From Planctomycetota bacterium (GTDB lineage: Bacteria; Planctomycetota; Phycisphaerae; SM23-33): 64,000 bases of DNA. Positions 1-64,000 of the stretch are shown in pieces. The translations under genes were made by a program, and so were the position numbers. The notes below the pieces were generated by a model, which saw only the letters and a list, made by a program, of their open reading frames with translations, was not told the origin of the DNA and ran no database searches. Each line of letters opens with the position of its first letter. Within the stretch, counting starts at the first letter, position 1. The stretch covers positions 1 to 64,000 of the forward strand of contig JAKPKY010000065.1 in NCBI GenBank assembly GCA_029553505.1, given 5' to 3'.

Positions 1-1
1 G

Positions 2-322
2 GCCGAACGTCTCGCCCGGCAGTTCGACGGGCGGCTCAACGTGCATTCCATCCTCGCGCCCAACTACGGCGTGACGATCGTGGAGGCGTTCAGCCACGAG
101 GCGAGCAAGTGGTCGGCCATCCGCTACGTCGCCCAGACCGACCGGATCGCCCCGGCGCGGATGATCGCCGTCGGCGACGACGTCAACGACCTTCCGATGA
201 TCCGCGGCGCGGGGCTGGGGGTGGCCATGCCCGGCGCGCCGGAGACAGTCCGGGCCGAGGCCGACCGCGTCGCCGAGGGCGGGCTGGCGAAGTTCCTCCA
301 CGACCTGCTCGCCGGCGCGTGA
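2..322 (+). CDS. HAD-superfamily (Cof-type) hydrolase, C-terminal part, truncated by window start
   Basis: Open frame continues upstream of the first ATG (AERLARQFDGRLNVHS...); 'MIAVGDDVNDLPMIRGAGLGVAMPGAPE' is the typical HAD motif IV region. Confidence 0.8.
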   Translation, partial: AERLARQFDGRLNVHSILAPNYGVTIVEAFSHEASKWSAIRYVAQTDRIAPARMIAVGDDVNDLPMIRGAGLGVAMPGAPETVRAEADRVAEGGLAKFLHDLLAGA

Positions 323-375
323 CGAGCGGACTGCCGTGGTTGACGCCCGCGCCCCCGCGCGCTACCATCCCCGCC

Positions 376-1380
376 ATGAAAACAACACGGTTCCTCCTGG
401 CGGCGTGCGGCGCGGCGATCCTGTGCGGGTGCGGGCAGGACGTCGGCTGGGTCATCAAGCCCGTTCCCCTCGACGAGACGCTCCGCGAGACGGTCATCGC
501 GGCCGACCCGGGGCTGTTCGTGTCCGACAAGATCGCCGTCCTCGACGTGGACGGTCTGCTGATGAATCGCCGCGCGACCGGCTGGATGATGCCGGGCGAG
601 AACCCCGTCTCGCTGTTCGTGGAGAAGCTCGACCGCGCGGAGAGCGACCCGAACGTCCGCGCGGTGGTGGTTCGCATCAACTCGCCCGGCGGGGCGGTCA
701 CCGCCAGCGACGTGATGTACCGGCGCCTGGTGCGCTTCCGGGCGGCCAGGCCCGGCGTACCCGTCGTCGCCGTCATCGAGGACGTCGGCGCCAGCGGCGG
801 ATACTACGTCGCCTGCGGGGCCGACACGATCCTGGCCCATCCCACCAGCGTCACCGGCTCGATCGGGGTGATCGTCCAGACCGTCAGTTTCGCCGGGACG
901 ATGCGGATGATCGGCATCGACGCCAAGGCCGTCACCTCCGGCGCGCGCAAGGACATGGCCAGCCCGCTCAAGCCCCTCGACGAGAAAGACCTCGCCATCC
1001 TCCAGGGCATCGTGGACCAGTACTACCGGCGGTTCCTCCAGGTGGTCGAGTCGGCCCGGCCGAACCTCAAGCCCGACCAGGTCCGCGCGCTGGCCGACGG
1101 GCGCGTCTACACCGGCGAGCAGGCGAAGGACAACGGGCTGGTGGACGGCCTGGGATACGTCGACGACGCGGTCCTGATGGCCAAGAAGCGCAGCGCCCGG
1201 GCGCGCGTCAAGCTCGTCATGTACCACCGCCCGCTGGGCTATCGCGCCAACGTCTACTCGGCCGCGCCGAACCTCGCGCCCCAGGTCAACCTGCTGAACA
1301 TCGACCTGCCGGGCGTGCTCTCGCTGGCCCAGCCGGAGTTCCTCTACCTCTGGACCGGCCGCGCCACCGGCTCACCGTAA
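376..1380 (+). CDS. sppA: Signal peptide peptidase SppA-like S49 peptidase, lipoprotein-type N-terminus
   Basis: MKTTRFLLAACGAAILCGCG lipobox-like start; RINSPGGAVTASD and DVGASGGYYVACGAD...GSIGVI S49 motifs. Confidence 0.85.
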   Translation: MKTTRFLLAACGAAILCGCGQDVGWVIKPVPLDETLRETVIAADPGLFVSDKIAVLDVDGLLMNRRATGWMMPGENPVSLFVEKLDRAESDPNVRAVVVRINSPGGAVTASDVMYRRLVRFRAARPGVPVVAVIEDVGASGGYYVACGADTILAHPTSVTGSIGVIVQTVSFAGTMRMIGIDAKAVTSGARKDMASPLKPLDEKDLAILQGIVDQYYRRFLQVVESARPNLKPDQVRALADGRVYTGEQAKDNGLVDGLGYVDDAVLMAKKRSARARVKLVMYHRPLGYRANVYSAAPNLAPQVNLLNIDLPGVLSLAQPEFLYLWTGRATGSP

Positions 1381-1396
1381 GCGGGGAGAGACTCGT

Positions 1397-2503
1397 TCAC
1401 GAAATCCCCAGGACGCTCCGCAGTTCGCGGAGGACGGATTCCCTCGCGTCGTTTTTGGAGAAGAGGTTCTTGGTGAATCCGACGGCCAGGCGGTTCTCCA
1501 GGTCGGCGATTCCGGTGGATCCGCCGTACCCGCCGTGCCCGAAGGTCGGTAGCCGCCGCCCGGCCGGGTCCTGCGGTCCTTCGAGACGGTAGCCCAGGGC
1601 GAAGTTCGGCAGCTCGCCGTTTTCCGGCAGGCGTTTGGGCAGTTGCCGCTGCACCGCCGCGAGGATTCGCTCCGTCGGCAGCAGTTCCACGCCGTCCACC
1701 CCCCCGGGCAGCAGGGCGGCGTAATGCCGCGCGATCGCGCGGGCGGTCATGATTCCGTTGGACGCCGGATTGCACGTGCGCCGAGCGATCGGGTGATTCA
1801 TCATCCGATACAGCGGCTGCATGAAGCCGGGGACGCTCTGCGGCTTGCTGTCGTCCACGACTGGCTCCTTGCCCGATTCGAAGATTTCCTCCAGGACGGC
1901 GACGCGCGGCTCGACCTCGTCGGGAATGCCCACGAACAGGTCGTTGAGGAGCCCCAGCGGACGGCAGATTTCGTCCCGCAACATCTGCTGGAATGGCCTG
2001 CCATCCACTCGCCGCAGCGGTTCTCCGACCAGCCAGCCGTACGTCACGGCGTGGTAGAGCGCCTGCTCTCCCGCCGGCCAGACGGGCCGCTCTTTAGCCA
2101 GCAGTTCGCACATGGTGTCCCAGTTTGCGAGTTCCTGGTATCCAATGTCCATCGGCATGTAGGGCAGGCCGGCCGAGTGGCCCAAGGCGTGTCGCAGCGT
2201 GATTCCGCCTTTTCCGTGCGCGCCGAATCCCGGCCAGACTTCCGCCAGCGGCGTGTCGTAGGAAATCTTCCCGCGCTCGACGAGCAGGTGGGCGAGCGTG
2301 GCGGCGATCCCCTTGGTCGTGGAGAACACGGGGAACAGCGTGTCGCCGTCCACCGGCCGGCCCGTCGCGGGGTCGGCGACTCCCGCCCACGCATCGACCA
2401 CCAGTTTCCCGTCCAGGTAGGCGGCCAACTGCACGCCGCGCTCCTTGCCGTCCCGAACCAGTGCGTTGAGAAACTCCTGCATCTTCTTCTGTGCGTTTTT
2501 CAC
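1397..2503 (-). CDS. Serine hydrolase, beta-lactamase/class C family
   Basis: FPVFSTTKGIAATL (SxxK-type), GYGGSTGIADLE; full-length ORF. Confidence 0.8.
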   Translation of the reverse strand: MKNAQKKMQEFLNALVRDGKERGVQLAAYLDGKLVVDAWAGVADPATGRPVDGDTLFPVFSTTKGIAATLAHLLVERGKISYDTPLAEVWPGFGAHGKGGITLRHALGHSAGLPYMPMDIGYQELANWDTMCELLAKERPVWPAGEQALYHAVTYGWLVGEPLRRVDGRPFQQMLRDEICRPLGLLNDLFVGIPDEVEPRVAVLEEIFESGKEPVVDDSKPQSVPGFMQPLYRMMNHPIARRTCNPASNGIMTARAIARHYAALLPGGVDGVELLPTERILAAVQRQLPKRLPENGELPNFALGYRLEGPQDPAGRRLPTFGHGGYGGSTGIADLENRLAVGFTKNLFSKNDARESVLRELRSVLGIS

Positions 2504-2530
2504 GTCGGATTCACCTTACATTGAAAAGGG

Positions 2531-4810
2531 TTACTTGACCGGCAGGATGCGAATCTCGGTGACGACTTCCTCTTCGGCGCGGGGGCCGACCCGGGCCGCG
2601 TAAAACAGCATGTTGGTCATCAACTCCACGGCGCTCTGCGGGGAGTATCCCCGCAGGCCCAGTTGCGGGTATCCGACGAGTCCTGCCGTCAGATCGTCGG
2701 GGCTGAAAAAGACGGCGATCCGCCCGCCAAGCTGCTCGCCGTGGAGGCGTGGGGTGGTCTTGCCTTCGCCCAGCGCCAGCGCGAGGGTGCGGCGGTAGGC
2801 GACCTTCTCGATGGCGAAGGGTCGCCGGTAGACGGGATGCTGCGAGGAGAGGGTTCCGCCGAACTGCCCGCCCGCCAGCGGAAGGACCTGCTTGCGGACG
2901 CTCTCGGCGAAGGATTCCGACCCGCCGGCGGCGTCGGAGAGGATCGTTCCCCCGGCGGCGAGGTATTCGCGCAATCCGGCGGATTCGGCCTCGCTGAGCG
3001 TGAAGGCTTCCGTGCCGGTCATGTGGGCGACGGGCCATTGGCTCGCGTCCAGCGCGGTCGGGTCCATCGGCTCGGAGACCACCAGGCGCACGCGGCGGTC
3101 GCGGGCGAGGATCCTCGCCAGGCGATCGAACGCCAGCGGTTCCGGGTCGCAGTTGCCCTTGTGCTTGATCCTCGCCAGGCGAATCGTCGCCACGGGTTTG
3201 GTGGTCTCCTCGGCTGGCCAGGAACGCGCCCCACGCGAGCGAAGATGCCCCTTGTCTGTGGCGAACATGTACAGGTTGGCCATCACCTCGAAGATCGGCC
3301 GCTGCGTGGCGTCGGGACCGAGTTGCAGCGCCAGCGACAGCTCCCGCGGTGAATGCACCGCCAGCAGCCTCACCCCGTTGGACACGCCCGACAGCCCCGC
3401 GAAGTCCTTGACCTTGAAGTTGGCCGAGTAGACCGGGTGGTCGTCGCGCAGGCGGCGCAGGGGGAACTCGGGGAAGATGCGGGCGTAAAGCTTCTGCATG
3501 TCGAGGGTGAAGCTCCCGTTGTTGCAAGCCGCCTCGGAGACGATCAAACCGCCTCGCAGCGCGAAGCGGCGCAGCGCGGAGATTTCCGCGTCGGTCAGCT
3601 CGATGGGCCCCGCGCCGGACAGGTAGAGCAGGGGGGCGTCGTCGAGGTCGTCGGCATCGACGTCGGCCCGGACGATCTGCCAGCTCACGGGGCGCTCGAA
3701 CTCGTGTCCGACGAATCGCGTGAAGTTGGCCAGGTCGCGCGGGCGGGCATTCCATCGCCCGGTGAACTGGAGCTTGTTGGCCAGCACCGGGTCGCGCCCG
3801 CGCACCAGGAAGATCAGCGCAAAGGCGGTCTCGGGAATCCGCTCGCCGTATCCCCAGCTTCCGTCGGCGTTCTGGGTTTCCAGGAGCCTCGCGGCCGCCT
3901 CGGCGAACCAGTCATGGTCGCCGAACCGCTTGCGCCCGCTGGCCAGGCCCACCCGCTCCAGCGCGAACAGCCAGTAGTGGTAACGGTTGGGGCCCAGGCG
4001 TGGGTTTTCGTCGGCGGAATAGTGTTTCGCCAACCAGGCGAACGCCTCCTCGATGGGCTTGGTGTCGCTGGTGGCGGCGCAGCGGATGAACTGCTTGGCA
4101 TGGAGGTTGTCGAAGCAGGCGAAGAGGGTGGCCAGACCGGCGGCCGTCATCGACCCGTAGGTCTTGTTGGTGATCGCGCCGGGGCGGACGAAATATCCCC
4201 ATCCGCCGTCGGTCTGCTGGTCGTTGATCCAGTGTCGCTCGATGACGCGCCAGTATTCCTGGGGCACCTCGACGCCGCGCCGCGCTGCCGCCCAGACGGC
4301 CAGCACGGCCATGTGCGTGTTCGAGTTGTCGTAGGTGTCGCCTGTGACGCCGCCGCGCGGGGTGTAGGTGTAGGCCCCGTCGGCGCCGGCGGCGCGGAGC
4401 AGCCATTGGGTGTCCTTCCGCAACGCCGGAAGGATGCGGTCGTCCCGTACGCCGGACAAGGCGCACGCCCGCATGGCGACGGCGTAGGTGCTCTTCAGTT
4501 CCGCCTTGGCCAACCAGTCCAGTGTCCGGGCGGTCGCGCCCTTGCGGGGGTCGGCCCCGGCCGAAACCAGCGCATACGCGCAGGCGGCGGTCTGTCCGCC
4601 GTACTGGAGCGACGAGGCGGGAAAGTCGCCCTTGCACATGCCGTCGGCGCCGACGGTGCTTTCGAGAAACCGCACGGCCGAGGCGATGGCGCGGTCGAGG
4701 CGTTCGCCGTCGATTGCCGGCGCCGGCTGCGTGGGCCCCTCGCCCGCCGCCGCAACCGCCGTCAGCGCGGCGGTCAGGATCGTCACGCGAAACGGGATCA
4801 TCGGCGTCAA
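2531..4810 (-). CDS. Prenyltransferase/squalene-cyclase-type repeat protein fused to DUF4159-like domain(s)
   Basis: N-terminal ADGSWGYGERIPETAFALIFL and QTDGGWGYF repeats; C-terminal FTLSEAESAGLREYLAAGGTILSDAAGGSESFAESVR DUF4159-like. Confidence 0.7.
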   Translation of the reverse strand: MTPMIPFRVTILTAALTAVAAAGEGPTQPAPAIDGERLDRAIASAVRFLESTVGADGMCKGDFPASSLQYGGQTAACAYALVSAGADPRKGATARTLDWLAKAELKSTYAVAMRACALSGVRDDRILPALRKDTQWLLRAAGADGAYTYTPRGGVTGDTYDNSNTHMAVLAVWAAARRGVEVPQEYWRVIERHWINDQQTDGGWGYFVRPGAITNKTYGSMTAAGLATLFACFDNLHAKQFIRCAATSDTKPIEEAFAWLAKHYSADENPRLGPNRYHYWLFALERVGLASGRKRFGDHDWFAEAAARLLETQNADGSWGYGERIPETAFALIFLVRGRDPVLANKLQFTGRWNARPRDLANFTRFVGHEFERPVSWQIVRADVDADDLDDAPLLYLSGAGPIELTDAEISALRRFALRGGLIVSEAACNNGSFTLDMQKLYARIFPEFPLRRLRDDHPVYSANFKVKDFAGLSGVSNGVRLLAVHSPRELSLALQLGPDATQRPIFEVMANLYMFATDKGHLRSRGARSWPAEETTKPVATIRLARIKHKGNCDPEPLAFDRLARILARDRRVRLVVSEPMDPTALDASQWPVAHMTGTEAFTLSEAESAGLREYLAAGGTILSDAAGGSESFAESVRKQVLPLAGGQFGGTLSSQHPVYRRPFAIEKVAYRRTLALALGEGKTTPRLHGEQLGGRIAVFFSPDDLTAGLVGYPQLGLRGYSPQSAVELMTNMLFYAARVGPRAEEEVVTEIRILPVK

Positions 4811-5919
4811 TCGACCTTCCAGATCATCATCAGCCGCGGCGTCTGGAGCGTCTCGACGGTCTGCGCGTCGAGCCCGAGCGGCGCGGGCGCCCGCGCGGAA
4901 AGCAGTTGCGCCATCAACCCCATTCGCGGCGCGTAGCGCACGACGTTGGGGCGTTCCAGGTCCGCCAGTTCCGCCGCCCGGTCGATGGCGTCGGGCTGGT
5001 AACCGATGGCGTCGATGAGCCCGCGTTCCTTCGCCTCGTTCGCCGTGTAGACCTTTCCGTTGAACGGTTCGGTTTCCTCATGGAAGACGGTCTTCGCGCC
5101 GTCGCCGCCGGGCGAGGGAATCTCGTAGCGGGCCTTTTGCGTCTTGAGGCGGTCGCCGCGTCCTTTGCGGACGATGTCCTCGAAGCGCGTCTGCGCGTCG
5201 TCCAGCAGCGCCTGCACGTGGCGGCGCTGGCGCTCGTCGGGCTTGTGGAACGGGCTGATCGAGTCCTTCCACCCCTCGGCGTGGGCGGACTTCATGACCA
5301 CCATCTCCACGCCGATCTTCTCCAGCGTGCCCTGGAGCACCGGCCAGGTGGCGATCACCCCGATCGACCCGGTGGCGGTCGTGGGCTCGGCGAAGATCTC
5401 GTCGGCCGGCGCGGAGACGTAGTACCCGCCGCTGGCCGCCACCCCGCCCATCGAGACCACCACGGTTTTCCCGCGGGCGCGAAGGGCCTCCACGCCGCGA
5501 TGGACCTGGTCCGACGGCGCCAGCGCCCCGCCGGGCGATTCCACCCGCAGCACCACGGCGCGGACGTCGCCATCGTCGAGGACATGGCGGCAGAACTCGT
5601 CGAACGCGCCGGCCGCCTTGCCGTCCAGCACGCCCGAAATCTCGTAGACGGCCACCGTCTGGTTCTGCTCGCCGGCGCGAAGCACCGTCTTGGACAAGCG
5701 AGACTCCATCCCCATTCCAATCAGAGCCAGCAGGTAGACGTTCATCATCGCCGACATCACCAGCAGAAGCACGACCACCGTGATGAGAATGCGCTTCAGC
5801 GTGGAGTGCTTCCGCGGCGGCGACCACCACGGCGGAGCGAACGGAACCTGCGGGATGGGAGCGGGACGGTCGAGGGGAGGCTGGGGAGGCGGGCCGCCTT
5901 GCGGGGCGTCAGCGTTCAT
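4807..5919 (-). CDS. Second SppA-like S49 signal peptide peptidase, membrane anchored
   Basis: VESPGGALAPSDQ, GGVAASGGYYVSAPADEIFAEPTTATGSIGVIATW; N-terminal TM segment; overlaps upstream gene by 4 nt. Confidence 0.85.
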   Translation of the reverse strand: MNADAPQGGPPPQPPLDRPAPIPQVPFAPPWWSPPRKHSTLKRILITVVVLLLVMSAMMNVYLLALIGMGMESRLSKTVLRAGEQNQTVAVYEISGVLDGKAAGAFDEFCRHVLDDGDVRAVVLRVESPGGALAPSDQVHRGVEALRARGKTVVVSMGGVAASGGYYVSAPADEIFAEPTTATGSIGVIATWPVLQGTLEKIGVEMVVMKSAHAEGWKDSISPFHKPDERQRRHVQALLDDAQTRFEDIVRKGRGDRLKTQKARYEIPSPGGDGAKTVFHEETEPFNGKVYTANEAKERGLIDAIGYQPDAIDRAAELADLERPNVVRYAPRMGLMAQLLSARAPAPLGLDAQTVETLQTPRLMMIWKVD

Positions 5920-6033
5920 GGTCGTTCTCCTTGTCTGTGCGGACGGCTGTAGTGTACCGCGAGAGGGGGGGAGTGTCTTGCGTTTTCACGCAACCCGAGT
6001 GTCGCGGGATCCGAAGGGAGGCGTTCGACAGCG

Positions 6034-6945
6034 CTACCCCACCGGGGCTTCGGCGGCGCGGAGCGTGAAGACCGTCACCTCGGGGCGGGTGTTGAGGTTC
6101 CACCGCCGGCCGTAACCCAGACCGCGATTGGCGTAGAGGTGTCGATCGTCGCCGAGGGAATACTGCCCGGCTGAGAACTGCCGGCTCGCCGTGGGCAGGA
6201 CCATTCCGCCAACGCGGCCGTCGGGCATGACCGATCCGTGCGTGTGCCCGGCGAGCACCCATTGGGCCCCGCAATGGGCGACCTGGACGGCGGCGTCGGG
6301 GTTGTGCACCAGCGCGACGGTTGGAATGTGCGACATGGTCATCTCGAACGCCAGCAGGGGGTTGAATCGCGGCGACCAGTAGTCCTCCACGCCGACGAAC
6401 TGGAGGAGCGAATTTCCCACGCGGAAGGTCCGCGACTCGTTGAGCATCACGAAGATGTCGGAGTGCCCCAGTTGCTCGGTGAGGAAGTCGGCCAGCCCCC
6501 GCGTCTGCCCGAATCCGCTGGGGTGGAAGATTCCGTAATCGTGGTTGCCCAGGCAGGCGACGGTGGCGACGCGCGGGCTCAGGTGCCTCAGGGCGCGTGC
6601 GATCCGCCGGGCGTACTGGCGCGGACCCGTGATGAAGTCGCCCGTGATCGCCACGAAGTCCACGCCCAGCTCGTTGACGGCGTTGACGCAGTGGTGCAGG
6701 TAGCGCTCCATCACAATCGGGCTCAGGTGCAGGTCGGACACGTGGGCGATCGTGGCGCCGTCGAGGTCCGGCCCGAGCCCCCGCAGCGGCATCTCGCGCC
6801 GCTCGATCCGCAGCCAGTGATCCTCAAAACTCCAGACGAACATCCCGCCCAACGCGACGGTCTTGGCGGCCGACCAGAGCATGCGCTTGACCCCGGCGCG
6901 GGAAAAAAGGTGCCGCCCGTAGGGTGAAAAAATGATCTCGTTCAT
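6034..6945 (-). CDS. Metallophosphoesterase
   Basis: ATIAHVSDLHLS, VAITGDFI, CLGNHDYG, LAGHTHGS motifs. Confidence 0.9.
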   Translation of the reverse strand: MNEIIFSPYGRHLFSRAGVKRMLWSAAKTVALGGMFVWSFEDHWLRIERREMPLRGLGPDLDGATIAHVSDLHLSPIVMERYLHHCVNAVNELGVDFVAITGDFITGPRQYARRIARALRHLSPRVATVACLGNHDYGIFHPSGFGQTRGLADFLTEQLGHSDIFVMLNESRTFRVGNSLLQFVGVEDYWSPRFNPLLAFEMTMSHIPTVALVHNPDAAVQVAHCGAQWVLAGHTHGSVMPDGRVGGMVLPTASRQFSAGQYSLGDDRHLYANRGLGYGRRWNLNTRPEVTVFTLRAAEAPVG

Positions 6946-7033
6946 GTCAAAAGTCTTCAGAAAACCTTCGAAATCCTCTTACCCACTTATTATATCGCGG
7001 GCGGAGCGCAAAGGGTTTCGCGAATTCCCTCCG

Positions 7034-8056
7034 TTACGGCGAGCGCGAGGCGAGGGCCTTTCCGCGGTCCAGAAAGAGGGTCGGCAGCGAGGCGAATATG
7101 CCGCGCGCGTCGTAGAGGCTTTCGATCTCGCCGCGGCAGTTGTACCAGCAGTCAGCGCAACGGTTTCCGGCGGCGCCGGCGCGAAGCCGCCGCTGGATCG
7201 TCCGGATGCCGTCGGCCCAGAGGTTGGCGACGGGGCGGTCCTTCCGCTCGACGCAGATGGCGATATCGCCCGCGGAGTCGATGTTGAAGAACGCCCGCCC
7301 CGCGCGGCAGCCCGGAACCCCGCCGTGCAGGAACTCGTCGAACCGGCCCAGGTAGTAGGGGTTGGACAGGAAGTTCGGGCGGCGGCGCTGGATCTCCAGC
7401 AGGCGCGGGGAAACGGGCCCGTCGTTGTGGGCGTAGTCGCGCGAGCCGGTCTTGAGATGCCCGTACGGCTGGACCATGAAGTACGCCCCGCGCCGGGCCG
7501 CCTGCTCCATCAACGGCTCGAGGTCATCGAGGTTGTCGTCCATCAGGACGGCCATCACGTTCACGCGCTGCCACTTGTAGACCCGCGCCGCCGAGAGCAG
7601 TTCCACCGCGCGCCACGCCTGGGCCCACGCGCCGTCGACGCCGCGCCGGCGGTCGTGACGGTCGGGCGAGGCGTAGTCGAGGCTCACGCTCACGCCCCAG
7701 ACGCCCGCGCGCATCAGCTCGCGCGCGGTCTGCGGCGTGACGAACCACCCGTTGGTCGTCACGAACGGAAAGTGGTACTTCCCGATCGCGCGAACGATCT
7801 CCGGCAGGTCGGTGCGGAGCATGGGCTCCCCCCCGGCCAGCGAGATCAGCAGCGTGCCCATCGTCGCGAGCTTGCGGGCACCCTCGGCGTAATCGGCGAC
7901 GGTCGGCTCGGGCGCCCGTCCCAGCGGATCGTGCCAGTAGCCGCAGAACCGGCAGCGGAAGTTGCACCGGTACGTCACCTGCCAGGCGCACCAGACGGGG
8001 TGCCGACCCGCCCAGGCGCGGAACAGGCGCCATTTCTTGTCGAACGTCGAGATCAT
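7034..8056 (-). CDS. Radical SAM protein with Cys-rich C-terminus (SPASM/twitch-like)
   Basis: CNFRCRFCGYW (CxxxCxxC), LISLAGGEPMLR; C-terminal C...CADCWYNC; start taken at MISTFDKK. Confidence 0.8.
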   Translation of the reverse strand: MISTFDKKWRLFRAWAGRHPVWCAWQVTYRCNFRCRFCGYWHDPLGRAPEPTVADYAEGARKLATMGTLLISLAGGEPMLRTDLPEIVRAIGKYHFPFVTTNGWFVTPQTARELMRAGVWGVSVSLDYASPDRHDRRRGVDGAWAQAWRAVELLSAARVYKWQRVNVMAVLMDDNLDDLEPLMEQAARRGAYFMVQPYGHLKTGSRDYAHNDGPVSPRLLEIQRRRPNFLSNPYYLGRFDEFLHGGVPGCRAGRAFFNIDSAGDIAICVERKDRPVANLWADGIRTIQRRLRAGAAGNRCADCWYNCRGEIESLYDARGIFASLPTLFLDRGKALASRSP

Positions 8057-8130
8057 CGCTTTTCGTCCAAAACAAAAACGCCGGTCTCCACCGGCCGGGG
8101 CATTATACCCACGCGCGAAGCGCGGGCCAA

Positions 8131-9510
8131 TCACCTGCGTCCGCGCGGGCGGAATTTGTCCAGCAGGCGGCGCAGCGCGGTCTCCTGCGGGCGCTTCAAC
8201 AACGATCGGAACGCCGTCACGGCCGCGTCGATCTGCGCCGCCGGAAGCGAAGGCATGTCCAGCACGCTGCGCCCCAGCCAGTAATTCTCGTCGCCGCGCC
8301 CGCTGATCCAGCCGTTTTCCTCGCAGAGTTCGGCCGCCCGCGTCGCCGGCGCGGGGAAGAACACCCGCGGATCCACCGCGTCCAGTTCGGCTTGGCGGAC
8401 CAGCGAGAGCGTCTCCTCGAGCGTGATTTCCGACTCGTACGGCGAGCCGAGGAAGACCTCGCCCGCCACGCGGAGCCCCGCGGCGCGGAGCGTCCGGCAG
8501 GCGGAGACGATCTTCTCGTCGGACGGGAACATCGCCAGGACTTCCTCGCGAATGAAGCGACTGCCCGAGCCCAGGTGCGTGTGCGTCCAGCGGCACCCGC
8601 CGGCCGCGAGAAGCTCCGCGCGCCGCTCCGTCACGTCGATCAGGCGGATGTGGCAGCGCCAGGGCAGCCCGCAACGGCGGGGGTATTCCCACGCGAACTC
8701 CTCCAGCCAGGCGTCGTCGGCAGCGAACGCGTGGTCGTAGAACTTGACGTTTTCGACGCCCGGCCACTCGGCGCGGACCTTGTCGATCTCGTCGAGCACG
8801 TGGGAGACGCTCCGCCGGCGGACGGGCGGGTCGCCGTAGAGGTCGGAGTACCAGTCGTTGACGCAGTAGGCGCACCAGTGCGGACAGCCCCGCGCGACCT
8901 TGAACGGCGCCTCGCGCGTGGTCCGCACGATCCGCCCGAAGTCGAACAGCCCGCGGTCGGGGAAGGGCAGCGAATCGAGGGGCGCCGGCGCGCGGAGGGC
9001 GCCCCGCGCCAGCCCGCTGTCGGTGTGCACCCAGACGCCTTCCAGTCCGGCCGGGTCCGCGCCATCCCGCATGGCCCCCAGCAGCGCCGCAGCCGACTGC
9101 TCGTACTCCCCGCGCAGCAGCGCGTGCACACCGGGAATGCTGACGGCCGGCTCGGGGCTGCACGTCGCGTACGTCCCGAACACCGCCACCGGAAGAGCGT
9201 ATTGCTGGGCGATCTCGCCGATGGTCCGCCGCGCGGCAGAGACGTTCCATACGTCCAGATCGGTCAGCACATACTGGGGACGCTGTCGCAGAATCGCCTC
9301 GCGCAGCGCCGCCGGCGCGAAACCCGGCATGGCGACCAGCGCGGTCTCGAATCCGTCGGCCTTCAGTAGCGCCGACATCACGCCGATGGAATGGGAAAAC
9401 TCCGCCAGCCCGCCGATCCGGGCGGGGTCCACGAACTGTAGGATGAGAACCTGCACTGCCTGCTCCGTTGCGTGAAGGACGCATCGTACCACGAGACGCG
9501 CGGCTTGCAC
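8131..9510 (-). CDS. B12-binding-domain radical SAM protein
   Basis: Rossmann-like N-terminus plus CPHWCAYC (CxxxCxxC) and GEVFLGSPYESEITLEETLSL; exact start uncertain. Confidence 0.75.
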   Translation of the reverse strand: MQAARLVVRCVLHATEQAVQVLILQFVDPARIGGLAEFSHSIGVMSALLKADGFETALVAMPGFAPAALREAILRQRPQYVLTDLDVWNVSAARRTIGEIAQQYALPVAVFGTYATCSPEPAVSIPGVHALLRGEYEQSAAALLGAMRDGADPAGLEGVWVHTDSGLARGALRAPAPLDSLPFPDRGLFDFGRIVRTTREAPFKVARGCPHWCAYCVNDWYSDLYGDPPVRRRSVSHVLDEIDKVRAEWPGVENVKFYDHAFAADDAWLEEFAWEYPRRCGLPWRCHIRLIDVTERRAELLAAGGCRWTHTHLGSGSRFIREEVLAMFPSDEKIVSACRTLRAAGLRVAGEVFLGSPYESEITLEETLSLVRQAELDAVDPRVFFPAPATRAAELCEENGWISGRGDENYWLGRSVLDMPSLPAAQIDAAVTAFRSLLKRPQETALRRLLDKFRPRGRR

Positions 9511-9581
9511 AGGCGGCTTTGCGCCGATAGCCTGACATGCGAGCGAGAAAATGCCGGCACGCCGGCGAAAGGCGAGGGGCG

Positions 9582-10268
9582 ATGATCTCCGACATCTGGC
9601 GTTGGCTGGTTTCCGAGCAGGGCACGGCGTGGCGCATCGGCGTGGGTGCGGCGGTGCTGCTGGGGCTGCTGGCGTGGGACATCCGGCGGCGAGGCTGGGC
9701 GAGCGAACGCTGGCGCGAATACCTGTTCCTGCTCGCGGCGACGGCGATCGCCGGCGCGTACGGCGTAGTCAATGACCAGATCACGCTGACGATCTCGTGG
9801 GAGTATTTCGTTTACGGCAAGGAATTATACCACCTGCTGCGAGGCCCGATGGACGTGGACATGCCGGCTGCCCGGCTCGAAGCCGTCCTCGTCGGCGTGC
9901 AGGCGACATGGTGGGCGGGCCTGCTCATGGGCGCCGCCGTGCTGCTGGCCAACAACCCGCGCCCGAATCGCCCGCGGCTCGCCTACCGCGAACTGGTCCG
10001 CCTGATGCTGCTTCCGCTGGCGACGGCGGCGCTGCTGGGCGCGATCGGCGGAATTCTGGGCCGCGCGGGCCTGCTGACGTGGGCGTCGGAGGATTTCCAG
10101 ATGATGGTGCGGGAGGACATCTTCCGCCCATACCGCTTCATGGCCGTCTGGGGCATCCACCTGGGCGGGTATGTCGGCGCGCTGGTGGGCACGGGCCTGG
10201 CGGTCTGGCATGTCCGCCAGCGCCGCAAGGCCCTCGCGAGGCAAAATCCGCCCGAGGGGTGCGAATAG
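9582..10268 (+). CDS. Hypothetical integral membrane protein
   Basis: Several hydrophobic segments; start at MISDIWRWLV. Confidence 0.55.
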   Translation: MISDIWRWLVSEQGTAWRIGVGAAVLLGLLAWDIRRRGWASERWREYLFLLAATAIAGAYGVVNDQITLTISWEYFVYGKELYHLLRGPMDVDMPAARLEAVLVGVQATWWAGLLMGAAVLLANNPRPNRPRLAYRELVRLMLLPLATAALLGAIGGILGRAGLLTWASEDFQMMVREDIFRPYRFMAVWGIHLGGYVGALVGTGLAVWHVRQRRKALARQNPPEGCE

Positions 10269-10407
10269 TCCGGTTGCGAATCACCACGACAGTCCGCGGG
10301 CCTGACTCGGGTGATTTCGCTGGCGTTGTCCGGGGCAGCCCGATTCAATGGTTTGGGCAGGGAAACCGCACATCCGTTGGCGTCGCCACAGCCAGCGCGG
10401 AGCGAAC

Positions 10408-11568
10408 ATGGACGCAGCGCCGAGGAAAATCCGTATCTGCCAGCTCATCACGGAGCTTCGTCCTGCCGGGGCGGAGCGATGCGTGTTCGAGCTGGCGCGA
10501 CGGCTGGACCCCGCGCGGTTTGACGTGCGGGTGGCGGCGCTGCGCGGGGGCGAGGTAGCCGACTGGCTCGCGGCGGCGGGCGTTCCCATGCGCGTGCTCG
10601 ACGTCCGCGGCAAGTGGGACCTGTTCAAGCTGGCGGGGCTGGTTCGGTGGCTGCGGGTCGAGCGCATCGACCTGCTGCACACGCACCTGTTCCACGCGGA
10701 CCTCGCGGGGCGCATCGCGGCTGCGGCTGCGGGCGTGCCGCACCTGGTCCACACCGTGCACGTGGCGGAGAAGCGGTTCCGCCCTTGGCGGTTCGCCTGG
10801 GCCCGCCTGGGTGCGAGACGGTGCGAGCGGATCGTCTGCGTGTCGGAATCGGTCCGTCGGCAGCACGCCCGGCGGACCGGCTTGGCGGCGGAACGATACA
10901 CGGTGATTCCCAACGGAATCGACACAGACGCCTACGCGCGAAACGAATCCGCCCGCGTCCGTCTGCGGCGCGAGTGGGGCGTCGGCGACGACGAGGTGCT
11001 GCCGGCCTTCGTCGGACGCCTGGACGTTCAGAAGGGCCTGGACGTGCTGCTGGCGGCGCTGGAACTGCTGGCAGCGCGCGGAAAGGCGGCGCGGGTCGTC
11101 TTCGCCGGGCGCGGCCCGCAGCGCCTGCTGCTCGAACAGTTCCTCCACACGCCGGCAGGGGCACGCTGTCGCGACCTGGGTTTCGTCCACGACGTGCCGG
11201 CGGTGCTTTCCGCCGCTGATGTGCTGGTGATGCCCAGCCGATGGGAGGGCTGGCCCCTGGCGGCCGGCGAGGCGCTGGCTGCGGGGCTGCCCGTCATTGC
11301 CACGCGGGTGGACGGCCTGCGGGACGTCGTGGACGAGACGGTCGGGCTGCTCGTTCCCCCGGACGATCCGACGGCGCTGGCCGACGCCATCGAACGCCTC
11401 TGCGCGGACGGGGCGCTCCGGGCCGCGCTGGGCCAGGCCGGGCGCCGCCGCGCCACCCAACAGTTCGCCATCCGGGCGTTCGTCGAGGCGCACGAACGAC
11501 TCTACGAACAGATCGCCGGTGCGATTCCCCCCGGCTGCGGCGACGGCATCTCCCGCGAGGCAAATTAG
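10408..11568 (+). CDS. Glycosyltransferase family 4
   Basis: LRPAGAERCVFELARRL, AFVGRLDVQKGLDVLL, VMPSRWEGWPLAAGEALAAGLPVIAT GT4 motifs. Confidence 0.9.
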   Translation: MDAAPRKIRICQLITELRPAGAERCVFELARRLDPARFDVRVAALRGGEVADWLAAAGVPMRVLDVRGKWDLFKLAGLVRWLRVERIDLLHTHLFHADLAGRIAAAAAGVPHLVHTVHVAEKRFRPWRFAWARLGARRCERIVCVSESVRRQHARRTGLAAERYTVIPNGIDTDAYARNESARVRLRREWGVGDDEVLPAFVGRLDVQKGLDVLLAALELLAARGKAARVVFAGRGPQRLLLEQFLHTPAGARCRDLGFVHDVPAVLSAADVLVMPSRWEGWPLAAGEALAAGLPVIATRVDGLRDVVDETVGLLVPPDDPTALADAIERLCADGALRAALGQAGRRRATQQFAIRAFVEAHERLYEQIAGAIPPGCGDGISREAN

Positions 11569-11873
11569 CCTCAAGCCATTCAAGTCGCTCTTCCGATAAG
11601 CCGAACAGCCGCATTGTCGGCCTGTTGGGAATCTCCCCGTGCGGGAGTTGGCAATTCCGATTCCGGCCTCATCGCGATTTTTCGCGAGTTTTTCAGGCCC
11701 AATATGTCGGGCGCTTGGCCGCCGCGATCCCCCAAGCATGGGGCAAGTACGCAGGACGTTAGGACCCTGTCTTTGCGGAAATAAAACACATTTTCCTTTT
11801 TTTTGTTGTAGAATTCCCTGCTGGTGGTTAGATTTCCCTATAAATCCCATCCAGTGGGACAAGGGACCAGGAA

Positions 11874-12347
11874 ATGGCGCTTCTCATCGGGGAGTTCGAG
11901 ACGACGATCGACGCCAAGCATCGGCTGGCGGTCAACTCGTCGTTCCGCGAGCAGATCGATCCCGAGGAGGACGGGAGCAATTTCATCCTGGTCCTGGGTC
12001 CGGACCGTCACCTTTGGCTGTATCCGGACGAGTCGTACCGCCGGCTGCTGGCGTCGCTGAAGCGTTCGCCGTTGCCGGACCGCCGGACGCGGCGGATCGA
12101 CCTGCTGTTCGCGATGGCGCGGCTGGTCAAGCCGGACAAGCAGGGCCGGATCGTCCTGCCCGAGAAGTCGATGGAGCGGGCGGTGATCTCGAGCGAGGTG
12201 ACGCTGACGGGCGTGTTCGATCACATTGAGATCTGGCCTCGCGCGGAGTGGGAGCGGCACGTGGAAGAGTCGCTCCCGACGTACGGCGAGGTGCTGTATG
12301 ACGCGTCGGACCACCTGGGCGTTTCGGGCGGTCCGTCGGAAACGTAG
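11874..12347 (+). CDS. mraZ: Transcriptional regulator MraZ
   Basis: Two SpoVT/AbrB-like halves (GEFETTIDAKHRLAVNSSFRE; LVKPDKQGRIVLPEKSMERAVI), directly upstream of rsmH. Confidence 0.9.
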   Translation: MALLIGEFETTIDAKHRLAVNSSFREQIDPEEDGSNFILVLGPDRHLWLYPDESYRRLLASLKRSPLPDRRTRRIDLLFAMARLVKPDKQGRIVLPEKSMERAVISSEVTLTGVFDHIEIWPRAEWERHVEESLPTYGEVLYDASDHLGVSGGPSET

Positions 12348-12420
12348 CCGGATTCGCGCGCGGGGCTGGCCGGTACCCGCGGGCGAGAGCGTGTTGGACC
12401 GGGCAAGAAAGGAATCGCAC

Positions 12421-12663
12421 ATGCTCGTCCCCCAAACAGCCCAGTGGGAGCTTGACGGGCGGCAGGGAAGCCGCGCGGCAAGTCTCTCGGAACTGCGGCG
12501 CCAGTTGGCGGAGCCCACGAGGATCCAAGATGGGCACCGGCAGCGCCTGTTGGACCTGGTCTGTCGACTGGCTCGCGTTCAGGCGTTGGGGGGCGAGTAT
12601 GCCCGGGTTGCTTTTTCGGACGCGGCGACCGCGGCGCTGAAAAGGCTTTCAGCGTCCGTCTGA
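12421..12663 (+). CDS. Small hypothetical protein between mraZ and rsmH
   Basis: ATG-initiated 80-codon frame in dcw operon; MLVPQTAQWELDGRQG... Confidence 0.45.
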   Translation: MLVPQTAQWELDGRQGSRAASLSELRRQLAEPTRIQDGHRQRLLDLVCRLARVQALGGEYARVAFSDAATAALKRLSASV

Positions 12664-12671
12664 TCCCCACC

Positions 12672-13586
12672 ATGCCGGCAATGGAATGCGGCGGGGAACA
12701 TCAGACGGTCTTGCGGGCCGAGGCGGTGGAACTGCTTCAGCCCGCAAGGCGGCGCGTCCTGGTGGACTGCACCGTGGGGTTGGGCGGGCACTCCGAGGCC
12801 CTGCTCGCCCAAGCCGGAAGCGAGACGGTCTTGATCGGAATCGACGTGGATGAGGACAACCTGGTCAAAGCGAAACAGCGGCTGGCGCCCTACGCCGGCC
12901 GCGTTCGTATGTTCCGGGCCAACTTCGACCAGCTCGACGCCGTGCTCGCCGAGGCGGCCCTCGGACCGGCCGACGCGGTCCTCGCCGATCTGGGCGTGGC
13001 ATCCAGCCAACTGGACGATCCGGCGCGGGGATTGAGCTTCCTTTCGGACGGGCCGCTGGACATGCGGCTGGACCGCGAGCGGACCGTCACCGCGGCGGAC
13101 CTGGTCAACCACCTTGGCGAGAAGGAACTGGCCGACCTGATTTACCTCAACGGCGAAGAGCGATACAGCCGACGTATAGCAAAGGCGATCGTGACGGCCC
13201 GGACGCGCGGACGGATTTCGCGGACGGGCGAGCTGGCGCAGATCGTCTCTTCGGCATATCCCGCGCCGGCGCGGCGCGCCCGGCACGGGGTGCACCCGGC
13301 CACGCGGACGTTCCAGGCCCTGCGGATCGCGGTCAACGACGAACTGGGCTGCCTGGACCGCCTGCTGGCGCTGCTGCCGAAAGCGCTCAGCGCCGGCGGA
13401 AGGGCGGCGATCATCAGCTTCCACTCGCTGGAGGACCGGCGGGTGAAGCAGGCGTTCGCGAACCTGGCAGCCGAGGGGCGGGCGACGGTGTTGACGAGAA
13501 AACCCGTCACCCCGGGCCCGCGCGAAATTGAGGAAAATCCGCGAAGTCGATCGGCAAAACTTCGTGGAATGGAAAAAATCGGGTAA
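12672..13586 (+). CDS. rsmH: 16S rRNA (cytosine(1402)-N4)-methyltransferase RsmH
   Basis: HQTVLRAEAVELL, VDCTVGLGGHSEALL, LADLGVASSQLDDPARGLSF, IISFHSLEDRRVKQAF. Confidence 0.95.
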   Translation: MPAMECGGEHQTVLRAEAVELLQPARRRVLVDCTVGLGGHSEALLAQAGSETVLIGIDVDEDNLVKAKQRLAPYAGRVRMFRANFDQLDAVLAEAALGPADAVLADLGVASSQLDDPARGLSFLSDGPLDMRLDRERTVTAADLVNHLGEKELADLIYLNGEERYSRRIAKAIVTARTRGRISRTGELAQIVSSAYPAPARRARHGVHPATRTFQALRIAVNDELGCLDRLLALLPKALSAGGRAAIISFHSLEDRRVKQAFANLAAEGRATVLTRKPVTPGPREIEENPRSRSAKLRGMEKIG

Positions 13587-13616
13587 AATGCTGCCATTCT
13601 GGATGGAGCCGGAATC

Positions 13617-14441
13617 ATGACGAGAGAGACACGGATCGGATTGCTGGTCGGGTTTGCCTTCATCGTCGCCTTTGGCCTGGTGCTCAGCGAACTGACGGGG
13701 ACGGGCAAACCCCCCGCGCCAGCCGTGGCGTCGACGGACAACGTGACGCCCGAATCGTGGTCACCGGTGATCGAGCTGAACGTCGCGCCGCCTGCGGCGG
13801 AATCCGTCGCGCCGCGCGAAGCGGCGCCCTCGCCCGAGCCGGGCACGATAGCCGTCTCACTGGAACCTTCCCAGGACCTGCCCGTCGGGGCGGTGGTCCG
13901 CGCGGAGGTCCTGCCCCGTCAGCCGGAGACGCCCGCGACGGTTGCATCCGCGCCCGCGCCGGCGGCGCGCACCTACGTCGTCCGCGCCGGCGACAGTCTG
14001 ATCAAGATCGCCCGCACGGTCTACGGCGCCGGGCACGAGCGCGAGTACAAGCGCATCTACGAAGCCAACCGGAACCTCATGCCCGACGAGGCGACGGTCA
14101 TCGTGGGCCAGGAACTGACGATTCCGCCGCTGCCCGGCGCGGCGCCGACGCCGGCGCCGGTCCGCCCGGCGACGACGGTTGCCGAAGCGCCCCGGCATTA
14201 CCGCGAGGTGACCTTGGAGACCGCGGCGCGGGAACTGGCCGATTCGACCGCTCGCCGGCCGGCCCCGCAGCGGACCTATACGATCCGCCGTGGAGACAAC
14301 CTGACGAAGATCGCCCGCGAGACCCTCGGTGACGACAGCCGCCAGGCGATCCAGAAACTCTACAATGCCAACAAGGACAAGCTCCGCAGCCCGGATTCGC
14401 TTCCGGTGGGCGTGACGCTGGAGATTCCGCTGCAAAGCTGA
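13617..14441 (+). CDS. Membrane-anchored protein with two LysM domains
   Basis: N-terminal TM; RTYVVRAGDSLIKIARTVYG... and RTYTIRRGDNLTKIARETLG... Confidence 0.85.
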   Translation: MTRETRIGLLVGFAFIVAFGLVLSELTGTGKPPAPAVASTDNVTPESWSPVIELNVAPPAAESVAPREAAPSPEPGTIAVSLEPSQDLPVGAVVRAEVLPRQPETPATVASAPAPAARTYVVRAGDSLIKIARTVYGAGHEREYKRIYEANRNLMPDEATVIVGQELTIPPLPGAAPTPAPVRPATTVAEAPRHYREVTLETAARELADSTARRPAPQRTYTIRRGDNLTKIARETLGDDSRQAIQKLYNANKDKLRSPDSLPVGVTLEIPLQS

Positions 14442-14518
14442 CGGCGGCGGGCGGAAGCGCTCTCGACGGTTGGCAGGGCGTGGCAAGGCGAACCATTCGC
14501 CGGAATCAGGACGGGACA

Positions 14519-14806
14519 ATGCGCCTCGGTTTGATCGTGGTGATGCTGGCGGGAATCGCGGTGGCGGTGGTGCACATCCGTCGCGCCGAGATCACCGCGC
14601 GCCACGAGATTCTCCGCCTCCAGGAGCAGCGCGGTCGTCTGCGCCGCGAGGCGTTCGACCAGCAGGTGCGCATCAGCCGCCTGATCGCCCCGGGCGAGGT
14701 GCAGAAACGCGTGAAGGAACTGGGCATCCCGCTGGTGGGCCCGGGTGAAAAGGTCGAGGGCAAAAAGATCGCCACGCGCGCCGCGCCGGCGCCGGGGCGC
14801 AACTGA
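14519..14806 (+). CDS. ftsL: FtsL-like small membrane protein
   Basis: Short TM plus coiled-coil protein directly upstream of ftsI; start ambiguous (GTG 14480 or ATG 14519). Confidence 0.55.
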   Translation: MRLGLIVVMLAGIAVAVVHIRRAEITARHEILRLQEQRGRLRREAFDQQVRISRLIAPGEVQKRVKELGIPLVGPGEKVEGKKIATRAAPAPGRN

Positions 14807-14839
14807 CGCATCCGGCGGCGGCTTGCGCCGCCTACGTTC

Positions 14840-16666
14840 ATGAAGCGAGTCTTACCGGGCACATGGCGGTGCGATGTCTTCTTCGGCCTGCTGATGCTGG
14901 CGATGGTGGCGCTGTCGGTCCGGCTGGGGCTCCTGCTCCGCGACGAACGCAGCAGCCGGCTGCGGGCGGCGCAGCGCCAGTTCCGCATGACCCACCCCCT
15001 CAGCGCCCGACGGGGCAATCTCTTCATCCGCACCGCCGGCAGCTACGTGCCGCTCGCGACGAGTACGGAAAAGCCTTACTGCTTTATTGATCCGTTCCTC
15101 CTGCGCGACGAGGAGATTTCCCCGACGGCCGTCGCCGTGGCGGACATCCTCAGCACCAATAGCGTCGCCCTCCAGGAGCGGCTGATGCTCAAGCGCGAGT
15201 CGCGTTTCGTGGAGATTCCCCAGATGCTGACCGACGAGCAGGTCAGCGCCTTGCGGGCGCTGCGCAATCCTGCCGTCGGAATCTACTACGAATGGCGGCG
15301 GGTCTATCCCAGCGGTCCGTTGGCCGGGCCTGTCGCGGGCTTTTGCCGACTGGACCTCATCGACGGAGAGGGCGAAACGCTCGTTCCGGGCGGCGGGCTG
15401 GAGCTTTCGATGCAGAAGCGTCTGGCCGCCCGTGACGGACGACGCGTCGTCCTCGCCGACGCCTCGCGCCGTCCGATCTGGCCGTTGCCGTACGAAAGCC
15501 GCCCCCCCGTCGACGGGCAGAACATCTATCTCACCCTCGACGCCAATATCCAGGGCTATCTCGAAACGGCGCTCACCGCCTCCGTCGAGAAGTTCCATGG
15601 CGACAGGACGTGGGGCACCGGGATCGTCGCCGATCCTCGGACCGGCGAGATTCTCGCGATGGCCTCGGTCTATTACGACCCGAAAGCGGGAAAGATCGTC
15701 CCGTTCGACCCCAACCAGTACAGCACCTCCAGCGAGGAAAGCCGCACCAACCGCGCAATCGTCCTTCCATTTGAGCCGGGCAGCGTGGCCAAACCGCTGT
15801 TCGCGGCTGCGGCGGTCGAAGCCGGCGTCGCCCGCTGGGACACCCAATTCTTCTGCGAGAACGGGCTGTACCTCGCGCCGGGGGGCGGGAAAATCAGCGA
15901 CCACGGGCAACGCTACGGAAACCTGACGGTCACGGACATCGTCGTCCATTCCAGCAACATCGGGATGGCCAAGATCGGCGAGAAACTGGGCAACGACCGC
16001 CTGTACGAAATCGCCCGGCGGTACGGATTCGGCGAGCCGACAGGCGTGGACCTTCCGGGCGAAAGCCCGGGGCAACTTCGCCCGCGGAACCGCTGGGACG
16101 GATACAGCACGCGGCGCGTTCCGTTCGGGCAGGAGATTTCCGCCACGGCCATGCAACTGGTCATGGCGTTCTGTTCGCACGCCAACGGCGGACTGCTGAT
16201 GCGCCCGCGCCTGGTGGACCGTGTGACCGACGCACGCCAGCAGGTGCTCTGGCAGGGCGAGCCGACGGTGGTGCGTCGCACGCTGTCGCCGGCCGTCGCG
16301 GAGCAGTCGGTGCGCGCGATGGCAGAGGTCGTCGAGCGGGGCACGGGCAAGGCCTGCAAGCTCTCGCAGTGGACGAGCTTCGGGAAAACCGGCACCGCCC
16401 AGATCGCCGGGCGCGGGCCTGACGGAAGGTTCACCTACCTCGACGGGGCGTTCGTGGGCAGCTTTATCGGCGGCGCGCCGGTGTCCCAGCCGCGGCTGAT
16501 CTGCCTGATCTCCATCTACTGGCCGAAGGCCTCCGTCGGGCACTACGGCGCGACGGTAGCGGCCCCCTACGTCAAACAGGTGCTCGAGCAGTCGCTGGCG
16601 TACCTGAATGTTCCGCCGGACAAGACGCCCCCGGCAACGCCCGTTCCTCCGCGTCCGAGGCGATAA
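14840..16666 (+). CDS. ftsI: Penicillin-binding protein 2 / FtsI family transpeptidase
   Basis: EPGSVAKPLF (SxxK), HSSNIGM (SxN), SFGKTGTAQ (KTG). Confidence 0.92.
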   Translation: MKRVLPGTWRCDVFFGLLMLAMVALSVRLGLLLRDERSSRLRAAQRQFRMTHPLSARRGNLFIRTAGSYVPLATSTEKPYCFIDPFLLRDEEISPTAVAVADILSTNSVALQERLMLKRESRFVEIPQMLTDEQVSALRALRNPAVGIYYEWRRVYPSGPLAGPVAGFCRLDLIDGEGETLVPGGGLELSMQKRLAARDGRRVVLADASRRPIWPLPYESRPPVDGQNIYLTLDANIQGYLETALTASVEKFHGDRTWGTGIVADPRTGEILAMASVYYDPKAGKIVPFDPNQYSTSSEESRTNRAIVLPFEPGSVAKPLFAAAAVEAGVARWDTQFFCENGLYLAPGGGKISDHGQRYGNLTVTDIVVHSSNIGMAKIGEKLGNDRLYEIARRYGFGEPTGVDLPGESPGQLRPRNRWDGYSTRRVPFGQEISATAMQLVMAFCSHANGGLLMRPRLVDRVTDARQQVLWQGEPTVVRRTLSPAVAEQSVRAMAEVVERGTGKACKLSQWTSFGKTGTAQIAGRGPDGRFTYLDGAFVGSFIGGAPVSQPRLICLISIYWPKASVGHYGATVAAPYVKQVLEQSLAYLNVPPDKTPPATPVPPRPRR

Positions 16667-16749
16667 CGGCGGGGGACGTGCGGCCCGGAGGCAAGAGAGG
16701 TATAATCCCCCGTCGACCCCGGGTACGTGCGGGCCGCAGGAATCCATCC

Positions 16750-18219
16750 ATGCAGTTTGCCGAACTGTTAAAACTGGCGGAACTCGACGCGAAGACAATC
16801 CGCGGAGGGGCGGACGTTGCCGACGTCCAGGTGGACTCGCGCCGCTGCAAGGCGAGGTCGTTGTTCGTGGCGGTACGGGGCTCGACCCACGACGGGCATG
16901 AATACATCCCGGCGGCGCTGGCGAACGGTGCGGCGGCCGTCGTCTGCGAGGACGAGTCCCGCGTGCCGCCTGACGTGCCCTGCGCGGTGCTCGGCGCCAC
17001 CCACGAGGCCGCCGGAAAACTTGCCCAGGCGATCCGCGGATGGCCCGCGCGGAAGCTCGTCAACATCGCCGTCACCGGAACCAATGGAAAGACCACCGTT
17101 ACGCACCTGATCCGCGCGGTGCTCGAATCGTGCGGGCACTGCCCGGCGCTGCTGGGCACGATCAAGTACGACACGGGCACGCGATCGGTTCCCGCCTCGA
17201 CGACCACCCCCGAGCCCATCGGTCTGGCGGAGATGGCCGCCGAGATGGTCGCCGCCGGGCGGACCCACCTTGTCATGGAAGTCTCCTCCCACGCGCTGGA
17301 CCAGGACCGCACCGCCGGGCTGGAGTTCCGCGTCGGAGTGTTCACCAACCTCACCGGCGACCACCTGGACTACCACGAGACGATGGAGCGCTATCGCCGG
17401 GCCAAACAGAAGCTCTTCGACCAGTTGTCGCCCGACGCCGTCGCGGTGATCAACCGGGACGACCCGGCCGGGGAGCACCTGGCTGCCGCGACGCGCGCGA
17501 AAGTGCTCTGGTACGGGCTGAACCCCGCCGCCGAGTTGTGGGCGAAGATCGACCAGATCGACGGGACGGGAACGCGTTTCGTCCTCATTCACGGGCAGCG
17601 GAAGGTTCCCGCGTTCACGCCGCTGATCGGGCGGCACAACGTGTACAACTGTCTGGCGGCGGCCGGGGCGTGCATCGCCCTGGGCATCGACCCCCAGCAG
17701 GTCGCCGAGGCGATCGCGCAGGTCGACCGGGTGGCCGGGCGGCTGGAGCGGGTCAACGTCGCCGCGCCGTATCAGGTGTTCGTGGACTACGCCCACACCG
17801 ACGACGCGCTGGCCAACGTGCTCGGTTCGCTGCGCCCGGTGACGCGCGGGAAGCTGATCGTGGTTTTCGGCTGCGGCGGCGACCGCGACCGGACGAAGCG
17901 TCCCCGGATGGCCCGCGTGGCCGAAGACATGGCCGACGCGGTGATCGTCACCTCGGACAATCCGCGGAGCGAAGACCCCGCGAAGATCATCGAGGAGATC
18001 GTCGCCGGTCTCCGCGCCCAGGGGCGGGAGAAGGTGCAGGTCGAGCCTGACCGCGCCGCCGCCATCCGCGCCGCCATCGATTCCGCGCAGGATCAGGATG
18101 TCGTCCTCATCGCCGGAAAAGGGCACGAGAACTACCAGATTCTCGGCAGCAGACGGATTCATTTCGACGATGCCGAGGTCGCCGCCGAGGCGATGCGCCG
18201 ACGGGAGGCCAAGGCATGA
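16750..18219 (+). CDS. murE: UDP-MurNAc-tripeptide synthetase MurE
   Basis: VAVTGTNGKTTVTHLIRAV, FTNLTGDHLDYHETME, VFGCGGDRDRTKRPRM. Confidence 0.95.
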   Translation: MQFAELLKLAELDAKTIRGGADVADVQVDSRRCKARSLFVAVRGSTHDGHEYIPAALANGAAAVVCEDESRVPPDVPCAVLGATHEAAGKLAQAIRGWPARKLVNIAVTGTNGKTTVTHLIRAVLESCGHCPALLGTIKYDTGTRSVPASTTTPEPIGLAEMAAEMVAAGRTHLVMEVSSHALDQDRTAGLEFRVGVFTNLTGDHLDYHETMERYRRAKQKLFDQLSPDAVAVINRDDPAGEHLAAATRAKVLWYGLNPAAELWAKIDQIDGTGTRFVLIHGQRKVPAFTPLIGRHNVYNCLAAAGACIALGIDPQQVAEAIAQVDRVAGRLERVNVAAPYQVFVDYAHTDDALANVLGSLRPVTRGKLIVVFGCGGDRDRTKRPRMARVAEDMADAVIVTSDNPRSEDPAKIIEEIVAGLRAQGREKVQVEPDRAAAIRAAIDSAQDQDVVLIAGKGHENYQILGSRRIHFDDAEVAAEAMRRREAKA

Positions 18220-19643
18220 AGCCTCTCGGCATCCGCGAAATCCGCGCCGCTGTTCGGGGGGTGAACCTCTCGGAGCTGCGCGAAGACCTTGCCGTCGTCG
18301 GCGTGAGCACCGACAGCCGCTCCGCGCGGGCGGGGGAAGTATTCTTCGCCATCGAGGGCGAGAACTTCGACGGGCACCGTTTCCTTGCGCAGGCGGCAGA
18401 CGCCGGATGCGTCGCCGCCGTCGTCCGACAGGGCGCGCCCCTGCCCGCTGACGTGCCGGCCATGTTCGGCGCGGGAGTCATCGGCGTGGAGAACACCCGC
18501 GCGGCCCTGGGCGAGCTGGCTGCATTCTATCGCCGACAGTGCGGCGCGACCGTTGTCGCCATCACCGGCTCCAACGGAAAAACGACCGTCAAGGGCATGG
18601 TGCACCACATCCTGTCGCGCCGGCTGAAGGGCTCGGCCAGCCCCAAGAGTTTCAACAACGAAATCGGCGTTCCGCTGACGCTGTTGGGCGTCAACGTGGG
18701 CGACGATTACGTCATCTGCGAGGTCGGCACGAACCATCCGGGCGAGATCGCCGCGCTGACGCGGATCGCCCGGCCGGACGTGGCCGTGATCACGTCGGTC
18801 GCCGAGACGCACCTGGAGGGGCTGGGGAGCCTCGAGGGCGTGGCGACAGAGAAGGCAGCCATCCTCGGCGACCTGGAGCGGGGCGGCGCGGGGATCGTCT
18901 GGGCCGACAGCCCCGTGTTGGCGCGGGCGCTGCGGGCGTACGACGTGAAGCTCATCCGCTTCGGGCAATCGGCCGACGCGGACCTCCGCCTGACGGGCTA
19001 CGAGGCGGCGGGCGGGGGCTGCCGCTTCGAGTTGAACGGCCGGCGATGGGTCTCGCTGGCGTTGCCGGGGCGGCACAACGCCCTGAACGCCCTGGCGGCC
19101 ATCGCCGTCGCCCAGCGGTTCGGGCTCGATCAGGACCAGGCCGCCGACGTGCTGTCCGACTTCGCCGGGGCGCAGATGCGTCTCCAGCGGATTCGGATCG
19201 GCGCGGTGACGGTCCTCAACGACGCGTACAACGCCAACCCGGCCAGCGTGGCGGCCGCCGCCGATGTCCTGGGCGAGATGCCCGCCCGCCGGCGCGTCAT
19301 GATCGTCGGCGACATGAAGGAACTGGGCCCCCGCGCCGAGCAACTCCACCGCGACACCGGCGAGAGAATCGCCCGCGCGGGGGTGGATTTGCTCATCGCC
19401 GTCGGGGCGCTGGGTCGATATGTCGCCCAGGGAGCCGCCGGGCAGGGCCTGCGCGCGGAATGCTTCGAGACCGTCGAGGCCGCCTGCGCCGCGGCGCCCG
19501 CGCTGCTGACCGACGGCGACGTGATTCTCCTCAAGGGTTCGCGCGCCATGGCGATGGAACGCCTGCTGGAGCCGATCCGCCGCGCGTTCGAGGCGGACTC
19601 CTCGGCCGGGGCTGTCGCTGCGCAGGAAAGGCGCCCACGGTGA
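18216..19643 (+). CDS. murF: UDP-MurNAc-tripeptide-D-Ala-D-Ala ligase MurF
   Basis: VVAITGSNGKTTVKGMVHHIL, NDAYNANPASVAAA. Confidence 0.95.
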   Translation: MKPLGIREIRAAVRGVNLSELREDLAVVGVSTDSRSARAGEVFFAIEGENFDGHRFLAQAADAGCVAAVVRQGAPLPADVPAMFGAGVIGVENTRAALGELAAFYRRQCGATVVAITGSNGKTTVKGMVHHILSRRLKGSASPKSFNNEIGVPLTLLGVNVGDDYVICEVGTNHPGEIAALTRIARPDVAVITSVAETHLEGLGSLEGVATEKAAILGDLERGGAGIVWADSPVLARALRAYDVKLIRFGQSADADLRLTGYEAAGGGCRFELNGRRWVSLALPGRHNALNALAAIAVAQRFGLDQDQAADVLSDFAGAQMRLQRIRIGAVTVLNDAYNANPASVAAAADVLGEMPARRRVMIVGDMKELGPRAEQLHRDTGERIARAGVDLLIAVGALGRYVAQGAAGQGLRAECFETVEAACAAAPALLTDGDVILLKGSRAMAMERLLEPIRRAFEADSSAGAVAAQERRPR

Positions 19644-20773
19644 TCTACCTGCTGTTCGAGAAATATTTTTCCGCCGGCGGACTGATGCTCCGCATGGCCG
19701 GCGCTGCGCTGATCAGCTTCCTGATCGTCGTGCTGCTGGGCCCGCGCGTCATCCGGTTCCTCGTCCGCAAGAAACTCGGCGACCGTCCCGAGTTCGACCA
19801 CGCCGACCTCAACCAGCTCACCCGCCACAAGTCCAACACGCCGACGATGGGCGGAATCCTCATCGTCCTGGCGATCCTCGGAAGCGTGCTGCTGTTCGCC
19901 AACCTGCGGATCAAGTACGTGCTGATGGGCCTGCTGGCGCTGGTCTGGCTGGGGGCGGTCGGGGCCGTGGACGACTGGATCAAGCTCCGATACGCCGCCG
20001 GCGCCGGAACGCGAGACGGATTCAAAAGCTGGGAGAAAATCCTCTTCCAGATCGGCCTGGCGGTGCTGCTGGCTGTCGCCATCCGCGCCTACGGCAGCCA
20101 GAGCGACATCGTCGACGCCGCCAACAAGGTCTACAATCCCGCTTACAGCCTGTACCTTCCGTTCAAACCGGCGCCCATCTACCTGCCCGCGCTGGTCTAC
20201 ATCGTGATCGTGGTGCTGACGATGGTGGGCTCGTCCAACGCGGTGAACCTCACCGATGGCATGGACGGGCTGGCATCCGGCTGCACGGGCATCGTCGCGG
20301 GCGTCCTGCTGCTGCTGAGCTGGATCGTCGGCGTGGGGGCGTGGGCGCGGCAGTTCGAGATGCCTCTGGTGGCCGGCGCGGTCGAGATGACGATCTTCTG
20401 CGCGTCGGTGCTCGGGGCGTGCGTGGGTTTCCTGTGGTACAACGCCCACCCCGCGCAGGTGTTCATGGGCGACACCGGCTCGCTGCCGCTGGGCGGACTG
20501 CTGGGATACATCGCCGTCGTCACCCGCCAGGAGGTGATCCTCCTGATCGCCGGCGGGGTGTTCGTGATGGAATCGGTCAGCGTGATGCTCCAGGTGGGCT
20601 ACTTCAAGTTCACCAAGCGGGGCGGGCGCCAGGGGAAACGCATCTTCCGCTGCGCGCCGCTGCACCACCACTTCCACCTGGGTGGGTGGGCGGAAACCAA
20701 GGTCGTCGTCCGCTTCTGGGTGATGGGATTGGTCTTCGCCGCGCTGGCCCTGGCGACGCTGAAGCTGAGATAA
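19640..20773 (+). CDS. mraY: Phospho-MurNAc-pentapeptide transferase MraY
   Basis: TPTMGGILI, AVDDWIKLR, NLTDGMDGLASG, APLHHHFHLGGWAE; GTG start. Confidence 0.95.
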   Translation: MIYLLFEKYFSAGGLMLRMAGAALISFLIVVLLGPRVIRFLVRKKLGDRPEFDHADLNQLTRHKSNTPTMGGILIVLAILGSVLLFANLRIKYVLMGLLALVWLGAVGAVDDWIKLRYAAGAGTRDGFKSWEKILFQIGLAVLLAVAIRAYGSQSDIVDAANKVYNPAYSLYLPFKPAPIYLPALVYIVIVVLTMVGSSNAVNLTDGMDGLASGCTGIVAGVLLLLSWIVGVGAWARQFEMPLVAGAVEMTIFCASVLGACVGFLWYNAHPAQVFMGDTGSLPLGGLLGYIAVVTRQEVILLIAGGVFVMESVSVMLQVGYFKFTKRGGRQGKRIFRCAPLHHHFHLGGWAETKVVVRFWVMGLVFAALALATLKLR

Positions 20774-20801
20774 GAAGGCAATGGGCAACAGGCAATAGGC
20801 G

Positions 20802-21956
20802 ATGGGACGGATTCCGCTGAAGGACAACCCGACGGGGCGGGGGCTGATGCTCCTGACGCTGACGCTGCTGGCGCTGGGCGTGGTGATGGTGCACAGCGCC
20901 CTGGCGTCGGTGGCCGAGCCCGGCGAGTGGTACGTGCGCGTGGACATCCGCCACACCATTTTCGCGGCGCTGGCGATGATCGTGATGCTCCTGACGTGGC
21001 GGATCGACTACCACTGGCTGAACAAGGGGCGGCGCATGCCGTACCTTGCCGGCGCGATGCTGGCCGTGGCGATCGTCCTGTCCGTCATCGTGCTGCTGCG
21101 GATTCCCGGCATCGCCCACAACATGGGGGGGAAGTGGCGGTGGATCCGCATCGGCCCGCCGGCTCTGCGGATCGGTTTCCAGCCGTCCGAGCTCATCAAG
21201 GTGGGGCTGGTGATTTTCCTGGCGGCCTGGCTGACGCGCGAGACCGTCAACGTGCGGAGCTTCTGGAAGACCTTCCTGCCGGCTGCGCTGCTGACGGGCC
21301 TGTGCGCGGCGTTGGTGGTCAAGAACGATTTCGGCAGCGCGGGGGTGATCGCCCTGGCCGCGATGGCGACGATGGTCCTCGCGGGCGTGCCGTGGTACTA
21401 CCTCGCGTCGATGCTTCTTCCCGCGGCGGCTGGGGTCTACAAGTACGTCGTGCTCGATCCGGACCGCTGGTTGCGGATCCAGGCGATGCTCGATCCGTGG
21501 TCACAGGAAAATCCCAGCGCCTTCCAGCCTCGCCAGTCGCTGTTGGCGATCATCCAGGGCGGGTGGTTCGGTCGCGGTCCGGGCAACGGCATGCTCAAGC
21601 TGGGCTACCTGCCGGAAGACAGCACCGACTTCATCTTCGCGGTCTACTGCGAGGAATGGGGCTTCGCCGGCGCGATGCTTCTGATCGGCCTGTGGATGAT
21701 GTGGATGTTCCTGGTGCGTCGTGCGGCCAAGCGGGCCCCCGACCGGTTCGGGTACGTGCTGGCGGGTTCGCTGGGGTTCGTCATCGCGGTGCAGGCGGTG
21801 CTGCACATTGCGGTGGATCTGGTGGCGGCGCCTCCAACGGGCATGAGCCTTCCGTTCATCTCCGCCGGAGGAACGGCGCTGGTGGTGACGGCGGCTGCGG
21901 CCGCGGCGATCGTGTCCGTCTCGGCGCTGCGGTCGGACGATCCCCTGGCAAGTTGA
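20802..21956 (+). CDS. ftsW: SEDS-family FtsW
   Basis: GFQPSELIKVGLVIFLA, YLPEDSTDFIFAVYCEEWGF, PPTGMSLPFISAGGTALV. Confidence 0.92.
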   Translation: MGRIPLKDNPTGRGLMLLTLTLLALGVVMVHSALASVAEPGEWYVRVDIRHTIFAALAMIVMLLTWRIDYHWLNKGRRMPYLAGAMLAVAIVLSVIVLLRIPGIAHNMGGKWRWIRIGPPALRIGFQPSELIKVGLVIFLAAWLTRETVNVRSFWKTFLPAALLTGLCAALVVKNDFGSAGVIALAAMATMVLAGVPWYYLASMLLPAAAGVYKYVVLDPDRWLRIQAMLDPWSQENPSAFQPRQSLLAIIQGGWFGRGPGNGMLKLGYLPEDSTDFIFAVYCEEWGFAGAMLLIGLWMMWMFLVRRAAKRAPDRFGYVLAGSLGFVIAVQAVLHIAVDLVAAPPTGMSLPFISAGGTALVVTAAAAAAIVSVSALRSDDPLAS

Positions 21957-22156
21957 AATGAAACCACGGGCGGGCGCGGGTCCGTCCTCGCAAAGTGTCG
22001 GGTGGCACGGCTTGCTTGCAAGCCGTGTTCTTGGGTTTGCCGCGGATGCTGGAACACGGGCTGCAAGCAGCCCGTGCCACTCGTTCTTGTGATGGTTGTA
22101 CGAATGGAAGCAAAACGGGCGGGCGCGGGCCCGCCACGGCAAAGCGAGGCGGCGGA

Positions 22157-23263
22157 ATGAGCGGACCGGTGTTTTTTTTCGCAGGCGGAGGCACGGGCGG
22201 GCACTTGTACCCCGGCCTGGCCGTCGCGGGCGAGGTCCAGCGCCTCCGTCCCGACGCGACGATCGTCTTCGCCTGCTCCAGCCGCGACATCGACCGACGG
22301 ATTCTCGACCCACTCGACTACGCGGTGGTTCCGCAGCCCGTCCGACCCATGCCGCGAGGCCTGCGCGGATGGGGGAGCTTCCTGCTGGCCTGGCGGCGAT
22401 CGGCCTTGCTGGCAGCCGACATGGTGCGAGACTTGCGCCCCCAGGCCGTGCTCGGTCTGGGCGGATACGCAGCCGCGCCGCTGGTCCGCCGGGCATCCGC
22501 GAAGGGTATCCGCGCCGGAATGCTCAATCCCGACGCCGTGCCCGGAATCGCCAATCGTCTGCTCGCCCGCCACACCGACGCGATCTTCGCGCAGTTCGCC
22601 TCGACGGCCGACGCGTTCCCCGCACGTTGCCGGGGCAAGGTGCGCCACACCGGCTGTCCTGTCCGGCGCGAGTTGCTCGGCGCGTCGCGCGACGAGGCGC
22701 TGAAGCACTTCGACCTGGACGGCGCGCGCCGGACGCTGCTGGTCTTCGGCGCGAGCCTGGGGGCGGCGTCGATCAACATGGCCGTCGCGGCACTGGCGGG
22801 GGAGATGGAACGTTTCGCCGATTCCTGGCAGGTGCTGCACGTGACGGGGCAGTCGAAGATCGACAGCGTGACCGCGCCCGGCGCCCGTCTGCGCGTCCGC
22901 ACGGTGGACTATTGTCACCGCATGGACCTTGCCTACGCGGCGGCGGACCTGGCGCTGTGCCGGTCGGGCGCTTCGACGATCGCGGAACTGACGGCGACGG
23001 GCACGCCGGCCGTCCTCATGCCCTATCCGCACCACCGCGACCGCCAGCAGTATCTCAATGCGCAACAACTCGTGCAGGCGGGGGCGGCGCTGGTCGTGGA
23101 CGACAGGATCGAGCCCGCCGCGAATGTCGCGCAACTTCGCGGCACGCTGCTGGCGCTGATGGACGATCCGGCCCGATTGGCTGCCTTGCACGCCGCCGCC
23201 CGTGCCCAGCCCGGACAAGCCGCAGCCGGCGAGATCGCCAACTGGTTGTGCGGAGGCGGTTAA
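22157..23263 (+). CDS. murG: Undecaprenyl-PP-MurNAc-pentapeptide GlcNAc transferase MurG
   Basis: FAGGGTGGHLYPGLAVA, CRSGASTIAELTATGTPAVLMPYPHHRDRQQYLNA. Confidence 0.92.
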   Translation: MSGPVFFFAGGGTGGHLYPGLAVAGEVQRLRPDATIVFACSSRDIDRRILDPLDYAVVPQPVRPMPRGLRGWGSFLLAWRRSALLAADMVRDLRPQAVLGLGGYAAAPLVRRASAKGIRAGMLNPDAVPGIANRLLARHTDAIFAQFASTADAFPARCRGKVRHTGCPVRRELLGASRDEALKHFDLDGARRTLLVFGASLGAASINMAVAALAGEMERFADSWQVLHVTGQSKIDSVTAPGARLRVRTVDYCHRMDLAYAAADLALCRSGASTIAELTATGTPAVLMPYPHHRDRQQYLNAQQLVQAGAALVVDDRIEPAANVAQLRGTLLALMDDPARLAALHAAARAQPGQAAAGEIANWLCGGG

Positions 23264-23371
23264 AGAAAAACGCCGCATTCGGGCGATAGAATCTACAGGT
23301 GATGTCCCTGCGCCGCTCGGATTGTGCGCCGCGCGGGCGGCATTTGACACACCCAAGGACTGGAGCGTAGG

Positions 23372-24814
23372 ATGCCTGACGGTATGGAGACCGAACGGAA
23401 AACCTCTTCCGAACCCACCGGAACGACGAGTCGGTATGCCGGGCGGAAAATCCATCTCATCGGCGTCGCCGGCGCCGGCATGCGGGCGCTGGCGCGGATG
23501 CTGCTGGATTACGGCGCGTCGGTCAGTGGTTCGGACATGAGCGCCAGCAACACGCTGGACCGCCTCGTCGCCGACGGCGCGAAGATCGGCGTCGGGCAGA
23601 AGCCCGAGAACATCCCGTCCGACTGCGAGTTGGTGGTTTTCTCCGCGGCCATCCACCCCCAGAACCCCGAACTGGTCGCCGCGCGCGAGCGCGGGCTGGA
23701 GGTCGTCAAGTACAGCGAGATGCTCGGCCGGCTGATGGGCGAGCGCACGGGCGTGGCGGTCTCCGGCACGCACGGAAAGAGCACGACCACGGCGATGGTG
23801 GCGTATGTGCTGACGACGGCGGGGATGGACCCCAGCTACGTCGTCGGCGCGACGGTCGAGCAACTCGGCGGTCCGTCGGGCGTGGGCGCGGGTCGGCACT
23901 TCGTGGCCGAGGCGTGCGAGTTCGACCGGAGTTTTCTGAACCTTCACCCGCACTACGCGGCCGTGCTGAACATCGAGGAAGACCACCTCGACTGCTACCA
24001 GGATTTGGAGGCGATCATCGAGGCGTTCCGCGCTTTCGTGGCGCGGGTGGACCCGGCGGGGGTGGTGGTGGCCAACGGGGAGGACCGTAACGTGGCGCAG
24101 GCGGTGCGGGGCGCGCCGTGCGAGGTGCAGACGTTCGGACTGGCCGAGGGATGCACGTGGCGCGGGGTGAACCTCGCGTCGGAGAACGGTCGCTACCGCT
24201 GCGACGTGCTGCTGGGCGGGCAGGAGTTCTGCCGCCTCCAGTCGCCGCTGCCGGGCCTGCACAACCTCTACAACTCGCTGGCGGCGACGGCGCTGCTGCA
24301 CCTGTCGGGCGTCAGCGCCGCCAAGATCTCCCGACTGCTGGGAGGGTTCTCCGGAACGCACCGGCGCATGACCCTCAAGGCGCAGAACGGCGGGGTGACC
24401 GTCCTGGACGATTACGCGCATCACCCCACGGAAATCCAGGCGACGCTCCGGGCCCTCCGCGAGTGCTACCAACCGCGGCGCCTCGTATGCGTGTTCCAGC
24501 CTCACCAGCACAGCCGCACGCGGTTCCTGCTGAAGGACTTCTCCCGCAGCTTCGCGCAGGCCGACGAGGTCATCGTCCCCGACATCTACTTTGTGCGGGA
24601 CAGCGCCCGTGAAAGGGACTATATTTCCTCACAGGACCTGGTCTCGCAGATCCGCCTGTGCGGCGGAGCGGCCATCTACCTCAAAACGTTCGAAGAAATC
24701 ACCGAGCACCTGGAACAGTCGCTCCAGCCGGGCGACCTGGTCGTGACCATGGGCGCCGGAAACATATGGGAAGTCGCAGATGAAATTGTTCGATGGCTTG
24801 GAAACAATCGTTAA
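23372..24814 (+). CDS. murC: UDP-MurNAc-L-alanine ligase MurC
   Basis: IHLIGVAGAGMRALARML, VSGTHGKSTTTAMVAYVL, VLDDYAHHPTEIQATLRA. Confidence 0.95.
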   Translation: MPDGMETERKTSSEPTGTTSRYAGRKIHLIGVAGAGMRALARMLLDYGASVSGSDMSASNTLDRLVADGAKIGVGQKPENIPSDCELVVFSAAIHPQNPELVAARERGLEVVKYSEMLGRLMGERTGVAVSGTHGKSTTTAMVAYVLTTAGMDPSYVVGATVEQLGGPSGVGAGRHFVAEACEFDRSFLNLHPHYAAVLNIEEDHLDCYQDLEAIIEAFRAFVARVDPAGVVVANGEDRNVAQAVRGAPCEVQTFGLAEGCTWRGVNLASENGRYRCDVLLGGQEFCRLQSPLPGLHNLYNSLAATALLHLSGVSAAKISRLLGGFSGTHRRMTLKAQNGGVTVLDDYAHHPTEIQATLRALRECYQPRRLVCVFQPHQHSRTRFLLKDFSRSFAQADEVIVPDIYFVRDSARERDYISSQDLVSQIRLCGGAAIYLKTFEEITEHLEQSLQPGDLVVTMGAGNIWEVADEIVRWLGNNR

Positions 24815-25658
24815 GACCGACGTTCCGCTGGCGCAATACACCTGGCTGAACATCGGCGGACCGGCGAAGTATTTCGTCCAGCCGCGGACGGTGGACGAAC
24901 TCCGCCAGGCGGTGCTGCGCTGCCGCGAGAACAACGTGCGGATGTACGTCCTGGGCGGCGGGGCGAACCTGCTGGTGGACGACGCGGGCGTGGACGGCGC
25001 GGTCATCCGCCTGCGCCAGGGCACGTTCCTGGATGTCGCCCACAGCGAGGCGGGCGTCCGCGCCGGCGCCGGGGCCGACATGGGCAGACTCGTCCTGCGC
25101 TGCGTCCGCGACGGGCTCAGCGGACTGGAGTGCCTGACCGGAATCCCCGGGACCGTCGGCGGATGCGTCAAGATGAACGCCGGCGGCGCCTTCGGCGACA
25201 TCGGGAGCATCGTCGAGTCCGTCGAGGTCATGAACGACCTGGGCGAGGTTTTCACCCGCAGCCGCGAGGACCTGGCCTTCGCCTATCGCTCCACCAACAT
25301 CAGCTCGCGGTTCATTCTCGGCGCGGAGTTCCGCCTGGGCGAGGACGATCCGCAACGGATCCTCAAGCAGGTCAAGCAGATCTGGATCTACAAGAAGAAC
25401 ACCCAGCCGCTGGGGGGGCACAACGCGGGCTGCATCTTCAAGAACCCGCGGGGCCTGTCGGCAGGGGCGCTCATCGACCGCGCCGGGCTCAAGAACAAGC
25501 GCGTCGGCGGGGCGTACGTGTCGGACAAGCACGCCAACTTCATCCTGGTGGACGAAGGGGCCCGCGCATCGGACATGCTCAAGCTGATCAACCTCATCCG
25601 CGAGACGGTCTACAAGAAGTCGGAAGTCTACCTGGAACTGGAAATTGAGGTCTGGTGA
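24780..25658 (+). CDS. murB: UDP-N-acetylenolpyruvoylglucosamine reductase MurB
   Basis: YTWLNIGGPAKYFVQP, GGGANLLVDDAGVDGAVIRL, GIPGTVGG, HNAGCIFKNP. Confidence 0.93.
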   Translation: MKLFDGLETIVKTDVPLAQYTWLNIGGPAKYFVQPRTVDELRQAVLRCRENNVRMYVLGGGANLLVDDAGVDGAVIRLRQGTFLDVAHSEAGVRAGAGADMGRLVLRCVRDGLSGLECLTGIPGTVGGCVKMNAGGAFGDIGSIVESVEVMNDLGEVFTRSREDLAFAYRSTNISSRFILGAEFRLGEDDPQRILKQVKQIWIYKKNTQPLGGHNAGCIFKNPRGLSAGALIDRAGLKNKRVGGAYVSDKHANFILVDEGARASDMLKLINLIRETVYKKSEVYLELEIEVW

Positions 25659-25659
25659 C

Positions 25660-26634
25660 ATGGAAGCCGAGCCGGCCGCCACGGAAGGCGAAACGGCGAT
25701 TGCCCGCGGGACGACGCGCACGCTCGACGTGACGGTCCTGATGGGCGGTCCCTCGACGGAGCGCGAGGTGTCGCTGGTCAGCGGCGCCGCCGTCGCCGAC
25801 GCGCTGACGCGCGTCGGGCACCGCGTGACCCGCGCGGACATCTCCCCGACCGACACGTCGGCCCTCGACGCGCCGGGCATCGACGTGGTCTTCATCGCCC
25901 TGCACGGCGATTTCGGCGAATCCGGCGAGGTCCAGGCGCTGTGCGAGGCGCGATCCCTGCGGTACATCGGCTCGGGCCCGCGCGCCAGCGAGCTGTGCAT
26001 GGACAAGGCCGCCTCCAAGCAACTCGTCCGCCGGGCGGGCGTGCGAACCCCCGACTGGACGCTCGTGGAGGAATCCGACCCGCCGGAAGACGCCGCGCGG
26101 CGCGTGCGGGAGCTTTCGCTGCCGGCGGTGCTCAAGCCCGTCGACGGCGGATCGAGCGTGGACGTGACCATCGCCCGCGCCGCCGCCGCGCGGGATAAGG
26201 CCTTGGCGGCACTGGTGGACAAATACGGGCGCGCCATGGTCGAGCGGTTCGTGCCCGGGCGCGAGCTGACGGTGGGCATCCTGGGCGATCGGGCGCTGCC
26301 CGTGCTGGAGATCGTTCCGGACGGGACGTTCTACGACTTCCGCGCGAAGTATTCCGACGCGGCGGCCACCCGGTACGTCTTCGACCACGGCCTGCCGGAG
26401 AGCGTCTGTGCGGCCGTGCAAAGGGCGGCGCTGGAGTCGCACCGGGCGCTGGGCTGCCGCGATTTGTCCCGCGTGGATTTCATCCTCGACGCGTCCGGCG
26501 CGCCGTGGTTCCTGGAGATCAACACGATTCCCGGTTTCACCAGCCACTCGCTGCTGCCGAAGGCGGCGGCGCGGGTCGGCATCGGGTTCGACGCGCTGTG
26601 CGACCGCCTGCTGGCGATGGCGATGGCGCGCTGA
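25660..26634 (+). CDS. ddl: D-alanine-D-alanine ligase
   Basis: VLMGGPSTEREVSLVSG, FIALHGDFGESGEVQ, LEINTIPGFTSHSLLPKAA. Confidence 0.93.
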   Translation: MEAEPAATEGETAIARGTTRTLDVTVLMGGPSTEREVSLVSGAAVADALTRVGHRVTRADISPTDTSALDAPGIDVVFIALHGDFGESGEVQALCEARSLRYIGSGPRASELCMDKAASKQLVRRAGVRTPDWTLVEESDPPEDAARRVRELSLPAVLKPVDGGSSVDVTIARAAAARDKALAALVDKYGRAMVERFVPGRELTVGILGDRALPVLEIVPDGTFYDFRAKYSDAAATRYVFDHGLPESVCAAVQRAALESHRALGCRDLSRVDFILDASGAPWFLEINTIPGFTSHSLLPKAAARVGIGFDALCDRLLAMAMAR

Positions 26635-26661
26635 CGACGGAGAAAGGCGGCGGGTGCCGCG

Positions 26662-27684
26662 ATGGCAAGGAAAGACAAGGTACGGAAGGAACGGACGCCC
26701 TCCCGCCTGGCGACGTGGTGGGCGGGGCGGAGCGAGCAGGGGCGGGCGAGCTTCCGCCGGGGCGTGACGGCGTTCCTGCTGACGGTGGTGTTCGGCGGGG
26801 CGGCCGTCGCGGGACTGGTCATGCTCGAGAAGCGCGTCCTACGCCGACAGGCGGCCGAGGCGCCGCGCCAGGTGCGCGTCTCGCTGGTGGGCAGCCCGTC
26901 GTGGATGCCCCCGACGCTCCAGTGGCGGATCGTCGAGTCGGTGCGCCCGCGGGGCGTGAACTTCGCCCACGCGGACCTGACGAAGGAAGTGCACGCGCTG
27001 GCCGAGGCCAACCCGTGGATCCGCAAGGTGCGCGCGGTCCGCAAACGCCTGGACAAAAACCCGCAGGTCGGGCTGATCGAGATCGAGGCGGAGTACCGCC
27101 GCCCGGTGGCGATGGTTCTGCTCCGCGACGAGATCAACTACGCCTACGTGGACGACGAGGGCATCCGCCTGCCGACCGAGCAGGTGCCCAAGTACGCCGC
27201 CGAGGTCGCCGACCGCACCGGGCACAAACGCTGGGTGTATTACGTCAGCCAGGAGGAGATCCCTCCGTACATCCAGGCGTCGCGGATTCACTACATCAAC
27301 ATCCAGTTGTACTTCGATCGCGACGGCGACCCGCCCGCGCCGGGCCGGAAGTGGCAGTGCCCGGCCCTGGCGGAGGGCATCCGCCTGGTCAAGCTCATCG
27401 CCACGCGCCCCTATGCGTGGGAGGTCACCACCGTCGACGCGCGGAACTTCAACGCGCGGATCAGCCGGTCCGAACCGGACCTCCGCATGTGGGCGCAGGT
27501 GGGGCAGGGCCCGCGGACCGACATCCGCTTCGGGCGATTCCCCAACGCCAGCGGCGACTGGGTGGTCTCTCCGGAACGCAAGATGTCGTATCTCGACGAA
27601 TTCGTGGGCGATCACGGCAGGCTGGCCGGCGTCCGCGAATACATCGACCTGCGATACGACACGGGATATGAAAGCATCAACTGA
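26662..27684 (+). CDS. ftsQ: FtsQ/DivIB-like POTRA cell-division protein
   Basis: Single TM, POTRA-like NPWIRKVRAVRKRLDKNPQVGLIEIEAEYRRPVAM; position after ddl. Confidence 0.7.
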   Translation: MARKDKVRKERTPSRLATWWAGRSEQGRASFRRGVTAFLLTVVFGGAAVAGLVMLEKRVLRRQAAEAPRQVRVSLVGSPSWMPPTLQWRIVESVRPRGVNFAHADLTKEVHALAEANPWIRKVRAVRKRLDKNPQVGLIEIEAEYRRPVAMVLLRDEINYAYVDDEGIRLPTEQVPKYAAEVADRTGHKRWVYYVSQEEIPPYIQASRIHYINIQLYFDRDGDPPAPGRKWQCPALAEGIRLVKLIATRPYAWEVTTVDARNFNARISRSEPDLRMWAQVGQGPRTDIRFGRFPNASGDWVVSPERKMSYLDEFVGDHGRLAGVREYIDLRYDTGYESIN

Positions 27685-28390
27685 GCCTTCCGGGCCGGCG
27701 GCGCGGTTGTGGCGACCGGCCGGGATTCTCTACCTGGCGGTCTGCCTGGCTGCCCTGGCGGTTGGGCTCTGGCCCGACGCGGTCTACCCCTCCCGCTCCA
27801 ACTACCGTCCCGCGCCGCTCCCGACGTTGCAGACGCTGGCGGTGGGGCAGGCGGCCTTCATCCTGCTGGTCCACCCGCTGGTGCTGCTGCGCCGCCGGGA
27901 CAAGGCGGCTCGGCCGGAGCATGAGGACGCGCGGGCGTTCTTGGCGTCGGCCGTACTGGAGACGCTCGGAATGCTCGCGGCGACGGCGCCGTTCTACGCA
28001 GCCGCCGCGTGGCTGGCCGACGCGACCGTCGGAGACGTGCTTCGCGCGGCGCTCTACGCGGCGTGCCTCTGGCCGACGGCGTGGGCCGGCGCGTGGTGCA
28101 TGATCCGCCGGCCGCGATGGGCCTCGGCCGTCGTGCTGGGACTGCTGCTGGCGGCGCTGGGGTTGCCCGCGGCGTGGTATGTCGCCCGCGAGTTCCTCCC
28201 TGCCGTCGGCGACGCCGGCTGGCTGTGGCGGCTCGCCCCGGCGACCTTCGCCTGGGACAACGCCGCCTCCCGGCTGCCCAACGCCGCGCCCGAACCGCTC
28301 TGGGCGCTGCTGGCCTGGCCCGCTATCGCCGTCGCTGTCGCGATCGGGGCGCAGGCCGACGCTGTGTCCCGCAGGGACAATCGACAATAG
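27668..28390 (+). CDS. Hypothetical integral membrane protein
   Basis: Overlaps ftsQ end; multiple TM segments; last codons lie within an inverted-repeat element. Confidence 0.55.
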   Translation: MKASTEPSGPAARLWRPAGILYLAVCLAALAVGLWPDAVYPSRSNYRPAPLPTLQTLAVGQAAFILLVHPLVLLRRRDKAARPEHEDARAFLASAVLETLGMLAATAPFYAAAAWLADATVGDVLRAALYAACLWPTAWAGAWCMIRRPRWASAVVLGLLLAALGLPAAWYVAREFLPAVGDAGWLWRLAPATFAWDNAASRLPNAAPEPLWALLAWPAIAVAVAIGAQADAVSRRDNRQ

Positions 28391-28560
28391 CCCAGGAATC
28401 TTCCCAGCAGTGAACTGCTGGGCTATTCTCGCGACGTCCCTCCGGGACGTAAACCACTCGCCCGCCGCCGACGCGATCGGAAAATAATCAGGCCTGCCCG
28501 CATGAGCAGGCAGGCCCGTTCACGCCCCCCGGCCCGAATGTCGGCGGCGGTTGCGGCCTG

Positions 28561-29829
28561 TCACAGCGGCGCGGCGCCGGCGGGAGGGTTCGTCGGCGGC
28601 GGGGGAGGTGTTCGGCCCCTTGCGGCCGACGTCGCGGCGCCGGGGCGGGCGAACACCTCGAACCAGTTCACGCGACCGGTCGCCTGCATCAGCACGAACA
28701 GCGTAATGATCGCCCCGATGACGATCGCCAGGCCCGTCCAGCCGGGGTAGAAGAACGCGTACGAGAAGCCCAGCAGGTACACCAGTTCGGCCGCGCCCAC
28801 GTACGCCACGGCGAACTTCACGCCGGCTACCAGGCGCATATAGCTGACGACGAGCAGCACGGCCGTCGCGGCGCAGATCCAGAACGCCGCGTGGATGGAA
28901 ATCTTGTCCACGAGATACGCCAGCAGGATGTGGAAGGCGAAGAACCCCGCCGAGACGAACAGGTAGTGCATCGGGTGCAGGGCGATCCGCTTGAGCACGC
29001 AGACGGTGAACAGGACGGTGAAGAAGAACAGCAGGCTCACGGGGGCGAAGAAGCTCATCCGTGCGGCGATGGGCCCGGCGTTGGGGCGCGCGGGCATGAC
29101 GATCCCGATCCACTTGTCGGTGCGCGGGGTGTCGAACTTCCAGGCCGCCTGCACGCCGCCTTTGATCGGCGCGGCCGGGCTGGCCGGGCTGACGGAGCCC
29201 TTGGCGTAGTCGATGTCGGCGAAGTTCGTCGTCGCCGTCAGCGAAAAGTTCCGCAGGCCCGTCGGCAACGGCCAGTCGCACCAGCCCGGGCGGTAGCGCC
29301 AACTGTCGCGCCCGCGGGCTTCGTATGCCACGGTGACGACGTGGTCGGCGTCGTTGGCCAGCCGGACCGCCAGCGTGTTGGGGAATCGCGCGGCGTAGGC
29401 GGGTGAAACGCCCTGGCCGTCCAGCGTGATCGCGACGCGCTCGACCTCCGACGGCAGGCGGAACAGCAGCATTCCGCCCGTCGTGCCTCCCGTCGCCGGC
29501 AGCCTGACCGTGTATCGCCCCTCGAACGCCACCGTGTAGGTGCTGAACCACAGCAGGCCCTTGTAGCGGTTGTCGTGGCGGAAGGAGACGTTCACCTCCG
29601 ACGCCAGCGGGTCGGCGTAGCGGGACGGGTCGGCGCGTTCCTCGGCGCCGGCCACCACGTACGGCGACGTCTGCACCAGGTCGGCCGGGCCCCACAGGGC
29701 GTTGACCTCGGCCGACAGGTCGTCCTTCAACTCGGCCGTGCGGTACTCCATCGTCCCGCCCAGGATCATCCAGGCCACGCTCACCGCGCAGAAGATGAAA
29801 ATCACGGCGAACAATCGCAAGACGCTCAT
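28561..29829 (-). CDS. CreD-like inner membrane protein
   Basis: MILGGTMEYRTAELK; C-terminal HPMHYLFVSAGFFAFHILLAYLVDKISIHAAFW CreD-type TM region. Confidence 0.6.
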   Translation of the reverse strand: MSVLRLFAVIFIFCAVSVAWMILGGTMEYRTAELKDDLSAEVNALWGPADLVQTSPYVVAGAEERADPSRYADPLASEVNVSFRHDNRYKGLLWFSTYTVAFEGRYTVRLPATGGTTGGMLLFRLPSEVERVAITLDGQGVSPAYAARFPNTLAVRLANDADHVVTVAYEARGRDSWRYRPGWCDWPLPTGLRNFSLTATTNFADIDYAKGSVSPASPAAPIKGGVQAAWKFDTPRTDKWIGIVMPARPNAGPIAARMSFFAPVSLLFFFTVLFTVCVLKRIALHPMHYLFVSAGFFAFHILLAYLVDKISIHAAFWICAATAVLLVVSYMRLVAGVKFAVAYVGAAELVYLLGFSYAFFYPGWTGLAIVIGAIITLFVLMQATGRVNWFEVFARPGAATSAARGRTPPPPPTNPPAGAAPL

Positions 29830-29968
29830 GGTTTCCCCTTTCGATTTTTAAGCGAAAAAGCGAAGGAACCACAAAGTTCACAAAGGACACGAAGGGCAGA
29901 GAAAACGGAATCAATTCTCCCTTGGTGTTCTTTGTGCCCTTTGTGGTGAATCCGTTTTGTTTCGGTCG

Positions 29969-30289
29969 TCATCGTGCCTTGTCCAGAATTCCCTGGAGGA
30001 TTCCCAGGTAGCGTTTCATCGCTTCGCGCCCCTTGTCCGTCAGAGAGAGCGTGGTGCGGGGCTTTTTGCCCTGGAAGGATTTCTCGATCCGCGCGTAGCC
30101 GGCGCGTTCCAGGGCCGTCAGGTGCGTCGAGAGGTTGCCGTCGGTCAGGCCCAGCTCGCCCTTGAGCTCGGTGAAGTCGAGCCGGTCCACGCCCGCCAGC
30201 GTTGCCATGATCGCCAGGCGCGTCCGCTGGTGGATCGTCTCGTCGAGGAGGTTGTGTTTCTGTTCGTCCGTCAACGGTTGCTCTTTCAC
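29969..30289 (-). CDS. Winged-helix transcriptional regulator (HTH_34/ArsR-like)
   Basis: LDFTELKGELGLTDGNLSTHLTALERAGYARIEKSFQGKKPRTTLSLTDKGREA. Confidence 0.8.
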   Translation of the reverse strand: MKEQPLTDEQKHNLLDETIHQRTRLAIMATLAGVDRLDFTELKGELGLTDGNLSTHLTALERAGYARIEKSFQGKKPRTTLSLTDKGREAMKRYLGILQGILDKAR

Positions 30290-30299
30290 GCTGGGTCGC

Positions 30300-30935
30300 T
30301 CATCCGCCGTGGCGGGCCCAGACGGCCACGCCGTAGACGATGTGGTATCCGCCGAAGGTGACGCCCAGCGTCCAGTACGGCGCCGTGCCCGCGGGCAGTC
30401 CGGGCAGGGTGAACTGGAACATCGCAGCCGGCAGGGCCGACAGCACGAACGCCGCCCCCAGCAAACGAAGCTCGATGGGGGAGAAGTCTCCCACCTGCCA
30501 GAGCGCCACGCCGTAGAAGGCCATCCAGACGGCCGGGATCAGGCCCCACTCGTTGGGGCCGATGCCGTAGTACCACCGCATCACGATGACGGCCGTCAGC
30601 CCCACGCCCGCGACGAACGGCGGAAGGATCGTCAGCAGGATGCGCTTCTTGACGCTCGACCAGAAGGGCATCCCGCGGCGTTTCTCGCGGAGGCGGGTGA
30701 GGGTTGTGACGGCGGCGAACGCGGCGACGAACACGCCCGCCCAGACGAGGGCGTTGATGAAGACCGCCTGTGCGGGTTCGAACGCCTGGGAGATGAGCCA
30801 GTCGGCCAGCACGCCGGCCAGCGCCGCCAGACCGGCGAGGATTCCCGACACGCCGCTCATGGTGGAGTATCGGAGGGGGCGTTCCATGAGCTGCCGAATG
30901 ACGGTGAGTTCCGCGGAGGCCTTGTCTGCGTCCAT
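30300..30935 (-). CDS. Hypothetical membrane protein co-oriented with the winged-helix regulator
   Basis: Multiple TM segments, complete ORF. Confidence 0.55.
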   Translation of the reverse strand: MDADKASAELTVIRQLMERPLRYSTMSGVSGILAGLAALAGVLADWLISQAFEPAQAVFINALVWAGVFVAAFAAVTTLTRLREKRRGMPFWSSVKKRILLTILPPFVAGVGLTAVIVMRWYYGIGPNEWGLIPAVWMAFYGVALWQVGDFSPIELRLLGAAFVLSALPAAMFQFTLPGLPAGTAPYWTLGVTFGGYHIVYGVAVWARHGG

Positions 30936-31236
30936 GATCGCGTTCCTTGGCTATGAACTTTGTAATACAAAGTACTTTGTCATAGTCGCTCCCGCCTGTC
31001 AACGGAAAATCCGACGGCGCGGAGAGAAAATTATTCGCCCCTGCCGCGGAGGGGGAATTCGGCAACGGCGGGTGTTGCCAGGATCAGGCGGCTGGACGAA
31101 AATTGCGCGGCCCTCCCCCGGCCGGATTCGATCCGTGCTTGACGGAAACTCGATATCTTTTGCCGTTAAGTTGCAGGCGCAATTCCGCCAAAGTAAGATA
31201 CCCTCTCCGGGATTCGCGGAGACATCCCGCGGCATG

Positions 31237-31290
31237 AGAGCCTATCCGAATCACTGCAAGGAGCCCCTTGAAGTGATCCGGATAGGCTCT
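31237..31290. promoter_or_regulatory. 18 bp inverted repeat immediately upstream of the GH16 ribosome-binding site
   Basis: AGAGCCTATCCGAATCAC (31237-31254) versus GTGATCCGGATAGGCTCT (31273-31290), one mismatch; AAGGAG follows directly. Confidence 0.6.
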
Positions 31291-31304
31291 AAGGAGACGG
31301 AATC

Positions 31305-32612
31305 GTGGTTCTCGCAAGCTTCGCGTTCTGGACGGTTTTGTTGACGGTTGGATTCCTTTTGTACGTCGGCCTGGCGGCGCATGCTGCCGGGCCCAAGGCG
31401 GCGGCCGGAAAGCCGTCCCGCCCGGTCGTGCTGACGATCGAGCCCGGCGAGCTGCGCGCACGGCCGGAATACGGCTGCCCGATCACCTACCGCTGGCAGG
31501 CCCAGCCGATGGCGAAGGACTGCACCGTCTTCGTCCGCGTGCTGGACAAGGACGGAAAGGTGGTGGTCCAGGAGGACCACGCGCCGCCGGCGCCGACCTC
31601 GCAGTGGAGCGGCGCGGTGGAATACACGCGGACGCTCTTCCTGCCGCGCTGGGCGCCGTGGGGCAAGCAGTCCGTGCCGGGACCGGGCGAAGGACGATAC
31701 ACGATCCACGTGGGCCTGGCGGACAAGGACGAGCGCCAGGAGCTTTCCGCCGGTCCGGGCGTGACGGCCGACGGCCAGGGCGGATACCAGGTGGGCGTTC
31801 TCGTCGTGGACCGCGACGCGCCGATTCCGGAACTCGGTCCCAAAACGCTGGACCTGACGGGCTACCGCCTGACGTTCAACGAGGAGTTTACCGAGCCGCT
31901 GAGCGTCTCTCCGTGGGGGCCCTGCGGGCCGGGCGGCTCGCGGTGGATCGCCCACACGCCCTACGCGGGCGACTTCGGCGACGCCGCCTTCATCGACCCC
32001 GTGCCGGGATTCCCCTTCACGATCGACAACGGAATCCTGCGCATCGAGGCCCGCAAGGACGAGGCGATCGCCGCGTCCGACCAGTGGAAGCGCACCTGGG
32101 GCGCGGGGCTGCTGTCGTCGGCCGACGCCAACGGCAACGGCTTCGCGCAGAAGTACGGATACTTCGAGATGCGGGCGAAGTTCCCCGAAGGCCCGGGCAC
32201 TTGGCCGGCGTTCTGGCTGCTGGGCCTGCCGGCGCTGCGGAACAAGACCGACCCGTCCATCGTCAACATCGAGATCGACATCCTCGAGCAGTACGGGCAC
32301 TGGCCCAACAAGCTCTGCACGGCCATCCACCAGTGGAACCGCGCCAATCGCGCCGCCAGCATCAGCGCGGGAAAGAACTTCCTCGTCTGCGGGATGACCG
32401 AGGGCTTCCACACCTACGGCGCAATGGTGACGGAGGAGTTCATCGCGTTCTACTACGACGGCGTGGAGCTCCGCCGCGAGAAGACCCCCGAATGCGCGAA
32501 GGTTCCGCTGTACCTGCTGGTGAACCTGACGCTGGGCCCTGGCTGGCCGCTCGACAAGACCCCCAGCCCGTCGTATATGTACGTGGACTACGTCCGGGCG
32601 TATTCCAGGTAG
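31305..32612 (+). CDS. Glycoside hydrolase family 16 protein
   Basis: YGYFEMRAKFPEGPGTWPAFWLL and catalytic-type NIEIDILEQYG; GTG start. Confidence 0.85.
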   Translation: MVLASFAFWTVLLTVGFLLYVGLAAHAAGPKAAAGKPSRPVVLTIEPGELRARPEYGCPITYRWQAQPMAKDCTVFVRVLDKDGKVVVQEDHAPPAPTSQWSGAVEYTRTLFLPRWAPWGKQSVPGPGEGRYTIHVGLADKDERQELSAGPGVTADGQGGYQVGVLVVDRDAPIPELGPKTLDLTGYRLTFNEEFTEPLSVSPWGPCGPGGSRWIAHTPYAGDFGDAAFIDPVPGFPFTIDNGILRIEARKDEAIAASDQWKRTWGAGLLSSADANGNGFAQKYGYFEMRAKFPEGPGTWPAFWLLGLPALRNKTDPSIVNIEIDILEQYGHWPNKLCTAIHQWNRANRAASISAGKNFLVCGMTEGFHTYGAMVTEEFIAFYYDGVELRREKTPECAKVPLYLLVNLTLGPGWPLDKTPSPSYMYVDYVRAYSR

Positions 32613-32646
32613 CGCGACGGCGCATCGGCGCGCCGGAGGACGGACC

Positions 32647-34812
32647 ATGACGGACGACGTAACCTTTCTCAACGGCGTGGTGGACGTCAGCGGGGAGTTC
32701 ACCCGGCTGGAGCCCACGTATTTCCTGGCCGACCGCCTGGAGCGGTTCGATGCCCGCGCCGCCCGGGGCGAGGTGCTGTGGAAACGCTACGCGCGCAAGG
32801 GGCGCCTGGCATTCAACCAGTTCGCGGTCCTGTTCGAGGAAAGCAAGCCGTGGGCGTTTCCCGCGGAATACCCCGCCGAACCGGCGCTGCCGTTCTCGGT
32901 GGACTTCATCACGCCGCGGACCGTCCGCCTGCGCGTCCGGACCCGCGCCGAAGCGCCGCCGGATGAGCCCTCGCTGATGCTCGTCGGGCCGCCGCCCGTG
33001 GACACGTCGTGGGCGGTCGAGCCGCAGGAGGGGCGGACCGTCTACCGCAGCCAGGCCGCGGGGGTGCGGATCACCGCCGACCCCTGGCACTTCGAGCTTC
33101 TCGACGCGCAAGGCCGCCTGCTCACCCGCACGCAGCACATGAAGGACAGCCGCAACCTCCAGAATTCCGAACCGCTGCCGTTCTGCTTCCTCCGCCGGGC
33201 GTCGGACCTCCAGCGCCGCATCGCTGCGTCCTTCTCCCTGTCGCCCGACGAAAAACTCTTCGGCGCCGGCGAATCGTTCACCCGCCTCAACAAGCGCGGG
33301 CAGAAGATCGCCCTCTGGATGCAGGATCCCCACGGCGTGCAGACGGGCAAAATGTACAAGCCGGTTCCGTTCTTCCTCAGCAGCCGGGGGTACGGCATGT
33401 TCGTCCACACCGCCGCGCCGCTGACGTTCGACTTCGGCTGCTCGTACGACGGGCTGAACACGATCTACTGCGGCGACGAGACGCTGGACGTGTTCCTGTT
33501 CGTCGGGACGCCCAAGGAGATTCTCAGCGAATACACGGCCCTGACCGGGCGGAGCCCCGTGCCGCCGACGTGGTCGTTCGGGCTGTGGATGAGCCGACTG
33601 ACGTACAAGTCCGACGAGGAAGTGCGCCAGGTGACCGGCGAGTTGCGCCGCCGGAAGATCCCCTGCGACGTGATCCATCTCGACACCGGATGGTTCGAGA
33701 CGGAGTGGCGCTGCGATTACCGCTTCTCGCCGACGAGGTTTCCCCACCCGGGCAAGCTGATGGCCGACCTGAAGGCTCAGGGCTTCCACCTCAGCGTCTG
33801 GCAGGTGCCGTACTTCACGCCGAGCAATCCGCTGTACACCGAGGCGGTCCGCGAAGGCTACATCGTCTGCGCGGGCGGGGGCCAGTCGGCGACCGAGGAC
33901 GCCACGATCGACTTCAGCAATCCCCGCGCGGTCCGGTGGTACCAGGGCCTGCTGGAGGGCGTGCTGCGCGAGGGCGTCTCGTGCATCAAGGCCGACTTCG
34001 GCGAAGGCGCGCCGCTGGGCGGGCAGTACGCGTCGGGCAAAAGCGGCTTTTACGAGCACAACCTCTACCCGATCCGCTACAGCCAGGCCGTCTGGGACGT
34101 CACCCAGCGGGTCACGGGCGAGGCCATCCTCTGGGGACGCAGCGCCTGGGCGGGCTGCCAGCGCTTCCCCATCCACTGGGGGGGCGATGCCGAAACCACC
34201 GACTGCGCCATGGCCGCCACGCTCCGCGCGGGGCTGTCGCTGGGACTGTGCGGGTTCTCGTTCTGGAGCCACGACATCGGCGGCTTCGTCAAGCGGACCT
34301 CCGAGGAACTCTACAAGGAACTCTACCGGCGCTGGGTTCCGTTCGGGATGCTGACGTCGCACAGCCGCTGCCACGGGTTCCCGCCCAAGGAGCCTTGGCA
34401 CTACGGCGAGGAATTCACCGATGAGTTCCGCCGGGCCGTCGAGATGAAGTACCGCCTCATGCCCTACATCCTGGCTCAGGCCAAGCAGTGCTCCGAGCAC
34501 GGCCACCCGATGGTCCGCACGCTGTTCTTCGAGCACCCGGACGACCCGACAAGCTGGCTGATCGAGGATGAATATCTTTTCGGGCGGGACCTGCTGGTGG
34601 CGCCGCTGATGGACGAAGGCGCCTGCGGGCGGGACGTCTACCTTCCGCCGGGTCCGTGGCGCGATTACCAGACGGGCAAGACCTACGACGGGGCGCGGTG
34701 GCACGCCATCGACGCGGGCGCCGTGCCGGTGGTGGTGCTGGCGCGGGTCGGCGCGACGATCCGCGAGTGCCCGGTGGCGCAGTCCACGGCCTGGATCGAT
34801 TGGAACGCGTAA
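32647..34812 (+). CDS. Glycoside hydrolase family 31 (alpha-glucosidase/alpha-xylosidase type)
   Basis: FGLWMSRLTYKSDEEV, IHLDTGWFETEWRCDYRFSPTRFP, CIKADFGEGAP, LCGFSFWSHDIGGF. Confidence 0.9.
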   Translation: MTDDVTFLNGVVDVSGEFTRLEPTYFLADRLERFDARAARGEVLWKRYARKGRLAFNQFAVLFEESKPWAFPAEYPAEPALPFSVDFITPRTVRLRVRTRAEAPPDEPSLMLVGPPPVDTSWAVEPQEGRTVYRSQAAGVRITADPWHFELLDAQGRLLTRTQHMKDSRNLQNSEPLPFCFLRRASDLQRRIAASFSLSPDEKLFGAGESFTRLNKRGQKIALWMQDPHGVQTGKMYKPVPFFLSSRGYGMFVHTAAPLTFDFGCSYDGLNTIYCGDETLDVFLFVGTPKEILSEYTALTGRSPVPPTWSFGLWMSRLTYKSDEEVRQVTGELRRRKIPCDVIHLDTGWFETEWRCDYRFSPTRFPHPGKLMADLKAQGFHLSVWQVPYFTPSNPLYTEAVREGYIVCAGGGQSATEDATIDFSNPRAVRWYQGLLEGVLREGVSCIKADFGEGAPLGGQYASGKSGFYEHNLYPIRYSQAVWDVTQRVTGEAILWGRSAWAGCQRFPIHWGGDAETTDCAMAATLRAGLSLGLCGFSFWSHDIGGFVKRTSEELYKELYRRWVPFGMLTSHSRCHGFPPKEPWHYGEEFTDEFRRAVEMKYRLMPYILAQAKQCSEHGHPMVRTLFFEHPDDPTSWLIEDEYLFGRDLLVAPLMDEGACGRDVYLPPGPWRDYQTGKTYDGARWHAIDAGAVPVVVLARVGATIRECPVAQSTAWIDWNA

Positions 34813-34822
34813 GACCGACGTA

Positions 34823-34918
34823 ACGGAACTCGGAACTGGGGAACCGGGAACACGGAAAGACCATCTTGCGCGAAGCCTAGTTCCTTGTTCCGAGTTCCTG
34901 GTTCCTTATTTTGGTTCC
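34823..34918. repeat. Dispersed GGAACNC-type inverted-arm element (copy A)
   Basis: Left arm GGAACTCGGAACTGGGGAACCGGGAACACGG, core ACCATCTTGCGCGAAG, right arm of GTTCC units. Confidence 0.75.
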
Positions 34919-35138
34919 CTTGCTGTTGGGGGTTTCGGCTCGTATCATGTCTCGGAGCGGGCAACAAGAGGGCCCCGGCAGGAGCCGGCCGGCCTGGGTT
35001 CCCCCCCAAGGCGGGCTCGCGTTTCCGTGCCGAGGCCTGTTGCGTCGGCGGGCGGCCCCCCGGCGCCGTCCGGTCGACGAAACGGTTTGTAAGACGCCCC
35101 GCGGGGGGCAACAAGTCACTTCCGCAAGGAAATGCGAC

Positions 35139-35540
35139 ATGTCAGAACGATGCTGCGAAGAGCTGTTCGAGGCCATGGTCGAGTCGGTGGGCGTCAAGAT
35201 GTTCGCATCGCGGATGGGCCTGAGCACCCGCCAGATTCACCGCATGCTCAACGGGGTCCAGCCGAATCCGATCGCCCGGATGTCCGAGGCGCTGAGCGCC
35301 TGCGAGGGCCTGACCGCCGACGCCGCCATGGACTACCTCTGCAAGCGGCGGGGCGGGTACTTCCTCCAGTTTCCCGACAACCTCTCCGACGCCAACGTCA
35401 ATGCCGTCAAGGAATCGGCCGAGGCCATCGTCGCCATCAGCGAGGGACGCTCGGTCCACATCACCATCCGTGAGATCCGCGAGGCCATCGCCGCGCTGGC
35501 GGCGCTGGAGGGAATGCTCGGACGAACCGGGAAGGCGTAA
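35139..35540 (+). CDS. Hypothetical protein with N-terminal HTH-like segment
   Basis: SRMGLSTRQIHRMLNGVQPNPIARMSEAL resembles an HTH; complete ORF. Confidence 0.55.
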   Translation: MSERCCEELFEAMVESVGVKMFASRMGLSTRQIHRMLNGVQPNPIARMSEALSACEGLTADAAMDYLCKRRGGYFLQFPDNLSDANVNAVKESAEAIVAISEGRSVHITIREIREAIAALAALEGMLGRTGKA

Positions 35541-35560
35541 GCCCGCAAGGAGCGCAAACG

Positions 35561-35755
35561 ATGGATTGCAAGAAAGAGAAAAACCTGGAGTTCTGCGGAT
35601 GCACGTACAGCGGTTGCAGCCGGCGGGGCGCGTGCTGCGACTGCCTCCAGTACCATCTCAAGAACCAGCAGCTTCCCGGGTGCTGTTTCCCGCCCGACGC
35701 GGAGCGCACCTACGACCGCAGCTTCAAGGCGTTCGCCCGCGCGTGGAACCTGTAG
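35561..35755 (+). CDS. Small Cys-rich DUF6485-like protein
   Basis: NLEFCGCTYSGCSRRGACCDCLQYHLKNQQLPGCCFPPDAERTYDRSFKAF. Confidence 0.75.
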   Translation: MDCKKEKNLEFCGCTYSGCSRRGACCDCLQYHLKNQQLPGCCFPPDAERTYDRSFKAFARAWNL

Positions 35756-35764
35756 CGTGACCGT

Positions 35765-36466
35765 ATGCTTCCCGCCCAGCCGAATGCGAGCCTGATGGAC
35801 GGCGTGACGTGCCTCCAGGCGTTGGCGACGGCCGACGCCCCGGTCGGCGTGCGCGAGCTGGCCCGGCGGCTGGGCATGGAGACCACGCGGGTCAACCGCC
35901 TGCTCAAGACGCTGGCGCACATCGGGATGGCCCGCCAGACGGCCGGGCGGAAGTACGTTCCGGGCCCGGCCATGCACGTGCTCAGCGCCCAGAGCCTGCA
36001 CGCCTCGGGGCTGATCCGCCGGGCGCTGCCCGCGCTGGAGGCGCTGCACCCATTGGGCTGCACGGTGGCGCTGGGGGTGCTGTGGCGCGACTCGGTGTGC
36101 TACCTGTACCACGCGATTCCGGGCATGCCGCCCGAGGCGGCGCTGGGGCGCGTGGGAGTGTTCCCGGCGGCGCAGTCGGGCATCGGGCTGGCGCTGCTGG
36201 CGGCGATGACCGATGACGAGGTTCGCGCCTTGTACTCCGATCGCCCGCCGGCTGGAGGAATCGAGGCGCTGCTGGAAAAGCTCGCCGAGGTCCGCCGCGA
36301 GGGGCACGCGTTCGTCCAGACTCGCCGCCGCCCTCGCACGGTGACGCTGGCCATCGGTGTGGGCAGCCCGCCCTATGCGGCCGTGGCGCTCGCGGGGGAC
36401 CTCTCCACGCGATCCGTGCCGCGCCTGGCGAAACTCCTCCGCGAGGCGGCGGAAAAAATGGCGTGA
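35765..36466 (+). CDS. IclR-family transcriptional regulator
   Basis: GVRELARRLGMETTRVNRLLKTLAHIGMARQTAGRKYVPGP; IclR effector region. Confidence 0.85.
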   Translation: MLPAQPNASLMDGVTCLQALATADAPVGVRELARRLGMETTRVNRLLKTLAHIGMARQTAGRKYVPGPAMHVLSAQSLHASGLIRRALPALEALHPLGCTVALGVLWRDSVCYLYHAIPGMPPEAALGRVGVFPAAQSGIGLALLAAMTDDEVRALYSDRPPAGGIEALLEKLAEVRREGHAFVQTRRRPRTVTLAIGVGSPPYAAVALAGDLSTRSVPRLAKLLREAAEKMA

Positions 36467-36490
36467 ACCGGCGCTTATTTTCCGCGATCG

Positions 36491-36557
36491 GTAGGGTGGG
36501 CAGCTCCGCTGCCCACGGCGTCACGGTTATCTTTGGTGGGCAGACAAGCTGCCCACC

Positions 36558-36561
<4 letters not shown>
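36491..36561. repeat. 71 bp palindromic REP/MITE-like element with 13 bp perfect terminal inverted repeats
   Basis: GTAGGGTGGGCAG (36491-36503) and CTGCCCACCCTAC (36549-36561); inner GGGCAGCTCCGCTGCCC and GGTGGGCAGACAAGCTGCCCACC. Confidence 0.8.
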
Positions 36562-37601
<1,040 letters not shown>

Positions 37602-37607
37602 TTTTTT

Positions 37608-38113
37608 AGTAGCCGGCAGCCAGTAGCCGGTAGCCGGTAACGGCAGTGTCAGCTTTCGGAAACGGCCTTCTTTCTCTGCAAGTACCCAATATATCCGTTC
37701 AAGAGCTTCAGAAGCTCCAGGCAATCTTCCCGCTTGAACTGTTCCAGGCGTTCCTTGTCGGCGTAGCGTTCGTCAATGCAAACATGAATCTGATCGATCA
37801 GTTCCATCAGGGAACCGCGTGAATGCCTGCAAAACTGCGTATTTTCCTGCCAATGGTGGCGTCCATATCCTTCGGCAATATTGCTTGTGACGGATACGGA
37901 AGCCCGTCGCATCTGGTCGGCCAGCCCCTTCTGCTCGTGGGACGGAAGCATTTTTGCCAGGGCATAGATTCGCTGTCGGAATCTCCTTGCCGCCTTGTAG
38001 ACGTCCAAATCTTCGAACCCGAACGGGCTTGCCGATTGGCCATACTTGCTCATGCTCTGTCCTCATCGCATGATGCATTCCGCCCCGACTACTGGCTACT
38101 GACTACTGGCTAC
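37608..38113. mobile_element. Putative intercistronic cassette with inverted AGTAGCC-repeat arms around a four-helix-bundle ORF
   Basis: Left arm AGTAGCCGGCAGCCAGTAGCCGGTAGCCGGTAACGG 37608-37643; right arm GACTACTGGCTACTGACTACTGGCTAC ~38088-38113, inverted. Confidence 0.6.
37649..38053 (-). CDS. Four-helix-bundle protein (S23/bAvd-like, 23S rRNA intervening-sequence type)
   Basis: FGFEDLDVYKAARRFRQRIYALAKMLPSHEQKGLADQMRRASVSVTSNIAEGYGR is characteristic of the family. Confidence 0.9.
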   Translation of the reverse strand: MSKYGQSASPFGFEDLDVYKAARRFRQRIYALAKMLPSHEQKGLADQMRRASVSVTSNIAEGYGRHHWQENTQFCRHSRGSLMELIDQIHVCIDERYADKERLEQFKREDCLELLKLLNGYIGYLQRKKAVSES

Positions 38114-38736
38114 GATTTTCCTCCGGCCTTCAGGCGGTAGGCGTGCTGGAGGATGGTCTCGGGACTGTCCAGTTCGGGGGCGACGGCCAGCACGCGCTCG
38201 ACGAGTGCGGCTGCGTCGGCGCGTTTCTCGCCCAGTTGCACGAGCACGGCGATGGCCTCGGCGGCGGCGGGGGGCAGTTCGGGCTGGGGCGTCGCGGCCC
38301 GTTCGCCCGCGAACGCCTCGACCTTTCCGTGCAGTTCGGCGATGATCTGCTCGGCCGTGCGCTTTCCGATCTCCGGCAGGGCGACGAGGAAGCGGGCGTC
38401 CTTGGCCTGGATGGCGGCAGCGACCTCGGCCACCGGGCGGGCCAGCGCCCGCAGCGCCTTGCGGATTCCGATTCCCTTGACGGTGGTGAAGACGCGGAAG
38501 AACGCGCGGTCCGTCTCGGCGAGGAAGCCCAGCAGGCGCGGCGTGACCGCGCCGTGCGACGGGTCGCCCTCGTGATAGTGGATGGTGTGCAGGACGACGT
38601 CCTGCCCGACGCGCCGCGCGAGGCGCTCGACGTCGAAGGCGGGCACGAGCACCTCGTACCACAGGCCGGCCCCGGCGTCGACCAGCGCCGCGCCCTCGCC
38701 CACCTGCTCCAACCTGCCTGCGATACGTGCGATCAT
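38110..38736 (-). CDS. ruvA: Holliday junction DNA helicase RuvA
   Basis: MIARIAGRLEQVGEGAALVDAGAGLWYEVLVPAF, GFLAETDRAFFRVFTTVKGIGIRKALRAL, LPEIGKRTAEQIIAEL. Confidence 0.92.
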   Translation of the reverse strand: MIARIAGRLEQVGEGAALVDAGAGLWYEVLVPAFDVERLARRVGQDVVLHTIHYHEGDPSHGAVTPRLLGFLAETDRAFFRVFTTVKGIGIRKALRALARPVAEVAAAIQAKDARFLVALPEIGKRTAEQIIAELHGKVEAFAGERAATPQPELPPAAAEAIAVLVQLGEKRADAAALVERVLAVAPELDSPETILQHAYRLKAGGKS

Positions 38737-38759
38737 AGACCCCGAAGTCCACTAAAGAA

Positions 38760-39416
38760 AACAGCAAGAAAAGAACGGTCCACGGATTCCACGGATTTCA
38801 CGGATTACAAAACAACAAGAAGCAGTCCACGAATTACACGAATTCCACGAAGTAAAACAGCACGAAAAGAACGGTCCACGAATTACACGAATTCCACGAA
38901 GTAAAACAGAAAGAAAAGAATCGTCTACGAATGTCCCGAATTTCGCGGAGGAGTTCAAACAAAAAGCGTTCGAATCAGAGGACGACTCTTCGGGATTCAA
39001 AACTTGCGCATCCGAAATTCATCAGGATCGCCAATTGCAACCCGGACGCCTTCAAATAGGATAGCGCCTGGGCCAGGTGGTCATCCGTCAGGCGGTCCAG
39101 GGCCTTCAGCTCGAGCACGATCTTGCCGTCCACCAGCAGGTCCACCCGGAAATCGCCGCAAAGACACTTCTCGTACCAGACCTGCAGGCCCTTCTCGCTC
39201 TCAAAGGGAATGCCCGCCTTTGCCAATTCATAGCCCATGGCCTTTTGATAGACCGATTCGGGAAATCCCGGCCCCAGGGCGGAGTGGACGCGCTGCGCGC
39301 AGCCGATGACGTCAAAGCTCAACTTCCGATGGAGAATATCCGCCATGACCGATTCCCCTTCGCTGCAATCTCTTCTTTTTCTTTTCGTGTAATTCGTGCA
39401 ATTCGTGGACTATCTT
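38760..39416. mobile_element. Putative intercistronic cassette with inverted CCACGAATT-repeat arms around a GxxExxY ORF
   Basis: Left multi-copy arm 38767-38924 (36 bp GTCCACGAATTACACGAATTCCACGAAGTAAAACAG perfect at 38825 and 38874); inverted right arm CTTTTCGTGTAATTCGTGCAATTCGTGGACTA ~39380-39412. Confidence 0.6.
38975..39346 (-). CDS. GxxExxY protein
   Basis: VIGCAQRVHSALGPGFPESVYQKAMGYELAKAGIPFESEKGLQVWYEKCLCGDFRVDLLVDGKIVLELKAL. Confidence 0.92.
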   Translation of the reverse strand: MADILHRKLSFDVIGCAQRVHSALGPGFPESVYQKAMGYELAKAGIPFESEKGLQVWYEKCLCGDFRVDLLVDGKIVLELKALDRLTDDHLAQALSYLKASGLQLAILMNFGCASFESRRVVL

Positions 39417-39898
39417 CTCCTACCCGCGCAGAGGGCGATGGCCAGCGCGTCGGCCACGTCCGGCGGACTGGGCAGTTCGGCCAGGCGGCAGGCGGACTGG
39501 ATGGCCAGTTGCATCTGGCGCTTGCTGGCGTGCCCGTTTCCGGTGAGGGACTTCTTGACCATGGTGGCGGGCAGGTTTCGGACGGGCACGCCGGCCTGTT
39601 CGGCCGCCAGCATGATCGCCCCGCGCGCGTGGGCCATCAGGATGGCCGTCCGCGGGTGCTTGTAGTGGGCGTAGAGCTGCTCGATGGCCACCAGGTCGGG
39701 CTTCAACTCGGCCAGCAGTTCCGCCAGGTCCGCGTGAATTTGGGCAATCCGCCGGGCGAGGGTCGCCTTGGCGTCGGTGCGGATCGTGCCGGCCTCGGCC
39801 ACCGCCGGCTCGCGGCGTCCGAAGTCCACGCACCCGTAGCCGGTGATGTTCAATCCCGGGTCGATGCCCAGCACGCGATAAGACGACGTCCTTGTCAT
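39410..39898 (-). CDS. ruvC: Crossover junction endodeoxyribonuclease RuvC
   Basis: RVLGIDPGLNITGYGCVDF, AIEQLYAHYKHPRTAILMAHARGAIML, DVADALAIALC. Confidence 0.95.
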   Translation of the reverse strand: MTRTSSYRVLGIDPGLNITGYGCVDFGRREPAVAEAGTIRTDAKATLARRIAQIHADLAELLAELKPDLVAIEQLYAHYKHPRTAILMAHARGAIMLAAEQAGVPVRNLPATMVKKSLTGNGHASKRQMQLAIQSACRLAELPSPPDVADALAIALCAGRRR

Positions 39899-40003
39899 GC
39901 TGAAATCATAAAGGCCAAAGGGGAAAGGGGGAAGGCCGAAGAGGGATTGTCAATCCCGACGCGCCCGGGTTCCCGGTTCCTCGGTTCCGGGTTCCTTCTT
40001 CGT

Positions 40004-41419
40004 TCACGCCCGCCGCCAGGTGGTTCCCTGGGGCGTGTCCATCAGTTCGATGCCGTCGGCCTGGAGCCGGTTGCGGATCTCGTCGGCGCGGGCGAAGTTT
40101 TTGGCCTTCTTTGCGGCCGCCCGCTCGGCGATGAGCCGGTCGATCTCGGCCTCGTCCACCGCGAGGGCCTCTTCGTGCATCTCGGCGACGCCCAGGCCCA
40201 GCACGCGGTCCATCTCCAGCAGGGTGGCGTGGACGGCTGGCGGGGGAGCGCCATCGGCGTTCTTCAGTGCGGCCCAGAAGGCCGCCAGGGCGCGGGGCAT
40301 GTTCAGGTCGTCCTCGACGGCCTGGCGGAACGGCGCCAGCAGGGCCTCGTCGGGGGCCGCCGGTTCGGCGCCGTCCCTGCGCAGATCGAGCACGGCCCGC
40401 TTGAGGTTGCGGTAGGCGTTGGCGGCCGCGTCGAGCGACTCCCACGTGAACGCGAGCTGCTGGCGGTAGTGCGCGTTGAGGCAGAAGTAGCGATAGGCCA
40501 GCGGGTCGTAGCCCTTCTCGACGAGCAGGTCGAGCTTGAGGAACTCGCCGCTGGACTTGCTCATGCGGGCGGTCTCGTTGCCGGCCTTGGGCAGCGTCAG
40601 GAACTCGCCGTGCATCCACCATCGGCACCACTCGTGCCCGAGGGCGCACTCGGCCTGGGCGATCTCGTTGGTGTGGTGGACGGGAATGTGGTCGATCCCG
40701 CCGCAGTGGATGTCCAGCCGGTCGCCGAGGTATTTGAGGGCCATCGCGGAGCACTCGATGTGCCAGCCGGGGAAGCCCACGCCCCACGGGCTCGGCCACT
40801 CCATCAGGCGTTTCTTGTCCGGCGGGGAGAACTTCCAGAGGGCGAAGTCGGTGGCGTTGCGTTTTCCCGCGGACAGCTCGATCCGCGCCCCGGCCTGGAG
40901 GCCCGCGATGTCCAGGCGCGCGAGCTTGCCGTAATCGGGCAGCCTGGACGTGTCGAAATACACGCCGTCGCCTTCGACGACGTAGGTGTAGCCCTTTTCC
41001 TCCAGGGCGCGGACCTGGGCGATCTGCTCGGCGATGTGGTCGGTCGCGCGGCACCAGACGTCGGGCTCGAGGATGTTCAGGCGGCGCAGGTCCGCGCGGA
41101 AGGCGTCCCAGTAGAACTGGGCGATCTGCCAGACGGTCTTCCCCTCGCGCTGGGCGCCGAGGGCCATCTTGTCCTCGCCCTCGTCGGCGTCGCTGACGAG
41201 GTGTCCCACGTCGGTGACGTTCATGACGTGGCGGACCCGGAAGCCGCACCATTGCAGGGCGCGCTTCAGCACGTCCTCGAAGACGTACGTGCGGAGGTTG
41301 CCGATGTGGGCGTAGTTGTAGACGGTCGGACCGCAGGTGTAGAGGCGCACCGTCGGCGGTTCGAGCGGCGCGAACTCCTCCACGCGGCGGGTCATCGTGT
41401 TGTAGAGTTTCAGGGGCAT
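40004..41419 (-). CDS. cysS: Cysteinyl-tRNA synthetase
   Basis: VRLYTCGPTVYNYAHIGNLRTYVFEDVL, CGGIDHIPVHHTNEIAQAE, MSKSSGEFL. Confidence 0.95.
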   Translation of the reverse strand: MPLKLYNTMTRRVEEFAPLEPPTVRLYTCGPTVYNYAHIGNLRTYVFEDVLKRALQWCGFRVRHVMNVTDVGHLVSDADEGEDKMALGAQREGKTVWQIAQFYWDAFRADLRRLNILEPDVWCRATDHIAEQIAQVRALEEKGYTYVVEGDGVYFDTSRLPDYGKLARLDIAGLQAGARIELSAGKRNATDFALWKFSPPDKKRLMEWPSPWGVGFPGWHIECSAMALKYLGDRLDIHCGGIDHIPVHHTNEIAQAECALGHEWCRWWMHGEFLTLPKAGNETARMSKSSGEFLKLDLLVEKGYDPLAYRYFCLNAHYRQQLAFTWESLDAAANAYRNLKRAVLDLRRDGAEPAAPDEALLAPFRQAVEDDLNMPRALAAFWAALKNADGAPPPAVHATLLEMDRVLGLGVAEMHEEALAVDEAEIDRLIAERAAAKKAKNFARADEIRNRLQADGIELMDTPQGTTWRRA

Positions 41420-41547
41420 TTTCGATTTCGGATTTTCGATTTTAGAATGTCGGCGCGAAAAGCGGCGCCGTTGCTGTTTTATAGTTCGGAGTTCGTAGTT
41501 CGAAGTTCGAAGATCGCCTCGACCTTCTTCCGCCTTCGAACTTCGAC

Positions 41548-42036
41548 CTACGACCTTCGACCTTCTTCTGCCAGGCACACCACGGCCAGCGCGGCGATTC
41601 CTTCCTCGCGTCCGACGAAGCCCATCCGTTCGTTGGTCTTGGCCTTGACGGACACGGCCTCGGCGCCGACGCCCAGCAGGGCGGCGATCCGCTCCCGCAT
41701 CGCGAGTTTGTGGGCGGAGAGCTTCGGTCGCTCGGCCAGCACGGTCACGTCGGCGTTTTCCACCCGCCAGCCTTTCCGCCGCGCCAGTTCGACGGCCTGC
41801 CGGACGAACGTCGCGCTGTCCGCGCCGGTCCAGCGCGGGTCGGTGTCGGGGAAGCGCTCGCCGATGTCACCGGCACCCAGCGCCCCGAGCAGCGCGTCGG
41901 TCAGGGCGTGCAGGACGGCGTCGGCGTCGCTGTGCCCGGCCAGGCCCTGCTCGTGCTCGATGCGCACGCCGCCCAGGACCAGCGGCCTGCCGGCGGCGAA
42001 ACGGTGCGAATCGTATCCGAAACCGATTCTCGGCAT
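41548..42036 (-). CDS. ispF: 2-C-methyl-D-erythritol 2,4-cyclodiphosphate synthase
   Basis: RIGFGYDSHRFAAGRPLVLGGV, GLAGHSDADAVLHALTDALLGALGAGDIGERFPDTDP; start 42036 or 42042. Confidence 0.93.
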   Translation of the reverse strand: MPRIGFGYDSHRFAAGRPLVLGGVRIEHEQGLAGHSDADAVLHALTDALLGALGAGDIGERFPDTDPRWTGADSATFVRQAVELARRKGWRVENADVTVLAERPKLSAHKLAMRERIAALLGVGAEAVSVKAKTNERMGFVGREEGIAALAVVCLAEEGRRS

Positions 42037-42536
42037 GGTCATACAGTACGGCATCGCCCGCCCGCAGACAAGCGCCGAGATGCGGGCAGTTCCAGCGAAG
42101 GGCGGGGCAGCGACATCGCAACCGAAGGTTGCCCAGACCCGGGAGCGATCTTCGATCCGTGTGCCTGAACGGCTTGCGGCGCTCCATGATTTCCTTCCCC
42201 CGCTTATGTTTTTCCCGAAGGGGTTCCTGCATTCCCGACACGGGCCAAGGCATGGTTTCCATTCCCAACCTCTCTTGGGCATATAACCACAACCATCTTT
42301 AATATAAGAATATATGATAATTCTTCGTTTTGATTCTCCGATGGATTTCCCCAGTCGTATGGGATTAAATCTGCCCACAATCCCCCAAATTATCTAAATT
42401 GCCAAAAATACTCAAGTTTTCTAAACCACCTCTCCGATTTTATCAGTGTTATGCAAATAACCCATCTTCTCAAATCGTATGCAAATTAACATAAGGCGGC
42501 GACTCGGCCGCGACGACCCCGAGAAAGGATCGTGAC

Positions 42537-43280
42537 ATGAACTACGCCGAACTCTTCAAGCAGTATGTCGAGCATCTCTTTGCCGGACATCGGGCCGAGA
42601 GCCGGGAAGTGATCTTCGCGGCCGAGGACCGCGGCGTGCCCGCCTGCAAGCTGCTGAAGAACATCATCTGGCCGGCGATGGAGCAGGTCGAGCAGCTTTA
42701 CCGTCAGAACCATATCTCGCGCGTCGTCGAGCACATGGCCACGCGGATCAACCGCATGATCGGCGACCAGCTCCAGGGCTACCTGGCCCGCAAACCGAAG
42801 TCCGGGCGGCGGATCATCGTCACCTGCGGCGACGGGGAGATCGAGGAACTCGGCGCGCAGATCACGGCCGACCTGTTCGAGGCTGAAGGCTGGAGCGTGT
42901 GGTTCCTCGGCTCGGGCGTGCCGAACGACGAGATCCTCCAGCTCGTCGGGCAACTTCGCCCGGACATCCTGTGCATCTACGGGGCCCAGCCGCAGGGCGT
43001 GCCCAACATCCGCAAGCTCGTCGAACTGGTCCGCGAGGTCAACGCGGTGTCCGACATGCAGATCATGGTCACCGGCGGGGTGTTCAGCCGGGCCGACGGA
43101 CTGGCCGACGAGATCCGCGTGGACCTGTACGCCCCCAACGCCAAGGAAGCGGTGCAGGTGGCCGAGGAGCATCCCGTCCGAATCCCCAAGCCGGACGTCC
43201 CCCAGCCGGGCCGCCGCCGCAAACGCAAGAGCGGAAAGACAGCCTCGGCGAAGATGCGAAAGCAAGCCGCCGTCGCCTGA
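42537..43280 (+). CDS. Cobalamin-binding-domain-like protein lacking the canonical His
   Basis: Helical cap plus RRIIVTCGDGEIEELGAQITADLFEAEGWSVWFLGSGVPNDEIL fold signature. Confidence 0.75.
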   Translation: MNYAELFKQYVEHLFAGHRAESREVIFAAEDRGVPACKLLKNIIWPAMEQVEQLYRQNHISRVVEHMATRINRMIGDQLQGYLARKPKSGRRIIVTCGDGEIEELGAQITADLFEAEGWSVWFLGSGVPNDEILQLVGQLRPDILCIYGAQPQGVPNIRKLVELVREVNAVSDMQIMVTGGVFSRADGLADEIRVDLYAPNAKEAVQVAEEHPVRIPKPDVPQPGRRRKRKSGKTASAKMRKQAAVA

Positions 43281-43404
43281 CGCGAATCTTCAAGTAGGAC
43301 AGGCGTCTCGCCTGTCTTGCCGGGAGATCGAGGAGCCTGCATCGGCGCCGACGGGCCCACGCCCGCCGGCGTCGTGCTTTTAGTAGCCAGTAGCCAGTAG
43401 CCAG

Positions 43405-43512
43405 TAGCCGGGAGCCGGGGAAGAAAGGACCCGGAACTCGGAACCAGGAACCCGTTTCCGCGCAGGATGCTTTTCCCGTGTTCCCGGTTCCCCCGTTCCG
43501 GGTTCCGGTCTT
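43405..43512. repeat. Dispersed GGAACNC-type inverted-arm element (copy B, reverse orientation)
   Basis: GGACCCGGAACTCGGAACCAGGAACCCG TTTCCGCGCAGGATGCTTTTCCC GTGTTCCCGGTTCCCCCGTTCCGGGTTCC; preceded by AGTAGCC heptamers. Confidence 0.8.
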
Positions 43513-43524
43513 CGGTCTTCTCCG

Positions 43525-45012
43525 TTACGCCAAACGGAAGGTCATCGCCGCCAGCGACAGCGGGGGGAGCTTGGCGACGGCTTGTCCGTTGCGAACGGCG
43601 GGCTCGCGCCACTCGACGGAGCGAATCACGTCGGGATTCTCGTAGGAGTTGGCGGCCTTGGCGTCCGGGCCGGTCAGCAGCTCGGCGCTGTCCAGCGCGG
43701 CGATGTCCGCGTCGGCAATCCGCACGGCCAGCTCCGCCTCGGCGTCCGGAGCGCGGTTGGTGGCGAAGACATGCATCCGCTGTCCGTCGAGGACGGCGCT
43801 GACGTCGATGTAGTTCGTCCTTCCGTGGGTCTTTCCCTCGTAGGCGGGCCCCTCGACGGCCGGGCGGAGCGAGACGCCATTCCGCCGGCGCGAGAACATC
43901 TCGAACGGGTAAAAGATCGACTGGATGAGCATCCGGTCGCCCTGCGTCAGCACCGGCGCGATGACATTGACGACTTGGGCGATGTTGGCGATCTTCACGC
44001 AATCCGCGTGGCGCAGGAAGCTGTGCAGGAAGCCCGCGACGACCAGCGCGTCCTCCAGGTTGTAGACCTCCTCGACCAGGTGGGGTGCGAACTTTCCCTG
44101 CCCGTTGCACTCCATGTTCTTGTACCAGACGTTCCACTCGTCGAAGCACAGGTAGGCCCGCTTTCGCGACCGCCGCCGGGCCTGGACGAACCGGCAGACG
44201 GCGTCCATCTCCTCGATCTGGCGGTCGACGGCGTTCGTCACAGCCAGGAAGTCCGCCGTGTCGTTGGCGCGGTTCTCGACGTAGCGGTGCAGGCTGACGT
44301 AGTCGGCCTGGTCGCCCAGGTACTCCAGCACGATGCGGTCCCATTCCATGTAGGTGGGTATGGACACGCCGCAGGAGCCGCAGGCGACGAGGGCGATGGA
44401 CTTGTCGGTGTCCTTCATCATCTTCGCCGCCTGCTGGGCGCGAATGGCGTACTGGTCTGCCGGCACGTGCCCGAGCTGCCAGGCGCCGTCCATCTCGTTG
44501 CCCAGGCACCAGAGCTTCACGCCGTAGGGGCGGTCGTTGCCGCCGGCGACGCGGAGGTCGGCGTACTTCGTGCCGCCCGGGCAGTTGCAATACTCCACCC
44601 AGTTGCGGGCCTCCTCCGGCGTGCCCGTGCCGAGGTTGACGGTGAGCATGGGCGTCCAGCCCATCACGGCGCAGAGGCGGAGGTATTCGTCGGTGCCGAA
44701 GCGGTTCGGCTCGCTGCTCTGCCAGGCCAGCTCGCGGACGGTGGGGCGGGCGTCGCGCGGGCCCACGCCGTCGAGCCAGTGATATCCGGAGGCGAAGTTG
44801 CCCCCCGGGTACCGGATGGCCGTCATGCCGAGACGCTTCAACGCGCCGCAGACGTCGCTGCGGAAACCGTCGGCGTCGGCGTGCTTCGACGACGGGTCGT
44901 ACAGGCCTTCGTAGACGCATCGGCCCATGTGCTCGATGAATCCGCCGAAGATGCGCTCGTCGACGGAGGCGATCGGAAATCGACTGTGCAGCGAGAGCAA
45001 GGTCGTTTGCAT
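43525..45012 (-). CDS. Alpha-L-arabinofuranosidase, GH51-like
   Basis: RIFGGFIEHMGRCVYEGLYDP, AIRYPGGNFASGYHWLDGVGP, WCLGNEMDGAWQLGH. Confidence 0.9.
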   Translation of the reverse strand: MQTTLLSLHSRFPIASVDERIFGGFIEHMGRCVYEGLYDPSSKHADADGFRSDVCGALKRLGMTAIRYPGGNFASGYHWLDGVGPRDARPTVRELAWQSSEPNRFGTDEYLRLCAVMGWTPMLTVNLGTGTPEEARNWVEYCNCPGGTKYADLRVAGGNDRPYGVKLWCLGNEMDGAWQLGHVPADQYAIRAQQAAKMMKDTDKSIALVACGSCGVSIPTYMEWDRIVLEYLGDQADYVSLHRYVENRANDTADFLAVTNAVDRQIEEMDAVCRFVQARRRSRKRAYLCFDEWNVWYKNMECNGQGKFAPHLVEEVYNLEDALVVAGFLHSFLRHADCVKIANIAQVVNVIAPVLTQGDRMLIQSIFYPFEMFSRRRNGVSLRPAVEGPAYEGKTHGRTNYIDVSAVLDGQRMHVFATNRAPDAEAELAVRIADADIAALDSAELLTGPDAKAANSYENPDVIRSVEWREPAVRNGQAVAKLPPLSLAAMTFRLA

Positions 45013-45085
45013 GGAAGGGCTCCTGTCGCGTTCGTGCCAGCCTGGCACAAGGGGGGCATTCTGCCCCCGGCGAACAGGGAAAACA

Positions 45086-45187
45086 AGAAGGAACCCGGAA
45101 CCCGGAACTAAGGAACTCGGAACCCGGAATACGGCAAAACCATCCTGCGCGGAAACGGGTTCCGTGTTCCCGGTTCCGTGTTCCGGT
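45086..45187. repeat. Dispersed GGAACNC-type inverted-arm element (copy C)
   Basis: GGAACCCGGAACCCGGAACTAAGGAACTCGGAACCCGG, core AAAACCATCCTGCGCGGAAACGG, inverted GTTCCNG arm. Confidence 0.8.
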
Positions 45188-45190
45188 CGT

Positions 45191-45517
45191 CTACGATCCG
45201 ACGGCCATTCGGCGGAGGCGGCGCTTGAGGGCGTGGATTTCCGTGCGGATGGCGGCCACGCGGGCCGTGTCCTTGGCGGCGATGGCCGCGTCGCGCCCCG
45301 TCTTGAGCTTGCGGATGGTCGTCTTGATGCGGAGCTTCGCGGCGCCCTCGGCCGCGTGGTGCATGTGGATGCCCAGCACCTTGCACATCGCCGGAAGCAG
45401 GTGGTCCTTGTGCATCGTGCTGAAGCCTTCCAGCGAGTCGTCCTTCAGGCCCTGGGCGATCTCGCGCAGCTTCGCCACCGTCATGTCCTTGAGTTGCTCG
45501 TACGTATAGTCTGCCAT
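45191..45517 (-). CDS. Small basic hypothetical protein, Rho-N/SAP-like N-terminus
   Basis: MADYTYEQLKDMTVAKLREIAQGLKDDSLEGFSTMHKDHLLPAMCKVLGI. Confidence 0.6.
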   Translation of the reverse strand: MADYTYEQLKDMTVAKLREIAQGLKDDSLEGFSTMHKDHLLPAMCKVLGIHMHHAAEGAAKLRIKTTIRKLKTGRDAAIAAKDTARVAAIRTEIHALKRRLRRMAVGS

Positions 45518-45609
45518 CGATCTGTCTCCCGCGAGGTGTGGAAATGGACGTCGCTGCCCGATACGCCAAATCATAGCCCGCCGGCGGAAAAAGGGCAAGG
45601 GGAACAAGG

Positions 45610-45755
45610 CGAGGGACTCGGGACCAGGGAAACGGAACCCGGAATAAGGAACCCGGAACAGGGAACCAGGAACCCGGGTTTCGCGCAGTGCAGTTTTTCC
45701 GTGTTCCCGGTTCCTCAGTTCCGGGTTCCTGTCTTCGGTCTTCGGTCCTCGCAGC
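45610..45755. repeat. Dispersed GGAACNC-type inverted-arm element (copy D, reverse orientation)
   Basis: GGAACCCGGAATAAGGAACCCGGAACAGGGAACCAGGAACCCGGG TTTCGCGCAGTGCAGTTTTTCC GTGTTCCCGGTTCCTCAGTTCCGGGTTCC. Confidence 0.8.
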
Positions 45756-45761
45756 ATCCGA

Positions 45762-45799
45762 CGACCGCTCCCTTACGGTCGCGGCTCTGTAAGAGGTAC
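45762..45799. repeat. Dispersed palindromic repeat ACCGCTCCCTTACGGTCGCGGCTCTGTAAGAGGT family
   Basis: Near-identical copies at 52812, 52941 and (diverged) ~53097; reverse copy at ~48898. Confidence 0.8.
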
Positions 45800-45838
45800 C
45801 GGACTGACCACTCTCCACTATGCCCTCTCCACTCTCCC

Positions 45839-46699
45839 TCAGTCCTCGCTGTGGCTCCGCAGGGCGCGGGGGGTCTGGCCGGTCAGGCGGCGGAAAACGT
45901 GGTAGAAGTGGCTGAGGTTCCCGAACCCGCAGGCCAGCGCGACGTCGAGGATGGGGGAGGTGGTTTCCTTCAGCAGCCGGACCGCCGCCCGCACGCGCAC
46001 CTCGTTGAGGTACTCGACGAAGGTCTTTCCCGTGTGCCGCCGGAAGAGGGCGTGGAAGTGGCTGCGGCTGAGCCCGGCGATCTCGGCTGCCTGCTCCACG
46101 GTGATCGCGCCGCGGTAGCGCGTCTCGACGAACCGGCAGACGTCCACGATATGGTCCCGCGCCTGGGGCGGCCCGAAGACGTCGCGCAGGTGCGGCAGCA
46201 CGGCAGCGTCGCGGAGGATCGCCAGGAGCATCTCCTGGATGCGCAGGCGGATGGCGCAGTGGTAGCCCGGCGCCTTGCGCTGGTTCTCGGCGAGCATGGC
46301 CTGGAACGCGCCGGTCACCGCGGCGACGCCCTCCGGCGAGAGGCGCAGCAGGTTCTCGTCCCGCGCGCCACGCTCGCAGAGGAAGCGCAGCACGCCGGCG
46401 GCCACCTCGTTGGCGCCGATCTCCTGCGCGAAGACGCCCTCGGCGATGTAGAGCACGACGCCCTCGCAGGTCGCGTCGGCGGGGCGGTTGGCGTAGTGTC
46501 CCTGCCCGGCCGGGAAGAAGAACAGGTCGCCCGCTTGCATGGCAAACTCCCGCCGGGGGGTGAACTGCGCGCCGACGCCCGCGGTGCAGAGATAGAACTC
46601 GTGGAAGTCGTGGGCGTGCAGGCTGCGCGGCGGCGCGGGCGTCAGGGACGCCGGGAAACAAGTGAACGACGGCGTACTGTCGACGGTCTGTGTGGGCAT
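45839..46699 (-). CDS. AraC-family transcriptional regulator
   Basis: Cupin-like N-terminus; C-terminal ITVEQAAEIAGLSRSHFHALFRRHTGKTFVEYLNEVRVRAAVRLLKETTSPILDVALACGFGNLSHFYHVFRRLTGQTPRALR. Confidence 0.93.
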   Translation of the reverse strand: MPTQTVDSTPSFTCFPASLTPAPPRSLHAHDFHEFYLCTAGVGAQFTPRREFAMQAGDLFFFPAGQGHYANRPADATCEGVVLYIAEGVFAQEIGANEVAAGVLRFLCERGARDENLLRLSPEGVAAVTGAFQAMLAENQRKAPGYHCAIRLRIQEMLLAILRDAAVLPHLRDVFGPPQARDHIVDVCRFVETRYRGAITVEQAAEIAGLSRSHFHALFRRHTGKTFVEYLNEVRVRAAVRLLKETTSPILDVALACGFGNLSHFYHVFRRLTGQTPRALRSHSED

Positions 46700-46880
46700 T
46701 GCAGATATCCCCGGAATCGAAAAATGGCAAAAACCGGCGTTTTTTCGCAATACGGGCTTAGGCGGCCGGATAATATTACACGAGAATCGGACATTGGTGG
46801 AAGATAATTTTCTTCCGCGCGGATACACTTCCGACGACGTGTTTCCCGTGGCGACGACGCCTGGGACAGGGAATCTCACC

Positions 46881-47897
46881 ATGGCAAAAGAACGCGCGGT
46901 GGTCGTGGGCGCAGGCGGAATCTCCAACGCCTGGTTTCCGCCGTTGCGGCGGGAGAAGGTCCGCGTCGCGGCCGTCGTGGACCTGAACGTCGAGGCGGCG
47001 CGGAAGCAGATCGCCAAATACGAGTTGGAGGCCGAGGCGTCCGACGACCTGAAGGCGACGCTGCGGAAGCACCGCCCGGACTTCGTGGTGGACCTGACGG
47101 TTCCCGACGCGCACTGCGCCGTGACGTGCGCGGCGCTGGCGGCGGGGTGCCACGTGATCGGCGAGAAGCCGATGGCCGGGAGCATGTCCGAGGCGCGGCG
47201 GATGGTTCGCGCCGCCGAGCGCGCGGGCAGGCTGTACATGGTCAGTCAATCGCGCCGGTGGGTGGACAAGCACTATGCGATCCGCGACGCGATCGGCGCG
47301 GGCGCGATCGGCCGCCTGACGACGGCCAACTGCGACTTCTACATGGGCTGCCACTTCGGTGGATTCCGCGACCGGATGCCCAGCCCGCTGATTCTGGACA
47401 TGGCGATCCACCACTTTGACCTGGCGCGGTTCCTGACGGGCGCGGACCCCGTGTCGGTCTACGCGCGCGAGTTCAACCCGCGCGGCTCGTGGTATCGGGG
47501 CGACGCGGCCGCCTGCTGCCTCTTCGAGATGACCGGCGGGATCGTGTTCTCCTACCGCGGCTCGTGGTGCGCCGAGGGGTGCCACACGAGCTGGCAGGGG
47601 GACTGGCGTCTGATCGGCGAAAAGGGTACGCTTCTGTACGAGCGCGACGAATCGCCCCGGGGGCAGGCGGTCCGAAAGGCCGGCGGCTTTTACAGCGAGT
47701 TGAAGGACCTGAAGGTCCCCGTGCGGGCGATGAAGCACGGCGGAATGCACGGGGCGCTGCGCGAGATGCTGGCGTTCCTGCGCACGGGCAGGCGCCCGCA
47801 GACGGAATGTCACGACAACATCCAGTCGCTGGCGATGGTGTTCGCCGCGATCGAGTCTTCCCGCAAGGGCAAACAGGTTCCCGTCCGCGCGACGTGA
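46881..47897 (+). CDS. Gfo/Idh/MocA-family oxidoreductase
   Basis: VVVGAGGISNAWFPPL, VVDLTVPDAHCAVTCAALAAGCHVIGEKPMAGSMSEARRMVRAAERAGR. Confidence 0.92.
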   Translation: MAKERAVVVGAGGISNAWFPPLRREKVRVAAVVDLNVEAARKQIAKYELEAEASDDLKATLRKHRPDFVVDLTVPDAHCAVTCAALAAGCHVIGEKPMAGSMSEARRMVRAAERAGRLYMVSQSRRWVDKHYAIRDAIGAGAIGRLTTANCDFYMGCHFGGFRDRMPSPLILDMAIHHFDLARFLTGADPVSVYAREFNPRGSWYRGDAAACCLFEMTGGIVFSYRGSWCAEGCHTSWQGDWRLIGEKGTLLYERDESPRGQAVRKAGGFYSELKDLKVPVRAMKHGGMHGALREMLAFLRTGRRPQTECHDNIQSLAMVFAAIESSRKGKQVPVRAT

Positions 47898-47922
47898 CGG
47901 GGCAACAGAAAGGAACGCAGAC

Positions 47923-48675
47923 ATGGCAGAGATCATTCGAGGCTACACCGATACGCCCGTGATTCCGGGCTCGAAGTATCGCGTGCACGATCCGGACCGC
48001 CCGCAGCCGCGGGTCGTCACCCCCGGCACCGAGAGCACGCAGTCCGCGCCGGGCAAGCCGCCGTCGGACGCGGTGGTGCTGTTCGACGGGCGCGACCTGT
48101 CCGGATGGGTGACCGTCAAGGACGGCTCGCCCGCCAAGTGGAAGGTGGAGAACGGGTACATGGAAGTGGTGGCCGGCGGGGGCGATATCGCCAGCAAGAA
48201 GCGGTTCGGCGACTGCCAGCTCCACGTGGAATGGGCCGCGCCGGCCGCCGTCTCCGGCGACAGCCAGGGACGCGGAAACAGCGGCGTGTTCCTCATGGGC
48301 CTCTACGAGATCCAGGTGCTCGACTGCTACCAGAACCCCACCTACCCCGACGGCACGACCGGCGGAATCTACGGGCAGTACCCGCCGCTGGTCAACGCCT
48401 GCCGCAAGCCCGGCGAGTGGCAGATGTACGACATCGTGTGGACCGCCCCGCGCTTCGACGGCGACAAGCTCGTCAGCCCCGCGCGCATTACCGTGATCCA
48501 CAACGGCATCGTGCTCCACCACGACAAGGAGCTCCAGGGCCCCACGCAGCATCGCAAGCTCGCCACCTACGTGCCGCATGACGCCGAGCTGCCGGTGGTG
48601 CTCCAGGACCACCGCGACGCGGTGCGCTTCCGGAACGTCTGGTGCCGGCCGCTGACCGGGTACGACCAGCAATAG
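47923..48675 (+). CDS. DUF1080 / 3-keto-disaccharide hydrolase-like protein
   Basis: VVLFDGRDLSGWVTVKDGSPAKWKVENGYMEVV, DCQLHVEWAAPA, GNSGVFLMGLYEIQVLDCYQNPTYPDG. Confidence 0.88.
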   Translation: MAEIIRGYTDTPVIPGSKYRVHDPDRPQPRVVTPGTESTQSAPGKPPSDAVVLFDGRDLSGWVTVKDGSPAKWKVENGYMEVVAGGGDIASKKRFGDCQLHVEWAAPAAVSGDSQGRGNSGVFLMGLYEIQVLDCYQNPTYPDGTTGGIYGQYPPLVNACRKPGEWQMYDIVWTAPRFDGDKLVSPARITVIHNGIVLHHDKELQGPTQHRKLATYVPHDAELPVVLQDHRDAVRFRNVWCRPLTGYDQQ

Positions 48676-48723
48676 GCGTGCCGCGCCGGGCCGCCCCGGC
48701 GACTCGTCCACTCTCGACGCGCG

Positions 48724-48763
48724 AGGCGCGGCGGATTCCCCCTCCGCCGCGCCTTTCTTTTTC
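48724..48763 (+). terminator. Intrinsic terminator downstream of the DUF1080 gene
   Basis: GGCGCGGCGGATTCCCCCTCCGCCGCGCC hairpin followed by TTTCTTTTT. Confidence 0.75.
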
Positions 48764-49165
48764 CCCCATTTCCGCGCTTATTTGCGGATTTCGCGTCCTT
48801 TTCCGCGCGATTTCGCACCCATTTCGGGGGGCTTTTTTACCCCTTTTCCGCCCCCTCCGCCACGACCAATCAGACAATCCCACAACCGCCCCGCGCGCCT
48901 CTTACAGAGCCCCGACCGTGAGGGAGGGGTCGCCGGGAGTCGCCGAGTGGAAAGCTGAAAGCGGAAAAAGGAAAGCTGAAAACAAAGAGTAGCGAGTGTC
49001 CTCTCGCCGCGTCAGAGGTTTTCGTCGGACACGTTTCCATTGCGTTTCCTGCCATGACGGTTAGCATGTCTTCCTGCGGGCTGGGAGCCCACGGCCCGAA
49101 GGACAGATGCTCGAACGAAAATATGATAGCGCCCGCCCCTGGCCCGCAAGCAGGAGACGCAGACC

Positions 49166-49849
49166 GTGGACTACACCTACGCCGACATCGCGAAGATGAT
49201 CGATCACTCGCTGCTGAACCCCACGCTGGACGCCGACGCCCTGGAGGCCGGGTGCCGCCTCGCGGTCGAGTACGACGTCGCCAGCGTGTGCATCCTCCCG
49301 TACTACCTCAAGCGGTGCGCGGAGATCCTCGCCGGCTCGACGGTCGTTCCGAGCACGACGATCGGCTTCCCGCACGGCGGGCACGCGACGGCCGTCAAGC
49401 TCGCCGAGGCCCGGCAGGCCCTTGCCGACGGCGGACGCGAGCTGGACATGGTCGTCAACATCAGCAAGGTGCTCAGCCGCGACTGGGACTACGTGCGGGC
49501 GGACATCGCCCCGATCGTCGAGGCCGCCCACGCGGCCGGGGCCAAGGTCAAGGTGATCTTCGAGAACTGCTACCTCGCCGACGAACACAAGATCCGCCTC
49601 TGCGAACTCTGCGGCGAATTGCGGGCCGACTGGGTCAAGACCAGCACCGGATACGGCACGGGCGGGGCGACGATGGACGATCTGAAGCTGATGCGCCGCC
49701 ACGCGCCCGCCCACGTGCAGGTGAAGGCGGCCGGCGGCGTCCGCGACCTGGACACGCTGCTGGCCGTCCGGGCGATCGGCGTCACCCGCTCCGGCGCCAG
49801 CCGCACCCGGGAAATCCTCGACGAGTGCAAACGCCGTCTCGGCCTCTGA
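49166..49849 (+). CDS. deoC: Deoxyribose-phosphate aldolase
   Basis: IDHSLLNPTLDADALEAGCRLA, TTIGFPHGGHATAVKLAEA, ELDMVVNISKVLS, VKTSTGYGTGGATMDDLKLM, VKAAGGVRDLD. Confidence 0.93.
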   Translation: MDYTYADIAKMIDHSLLNPTLDADALEAGCRLAVEYDVASVCILPYYLKRCAEILAGSTVVPSTTIGFPHGGHATAVKLAEARQALADGGRELDMVVNISKVLSRDWDYVRADIAPIVEAAHAAGAKVKVIFENCYLADEHKIRLCELCGELRADWVKTSTGYGTGGATMDDLKLMRRHAPAHVQVKAAGGVRDLDTLLAVRAIGVTRSGASRTREILDECKRRLGL

Positions 49850-49900
49850 GACGCCCGACAGATTACACCGCAGAGGTCGAAGAGGACGCAGAGCAAGAGG

Positions 49901-49943
49901 TTTTTCACAAGCCCCCGCAGTAATGCGGGGGTTCTTGCCGTTT
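49901..49943. repeat. GUAA-tetraloop hairpin, copy 1
   Basis: TTTTTCACAAGCCCCCGCAGTAATGCGGGGGTTCTTGCCGTTT. Confidence 0.8.
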
Positions 49944-49959
49944 ATGGTCTTGTCACATT

Positions 49960-49985
49960 TAGCCCCCTGTTAACACAGGGGGCTT
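49960..49985. terminator. Hairpin between the two GUAA-hairpin copies, terminator-like
   Basis: AGCCCCCTGTTAACACAGGGGGCT followed by TGTTATT. Confidence 0.5.
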
Positions 49986-50014
49986 GTTATTCCGCACGCG
50001 CCGCGCGGGGACGG

Positions 50015-50057
50015 TTTTTCACAAGCCCCCGCTGTAAAGCGGGGGTTCTTGCCGTTT
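50015..50057. repeat. GUAA-tetraloop hairpin, copy 2
   Basis: TTTTTCACAAGCCCCCGCTGTAAAGCGGGGGTTCTTGCCGTTT; two compensatory differences from copy 1. Confidence 0.8.
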
Positions 50058-50167
50058 CCCGCCGCCGCGGGTAGCATGTTTCCATGCGGCGGGGAACGAC
50101 AGCCAACCCGGGCGGGTCTGCGACGACAAGGTTCCTGCCCCCTCATCTCACTGAGGAGCAATGAGCC

Positions 50168-51208
50168 ATGATATACGCCATGCAAACGAACAGAAATGTG
50201 CGGTCATTCTTGTTGTTCGGGATATATGCCGTGGCGATATTCCTGATCAGCGGCCTGATGGGAGCGTGTGCGGAGAGTGGTCTCGGCCGTAGCCGTCTCG
50301 ACGGAAATGGATCACAAAATATGCCAACCGCCGATAGCGAGCCGGTTCTCCCGCCCTGGGAAGTTGTCCGGGAACGAAAGTCCCTCCTTCAGAAGGAGTC
50401 CTTGTCGCCTATCCTGGAGGCGGCCTGCCTCAGGGCCGAGATCGCATGTCTGGCAGATCAGATACTGCCCATGCCCTATTATCCGGAAAAGAAGGAAGAG
50501 CAACAGCGACTTCGCGAAGAGATAAAGCCGTTGGTTCAGCGTTCGAATGACGTAGAGGCGAAACCGTTGGTTAAAATCGCGGTGCTGAAATATGTGACCA
50601 GACTTCCGGATCCCGCCACGTTCTCGAATGACCTGTTGTACGCACACGTATTCACGTGGGCACTAGAGGAGAGGCAGAGAACGGCATCCGTTTCCTGGCA
50701 GGAATGCATGAGCATATTGGACATGATCAGGAAGAGCAGTAGCCCGTACCGTAAAGAGGTATTCATAAATTTGGCGTGGGCATCAGACTATCGGTTTGTG
50801 GAGTATGTGGCTGGCACCTTGTCGGAATCCATGGAGGAATGGGAATACGACTGGATGCGATGGCTGATGCAGGATGCGGAGCACCTTATTCCTGACAACA
50901 AGGGCATGGAGCGAAAGACGTGGATTGAGTTGAGCAACGACCTGCGAGGCAAGGTTGTGTGGCGTGGCGCATGGAACGTGAACCTCCACGAGGATAAGGG
51001 AGGTTTGCAAGACGCCGAAGCGAAATCCTTTTATGACATATCGTGGGAATCGCTTTACTTGAACAAGAATGTGTGGGCTGCCAATGGCCGGTTTCAATCT
51101 CCCCTTACCCCCGCCGAGAAGGAGCAATTCCGAACCTTCATGGAGATGCCCCTTGAGAAAAGGCGGGAAGCGGCCATCTCAGCTTATCAGCGAAGAAAAC
51201 AGCGGTAG
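50168..51208 (+). CDS. Hypothetical protein with signal/lipobox-like N-terminus
   Basis: RSFLLFGIYAVAIFLISGLMGACAESG N-terminus; complete ORF, lower GC than neighbours. Confidence 0.6.
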   Translation: MIYAMQTNRNVRSFLLFGIYAVAIFLISGLMGACAESGLGRSRLDGNGSQNMPTADSEPVLPPWEVVRERKSLLQKESLSPILEAACLRAEIACLADQILPMPYYPEKKEEQQRLREEIKPLVQRSNDVEAKPLVKIAVLKYVTRLPDPATFSNDLLYAHVFTWALEERQRTASVSWQECMSILDMIRKSSSPYRKEVFINLAWASDYRFVEYVAGTLSESMEEWEYDWMRWLMQDAEHLIPDNKGMERKTWIELSNDLRGKVVWRGAWNVNLHEDKGGLQDAEAKSFYDISWESLYLNKNVWAANGRFQSPLTPAEKEQFRTFMEMPLEKRREAAISAYQRRKQR

Positions 51209-51286
51209 GGCGCGTGGCCTTGGCCACGCACGCGGAAGGGTAGAGATTACGAATTGCATCGGCGTATCCGTCGAAAGGTCCTGGAG

Positions 51287-52009
51287 ATGAATCGCGTTGA
51301 GAGTCCGGCCTGGGATGAGTATCTGCTGGGCGGCTATTTTCTGTGTGAGACATATCCGGCCGGGAACGCCGCGGAAGCAAGCGATTCATCCGGCGCAGTT
51401 GTGAGTGTCTCCGGCTGCCTCTGCCAAACCATACCCGATTCTTGGGCGTTCCGCTGGGCGGATTGCGAGGAATCCGACCGGGTTGTCCAGGCCGGGCGAT
51501 TTGGCCTTTCCCAAAATGCGCTGCGGCGGCTGATGGACTGGGTGGAGGAACACTTTGGCCGGGATCTGGGCTGGCCCGACGTCTTTTTCTCGCGGGAAGC
51601 GGCGAAAGCCTTTGCGGACGAATTTCTTTCGGACAAGAAGCGCGCCATGCTCCTCGGCATTGGACTTCCCGTTTCGTTGGCGGCCGGGTTTCTTGAGGAA
51701 ACCGCGCCGCGCAAGACGGACATGGTTTCGGGCATCTGCACCCTGATCGAGCAGGGCCGTCTCCTGAGTCGCGAAGGCGAGATCATGGGTTACGAGGTTC
51801 TCGGCCTGGAGACGGACCTGATGCATTCCTGGATGTGCCACAGCGAGTTTGGGATGGAGACTGTCGAACGCCTTGGCATTTCAGTGGGGGCCCATGGCTT
51901 GTTAACGAGCGAGTCGGACGCTGCCGCAGTGGCCCGGGCTTACAATGAGGGTCCTGGCACGGAGCCGGTGTGGTGGGCGCCGTGGCTGCTGGCCCGATAT
52001 GAGTGGTAG
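51287..52009 (+). CDS. Hypothetical protein
   Basis: Complete ORF starting MNRVESPAWDEYLLGGYFL; followed by cassette-like hairpin. Confidence 0.55.
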   Translation: MNRVESPAWDEYLLGGYFLCETYPAGNAAEASDSSGAVVSVSGCLCQTIPDSWAFRWADCEESDRVVQAGRFGLSQNALRRLMDWVEEHFGRDLGWPDVFFSREAAKAFADEFLSDKKRAMLLGIGLPVSLAAGFLEETAPRKTDMVSGICTLIEQGRLLSREGEIMGYEVLGLETDLMHSWMCHSEFGMETVERLGISVGAHGLLTSESDAAAVARAYNEGPGTEPVWWAPWLLARYEW

Positions 52010-52070
52010 GCAGGAGGCGTGGTCTTGGCCGTGCGCGCGGTGGGGGAGGTAGCGAGATGGGAGTGCGATC

Positions 52071-52703
52071 GTGATCACTACGTCAGCCTTGAGAAGAATG
52101 GCGAAAGCCGGCGATGCGGATGCGCAGTTCAGGCTGGGCTATCGGATTGCTTTGGGCAGAAAACGCCCTCGGCCGACTCGTTGGAAGGATTCGATAGCTT
52201 TGTGGCAGAAGGCTGCCGTCCAAGGACATGTTCGTGCTATGTACTTTCTCGCTGTATGCCATGATTGTGGATATGGCGTCCCTCAAGACTACAAACTGGC
52301 CATGAAATGGTACAAGAAGGCAGCTCAGGCCGGGGATGAAGTCGCTCAATACAACCTCTCTCTTAGTTACCGGTTCGGAGAAGGGGTGGCCAAGAGCAAG
52401 CCGAAGATGGTCTATTGGCTGCGAAGATCTGCCCAAGCCGGTTATCCGGATGCGATGCGAAACTTGGGATTCTGCCTGCATGAAGGTTTTGGGACGCCGA
52501 AGGACTACGCGGGAGCAGTGTATTGGTATCGGAGGGCGGCGAAGGCGGGGGACCGCATAGCCCAGTTTAATCTGGGATTGTGCTATCTCGACGGCGATGG
52601 CGTCTCGCGTTCGCGGCGTTGGGCTCGGTACTGGCTAGGGCAGGCAAGCGATAACGGCCATCGAAAAGCTCGCCGCCTTCTCAACAAGATTAAGCAGCGG
52701 TAG
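52071..52703 (+). CDS. Sel1-like repeat protein
   Basis: Repeats such as GYGVPQDYKLAMKWYKKAAQAGDEVAQYNLSLSYRFGEGV; GTG start. Confidence 0.85.
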   Translation: MITTSALRRMAKAGDADAQFRLGYRIALGRKRPRPTRWKDSIALWQKAAVQGHVRAMYFLAVCHDCGYGVPQDYKLAMKWYKKAAQAGDEVAQYNLSLSYRFGEGVAKSKPKMVYWLRRSAQAGYPDAMRNLGFCLHEGFGTPKDYAGAVYWYRRAAKAGDRIAQFNLGLCYLDGDGVSRSRRWARYWLGQASDNGHRKARRLLNKIKQR

Positions 52704-52811
52704 CGCGTGGCTTGTCCACGCGCGGAGGAGAGTGACTCGCAACTCTTTGTTTTCCGCTTTCCGTTTTCAGCTTTTAGCTTCGGCCTTCGGCCTTTCCCCC
52801 CGGCGGCATGC

Positions 52812-52849
52812 GGTGACCGCTCCCTCACGGTCGCGGCTCTGTAAGAGGT
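52812..52849. repeat. Dispersed palindromic repeat (ACCGCTCCCTCACGGTCGCGGCTCTGTAAGAGGT)
   Basis: Shared with 45762 and 52941. Confidence 0.8.
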
Positions 52850-52940
52850 GTCGCGCTCGTCACTCACCACTCTGCACTCTTCACTTCTTCTCCTTCGTGT
52901 CATTCGTGCAATTCGTGGACTGTATTTTTCCGCATGTCCC

Positions 52941-52968
52941 GGCGACCGCTCCCTCACGGTCGCGGCTC
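52941..52968. repeat. Dispersed palindromic repeat, partial copy
   Basis: GGCGACCGCTCCCTCACGGTCGCGGCTC. Confidence 0.75.
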
Positions 52969-53176
52969 AGTTATCGTATCCGGGAACTGGGGAACACGGA
53001 GCCCGGAATCCCGGCACGCCGTAACTTGCGCCGGGCTTCTGTCTTCCCGGGCTCCTTGTTCCCGAGTTCCGGGTTCCTTTCCCTTAGCGGCTCTAGGCGA
53101 CCCCTCGCTCACGCTCGGGGCTCTGTAAGAGGCGCCGGACTCGCTTCTACATCCCTATTGCCTATTGCCTGCTGCC

Positions 53177-54616
53177 TCATTCCTTCCCCTCCAGATCAAA
53201 AATCTTCCCGGGGTTGAGGATATTGTTGGGGTCCATCGCGCGCTTGATTGCCCTGGCCATGTCCAGGTACGACTCGCTGACGAACAGCGGCATGTATTTC
53301 TTGCGCTTGTGGCCGATGCCGTGCTCGCCGCTGAGCTTTCCGCCCAGCGAGGCCGTCAGGGCGTACAACTCGGAGAGCACCTTCGGCGCCAGCTCGTTCC
53401 ACTGCGCCTCGGTGGTCTCGGCCGGCGGGCTGATGCGCGTGTGGATGTTCCCGTCGCCGGCGTGTCCGTAGCAGGGGGCGTGCACGCCGTACTTGGCGGC
53501 GAGCCGTCCCACGCCGGTCACCAGTTGCGGGATGGCCGCCGGGGGAACCACCAGGTCCTCGTTGGCCTGGAGCTTCGAGAGCAGCGCGAACGCCTCGGCG
53601 ATGTTGCGGCGCACCTTCCAGATGCGCTCGCTGGTGGTGTAGTTGTCGGCGACATACACTTCCGTCGCCCCGGCCTGGAGGCACAGTTCGCCGATGGCCT
53701 CGTATTCCGTCTCCACCTGCCCGGCGTCGGGCCCGTCGACGGTGATCAGGAGCATCGCGCCGGCCTGCCGGTAGGGGAGGCTCTCGTTGAGGTACTCGCA
53801 GGCGGCCTGGACGCTCGTGCGGTCCATGAACTCGATGGCCGTCGGGATGATTCCGCTGTCGGTCTGGATTTTGGGCACGGCCGCGATGGCCGCCTCCGCC
53901 GTCTCGAACAGCGCCAGCAGGTCCACGTTCGCCTTTGGCAGCGGAAGCAGCTTGAGCGTGATCTTCGTGAACACGCCGAGCGTGCCCTCGCTTCCGACCA
54001 TCAGTCCGATGAAGTTGTACCCGGTGACGTCCTTGAGCAGCTTTCCGCCGAGCTGGACGATCTCGCCGGTGGGGGTGACCATCTCCAGGCCGAGCACGTA
54101 GCGCCCGGTGACGCCGTACTTGACGGCCTTTCCGCCGCCGGCGTTCTCGGCCACGTTCCCGCCGACGTAGCACGTCTCGAGGCTCATGGGGTAGCCCGCG
54201 TAGAACAGCCCGTAGGGGCGGAGGTGCTCGTTGATCTCTGCCGTCACGACGCCCGGCTCGACGACGATCATCAGGTTCTCGCGGTCGAGCTCCACGATGC
54301 GGTTCATCCGGTCGCACAGCAGGACGATTCCGCCGTGGAGCGGCACGGCGCCGCCGGACAGCCCGCTGCCCGCGCCGCGCGGCGTGACGGGAATGCGCTC
54401 GCGGTTGGCGAGCTTGAGGATGGCGGCGATCTGCTCGGCCGAGTCGGGGCGCACGACGGCTTCGGGCATGTGCGCGTAGCGGCGGTCGGGAACCTCGTCG
54501 TGCGAGTAGGGCTCGAGTTTCTCGGCGTCGCCGAAGAGGACGAAGCGGTCTCCGACGATCCGCCTCAACTCGTCGGCGAGGGCGGGCGTCACCGGATTGT
54601 ACGTCGTTTCAACCAT
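53177..54616 (-). CDS. glcD: FAD-linked oxidase, GlcD/D-lactate dehydrogenase type
   Basis: VTPRGAGSGLSGGAVPLHGGIVL, GGNVAENAGGGKAVKYGVTGRYVLGLEMVTPTGE, CYGHAGDGNIHTRI. Confidence 0.88.
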   Translation of the reverse strand: MVETTYNPVTPALADELRRIVGDRFVLFGDAEKLEPYSHDEVPDRRYAHMPEAVVRPDSAEQIAAILKLANRERIPVTPRGAGSGLSGGAVPLHGGIVLLCDRMNRIVELDRENLMIVVEPGVVTAEINEHLRPYGLFYAGYPMSLETCYVGGNVAENAGGGKAVKYGVTGRYVLGLEMVTPTGEIVQLGGKLLKDVTGYNFIGLMVGSEGTLGVFTKITLKLLPLPKANVDLLALFETAEAAIAAVPKIQTDSGIIPTAIEFMDRTSVQAACEYLNESLPYRQAGAMLLITVDGPDAGQVETEYEAIGELCLQAGATEVYVADNYTTSERIWKVRRNIAEAFALLSKLQANEDLVVPPAAIPQLVTGVGRLAAKYGVHAPCYGHAGDGNIHTRISPPAETTEAQWNELAPKVLSELYALTASLGGKLSGEHGIGHKRKKYMPLFVSESYLDMARAIKRAMDPNNILNPGKIFDLEGKE

Positions 54617-54683
54617 GGGTTTCCTGCTCCGAAAGAACCTGTCCACGAAGTTCATTGTGTGTTGCGGAAAACTCGGTCACTCT

Positions 54684-54816
54684 TGCTCTGTAGAAAACAT
54701 TTGTTTCCGGGATGGGTGGCACGCTTTGCTCGCAAAGCGTGTTGCCCGAATTTGCCCGGAACACGGCTTGCAAGCAAGCCGTGCCACCCTCTCTTTTTGA
54801 TGTTTTCTACAGAGCA
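54684..54816. mobile_element. MITE-like element, 17 bp perfect TIRs, 9 bp flanking direct repeat
   Basis: TGCTCTGTAGAAAACAT (54684-54700) / ATGTTTTCTACAGAGCA (54800-54816); GGTCACTCT at 54675-54683 and 54817-54825. Confidence 0.85.
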
Positions 54817-54882
54817 GGTCACTCTCAATCCTCGCACCCTCAAGCTTCGCTTGAGGGTGGCACCCGACGCGAAGCTTCCTTT

Positions 54883-56190
54883 TCAATCCAGCACGAGCGT
54901 GTTGATGGACTCGGGCGGCAGCGTGAGGGCGAGTTTCCGGCCGGCCGCCTCGAGCATCAGTTCGCGCGGGCCGTCGAACGGATTGCGGACGGCGACGACG
55001 GTCCGGCCTCGCGGGGTTTCGAAGGCGACGGCGTTGCCCGTCCACTGCCCCTCGAGTCCGCGCCGCACCGCGCCCGGCGGGACGAACCGCGAGAAGTGCC
55101 TCATCACGTGGAACTCCGGGTTCCGCGTGACGCGCCGCGTCTTCGGATCGACGGTGATCATGCTGTTCTGCTGCCAACCCCACGTGCTCGCGCCGCGCGG
55201 CGCCAGCACCATGTTCCAGTAGACGTAGGCGTTGGCGCCGTTGGACAGGTAGTGGCGCAGCAGGCTGAAAACGTATCCCGCGTAGGCCCAGGTGTTCCGC
55301 CCGTCGCCGCACTCGTTTTCCGTCTGCATGAGGCGCGCGTCGGGGAAGCTCTCGCGCGTCCGCTGGATCGCGCCCTTGCCCGCCCACTGGAAGCCCACGC
55401 CCGCGACGAACCGCCGGGCAGCCGGGTCGTCCAGGACGGCGTGGACGTAGCCGTCGTAATCGTCGGTGTTCAGCGTGCCCAGCCAGATCTCGCAGTCCAG
55501 CCCGTGGCGGCGGAACGCCGGGCCCAGGCGCCGCGCGATGAATTCCCGCAACTGCGCGCCCGTCCACAGGCAGGAGGGGAACTTCTGGTCGGCCACCGGC
55601 TCGTTCTGCACGTGCACCTGGTCGATGCGGATGCCCTCGCGCGCGTACGCCTGCACGAACTTCACGAAGTACAGGGCATACGCCTCCAGCATCCTGGGCT
55701 CCTGGATCAGCGTCCCATAGTTGTACGCGCGGGGAAACTTCATCCACGTCGGCGGGCTCCAGGGCGAGGCGAACAGCTTCAGGTCCGGCCGGTGCTTCAG
55801 CGCCGCGCGAATGTAGGGAATCAGGCAGCCGCGGTCCCGCTCGATGGAGAACCGCTTCATTTCGTAGTCGCCGTCGTGTTCGTTGTGGCTGTACCACTCG
55901 GCCGCGTAGTCGCTGGCGCCGATGGGCAGGCGGCAGAGGGTGAAGCGGCAGCCGTCGCGCGGGTCGAACAGCGCGCGGAGAACCTGGTCCCGCCGGGTGG
56001 CCGGGAGCGATTGCAACGCGATCCATCCCAGTTCGTTGAAGCACCCGCCGAAGCCCTCGATGGCCTGGTGGCGCGCGTCGGTGACGCGCAGGCCGGCCTT
56101 GCCCGCGCGCCGGGCGGCCTTGGGCGACTTGCGCGTCCAGGGCGACTCCGGCGTGGTGCAGATCCAGAGCGGTTCGCCGCGCGATGTCAT
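54883..56190 (-). CDS. Glycoside hydrolase family 30 (glucosylceramidase-like)
   Basis: IEGFGGCFNELGWIALQSL, CRLPIGASDYAAEWYSHNEHDGDYEMKRFSIERD, LFASPWSPPTWMKFP, QTENECGDG. Confidence 0.88.
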   Translation of the reverse strand: MTSRGEPLWICTTPESPWTRKSPKAARRAGKAGLRVTDARHQAIEGFGGCFNELGWIALQSLPATRRDQVLRALFDPRDGCRFTLCRLPIGASDYAAEWYSHNEHDGDYEMKRFSIERDRGCLIPYIRAALKHRPDLKLFASPWSPPTWMKFPRAYNYGTLIQEPRMLEAYALYFVKFVQAYAREGIRIDQVHVQNEPVADQKFPSCLWTGAQLREFIARRLGPAFRRHGLDCEIWLGTLNTDDYDGYVHAVLDDPAARRFVAGVGFQWAGKGAIQRTRESFPDARLMQTENECGDGRNTWAYAGYVFSLLRHYLSNGANAYVYWNMVLAPRGASTWGWQQNSMITVDPKTRRVTRNPEFHVMRHFSRFVPPGAVRRGLEGQWTGNAVAFETPRGRTVVAVRNPFDGPRELMLEAAGRKLALTLPPESINTLVLD

Positions 56191-56235
56191 TTCACGGTCT
56201 CCCTTTTTTCTCGCCGCGTCGCCCAGCGGTAGCGG

Positions 56236-56547
56236 TCAGTCCTGGCGGATCGTGACGTTGATCCTTTTGCTGGGCCGGGGCGCGGCGGAATCGTCTCCCG
56301 AGGCCTGTTGCTGCCGGGCGATCATGCGGCGGAGTTTCCACCGCAGAATCAAGACGGCGGCGGCGCCCAGCACGGCCGCGAACGCCGCCACCCCCAGCGC
56401 GATGGCCAGCAGGATTCCCAGCGCCGGAAGCAGCAGGACGCACAGCAGCGCCCCGCCCGCCAGCGCCGCGACGGCCGAAAGCGCCGCGGCGAACTTCTGC
56501 CCCGGCGTCCGCTCCGGTCCGCCGATCTGGATGAAAATCCGCCTCAA
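56236..56547 (-). CDS. Small hypothetical membrane protein
   Basis: 4 nt overlap with etfA; two hydrophobic segments. Confidence 0.55.
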   Translation of the reverse strand: MRRIFIQIGGPERTPGQKFAAALSAVAALAGGALLCVLLLPALGILLAIALGVAAFAAVLGAAAVLILRWKLRRMIARQQQASGDDSAAPRPSKRINVTIRQD

Positions 56548-57566
56548 CGTTCCGTCCCTTCGCCGCCGGGCTTGCCTTGCGCCGCGCGGAGCTTCACGGT
56601 CAGCGCCGGCGCCACGTCGAACAGGCTGCCCACGATCCCGACGTCCGCCACGCGGAAGATCTGCGCGTCGGGGTCAGTGTTGACGGCAACGATCGTCTCG
56701 GCCGTCTGCATGCCCGCCAGGTGCTGGATGCTGCCCGAGACGCCCAGCGCGACGTACAGGCGCGGCGTGACGGTCTTGCCCGACAGCCCGATCTGGTGCG
56801 GGTAGCTCAGCCAGCCGCGGTCCACCACGTCGCGCGTCGCGCCGAGGGCGGCGCCCAGGGCGTCGGCGAGCTTCCGCGCGACGGGCAGGTTGTCGGCCTT
56901 CTTGATTCCGCGTCCGACGGCCACCACCGCGTCGGCGTCCTGGAGTCCGTGCTCGTCGGCATTGGGCACGAAGTCCACGCGCCGCACGCGCGACGGGGGC
57001 AGGTCGGCCGGAGCGGCCAGGCGCTCGATTTCCCCAACGCGCCCGGGTGTGCGGTCGGCGGGGCGGGTGCTCCGCGGACGCACCGTCGCCATCTGCGGGC
57101 GGTGGCGCGGCGTCTTGATCGTCGCCAGGATGTTTCCGCCGATGGCGGGGCGGGTCTGGAGCAGGTTGCCCGTCTTTTCCTCGATGTCCAGTTCGGTGCA
57201 GTCGGCCGTCAGACCCGCGTGCGCGAGGATCGCCACGTACGGCATCAGCGTCCGCCCGGTCGTCGTCGCGCCGGCGATGACGATCTCCGGGCGACGGTCC
57301 GCCAGCAGCTTCAGCAGGCACGCGGCGTACGGCTCGATCAGGAAGTGCTCCAGGCGAGGCGATTCCATCGCGATCACGCGGTCCGCGCCGCGCTCAAGGA
57401 GTTCGGCCAGGTCTGCGTCGTCGATGCGGTTTCCGAAGATCACGGCCGCCAGCTCGCACCCGCGCTTGTCCGCCAGCGCCCGCCCGCGCGTCAGAAGCTC
57501 GTGACTGATCCGCTGCACCCGCCCGCCTTGCTGCTCGGCCAGTATCCACACTCCGCTATGTTGCAT
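56544..57566 (-). CDS. etfA: Electron transfer flavoprotein alpha subunit
   Basis: GWLSYPHQIGLSGKTVTPRLYVALGVSGSIQHLAGMQTAETIVAVNTDPDAQIFRVADVGIVGSLFDVAPAL. Confidence 0.93.
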   Translation of the reverse strand: MQHSGVWILAEQQGGRVQRISHELLTRGRALADKRGCELAAVIFGNRIDDADLAELLERGADRVIAMESPRLEHFLIEPYAACLLKLLADRRPEIVIAGATTTGRTLMPYVAILAHAGLTADCTELDIEEKTGNLLQTRPAIGGNILATIKTPRHRPQMATVRPRSTRPADRTPGRVGEIERLAAPADLPPSRVRRVDFVPNADEHGLQDADAVVAVGRGIKKADNLPVARKLADALGAALGATRDVVDRGWLSYPHQIGLSGKTVTPRLYVALGVSGSIQHLAGMQTAETIVAVNTDPDAQIFRVADVGIVGSLFDVAPALTVKLRAAQGKPGGEGTER

Positions 57567-57581
57567 CTGCCTCTCCTGACA

Positions 57582-58069
57582 ACCAAATCCGAAATTCGAA
57601 GCACGAAATTCGAAACAAATCCAAAACAGACAAATTCAAAACTCCGGTTGCCCAGTTCTGGTCATTCTGATTTCTGGAGAATGGCCCCGAAGATTTTCAT
57701 CAATTCGGTAGATTCCTGGATCAACGAAAGCCTTTCCTTTTCTACGGAAGATTCCGCCGCCGTATGGACAAGTTTGAGCCAGTACCGGCTTTCTTTGGCC
57801 TCCTTGCGGCAAATCTTGATTCGCATCACAAAATCCTTTTTGCTCAGAGACTCATTCGCCTCAATGTAATTCGCGCCGACCGATCCCGAAGCTCTGATGA
57901 GTTGTCGCCCGTCTTCAATGTTCGCCAGTGTCCGCGGCAATGTTTTGGCGAAGGCCCTGACTTTCCTGGCGAAGAGAAATGTCCGCTCTTCTAAATCATA
58001 CTGGCCGGTGTTTTGGGTTTTGGACATTGGAATTTGTTTCGGATTTCGTATTTCGGATTTCGTGCTTTA
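57582..58069. mobile_element. Putative intercistronic cassette with inverted GAAATCC/GAAATTC-repeat arms around a four-helix-bundle ORF
   Basis: Left AAATCCGAAATTCGAAGCACGAAATTCGAAACAAATCCAAAAC; right GTTTTGGACATTGGAATTTGTTTCGGATTTCGTATTTCGGATTTCGTGCTTTA, inverted. Confidence 0.6.
57662..58027 (-). CDS. Four-helix-bundle protein (S23/bAvd-like)
   Basis: DLEERTFLFARKVRAFAKTLPRTLANIEDGRQLIRASGSVGANYIEANESLSKKDFVMRIKICRKEAKESRYWLKL. Confidence 0.9.
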   Translation of the reverse strand: MSKTQNTGQYDLEERTFLFARKVRAFAKTLPRTLANIEDGRQLIRASGSVGANYIEANESLSKKDFVMRIKICRKEAKESRYWLKLVHTAAESSVEKERLSLIQESTELMKIFGAILQKSE

Positions 58070-58867
58070 TCAGATGAGTTCCCTGGTCTGGAGGAATTCC
58101 ACCACGCGGTCGGCGGCCAGCGCGACGGACGTCTCGTCGGCGGCGACGAGTTTTTCGCATTTCCGCGCGACGCTGGGGCGGAAGATCTTCACCACCCGCG
58201 TGGGCGAGCCCTCTAGACCCAGCTTGGAAGGCTCCACGTCCAGGTCGCCCATCGTCCACACCGGCACGTCCGCGCGCTTGGCCTTCTGCTTGCCCCGCAG
58301 CGTCGGCAGGCGCGGGTCGGAAATCTCCTTGACCACCGTCAGCACGCAGGGCAGATCCGCCTCGAGCACCTCGTAGCCGTCCTCGACGAGCCGGTGCATG
58401 CGGCATCGCCCGTCGGAAACGGACTCGATGCGGCTGACGTAGCTGACCACCGGAAGCCCGAGGAACGCCGCGATGCCCGGGCCCACCTGCCCCGTGTCGC
58501 CGTCGGTGGCGCGCTCGCCGCAGAGCACGAGGTCGAACTCGCCCAGCCGGCGGACGGCGGCCGAAAGCACGTAACTCGTCGCCCACGTGTCGCTGCCGGC
58601 GAACGCCTTGTCGCTGAGCAGGACGGCCGTGTCGCACCCCATCGCCATCGCCTCGCGGAGCGCGGTCATCGCCTTCGGCGGGCCCATCGACACCGCCGTC
58701 ACCTCGCCCCCGTGGGACTCGCGCAGGCGGATGGCCGCCTCGATGGCGTACAAGTCCAGCGGATTGATGATCGCCTCGACGCCCTCGCGGATCATCGTGC
58801 CCGTCGCCTCGTCCATCCGGACGGCGTTGGTCTCCGGCACCTGCTTGATCGGAACCACGATTCTCAT
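58070..58867 (-). CDS. etfB: Electron transfer flavoprotein beta subunit
   Basis: MRIVVPIKQVPETNAVRMD, NPLDLYAIEAAIRLRE, CGERATDGDTGQVGPGIAAFLGLPVVSYV. Confidence 0.93.
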   Translation of the reverse strand: MRIVVPIKQVPETNAVRMDEATGTMIREGVEAIINPLDLYAIEAAIRLRESHGGEVTAVSMGPPKAMTALREAMAMGCDTAVLLSDKAFAGSDTWATSYVLSAAVRRLGEFDLVLCGERATDGDTGQVGPGIAAFLGLPVVSYVSRIESVSDGRCRMHRLVEDGYEVLEADLPCVLTVVKEISDPRLPTLRGKQKAKRADVPVWTMGDLDVEPSKLGLEGSPTRVVKIFRPSVARKCEKLVAADETSVALAADRVVEFLQTRELI

Positions 58868-59012
58868 GCTCGCTCCCTTGGATGCGTGAACCGTTGTTTG
58901 TAGCCGCTGGGTGGGAGGCAATCAAGGCCCTGCCTTTCGCCATTCTTCCGTCAATCTGCTGGTCTGGGAGAAAAATTTTGCTATACTTCCCCGCCTGAGC
59001 AAAGGAGCGATC

Positions 59013-60065
59013 ATGAAGGCTGCGGTTCTGACGGCTACAAGGACGATGGAAATCCGCGATGTGCCCGCCCCGAAGCTGGAGCACGCCGAAGACGTGCTGT
59101 TGCGCGTCGAGACGGTGGGCGTGTGCGGCTCGGACATGCACTACTACCGCGACGGGCGGATCGGCGCGCAGGTGGTCGAGTTCCCGTGGATCGTCGGGCA
59201 CGAGTGCGCCGCGACGGTGCTGAAAACCGGGCAGGCTGTCAAGACCCTGCGCGCGGGCGACCGGGTGGCCGTCGATCCGCTCATCTGGTGCACCACCTGC
59301 GACCAGTGCCGCGTCGGGCGGATCAACACCTGCCGCAAACAGAAATTCCTCGGCTGCCCCGGACAGGCCGCCGGCGCCATGACCGAGCAGATCGTCATGC
59401 CCGCGCGGAGCTGCGTGCCGATTCCCGACTCCATGACGTTCGAGCAGGCGGTGCTCACCGAACCGTTCGCCATCGGGCTGCACGCGGTCAAGCTGGCGGC
59501 GGCGCGGGGGCGCCTGGGCAAGGCCGCCATCCTCGGCGCCGGGCCCATCGGGCTGTGCGTCCTGGCGGCGCTGAAGCACCTTGCGCCCGACTGCCTGGCC
59601 TATGTCACCGAGTTGCTGCCCGAGCGCCGCGCGCTGGCCGACCGCATGGGCGCCGACTGGACCGGCGACGGAACCGACGGCGCTGCCGCCGCCGAGATCG
59701 CCCGACGCGAACCGCTCGGCGTGGACGCCGTCTTCGAGTGCGCCGGAAAGCAGGAAACCATCGACGAGGGCGGCGTCCTGCTCACCCCCGGCGGGGTGAT
59801 GGCCGTCGCGGGGATCCCCGTGGACAGCCGCGTCAGCTTCGACATGAACTTCTACCGCCGCAAGGAACTCTGCATCCAGAACGTCCGCCGCCAGAACGAA
59901 TGCGTGGAAGAGGCCATCGACCTCGTCGCCCGCGGCGAGGTGGACCTTGCCCCCCTGGTGACGCACCGCTTCACGCTCGATCAGTCGCAGGAGGCGTACG
60001 ACCTGGTGGCCGACTACCGCGACGGCGTGGTCAAGGCGATGATCCGTATCGCCTCCGAACCCTGA
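59013..60065 (+). CDS. Zinc-dependent medium-chain alcohol/polyol dehydrogenase
   Basis: VGVCGSDMHYYRDGRIG, GHECAATVLKTG, Zn-binding C cluster (CTTCDQCRVGRINTCRKQKFLGC), GAGPIGL. Confidence 0.9.
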   Translation: MKAAVLTATRTMEIRDVPAPKLEHAEDVLLRVETVGVCGSDMHYYRDGRIGAQVVEFPWIVGHECAATVLKTGQAVKTLRAGDRVAVDPLIWCTTCDQCRVGRINTCRKQKFLGCPGQAAGAMTEQIVMPARSCVPIPDSMTFEQAVLTEPFAIGLHAVKLAAARGRLGKAAILGAGPIGLCVLAALKHLAPDCLAYVTELLPERRALADRMGADWTGDGTDGAAAAEIARREPLGVDAVFECAGKQETIDEGGVLLTPGGVMAVAGIPVDSRVSFDMNFYRRKELCIQNVRRQNECVEEAIDLVARGEVDLAPLVTHRFTLDQSQEAYDLVADYRDGVVKAMIRIASEP

Positions 60066-60099
60066 CCGCGCCTACAATGGCGTGGAAAGGGGTGCGGCC

Positions 60100-60708
60100 A
60101 TGAAAGACTTCCTGCACGTCGTCGCCAGCCCGCGCGGGGACGAGTCGTTCTCCGTCCGCGTGGGGCGGCGGTTCCTGCAATCGCTCCCGGGCGTCGCCGT
60201 CGAGACGCTCGACCTGTTCCGCGCCGACCTGCCGCCTTTCGACGCGCCATACGCGGCCGCCAAGTACGCCGTTCTTGGCGGCGCGACGCCCGCCGACGAT
60301 GCCCAGCGCGCCTGGAAGCGCGTCATCGAACTCGCCGACCACTTCAAGTCGTTCGACGGCTACGTGTTCTCCGCGGGCATGTGGAACTTCGGAATCCCGT
60401 ACCGCCTCAAGCACTACCTGGACCTGGTCGTCCAGCCGGGGCTGACGTTCTCCTACTCGCCGCAAAAAGGCTACCAGGGTCTGGTCACGGGCAAGCCCGC
60501 GGTCCTTGCCCTGGCGAGGGGGGCCGACTACTCCCCCGGAAGCGGCGCCGAGGCCATGGACATGCAGCGCCCATACCTGGAGGCGATCCTGCGGTTCATC
60601 GGATTCGCCGACATCCGCACGATCGTCGTCCAGCCGACGCTGGGCGACGAGCGTGCCCTGGACGCCGCGCTGACCGAGGCCGACCGAATCGCCCGCGAAT
60701 TCCGGTAG
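60100..60708 (+). CDS. FMN-dependent NAD(P)H quinone/azoreductase-like flavodoxin-fold protein
   Basis: LHVVASPRGDESFSVRVGRRFL, AGMWNFGIPYRLKHYLDLVVQPGLTFSY. Confidence 0.85.
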   Translation: MKDFLHVVASPRGDESFSVRVGRRFLQSLPGVAVETLDLFRADLPPFDAPYAAAKYAVLGGATPADDAQRAWKRVIELADHFKSFDGYVFSAGMWNFGIPYRLKHYLDLVVQPGLTFSYSPQKGYQGLVTGKPAVLALARGADYSPGSGAEAMDMQRPYLEAILRFIGFADIRTIVVQPTLGDERALDAALTEADRIAREFR

Positions 60709-60774
60709 GGTCCGTGCCGTGGTTTGCGGAGTTCCGCGCCAGCGGGACGAAGCAACCACGGTTGTCAAAGAAGA

Positions 60775-60866
60775 GAGCGGGATTTCGGGATTCCAGGGAT
60801 TCCACGGAGTTCTTGAATTCAAAACCTCCTTGGAATCCCTTGAATCCGTGGAATCCCGCTCTGATT
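60775..60866. repeat. ORF-less inverted-arm element of degenerate GGGATTCCA units
   Basis: AGAGCGGGATTTCGGGATTCCAGGGATTCCACGG - core - TTGGAATCCCTTGAATCCGTGGAATCCCGCTCT. Confidence 0.75.
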
Positions 60867-60894
60867 TTCCCTTTGCATGCCCCGCGCTGCGCAA

Positions 60895-60936
60895 GACAAA
60901 GGCGTGGCGGTTCCCCCTTGCCGCCACGCCTTTTCG
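60895..60936. terminator. Bidirectional intrinsic terminator between convergent genes
   Basis: AAAGGCGTGGCGGTTCCCCCTTGCCGCCACGCCTTTT. Confidence 0.8.
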
Positions 60937-60951
60937 GTTGTCGCGCGGGTG

Positions 60952-62991
60952 CTACTCGGCCGGCTTCCACCCGCTGTAGGACACCTCGAAGTACAGCTCG
61001 TCGCCGGGCAGGGCGAGGATCTTCTCCAGGCGGAAGAGCTTTCCGTTGATGGGCAGCTCGACCTTCATCGGCGTGGCGCCGGCTGCCATCGCCTCACGCG
61101 CCACCCGCTCGTCGAACTGCTTCTGCATGCCCCGCGCCTGCTGCGCCGCGTTGGCGCGGATCACGGCCGCGCCCGGGCCCGTCGACAGCGAGGCGAACTC
61201 CGTGACCAGGCGCATCGGGCCGGTGAAACCGCTCTTCTCACCGAAGAGCCCCTCGGGCACGGTGTATTTGCCCTCGGCCGGCAGGTAGTAGTTGAACATC
61301 ACGTGCATGACCGGAACGGTCAGCGACGGCAGCGTGACCTTCAGGCGACCCTGCGCCGGGGCGGTCTTCTCCGGCGTCTGGACGTAGACGATCTCGACGG
61401 GGAATGCCGTCATCTCCCGCGAACCGGTGCCGCTGCGGATCAGCGGAATCAGCACGTTTCCGTCCTTGTCCTTGGCGGGCGAGGCGGCGTTGCCCGCCAC
61501 CGCCACCGACCAGATTTCCGCGTCGGCGGGCATCTTCACCCGCAGGAACTGGTTGCGGTTGTTCCGCACGCTGTAGACCAGGTTCGTGATCCGCCGACCG
61601 TCGTTGAGCTGCATGGCCGTCAGCAGTGCGCTGTCGACGATCGTCGCCAGCACCGACACTTCCTCGTGGCGGCGGATCGTCAGCGGGACGGTGAACTTCT
61701 CGCCCACGTAGCGATAGGCCAGCAGGATCGGCTGGTTGGTCATCGCCACGATGTCCGAGGGGAGTTGGCGGACGTCGATGGCCGTCGCGCCCGTCGCCTC
61801 GCCCGCGGCGATTTCCACGTTCGCCAGCGCGATCACGCCCACGTAGCCCCGCTCGCGCTCCACGCCGACCGTCCGCAGCACGGGGGCAGCGGCCGAGTCC
61901 TTCGCCGGCTGCTCGTAGGTGACGTACAGGCTGTACGCCCCGATCGCCTCGCCTCGCAGCACGACCGTCAGTTCGCCCGCGTCGCTGACGCGCCAGTCGG
62001 AGACGCTCTGCCCGATGACCGTCAGCACGCTGGCGCCCTTCGGCGCCGTCAGTTTCAGCTCGCGCACGCCCGAGTGCAGGATGTTGTAGTTGACCATCTC
62101 CTGGCAGAGCAGCATTCCGTCTCCGACGGCGACCAGCGTGCGCGTCTCGGCGTAGAGCTTGGGGTCGGCCTTTTCGACCTTCGGCAGCGCCCGCTCCCAG
62201 GAGACGGCCACGTTGGGCCCGGCGGGAATCGCGGCGGCCACGGTCGTCTTGCCCGCGGCCGTCTTGGCCAGTTGCGACTGCGCCGACGCCACCTTCACGT
62301 CCACGTTCTCGCGGTCCAGCGTCATCTCCAGCACGCTCGAACTCGCCAGCGGGCGCGAGAACGACACCGTGTTGATGCCGCCGGCCTTGTTGACCTTCAC
62401 CGTGAACGTCAGCGTCGCCTCGATGACGCCGCTCTTCTCCGTCAGCAGTTCGTACTGCCCGCCGGCGGCGCTGAGATACACGCCGTCGGCCGGCTGGAAC
62501 ACGTACTTCGTCAGCGCCACCTCGTTGGGCAAAATGGCGATGCGCTTCCAGCCCTTCTCGCGCAGGATGTTGAGCTTGAGCTTCAGCGTGAACTCCGCCG
62601 ACTCGTCGCCCAGCGCGCCGGTGTAATCGGCCGCCGCGACGATGTAGTCCGTCGGCGGGGGGATCGCCTTGTCTTCCGCCGCGCGACGCTCCACCGACCA
62701 CTTCAGCAGCTCCTTGAACTCGTTCCACGGAAGGTCGATGGACGTCCCCGGCCCGATGCCCTTGACCTCCACGTTCAACAGGTCCTGCACTTCCTTCCAC
62801 GGAACGGTGATAAGGTTGCTCTTTTTCGTCGGGTCGTAGCCGGTGATGCGGACGAATTCGTCCCAACTGAGCGTCACCGTGCCCTTGCCGTCGGCGAGCT
62901 TGGGAACCTTCGGCGCCTCCTGCGCCGTGGCCGACCCCGCAAGGCCCCACAGAATCGCCGCCGCCGTCAGAATCGCAACAAGACGTTTCAT
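60952..62991 (-). CDS. Hypothetical exported protein
   Basis: MKRLVAILTAAAILWGLAGSATAQE signal peptide; complete ORF. Confidence 0.75.
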   Translation of the reverse strand: MKRLVAILTAAAILWGLAGSATAQEAPKVPKLADGKGTVTLSWDEFVRITGYDPTKKSNLITVPWKEVQDLLNVEVKGIGPGTSIDLPWNEFKELLKWSVERRAAEDKAIPPPTDYIVAAADYTGALGDESAEFTLKLKLNILREKGWKRIAILPNEVALTKYVFQPADGVYLSAAGGQYELLTEKSGVIEATLTFTVKVNKAGGINTVSFSRPLASSSVLEMTLDRENVDVKVASAQSQLAKTAAGKTTVAAAIPAGPNVAVSWERALPKVEKADPKLYAETRTLVAVGDGMLLCQEMVNYNILHSGVRELKLTAPKGASVLTVIGQSVSDWRVSDAGELTVVLRGEAIGAYSLYVTYEQPAKDSAAAPVLRTVGVERERGYVGVIALANVEIAAGEATGATAIDVRQLPSDIVAMTNQPILLAYRYVGEKFTVPLTIRRHEEVSVLATIVDSALLTAMQLNDGRRITNLVYSVRNNRNQFLRVKMPADAEIWSVAVAGNAASPAKDKDGNVLIPLIRSGTGSREMTAFPVEIVYVQTPEKTAPAQGRLKVTLPSLTVPVMHVMFNYYLPAEGKYTVPEGLFGEKSGFTGPMRLVTEFASLSTGPGAAVIRANAAQQARGMQKQFDERVAREAMAAGATPMKVELPINGKLFRLEKILALPGDELYFEVSYSGWKPAE

Positions 62992-64000
62992 TGTGCGTCT
63001 CCTTTCCATTCGTATTCGACCGTGATCCCCATCGGGTCGGTCGGTTTGACCAGCGTCTTCTCGAACTTGACCAGCCGCCCCGCGCGGGGCGGATCGATGT
63101 TCTGCGGAACGTCCGCGAAGCGCACCAATTCGGGCTTCTCCGTCCAGTGGCGCATTTCGCCGGCCCGGACGGCCGTCAGGTACCTGCCGTTGTCGATCAG
63201 CACGTACTGCTCGTGCGGAAGGGCGATGGCGTTGCCCCCCACGTCGAAGGTGTTGGAATCGCCGGCCGCGTAGGTCAGGTTGGCCGTCATGCTGTTGGCC
63301 AGCAGGGCGTCCGAACCAACGATTGTTTCCTGCCCGCGCTCGCCCGGCACGCCTGCCAGCAGACCGTTGCGGGCGTCGATCTCCCGCAGCGTGAGGAACT
63401 GGGCCTCGTCGATCACCGCGTAGCGCACGCCGTTCGCGCCCTCGACGAACCGCGCCCCGGCCGCCGACGCGTCCGCCGCCGCGGCGTTGAGGTTGAAACT
63501 GCCCAGCGCCACCTTCTGCCCGAGGTTCGTTTCCAGCCGCCCGGCCAGTTCGTCGGCGGAAAACGTCACCTGCACCTGCTGGCCGTTGAACATTACGATC
63601 CGCGGCGCCTCGAGCGCCCATTTGTAATTGTTCTCGATGAACTCCCGCAGCCTGGCGTCGTTCCGCAGTCCGTCGTGGTCGGAATCCGTCGGCTGCGCCA
63701 GACCACCCCCCCACCCGCCGTCGAGAATGCCCTCGGCGTGCTGGCGGACGATGCTGGAGGCGCTTCGGTCCACGTTGGCTCCGCGCGCCTGGCGGAGATT
63801 GTCCAGCAGGACCTGCACGGCCCACTGCTGGGCCTCGCCGCCCGTGACGACGAGCTGGCCGTTGGTTTCCCAGATCACGCCGCTGCTGGTCCCTTCCGCG
63901 CCGGCGCCGGCGGCGGGGGCGGTCGAAGGCACTCCGAGCGTCTCGCGAACGCCGCGCAGCAGGTTGCCCTTGTCATCCGTCGGGCCCAGGCCGGAAACGC
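62988..64000 (-). CDS. Hypothetical protein, C-terminal part, runs off window end
   Basis: Frame stays open beyond 63932 (...VSGLGPTDDKGNLLRGVRETLGV-PSTAPA); overlaps next gene by 4 nt. Confidence 0.65.
   Translation of the reverse strand, partial: VSGLGPTDDKGNLLRGVRETLGVPSTAPAAGAGAEGTSSGVIWETNGQLVVTGGEAQQWAVQVLLDNLRQARGANVDRSASSIVRQHAEGILDGGWGGGLAQPTDSDHDGLRNDARLREFIENNYKWALEAPRIVMFNGQQVQVTFSADELAGRLETNLGQKVALGSFNLNAAAADASAAGARFVEGANGVRYAVIDEAQFLTLREIDARNGLLAGVPGERGQETIVGSDALLANSMTANLTYAAGDSNTFDVGGNAIALPHEQYVLIDNGRYLTAVRAGEMRHWTEKPELVRFADVPQNIDPPRAGRLVKFEKTLVKPTDPMGITVEYEWKGDAQ

Follow-up and report, generated by a model that had tools for sequence, protein, structure and literature searches.

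A putative single-gene, inverted-repeat-bounded element without transposase at the ruvA-ruvB junction of a Planctomycetota bacterium, and its relatives at other operon junctions

The ruvA-ruvB junction of a Planctomycetota genome raises the question of whether a small gene framed by inverted repeats belongs to the operon in which it lies or is a passenger in it. We analysed a window of 64,000 nucleotides (positions 1 to 64,000 of contig JAKPKY010000065.1, assembly GCA_029553505.1), in which both host genes run on the minus strand, ruvA upstream of the insert (38110..38736; TIGR00084, E = 1.3e-34) and ruvB downstream of it (36558..37601; TIGR00635, E = 7.6e-121). Our preferred reading, to which we assign a probability of roughly 60%, is that the junction holds a copy of a compact operon passenger with a single gene, bounded by inverted repeats and devoid of a transposase, and that it is kin to the intervening sequences (IVSs) of 23S rRNA genes.

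The insert, hereafter cassette 1, is about half a kilobase long. Its ORF (37649..38053, minus strand) encodes a four-helix-bundle protein of the S23/IVP type with 134 aa, and the presence of an S23-like ORF between ruvA and ruvB was confirmed by profile searches (PF05635, 23S_rRNA_IVP, E = 1.3e-30; TIGR02436 also matches). The nearest, and only, solved structure found for relatives of this ORF was 2gsc (XCC0516). The 5' arm (38085..38113, minus strand) is a degenerate heptamer array, GTAGCCAGTAGTCAGTAGCCAGTAGTCGG, with the unit GTAGCCA/GTAGTCA, and the RuvA stop codon TAG (38112-38110, minus strand) falls within it, just as the original prediction had stated. The 3' arm (37609..37639, minus strand) is a heptamer array complementary to the 5' arm; it had been expected to end at the RuvB start, but stops 7 nt before the ATG (37601-37599). 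Tandem Repeats Finder gave a period of 7 on both sides of the ORF, which upholds the heptameric nature of the arms, although the individual units are degenerate. Over 29 nt the two arms are 83% complementary.

Within cassette 1 the PF05635 ORF was the only gene, with no match to any transposase family, and Rfam cmscan detected no group I or group II intron family at E ≤ 0.5. The single weak Rfam match was to an implausible IRES model, far below the cut-off, and an Rfam RNA identity was rejected. A known defence system was rejected as well, since the proteins of cassette 1 and of the two other cassettes of the window (see below) had no PADLOC match.

The sister species G001 has no ORF at ruvA|ruvB, its junction being TAGCCAGTGGCTACCGGCTACTAAAAAATG, and its RuvA and the N-terminus of its RuvB are, respectively, 95-97% and 98% identical to those of the source genome. 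In most of the family this junction is short (6-54 bp) and the ORF is absent; it was found there in three scattered genera. G032 has a complete element at this junction, built on the source's repeat word, and G005 a complete element with a different word. Two other relatives carry a solo array of the source's word; the junction of G029, a congener of these two, is bare. All these junction states occur in scattered positions on the RuvA+RuvB tree, the deep branches of which are weakly supported. The unit is not fixed, so that the test for fixed vertical inheritance in all relatives did not refute the proposal, and its presence and absence among them support the cassette as the discrete entity that had been proposed.

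Besides the one at ruvA|ruvB, a further five elements are polymorphic when the sister genomes G000 and G001 are compared. The empty alleles of these five consist of one fused array, one mini-hairpin with a 5-nt loop and three sites with one arm. As all empty alleles that were compared in the two sisters still have an array of the element's own word, loss fits the data at least as well as gain in this species pair. In the case of the L099 site, the empty allele is a deletion, because sequence of the 5' UTR of the element is still there. No target-site duplication was recognisable at the six polymorphic sites, where the repeats obscure the comparison.

Heptamer hairpins without an ORF are also found in the window. 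Those of the GGAACCC type lie at 34824..34906 (a candidate derivative with a conserved loop core, ..CCATCTTGCGCG..), 43429..43508 (adjoining an AGTAGCC array at 43382-43416), 45085..45190 (core CCATCCTGCGCG), 45633..45729 and 53000-53060, and a conserved core near CCATCCTGCGCG is common to at least four of the GGAACCC hairpins of the window. A hairpin query produced 47 BLAST matches in G000 and 45 in G001, with single arrays accounting for many of these and repeat hits on one locus for some, and the family is dispersed through both genomes. G001 has one 78-bp hairpin that G000 cleanly lacks. The ORF-less hairpins may be non-autonomous derivatives or relics of the armed elements.

Both the arrays of the same word retained by the empty sister alleles and the abundance of ORF-less hairpins (40 or more matches per sister genome, one being cleanly present or absent) would also be expected if the arrays came first, that is, if arrays and hairpins made by slippage, simple repeats such as Xanthomonas and cyanobacteria have, were resident and S23 ORFs homed into them or recombined between them. 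We consider this explanation unlikely, though deserving of some weight. Slippage alone gives neither an inverted partner array around one gene family nor a period of 7 or 9 bases set by the protein family. Moreover, the repeat word tracks protein relatedness across unrelated sites. In 3602 pairs of loci at non-homologous sites, for which sharing of a 5'-arm word was compared with protein identity, a word was shared by 0-1% of the pairs below 40% identity, 4% of those at 40-50%, 11% at 50-60%, 39% at 60-70% and 83% above 70%, although this last bin does not purely reflect arms, because some of its pairs are from arm-less clades whose upstream regions are conserved. Within an element, the two arms also matched each other better than they matched arms on the same side of related elements in 34 of 45 pairs, a measure with a partial bias, the arms having been taken out by their mutual alignment. 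This result suggests arm-to-arm copying within an element.

The reading of the insert as a passenger gains further from DNA alignments. Alignments between copies at unrelated sites extend over about 410-480 bp, with 72-81% nucleotide identity, and end at the arms; one genome holds two such copies that align across the element only. The ruvA|ruvB ORF of the source is 70% identical to a copy in G006, placed between two ABC-transporter genes (named from their sequence), but 58% identical to the copy at ruvA|ruvB in G032, a relation that speaks for movement of the unit rather than for plain vertical inheritance at this junction. These comparisons show that arms and ORF form a bounded unit, which is dispersed together with its own word and is polymorphic. 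No near-identical copies were found at unrelated sites, the closest pair having 91% amino acid identity and saturated dS, and no recent transposition was therefore detected. The copies seen at unrelated operon junctions are all old, and their spread could be slow, or could proceed by horizontal transfer and recombination. The S23 proteins of L153 and L155, both in G021, are 91% identical while their synonymous sites are saturated, implying either very strong constraint or separate acquisition.

The window contains two further cassettes, ruvC|GxxExxY|ruvA and etfB|PF05635|etfA. Cassette 2 has a 5' arm at 39384..39407 (minus strand; a 9-mer array with a CACGAATTA-like unit), an ORF between ruvC and ruvA at 38975..39346 (minus strand; 123 aa; GxxExxY / PDDEXK_3, PF13366 and TIGR04256) and a 3' arm region at 38743..38932 (minus strand), where 9-mer arrays lie within a 49-bp tandem block of 3.9 copies. 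The 3' side of this cassette (38743-39407 as a whole) has been expanded to that tandem block, and the sister species has the cassette with 91% identity. Cassette 3, between etfB (58070-58921) and etfA (56544-57566), comprises a 5' heptamer array at 58037..58063 (minus strand; unit AAATCCG/AAATACG), a PF05635 ORF of 121 aa at 57662..58027 (minus strand) and a heptamer array complementary to the 5' arm at 57585..57615 (minus strand). Four PF05635 and four GxxExxY ORFs were counted in the entire assembly (2.5 Mb; completeness about 73%), and complementary short tandem arrays enclose all eight of them, the unit differing for each ORF; these genome-wide counts come from searches and from individually examined stretches.

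The association of arms with these ORFs was measured by local alignment, scoring the complementarity of upstream and downstream flanks, with locus swaps, segments of equal length from other parts of each locus, and ruvB genes as controls. Among PF05635 loci of the source family, 69 of 77 scored above the 99th percentile of the same-locus control segments, a fraction that holds for the arm-bearing clades, because the set had been cleared of nine loci from two PF05635 clades in which the lack of arms was already known. An unfiltered cross-phylum sample, representing one S23 subfamily, gave 64 of 77. According to their titles, these loci are from Planctomycetota, Chloroflexota, Nitrospirota, Acidobacteriota, Verrucomicrobiota, Bacteroidota, several proteobacterial groups, Bacillota, Cloacimonadota, Elusimicrobiota, Fibrobacterota and one Roizmanbacteria genome. 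For GxxExxY the corresponding figure was 27 of 30. Related loci had a median score of 50, against 18 for same-locus controls, and medians of the armed sets ranged from 39 to 50, compared with a maximum of 25 among the ruvB control genes. The complementarity thus exceeds chance, and arms are a specific feature of S23-type ORFs in many phyla, so that the comparison with background sequence did not refute the proposal either.

The period of the arms follows the protein family, being 7 (in some cases 8) for PF05635 and about 9 for GxxExxY. Autocorrelation of the near flanks peaked at lag 7 for PF05635 (0.38 and 0.33, with a far-flank background of 0.25) and at lag 9 for GxxExxY (0.34, background 0.32); since the bulk excess in the latter is small, its period rests mainly on individual arrays. 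The 5'-arm units of the cross-phylum loci L193-L272 are purine-rich, those of the WQKAM subfamily have a loose core NAGTNGN (5.0 bits, 4.0 in shuffled units), and the GxxExxY 9-mers are similar to NNCRCRRAG.

On named plasmids, inverted arrays were present at all ten PF05635 genes inspected, with junctions such as cas6|S23|cas4, SufA-like|S23|sufB and AAA ATPase|S23|parB. The S23 element of Anabaena sp. 90 plasmid pANA02 (L277) lies inside a type I-D CRISPR operon, between cas6 and cas4. Clear 9-mer arms were seen at three of seven plasmid GxxExxY genes (Sphingomonas fabD|fabG, Bacteroides and Bernardetia), and the arms of the other four were weak or absent. In addition, two PF05635 clades are mostly arm-less (L065, L066, L068, L088, L089 and L090; L101-L103), and arms are therefore not obligatory for the family. 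These clades, which bear MFENLQVYQKAVDLADQ-like and MKYKRFEDLPVWQ-like signatures, have the look of resident genes, perhaps domesticated ones.

For ORF pairs with finite dS, dN/dS was 0.02-0.18, and the ORFs are thus under purifying selection. Both neighbours were co-oriented with the ORF at 120 loci of the PF05635 sets and both opposed at 4; the same comparison for GxxExxY gave 21 to 0. Gene calls for these counts were heuristic, using the longest or the best-scoring open frame. Co-orientation with the host operon, noticed at first for the single ORF of cassette 1, is thus a general bias. Retention of sense copies is expected if persistence of the element needs expression of its ORF; orientation-specific insertion is a conceivable alternative source of the bias.

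Strong purifying selection and co-orientation, together with the domesticated look of the arm-less clades, might also be found in a resident small gene with a role in the operon, the repeats being incidental or acting as transcription attenuators. Such an explanation is very improbable in view of the presence and absence between sister species, of the scattered distribution at ruvA|ruvB and of the lack of a fixed neighbour, the ORFs being found in ruv, etf, nrd, cas, suf, par and ABC-transporter operons. Furthermore, the control genes have no arms.

The likeness to 23S rRNA IVSs to which the original prediction appealed is real. IVSs with an S23p ORF are known from Coxiella, Leptospira and Brucella, where they interrupt rRNA genes and are excised from the rRNA, and in Coxiella three tandem GACAGAT heptamers precede the S23p ORF, at the RNase III site (PMC4990558). 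An origin of IVSs by transposition was proposed by earlier authors, and the Coxiella paper draws no connection from the repeats to stand-alone S23 genes (PMC4990558). IVSs and cassettes have in common a PF05635/S23 ORF, a length of about 0.43 kb and complementary ends that close a stem. In contrast to the IVSs, the cassettes are intercistronic in protein operons and bear an array of heptamers at either end, the word being particular to each element; cassette 1 lies between ruvA and ruvB, and no Rfam rRNA match was obtained over 36300-40000.

Because RNase III excises the Coxiella IVS (PMC4990558), the cassettes could likewise be intervening sequences at the RNA level, RNase III cutting the arm stem in the operon mRNA and thereby freeing or isolating the S23 ORF, with selection on RNA pairing. 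The overwhelmingly sense orientation of the ORFs agrees with this proposal, and the arms of cassette 1 pair in the predicted minimum-free-energy fold (z = -4.1), although such pairing is trivially expected of inverted repeats. A maintained RNA stem should accumulate more G-U than A-C mismatches on the sense strand, but the counts in three sets were 106 versus 105, 76 versus 94 and 46 versus 57. As G-U is not in excess of A-C, selection on an RNA stem is not supported, and the arms are best read as DNA terminal repeats. An intervening sequence acting at the RNA level is accordingly a distinctly unlikely account.

The ORF of cassette 1 also has a weak match to the Avd family of diversity-generating retroelements in PHROGs (PHROG 3206, E = 0.00037), bAvd being a related four-helix-bundle family. 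This distant similarity and the strong strand bias would be compatible with spread mediated by a reverse transcriptase of the host, assisted by the bAvd-like protein. However, unlike diversity-generating retroelements, the cassettes of the window have no reverse transcriptase beside them, the only RVT_1 match of the genome being on another contig (C219), and some genomes with many copies gave no RVT_1 match, among them G027 (seven PF05635 matches, 96% complete) and G029 (nine matches, 90% complete). With several copy-rich genomes (at least 90% complete) free of any RVT_1 match, dependence on reverse transcriptase was rejected, and spread by this route is scarcely probable at all.

The transposase-less passenger that we favour has partial parallels in other systems. 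RAYT/REP and MITE systems combine inverted short repeats around one gene with many ORF-less hairpins per genome that have related arms. The cassettes, too, have one gene within inverted repeats and ORF-less hairpins in the genome, but their ORF is PF05635, with no Y1 HUH or other recognised transposase, and their arms are tandem heptamers whose word varies by element, whereas RAYT arms are fixed REP sequences. Terminal inverted repeats and (old) copies at unrelated sites are features shared with DNA transposons and insertion sequences, from which the cassettes differ in encoding no transposase. Intergenic heptamer arrays with a variable word, some of them in inverted pairs, are likewise found among cyanobacterial STRRs and in Xanthomonas and Beggiatoaceae; these have been described as simple repeats, with no protein family tied to them. 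The GGGAATC repeats of Xanthomonas form 70-75 inverted pairs per genome and generally have no association with mobile elements (PMC4692102), and for the TAACTGA repeats of Beggiatoaceae no transmission mechanism was evident (PMC4679880). Published descriptions of the arrays of Xanthomonas, Nostoc and Beggiatoaceae draw no link to S23 genes (PMC4692102, PMC4679880), but on cyanobacterial plasmids we found STRR-style repeats flanking S23 genes. Among open-access papers, none was found that links PF05635 or GxxExxY to such arms; the description of these elements as an undescribed class stands for that literature only. We take the elements to be a new and much wider form of the IVS, with a new class as a further possibility.

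A mechanism consistent with these data would start from an element of about 0.45-0.5 kb whose ends are terminal inverted repeats of degenerate tandem heptamers and whose sole gene encodes the S23/IVP four-helix-bundle protein. This protein, a pentamer in the solved relative, may bind arrays of its own word and aid spread at the DNA level through recombination or repair enzymes of the host, which are invoked because no catalytic mobility gene was found. To our knowledge, no binding, cleavage or mobilisation activity has been attributed to stand-alone S23 proteins. Transcription of the host operon would express the ORF, so that sense copies persist, and slippage or palindrome-assisted deletion between the arms may leave mini-hairpins or solo arrays at vacated sites. 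The 23S rRNA IVSs would be elements of the same type that landed in rRNA, and the GxxExxY cassettes, with their 9-mer arms, would represent a parallel type built on an unrelated protein of the PD-(D/E)XK family.

In its widest form, the proposal is that of a new transposase-less mobile class in which small S23 (non-enzymatic) and GxxExxY (nuclease-fold) proteins read arrays whose period, 7 or 9, depends on the protein and whose word depends on the element, and spread the units through operon junctions of most bacterial phyla, with the cyanobacterial, xanthomonad and Beggiatoaceae repeats, for which an explanation has long been lacking, as relics and the 23S rRNA IVSs as members. We advance this tentatively, as somewhat short of an even chance. 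Bacteria commonly have PF05635 and GxxExxY genes that pass as "hypothetical", and these would gain a biological setting if they proved to be the genes of inverted-array elements. If true, the proposal would give a common origin to heptamer repeat families that have been described separately for decades and would place the 23S rRNA IVSs within a wider class of elements. It also offers a testable mechanism, namely a pentameric four-helix bundle that reads a tandem 7-base word.

Two other repeat arrangements were observed in the window. Complementary heptamer arrays, GGAAAGC and TTTCCGC, lie about 3.8 kb apart at 48949-48981 and 52751-52780, with several ORFs between them (a deoC-like gene at 49166-49849, two hypotheticals and a Sel1-repeat-like protein at 52071-52703, all named from sequence only); they possibly delimit a larger armed segment, or are two separate arrays. 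Finally, a palindromic stretch, GACCGTGAGGGAGCGGTCGCC ... GCTCTGTAAGAGG, recurs in intergenic positions at 48900-48930, 52815-52850, 52945-52975 and 53095-53135.

Follow-up and report, generated by a model that had tools for sequence, protein, structure and literature searches.

The insertion between ruvC and ruvA in the window (the whole 64-kb stretch of DNA analysed here) is a small gene of the GxxExxY family enclosed by inverted arms of short tandem units, and it is well supported that such arms and GxxExxY genes form a recurrent unit. Hairpins that share this design but enclose no gene are abundant in genomes that encode the GxxExxY protein, a predicted nuclease. From this distribution we infer that the nuclease may drive dispersal of the hairpins, and we consider it probable that nuclease and iteron-hairpin arms constitute a single co-evolving, hairpin-dispersing unit, analogous to the RAYT/REPIN systems and unrelated to them.

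An earlier note on this DNA had described an armed GxxExxY cassette at this junction. The description is borne out, with the gene (38975–39346) lying within inverted arms, as is the placing of the RuvC stop codon in the arm: the stop TAG occupies positions 39412–39410 and its final G is the first base of the 5′ arm GTCCACGAATTGCACGAATTACACGAA (39410–39384, minus strand). On the other side of the gene, a 36-mer that the note had placed at 38825 and 38874, with a period of 49, is indeed perfect at both positions and falls in an array at 38743–38932 for which TRF gives a period of 49, 3.9 copies and a score of 219, the highest of any array in the window. Between the 5′ and 3′ arms, 84% of positions pair across a stretch of 38 nt. 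The frequency of the arm core excludes chance: the host assembly (2.5 Mb, 73% complete) contains CCACGAATTNCACGAATT 16 times and the reversed control not once. A search of Rfam gave nothing at gathering score and two sub-threshold matches, neither on the arms.

Table. Coordinates of the two ruv cassettes, their neighbours and related elements in the window
Feature	Position	Strand	Remarks
ruvC	39410..39898	-	stop codon abuts 5′ arm of GxxExxY cassette
5′ arm of GxxExxY cassette, GTCCACGAATTGCACGAATTACACGAA	39384..39410	-	three 9-nt units; inverted match to 38874-38911
GxxExxY gene, 123 aa	38975..39346	-	profile match, motif residues, predicted fold
3′ arm array of GxxExxY cassette	38743..38932	-	period 49 x 3.9
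Arm copies within 3′ array	38874-38911; 38825-38860; 38778-38806		last copy is a CCACGGATT variant
ruvA	38110..38736	-	start 7 nt past 3′ arm array
Opposite arm of ruvA–ruvB IVP cassette	38085..38113	+	7-nt units
IVP gene between ruvA and ruvB	37649..38053	-	four-helix bundle (TIGR02436/PF05635); profile match
Arm of ruvA–ruvB IVP cassette	37608..37639	+	7-nt units (AGTAGCC type)
Further IVP cassette	57584..58063	-	7-nt arms (AATCCGA/TTTCGGA)
Gene-less hairpin, 9-nt class	29870..29945	undefined	CACAAAG units, inward facing
Solo CACGAATT arm	52893..52917	-	same type as ruvC–ruvA GxxExxY cassette
Gene-less hairpin, 9-nt class	60779..60857	undefined	GGGATTC units

Homologous genes in other genomes were assessed by a local score between the upstream flank and the reverse-complemented downstream flank, with mismatched pairs as the control. 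The 60 class-level relatives supplied 87 usable GxxExxY genes, whose median score is 24, compared with 9.5 when the flanks are mismatched; 72 of these genes lie above the 95% control level and 56 above the 99% level. RuvC genes from the same genomes have a median of 9.5 and a 95th percentile of 11.5, with none above 15. The host genome has four GxxExxY genes; every one stands between inverted arms, and the arm sequence differs from gene to gene. The common design is of about three direct units, 8–10 nt long in 73 of 80 GxxExxY arms, with a purine-rich core near CRCRRAK (CACAGAG, CACGAAT, CGCAGAT and CACGGAT are examples). In genus g11 (loci L030, L034, L039, L087 and L089) the arms are interspersed with extended runs of a 6-nt unit (ACGGCA) that mirror each other across the gene and represent a further type of expansion.

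A scan of public genomes, made with a narrower alignment as query and hence biased to one GxxExxY subclade, returned 80 loci from about 20 phyla, among them cyanobacteria, spirochaetes, Bacteroidota, Chloroflexota and archaea (Methanoperedens, Thermoplasmata). Inverted arms are present at most of 77 cross-phylum loci, in a comparison for which the mismatched-pair control is inflated because the loci share one core; one spirochaete copy has AACCACAGAGGACACAGAGAGCACAGAGG on both flanks. The proteins at these loci are only ∼50–60% identical, and since non-coding arms are alike at this distance beyond chance, the arms appear to be under constraint jointly with the gene. The presence of arms at homologous genes supports the interpretation of the ruvC–ruvA insertion as a stop-abutting armed cassette, against which the earlier note would have counted their absence. 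Its expectation of inverted arms at GxxExxY genes elsewhere thus stands, for 72 of the 87 genes of related genomes as for most of the wider set, but the CCACGAATT type that it had singled out is one of several.

These comparisons make it highly improbable that the arms are ordinary intrinsic terminators or attenuators. Hairpins of this design do lie at gene ends, often followed by T-rich runs, but two arms ∼500 nt apart cannot make a standard terminator, and tandem units with a lineage-specific core, matching no Rfam family at gathering score, would be left unexplained. The unit structure and core, together with the lack of such arms at the RuvC control genes, led us to reject this explanation.

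The GxxExxY protein of the window matches TIGR04256 (E 4e-37) and PF13366 PDDEXK_3 (E 8e-36), with a family score of 127 bits (cut-off 35) over residues 9–122 of 123. PDDEXK_3/GxxExxY is the sole Pfam/NCBIfam match in the cassette, in which no insertion-sequence transposase was found. The GxxExxY motif is invariant in 26 relatives; the invariant or nearly invariant positions comprise this motif, E40, D69, E79-x-K81, Q93xxxY97 and N110-F111, and the window protein keeps all the motif residues (GxxExxY, D, ExK and QxxxY). A sequence search found no homologue in the PDB. The closest solved fold to an AlphaFold2 model (pLDDT 95.9) is that of SSO0001 (Foldseek E 1.7e-4, VIA-align Z 10.2), whose entry title gives only a name and which we take to be a Cas4 protein; lambda-type exonucleases, the Cas4 protein Pcal_0546, MGME1 and Hjc-type resolvases follow. 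The model thus predicts a Cas4/RecB-like PD-(D/E)XK nuclease of the QxxxY type.

Between two congeners dN is 0.038 and dS 0.27, and the low ratio (∼0.14) indicates that the protein is maintained by purifying selection. The comparison of the window gene with that of the congener (L129/L049) also shows D for E in the ExK motif of the latter (LELKAL to LDLKAL), which may represent a weakened active site. Copies within one genome are few and divergent. The gene is found in 8 of 72,556 plasmid records and is absent from phages, a distribution unlike that of an ordinary mobile gene. In these respects GxxExxY resembles resident enzymes of the RAYT type and differs from insertion sequences.

The wider spread of the arms was followed with the pattern CRCRRAKNNCRCRRAKNNCRCRRAK, which detects 1,952 arrays in the 60 genomes against one for the reversed control. 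This amounts to ∼18 arrays per GxxExxY gene, of which about two are built in, the pattern having been derived from the arms themselves. Arrays are present in 39 of the 42 genomes that have GxxExxY and in 5 of the 18 that lack it (odds ratio 34, p 7e-7) or, at genus level, in 31/33 and 4/17 respectively (odds ratio 50, p 6e-7), p-values that are optimistic even after the collapse to genera because the genomes are related. Armless GxxExxY genes (G041, G059) reside in genomes without arrays. When 35 arrays were fetched by pattern alone, 23 proved to be inward-facing hairpins (gap <250 nt), 9 were single and 3 enclosed a longer segment, in one case a GxxExxY gene. Hairpins are also found nested in hairpins (L010, G029); that of L010 (G000:C106, ∼11208–11372) is a CACGAATT hairpin whose loop holds a second hairpin of a different core, CCACAGATTACACGGATG. 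It seems that the armed unit seeds genomes with thousands of gene-less arm copies. Some genomes have arrays and no detected nuclease, notably G029 (36 arrays) and G053 (9), and in G051, which has a single GxxExxY gene, the listed arrays do not correspond to that gene's arms.

Hairpins without a gene are far more numerous than those with one, as they might be if they were moved by another enzyme, such as a Y1/RAYT transposase or a repair pathway of the host, and GxxExxY were a trapped passenger. Y1_Tnp genes are indeed common (53 of the 60 genomes), and one adjoins ruvC in G010. Across the 60 genomes, however, the presence of arrays has no link to Y1_Tnp (odds ratio 1.1, p 1), in contrast to its tie to GxxExxY. 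Arrays are missing from most genomes that have 4–11 Y1_Tnp genes but lack GxxExxY, whereas some are present in genomes with GxxExxY and without Y1_Tnp. A passenger, moreover, would not co-diverge with the arm core, and we regard this explanation as distinctly unlikely. Membership of the RAYT/REP family itself was rejected because the association with Y1_Tnp is absent.

Co-divergence of arm and nuclease was examined on a tree of 149 proteins, 141 of them classified by an arm core ending in AG or AT, a split that we drew once the arms had been inspected and then assigned by a fixed rule. The tree requires 5 changes of arm class, compared with 26–37 in 1000 shuffles, and arm similarity declines as the proteins grow more distant (Mantel −0.257; lowest permuted value −0.096), a trend that holds with close pairs left out. 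Arm type follows the nuclease lineage; this co-divergence could in part reflect shared descent of gene and arms.

The arms might instead act in RNA, in the manner of the 23S rRNA intervening sequence (IVS). They would then pair in the ruv mRNA and RNase III would remove the GxxExxY segment, making the insertion harmless to its neighbours, with the nuclease acting on RNA or being a passenger. This reading has a small chance of being correct. In the predicted RNA fold the arms pair with each other across the ORF, the 5′ arm lying in the enclosing stem (z −2.1, a modest value), the gene of the sister cassette at the ruvA–ruvB junction belongs to the IVS protein family, and the 28-bp stem of the Coxiella IVS, which RNase III cuts (PMC4990558), is near three units of 9 nt or four of 7 nt. 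A stem requires complementarity, however, and neither three tandem units nor a lineage-specific core. The arrays are mostly gene-less hairpins, arms also occur singly and hairpins nest, and the fold relatives of GxxExxY are mostly DNA nucleases. A transcript stem removed by RNase III would nevertheless make insertion into an operon tolerable, so that the RNA and dispersal readings could both hold.

The congener G001, whose RuvC is 98% identical, has the same cassette in the same place, with about two 49-bp units fewer in the downstream array, the kind of copy-number variation that the earlier note had proposed looking for. Being common to a genus-mate, the cassette is not freshly inserted. In the G001 copy (L049, G001:C90) a Nextera adapter and an N gap interrupt the GxxExxY gene and an edge is duplicated, as a result of faulty scaffolding. 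Uninterrupted clusters, for which a search had likewise been suggested, exist in other genomes of the family, where the ruvC–ruvA spacer is 8–32 nt; the cassette is therefore most simply a derived insertion. The same junction holds a GxxExxY gene with CCACGGATT arms in G017, a gene-less CCACGAATG hairpin in G026 and a solo CCACGAATT arm in G006. The ruvC stop codon lies within such repeat units in G006, G026 and the genome of L065, that is, at 3 of 31 loci, against ∼0.1 expected from the density of arrays. GxxExxY genes occupy the ruvC–ruvA junction in G000/G001 and G017 and the ruvA–ruvB junction in G042/G051, and IVP genes the ruvA–ruvB junction in G000 and G010; we claim no significance for this concentration, because it was the reason for choosing the window. 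Elements of several kinds gather in the ruv cluster, as in G010, where a Y1_Tnp (RAYT-like) gene between cysS and ruvC (L054, 889–1356) accompanies the IVP gene between ruvA and ruvB.

An exact empty site for the GxxExxY cassette was sought in G001, G029, G032 and G034, in which relics and altered neighbourhoods were found but no exact junction, and no target duplication or excision product was seen in the congener and family comparisons. In genus g9, G009 carries a GxxExxY element next to a tRNA gene, which G034 has intact and G032 truncated; G029, of the same genus and without a GxxExxY gene, lacks the element at that tRNA and has dozens of palindromic arm copies elsewhere. Decayed copies such as that of G032, very patchy presence, nested hairpins and arm-only relics resemble selfish turnover. 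They argue against a host-serving module, in which the nuclease would process or police gene-end hairpins without spreading them, in recombination, repair, phase variation or defence. Purifying selection, the few and divergent copies per genome, the near absence from plasmids and phages and a fold family that includes recombination and Cas4 nucleases would all suit such a module, which on balance we judge to be improbable.

The earlier note had also counted two such units in one ruv cluster. Both are real, but the one at the ruvA–ruvB junction represents a class of its own, parallel to the first. As that note had recognised, its gene family and arm sequence differ. Unit length differs as well, IVP being accompanied by units of 7 nt and GxxExxY by units of ∼9–10 nt. 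IVP genes elsewhere are also boxed (28 of 30 above the 95% control), their arms have units of 7 or 14 nt in 25 of 28 cases, and co-divergence gives a weaker signal (28 loci, p 0.008). At the site of the further IVP cassette (57584–58063) the congener G001, 93% identical in DNA, has only the mini-palindrome AATCCGAAATTTGTGCTTCGGATTTCG, and the two genomes thus provide a presence/absence pair for the 7-nt class. Gene-less 7-nt tandem arrays of the GGAACCC, AGTAGCC, CCTTCGA and TTTCCGC types, similar in design to the arms of IVP cassettes, lie in the window at 34824–34906, 39968–39996, 41418–41565, 43382–43520, 45090–45837, 48949–48981 and 52751–52794. A ∼133-bp sequence at 54683–54817, with at least 30 or so copies of 85–99% identity in G001, is probably a separate miniature repeat family. 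We propose, tentatively, that GxxExxY and IVP could be the cognate proteins of two parallel and very widespread classes of inverted arm (9–10-nt and 7-nt), each specifying and dispersing its own unit.

If nuclease and arms do form one hairpin-dispersing unit, as we favour, the nuclease would recognise the repeated units of the arm that belongs to it, probably where single-stranded or supercoiled DNA has extruded a hairpin, and would cut beside the arm units, so promoting the copying to new sites of the hairpin that runs from arm to arm. The gene would have been lost from most hairpin copies, or never have been in them, and insertions would persist at sites where they do no damage, as a rule the ends of genes, the two ruvCAB junctions among them. 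The GxxExxY family, defined by its motif only, gains a partner repeat and a testable function, and is linked to thousands of intergenic hairpins. Dispersal of the arms by the nuclease would make this an unrecognised kind of repeat-spreading system, using a Cas4-like nuclease instead of a transposase and reaching the archaea. The natural co-variation of nuclease and arm core provides a set of nuclease/target-site pairs. The proposal of two classes, if true, would account for a large part of the short-tandem and hairpin repeats in bacterial and archaeal intergenic DNA that lack an explanation, including the heptamers of the SPADE survey, which describes them as the most abundant intergenic repeats and leaves their function open (PMC6344855). 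The IVP class would bear both on the cause of these prevalent heptamers and on the origin of 23S rRNA IVSs, which the Coxiella study calls unclear (PMC4990558).

In the literature searched, which further papers could extend, GxxExxY is mentioned only in passing, and searches of papers for the repeat strings gave primer-like matches only. No known mobile-element family accommodates the GxxExxY cassette. MITEs and insertion sequences share with it terminal inverted repeats, gene-bearing and gene-less forms and nesting, but the GxxExxY unit has no known transposase and no target duplication was seen in the genomes compared, and its gene copies are divergent, not identical. The Cas4/RecB nucleases (SSO0001, 4ic1) appear alike in predicted fold and in motifs including QxxxY; unlike them, GxxExxY is short, at 123 residues, shows no cysteines conserved across its alignment and has no CRISPR context here. 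The heptamer repeats of the SPADE survey (PMC6344855) and the TAACTGA repeats (PMC4679880) are likewise short intergenic tandem units, and their 7-nt class matches the IVP arms; the available parts of those reports name no partner gene, whereas the arrays described here flank IVP genes as inverted arms, and GxxExxY has a further class, of ∼9 nt.

The 23S rRNA IVS with its IVP/S23 protein also places a small ORF in a ∼28-bp stem, and the ruvA–ruvB cassette carries the IVP family. The ruvC–ruvA cassette differs in lying between protein genes, not in 23S rRNA, in encoding the unrelated GxxExxY protein, and in having arms of tandem nonamers that are mostly gene-less. The closest parallel is with REP/REPIN and RAYT, which share with the present system few and divergent enzyme copies per genome, inverted-repeat flanks, many gene-less intergenic hairpins and a repeat type tied to the enzyme lineage (here 5 changes on the tree compared with 26–37). 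The enzyme here is predicted to be a Cas4-like PD-(D/E)XK nuclease, not HUH/Y1, each arm has about three tandem units of 9–10 nt, and the presence of arrays is independent of Y1_Tnp in the 60 genomes. The likeness in function to REPIN/RAYT is strong, as an analogy.

Follow-up and report, generated by a model that had tools for sequence, protein, structure and literature searches.

Inverted heptamer arms around an S23/IVP four-helix-bundle gene between etfB and etfA, and the same plan in about two dozen bacterial phyla

Introduction

Intervening sequences (IVSs) of 23S rRNA genes include short forms without an open reading frame (ORF), as in Salmonella. The 23S IVS of Coxiella burnetii is 428 nt long, with a 28-bp terminal stem and one small S23/IVP ORF in the same orientation as the host transcript, and a selfish or mobile origin has been proposed (PMC4990558). 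In Xcc0516, a relative of the IVP protein, five four-helix bundles form a ring (Lin et al. 2006, as cited in PMC4990558). Structures of S23/IVP proteins have been solved, but their function is not known.

The STRRs of cyanobacteria are heptanucleotide repeats. Such repeats have also been described in Xanthomonas and Nostoc, including 70 inverted pairs of GGGAATC repeats in Xcc, and they are generally not tied to mobile elements (PMC4692102); a TAACTGA repeat occurs in Beggiatoaceae (PMC4679880). We found no literature that links IVP genes to heptamer repeats, although bioRxiv and most subscription papers lay outside our coverage. Here we describe a fixed association of an IVP protein with inverted heptamer arms, which joins three puzzles: the function of S23/IVP proteins, the origin of 23S intervening sequences and the origin of heptanucleotide repeats.

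Results

A heptamer-armed IVP gene lies between etfB and etfA

We analysed a 64,000-nt stretch of a Planctomycetota genome (positions 1 to 64,000 of contig JAKPKY010000065.1, assembly GCA_029553505.1), called the window below. On its minus strand, etfB is followed by a left arm, a small four-helix-bundle gene, a right arm and etfA (Table 1), so that an element of ~490 bases consists of one small gene between mirror-image arms of 7-base repeats. The original prediction placed the start of the first arm at the etfB stop codon and the mirrored arm ~20 nt before the etfA ATG, and both placements stand: the left arm begins one base past the TGA, and the right arm lies 18 nt from the ATG. Read as its reverse complement, the right arm is AAATCCG AAATTCG AAGCACG AAATTCG AAACAAATCC. 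An inverted-repeat search pairs the two over 58 nt at 74% complementarity, rising to 94% in a 17-nt core. The arm stem is present in the minimum free energy structure of the RNA, but the element as a whole folds only mildly better than shuffles (z=-1.43). There was no Rfam match across 56500-59000.

Table 1. Positions of the etf element, its neighbours and other heptamer-armed features of the window.
Feature	Position	Strand	Basis and remarks
etfB, upstream neighbour	58070..58867	-	PF01012 E=5.6e-51; TGA 58072-58070 abuts element
Left (5') arm AAAGCACGAAATCCGAAATACGAAATCCGAAACAAATTCC, tandem 7-nt units	58029..58068	-	Sequence; class CG heptamer AAnnnCG, as in relatives
S23 / 23S-IVP / Avd-like four-helix-bundle gene, 121 aa	57662..58027	-	TIGR02436, PF05635, structure model
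Right (3') arm, inverted copy	57585..57622	-	Sequence, inverted-repeat search; plus-strand reading AAATCCGAAATTCGAAGCACGAAATTCGAAACAAATCC
etfA Shine-Dalgarno AGGAGAG, outside element	57571..57577	-	G000 vs G001 comparison; kept in scar-bearing G001
etfA, downstream neighbour	56544..57566	-	PF01012 E=5.6e-46, PF00766 E=2.5e-33; ATG 57566-57564
Second IVP gene of window, GTAGCCN heptamer arms, beside ruvB	Element about 37607-38113, gene 37649-38053	-	
Gene-less heptamer hairpin, TTCGAAG type	41483-41563		30-nt arms, 87% complementary, 21-nt loop
Gene-less heptamer arrays, GGAAC type (inverted) and a GTAGCCA array	34820-34925, 43374-43508		Hairpins near 34820-34925 and 43431-43508

The gene was expected to be of S23 type and to run on the strand of its neighbours, and a profile search assigned its product to the IVP family (TIGR02436, E=1.4e-18; PF05635, E=1.4e-12). 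The AlphaFold model has four helices (pLDDT 92.7), and its best matches among PDB folds are the S23 structures 2rld and 2gsc, followed by the DGR protein Avd (4dwl and 8ub7, TM about 0.6-0.8). Ratios of dN/dS among close subfamily pairs are 0.10-0.34, and the IVP protein is therefore under selection. Its ATG sits at the inner end of the arm without a Shine-Dalgarno sequence. This single ORF matches only PF05635 and TIGR02436, so that the element encodes no transposase or recombinase, and no Y1 HUH transposase was found within it.

Start and stop signals are intact in both etfB and etfA, which leaves the operon open to read-through. With three co-directional genes and an intact etfA ribosome-binding motif, the expectation that an insertion here would leave the operon readable agrees with the locus at the sequence level, in the absence of transcript evidence. 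Calling it the third armed cassette of the window was right in spirit rather than to the letter, the window also holding the GTAGCCN-armed IVP gene and gene-less heptamer hairpins.

The congener retains a scar of the two arms

In most relatives from the same family, the etfB-etfA gap measures a few to about 100 nt and contains no gene. The closest genome compared, a same-genus congener (G001), shares 96.2% (etfB) and 94.0% (etfA) DNA identity with the window's own genome (G000), and its gap of 60 nt lacks the gene and reads TGACAAAGCACGAAATCCGAAGCACAAATTTCGGATTGGGTTG, in which the outer ends of the left and right arms are fused. Because G001 is without the gene and holds only this scar of two outer arm ends, the reading of the etf element as an insertion between normally adjacent genes, already proposed on the ground that etfB and etfA are usually adjacent, is supported. 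A conserved armless IVP gene between the two, which would have spoken against that proposal, was not found in the relatives. Given the scar, the element would most likely have been present in the common ancestor of G000 and G001 and have collapsed in G001.

A reciprocal site exists, with a full IVP element in G001 (C195) where G000 has a 36-nt solo arm (C56). Three gene-less elements of G000 (C157, C29 and C7a) are absent at the orthologous sites of G001, and a fourth (C81b) leaves a tiny remnant there. The gene-less copies share with MITEs terminal inverted repeats, dispersed copies and occupied as well as empty sites. About ten junctions, none with a closely matched empty site, revealed no target duplication of constant length, and the site matching one gene-less G001 element (C4) is a rearrangement breakpoint. 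We did not see a transposition event, and the clearest pairs show loss rather than gain of a gene-bearing element.

IVP genes lie between etfB and etfA not only in G000 but also in two further genomes (G021 and G019), and after etfA in two others (G009 and G002). The copies in these four genomes each have arms of their own, and those of G021 and G019 are decaying. A single clade for the etfBA IVP genes was not rejected (AU test, p=0.416); one ancient insertion with changing arms and repeated insertion at a favoured site both remain possible. As a separate observation, the IVP gene that G019 carries between etfB and etfA (L073, 2374-2836) is split by an insert of ~115 nt. The ends of this insert are inverted (CTCCCTCA/TGAGGGAG), and it is apparently a further small element nested in the gene.

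Heptamer arms recur throughout the window's genome

Across all 2.5 Mb of the genome we counted 50 matches to TTCGNNNTTCGNNNTTCG and 2 to a reversed control pattern, and 37 to GTAGCCN with 0 to its control. In a short-period scan of the window, only period 7 was enriched, with 6 arrays at lag 7 and 0-1 at lags 4-6 and 8-11. The inverted-arm score has a median of 18 for relatives and of 8.5 for 326 other ORFs from the same loci. Both the excess of pattern matches (50 vs 2) and the difference in arm scores indicate that the heptamer arms are not due to chance.

Heptanucleotide repeats are common in bacteria, and earlier literature has invoked slippage to account for them (PMC4679880), raising the possibility that the arms are replication-slippage arrays with the IVP gene as an incidental neighbour. 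However, the arms are inverted about the gene at most loci examined, and their class follows the protein tree (see below). We consider such an origin extremely improbable, and reject it as an explanation in which the gene is incidental, since the other ORFs of the same loci score so much lower.

Two of the four IVP genes in G000, the etf copy and one on C111, have CGAA-type arms; their proteins are 67.5% identical, and the C111 arms match over 35/35 nt. About seven more inverted CGAA pairs, mostly of 100-180 nt, contain no gene, and several arms stand alone. A separate repeat family, the palindrome GGGTGGCACGGCTTGCTTGCAAGCCGTGTT, is abundant in G000 and G001 (L096, L235, L242, L247), and is also nested within one gene-less heptamer element.

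Arm class follows the protein rather than the host

A scan of 84,980 species genomes yielded at least 462 relatives of the etf protein, of which the best 80 (60-73% identity) were analysed. These best 80 come from about two dozen phyla that include Planctomycetota, Patescibacteria groups, Thermodesulfobacteriota, Myxococcota, Omnitrophota, Nitrospirota, Chloroflexota and Bacteroidota; binning errors may account for some of the cross-phylum relatives, but not for such breadth. Only one weak match to the protein family turned up in phage records. The same layout was present in the 79 relatives compared, with a span usually of 440-480 nt and a lag-7 identity of 0.60 in the arms, and 20 relatives, like the etf copy, lie outside rRNA. 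Strict heptamers most often number four, with AAACAAAT following them; with the count nearly fixed at 4 strict units, a phase-variation array is ruled out. No known Rfam RNA was recognised in the arms of the etf element or its relatives.

The subfamily heptamer is AAnnnC plus one base, which may be G, T or another but is constant through an element. Accordingly, the two arms of one element are CG/CG in 30 cases and CT/CT in 15 and never a CG/CT mix, and both arms share a class in 48 of 73 elements, where shuffling gave at most 36. On the protein tree, right-arm class changes 9 times (shuffled minimum 21) and left-arm class 13 times (minimum 22), so that the suggestion that each arm type tracks a protein clade holds when tested. 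Host phylum, in contrast, changes 41 times against a shuffled minimum of 43. Because arm class follows the protein and phylum hardly does, arms and protein travel together between hosts.

Within the subfamily, an arm pairs with its own partner no better than with a different arm of its class (-42.1 vs -44.5 kcal/mol). Pairing is thus conserved class by class and not in the individual element, and recognition by the protein may outweigh exact pairing. Individual compensatory pairing between the arms of one element was not seen within a class.

These comparisons bear on whether the element is mobile at all. The cassette could instead be old, mostly vertical and regulatory, with co-diverging arms that form, for instance, an RNA hairpin setting etfA expression: several genomes of the family have IVP genes at etfB-etfA, where one clade is not rejected (p-AU 0.42), and translation could be affected by arms placed so close to stop and start codons. 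Yet proteins of 60-73% identity occur in about two dozen phyla, which are scattered over the protein tree, the gene has been lost or is decaying in G001, G021 and G019, and different host genes adjoin nearly every locus. We therefore regard a non-mobile cassette as improbable, and favour a mobile hairpin element.

Elements in operons lie in the sense orientation

Among subfamily elements located between two co-directional genes, 51 are sense and none is antisense; resident genes in the same flanks are sense in 63 cases and antisense in 10. Because neighbours were called as longest ORFs, some of these assignments may be in error. In 24 of 43 cases the stop codon of the upstream gene is no more than 8 nt before or 5 nt after the start of the arm, and in 40 of 59 the downstream gene starts 3-34 nt past the arm, while the host genes themselves differ at nearly every locus. 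A Shine-Dalgarno-like motif precedes only 8 of 80 IVP starts; expression of the gene through read-through and reinitiation is the natural inference, for which there are no RNA data.

Other IVP families share the plan

At 39 IVP loci from the family and class, the arms vary (AGGGACT, TGGCAAC, AGTTCCT, GAAGATC, AGCCAAT and others), but left arms score a mean of 21.3 against their own inverted right arms and 8.6 in swapped pairs, with 21 of the 39 above the 99th percentile of swaps. Sixty arms from these families have identities of 0.64, 0.60 and 0.53 at lags 7, 14 and 21, compared to about 0.27 at the same lags in 370 control flanks. Diverse IVP families are likewise mostly in sense (22 vs 3 antisense), as are annotated plasmid IVP loci (7 vs 3, n=10). 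Cyanobacterial plasmid copies have inverted heptamer arms with up to 39/39 identical positions, and perfect arms such as (TAATTCG)n occur on plasmids of Nostoc and Dolichospermum. About one third of the IVP homologues examined in related genomes have no clear heptamer arms.

On plasmids of Nostoc and Anabaena, a four-helix-bundle gene stands in antisense between cas2 and cas1 (L310, 1492-1848; L311, 1492-1839), and other plasmid four-helix-bundle genes sit in CRISPR, DISARM or restriction gene clusters.

Two genomes (G071 and G060; L290-L309) hold 21-25 TIGR02436 genes each, many of them 75-90% identical in DNA beyond the gene. These copies have no heptamer arms and are associated with other repeats such as GAACGACGTTC, and so were discarded as cases of recent movement of heptamer elements; they are another amplified four-helix-protein unit.

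Discussion

We think it likely that the etf element is a copy of a small hairpin element that is mobile and akin to the IVSs of 23S rRNA, and that it was inserted in sense into a protein operon behind the etfB stop. In this reading, each of the two inverted arms consists of about 4-5 tandem heptamers, and between them lies a gene for a pentamer-type S23/IVP four-helix bundle. On comparative sequence evidence, the locus is an insertion and belongs to a multi-phylum family of fixed plan, in which the two arms of an element agree in class and this class goes with the protein instead of the host; the elements are in sense orientation within operons, and gene-less derivatives and collapsed scars exist.

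How such an element would move is inferred. Read-through from the host operon would express the IVP gene, the arms would pair in the transcript, and the ring of protein would bind the repeated heptamers; binding of the arms by the protein is probable, although there are no binding data, and one heptamer per subunit is an attractive guess. The resulting nucleoprotein hairpin might be what is copied or inserted, with cutting and joining left to an enzyme of the host or a helper, and no mobility enzyme for the heptamer element was identified. Deletion between arms would leave solo-arm scars; some of the heptanucleotide repeats scattered through bacterial genomes may have arisen in this way, a prediction and not a result.

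Two routes could supply the missing step. First, a sense transcript coated by the Avd-like protein could be copied by a resident reverse transcriptase (RT; of a DGR, a group II intron or another source) and then inserted, which would fit the strong sense bias, the resemblance of the fold to Avd, an RT partner in DGRs, and the lack of an obvious target-site duplication at the junctions examined. However, only 19 of 40 host genomes yielded an RT, and the window's genome has a single partial match, on another contig (C219); this negative is weak because the host genomes are incomplete MAGs. Such a retroelement remains possible, but we would not call it likely. Alternatively, a host transposase, whether of the Y1/REP type (HUH) or another, could move hairpins of single-stranded DNA, with the protein only binding or protecting the arms. 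Hairpin ends, the absence of a clear target duplication and the many gene-less copies are all compatible with such movement, and Y1 transposases are present in 31 of the 40 genomes. The remaining 9 lack them, however, the arms lack two marks of REPs, a foldback and a short conserved tetranucleotide, and no mechanism at the DNA level alone explains 51 sense against 0 antisense elements, leaving this route doubtful, if tenable. Neither RT nor Y1 transposase was found in all 40 genomes, which speaks against either as a universal helper, and neither is proven as a helper given these counts in incomplete genomes.

The proposed mobile hairpin element belongs to a widespread family that is apparently mobile and lacks an enzyme of its own. 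A broader proposal, which we advance only tentatively and to which we give somewhat less than even weight, is that S23/IVP is the sole protein of a class of mobile elements distinct from known transposons, a ring that recognises 7-nt inverted arms and moves at the RNA level or with borrowed enzymes behind the stops of operon genes, so that 23S IVSs would be its rRNA insertions and many heptanucleotide repeats its relics. What can be tested is the idea that the protein binds the repeats of its own element and that this element is a mobile hairpin that encodes no enzyme.

Among known systems, MITEs and REP/RAYT elements also form short, gene-less intergenic copies with inverted repeats, several per genome; the heptamer elements differ in that no transposase parent was found, the arms have period 7 and some copies contain a four-helix gene. 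The Avd protein of DGRs has the same four-helix-bundle fold, although its structures rank behind S23 proteins, but the etf gene has no adjacent RT or template/variable repeat and is located between inverted heptamer arms of its own. The 23S rRNA IVSs share the protein family, a similar size and terminal inverted repeats able to close a stem. Unlike these, the etf element resides in a protein operon and not inside a 23S rRNA gene, and heptamer elements have arms of tandem heptamers of several unrelated types and many copies per genome; because it is not in rRNA, the etf copy fails the definition of an IVS, though it would work much alike. Heptanucleotide repeats, finally, differ in that no link to IVP genes appears in the available parts of PMC4692102 and PMC4679880, but they too consist of tandem 7-nt units in intergenic regions, often in inverted pairs in Xanthomonas, and on Nostoc plasmids perfect heptamer arms flank IVP genes.
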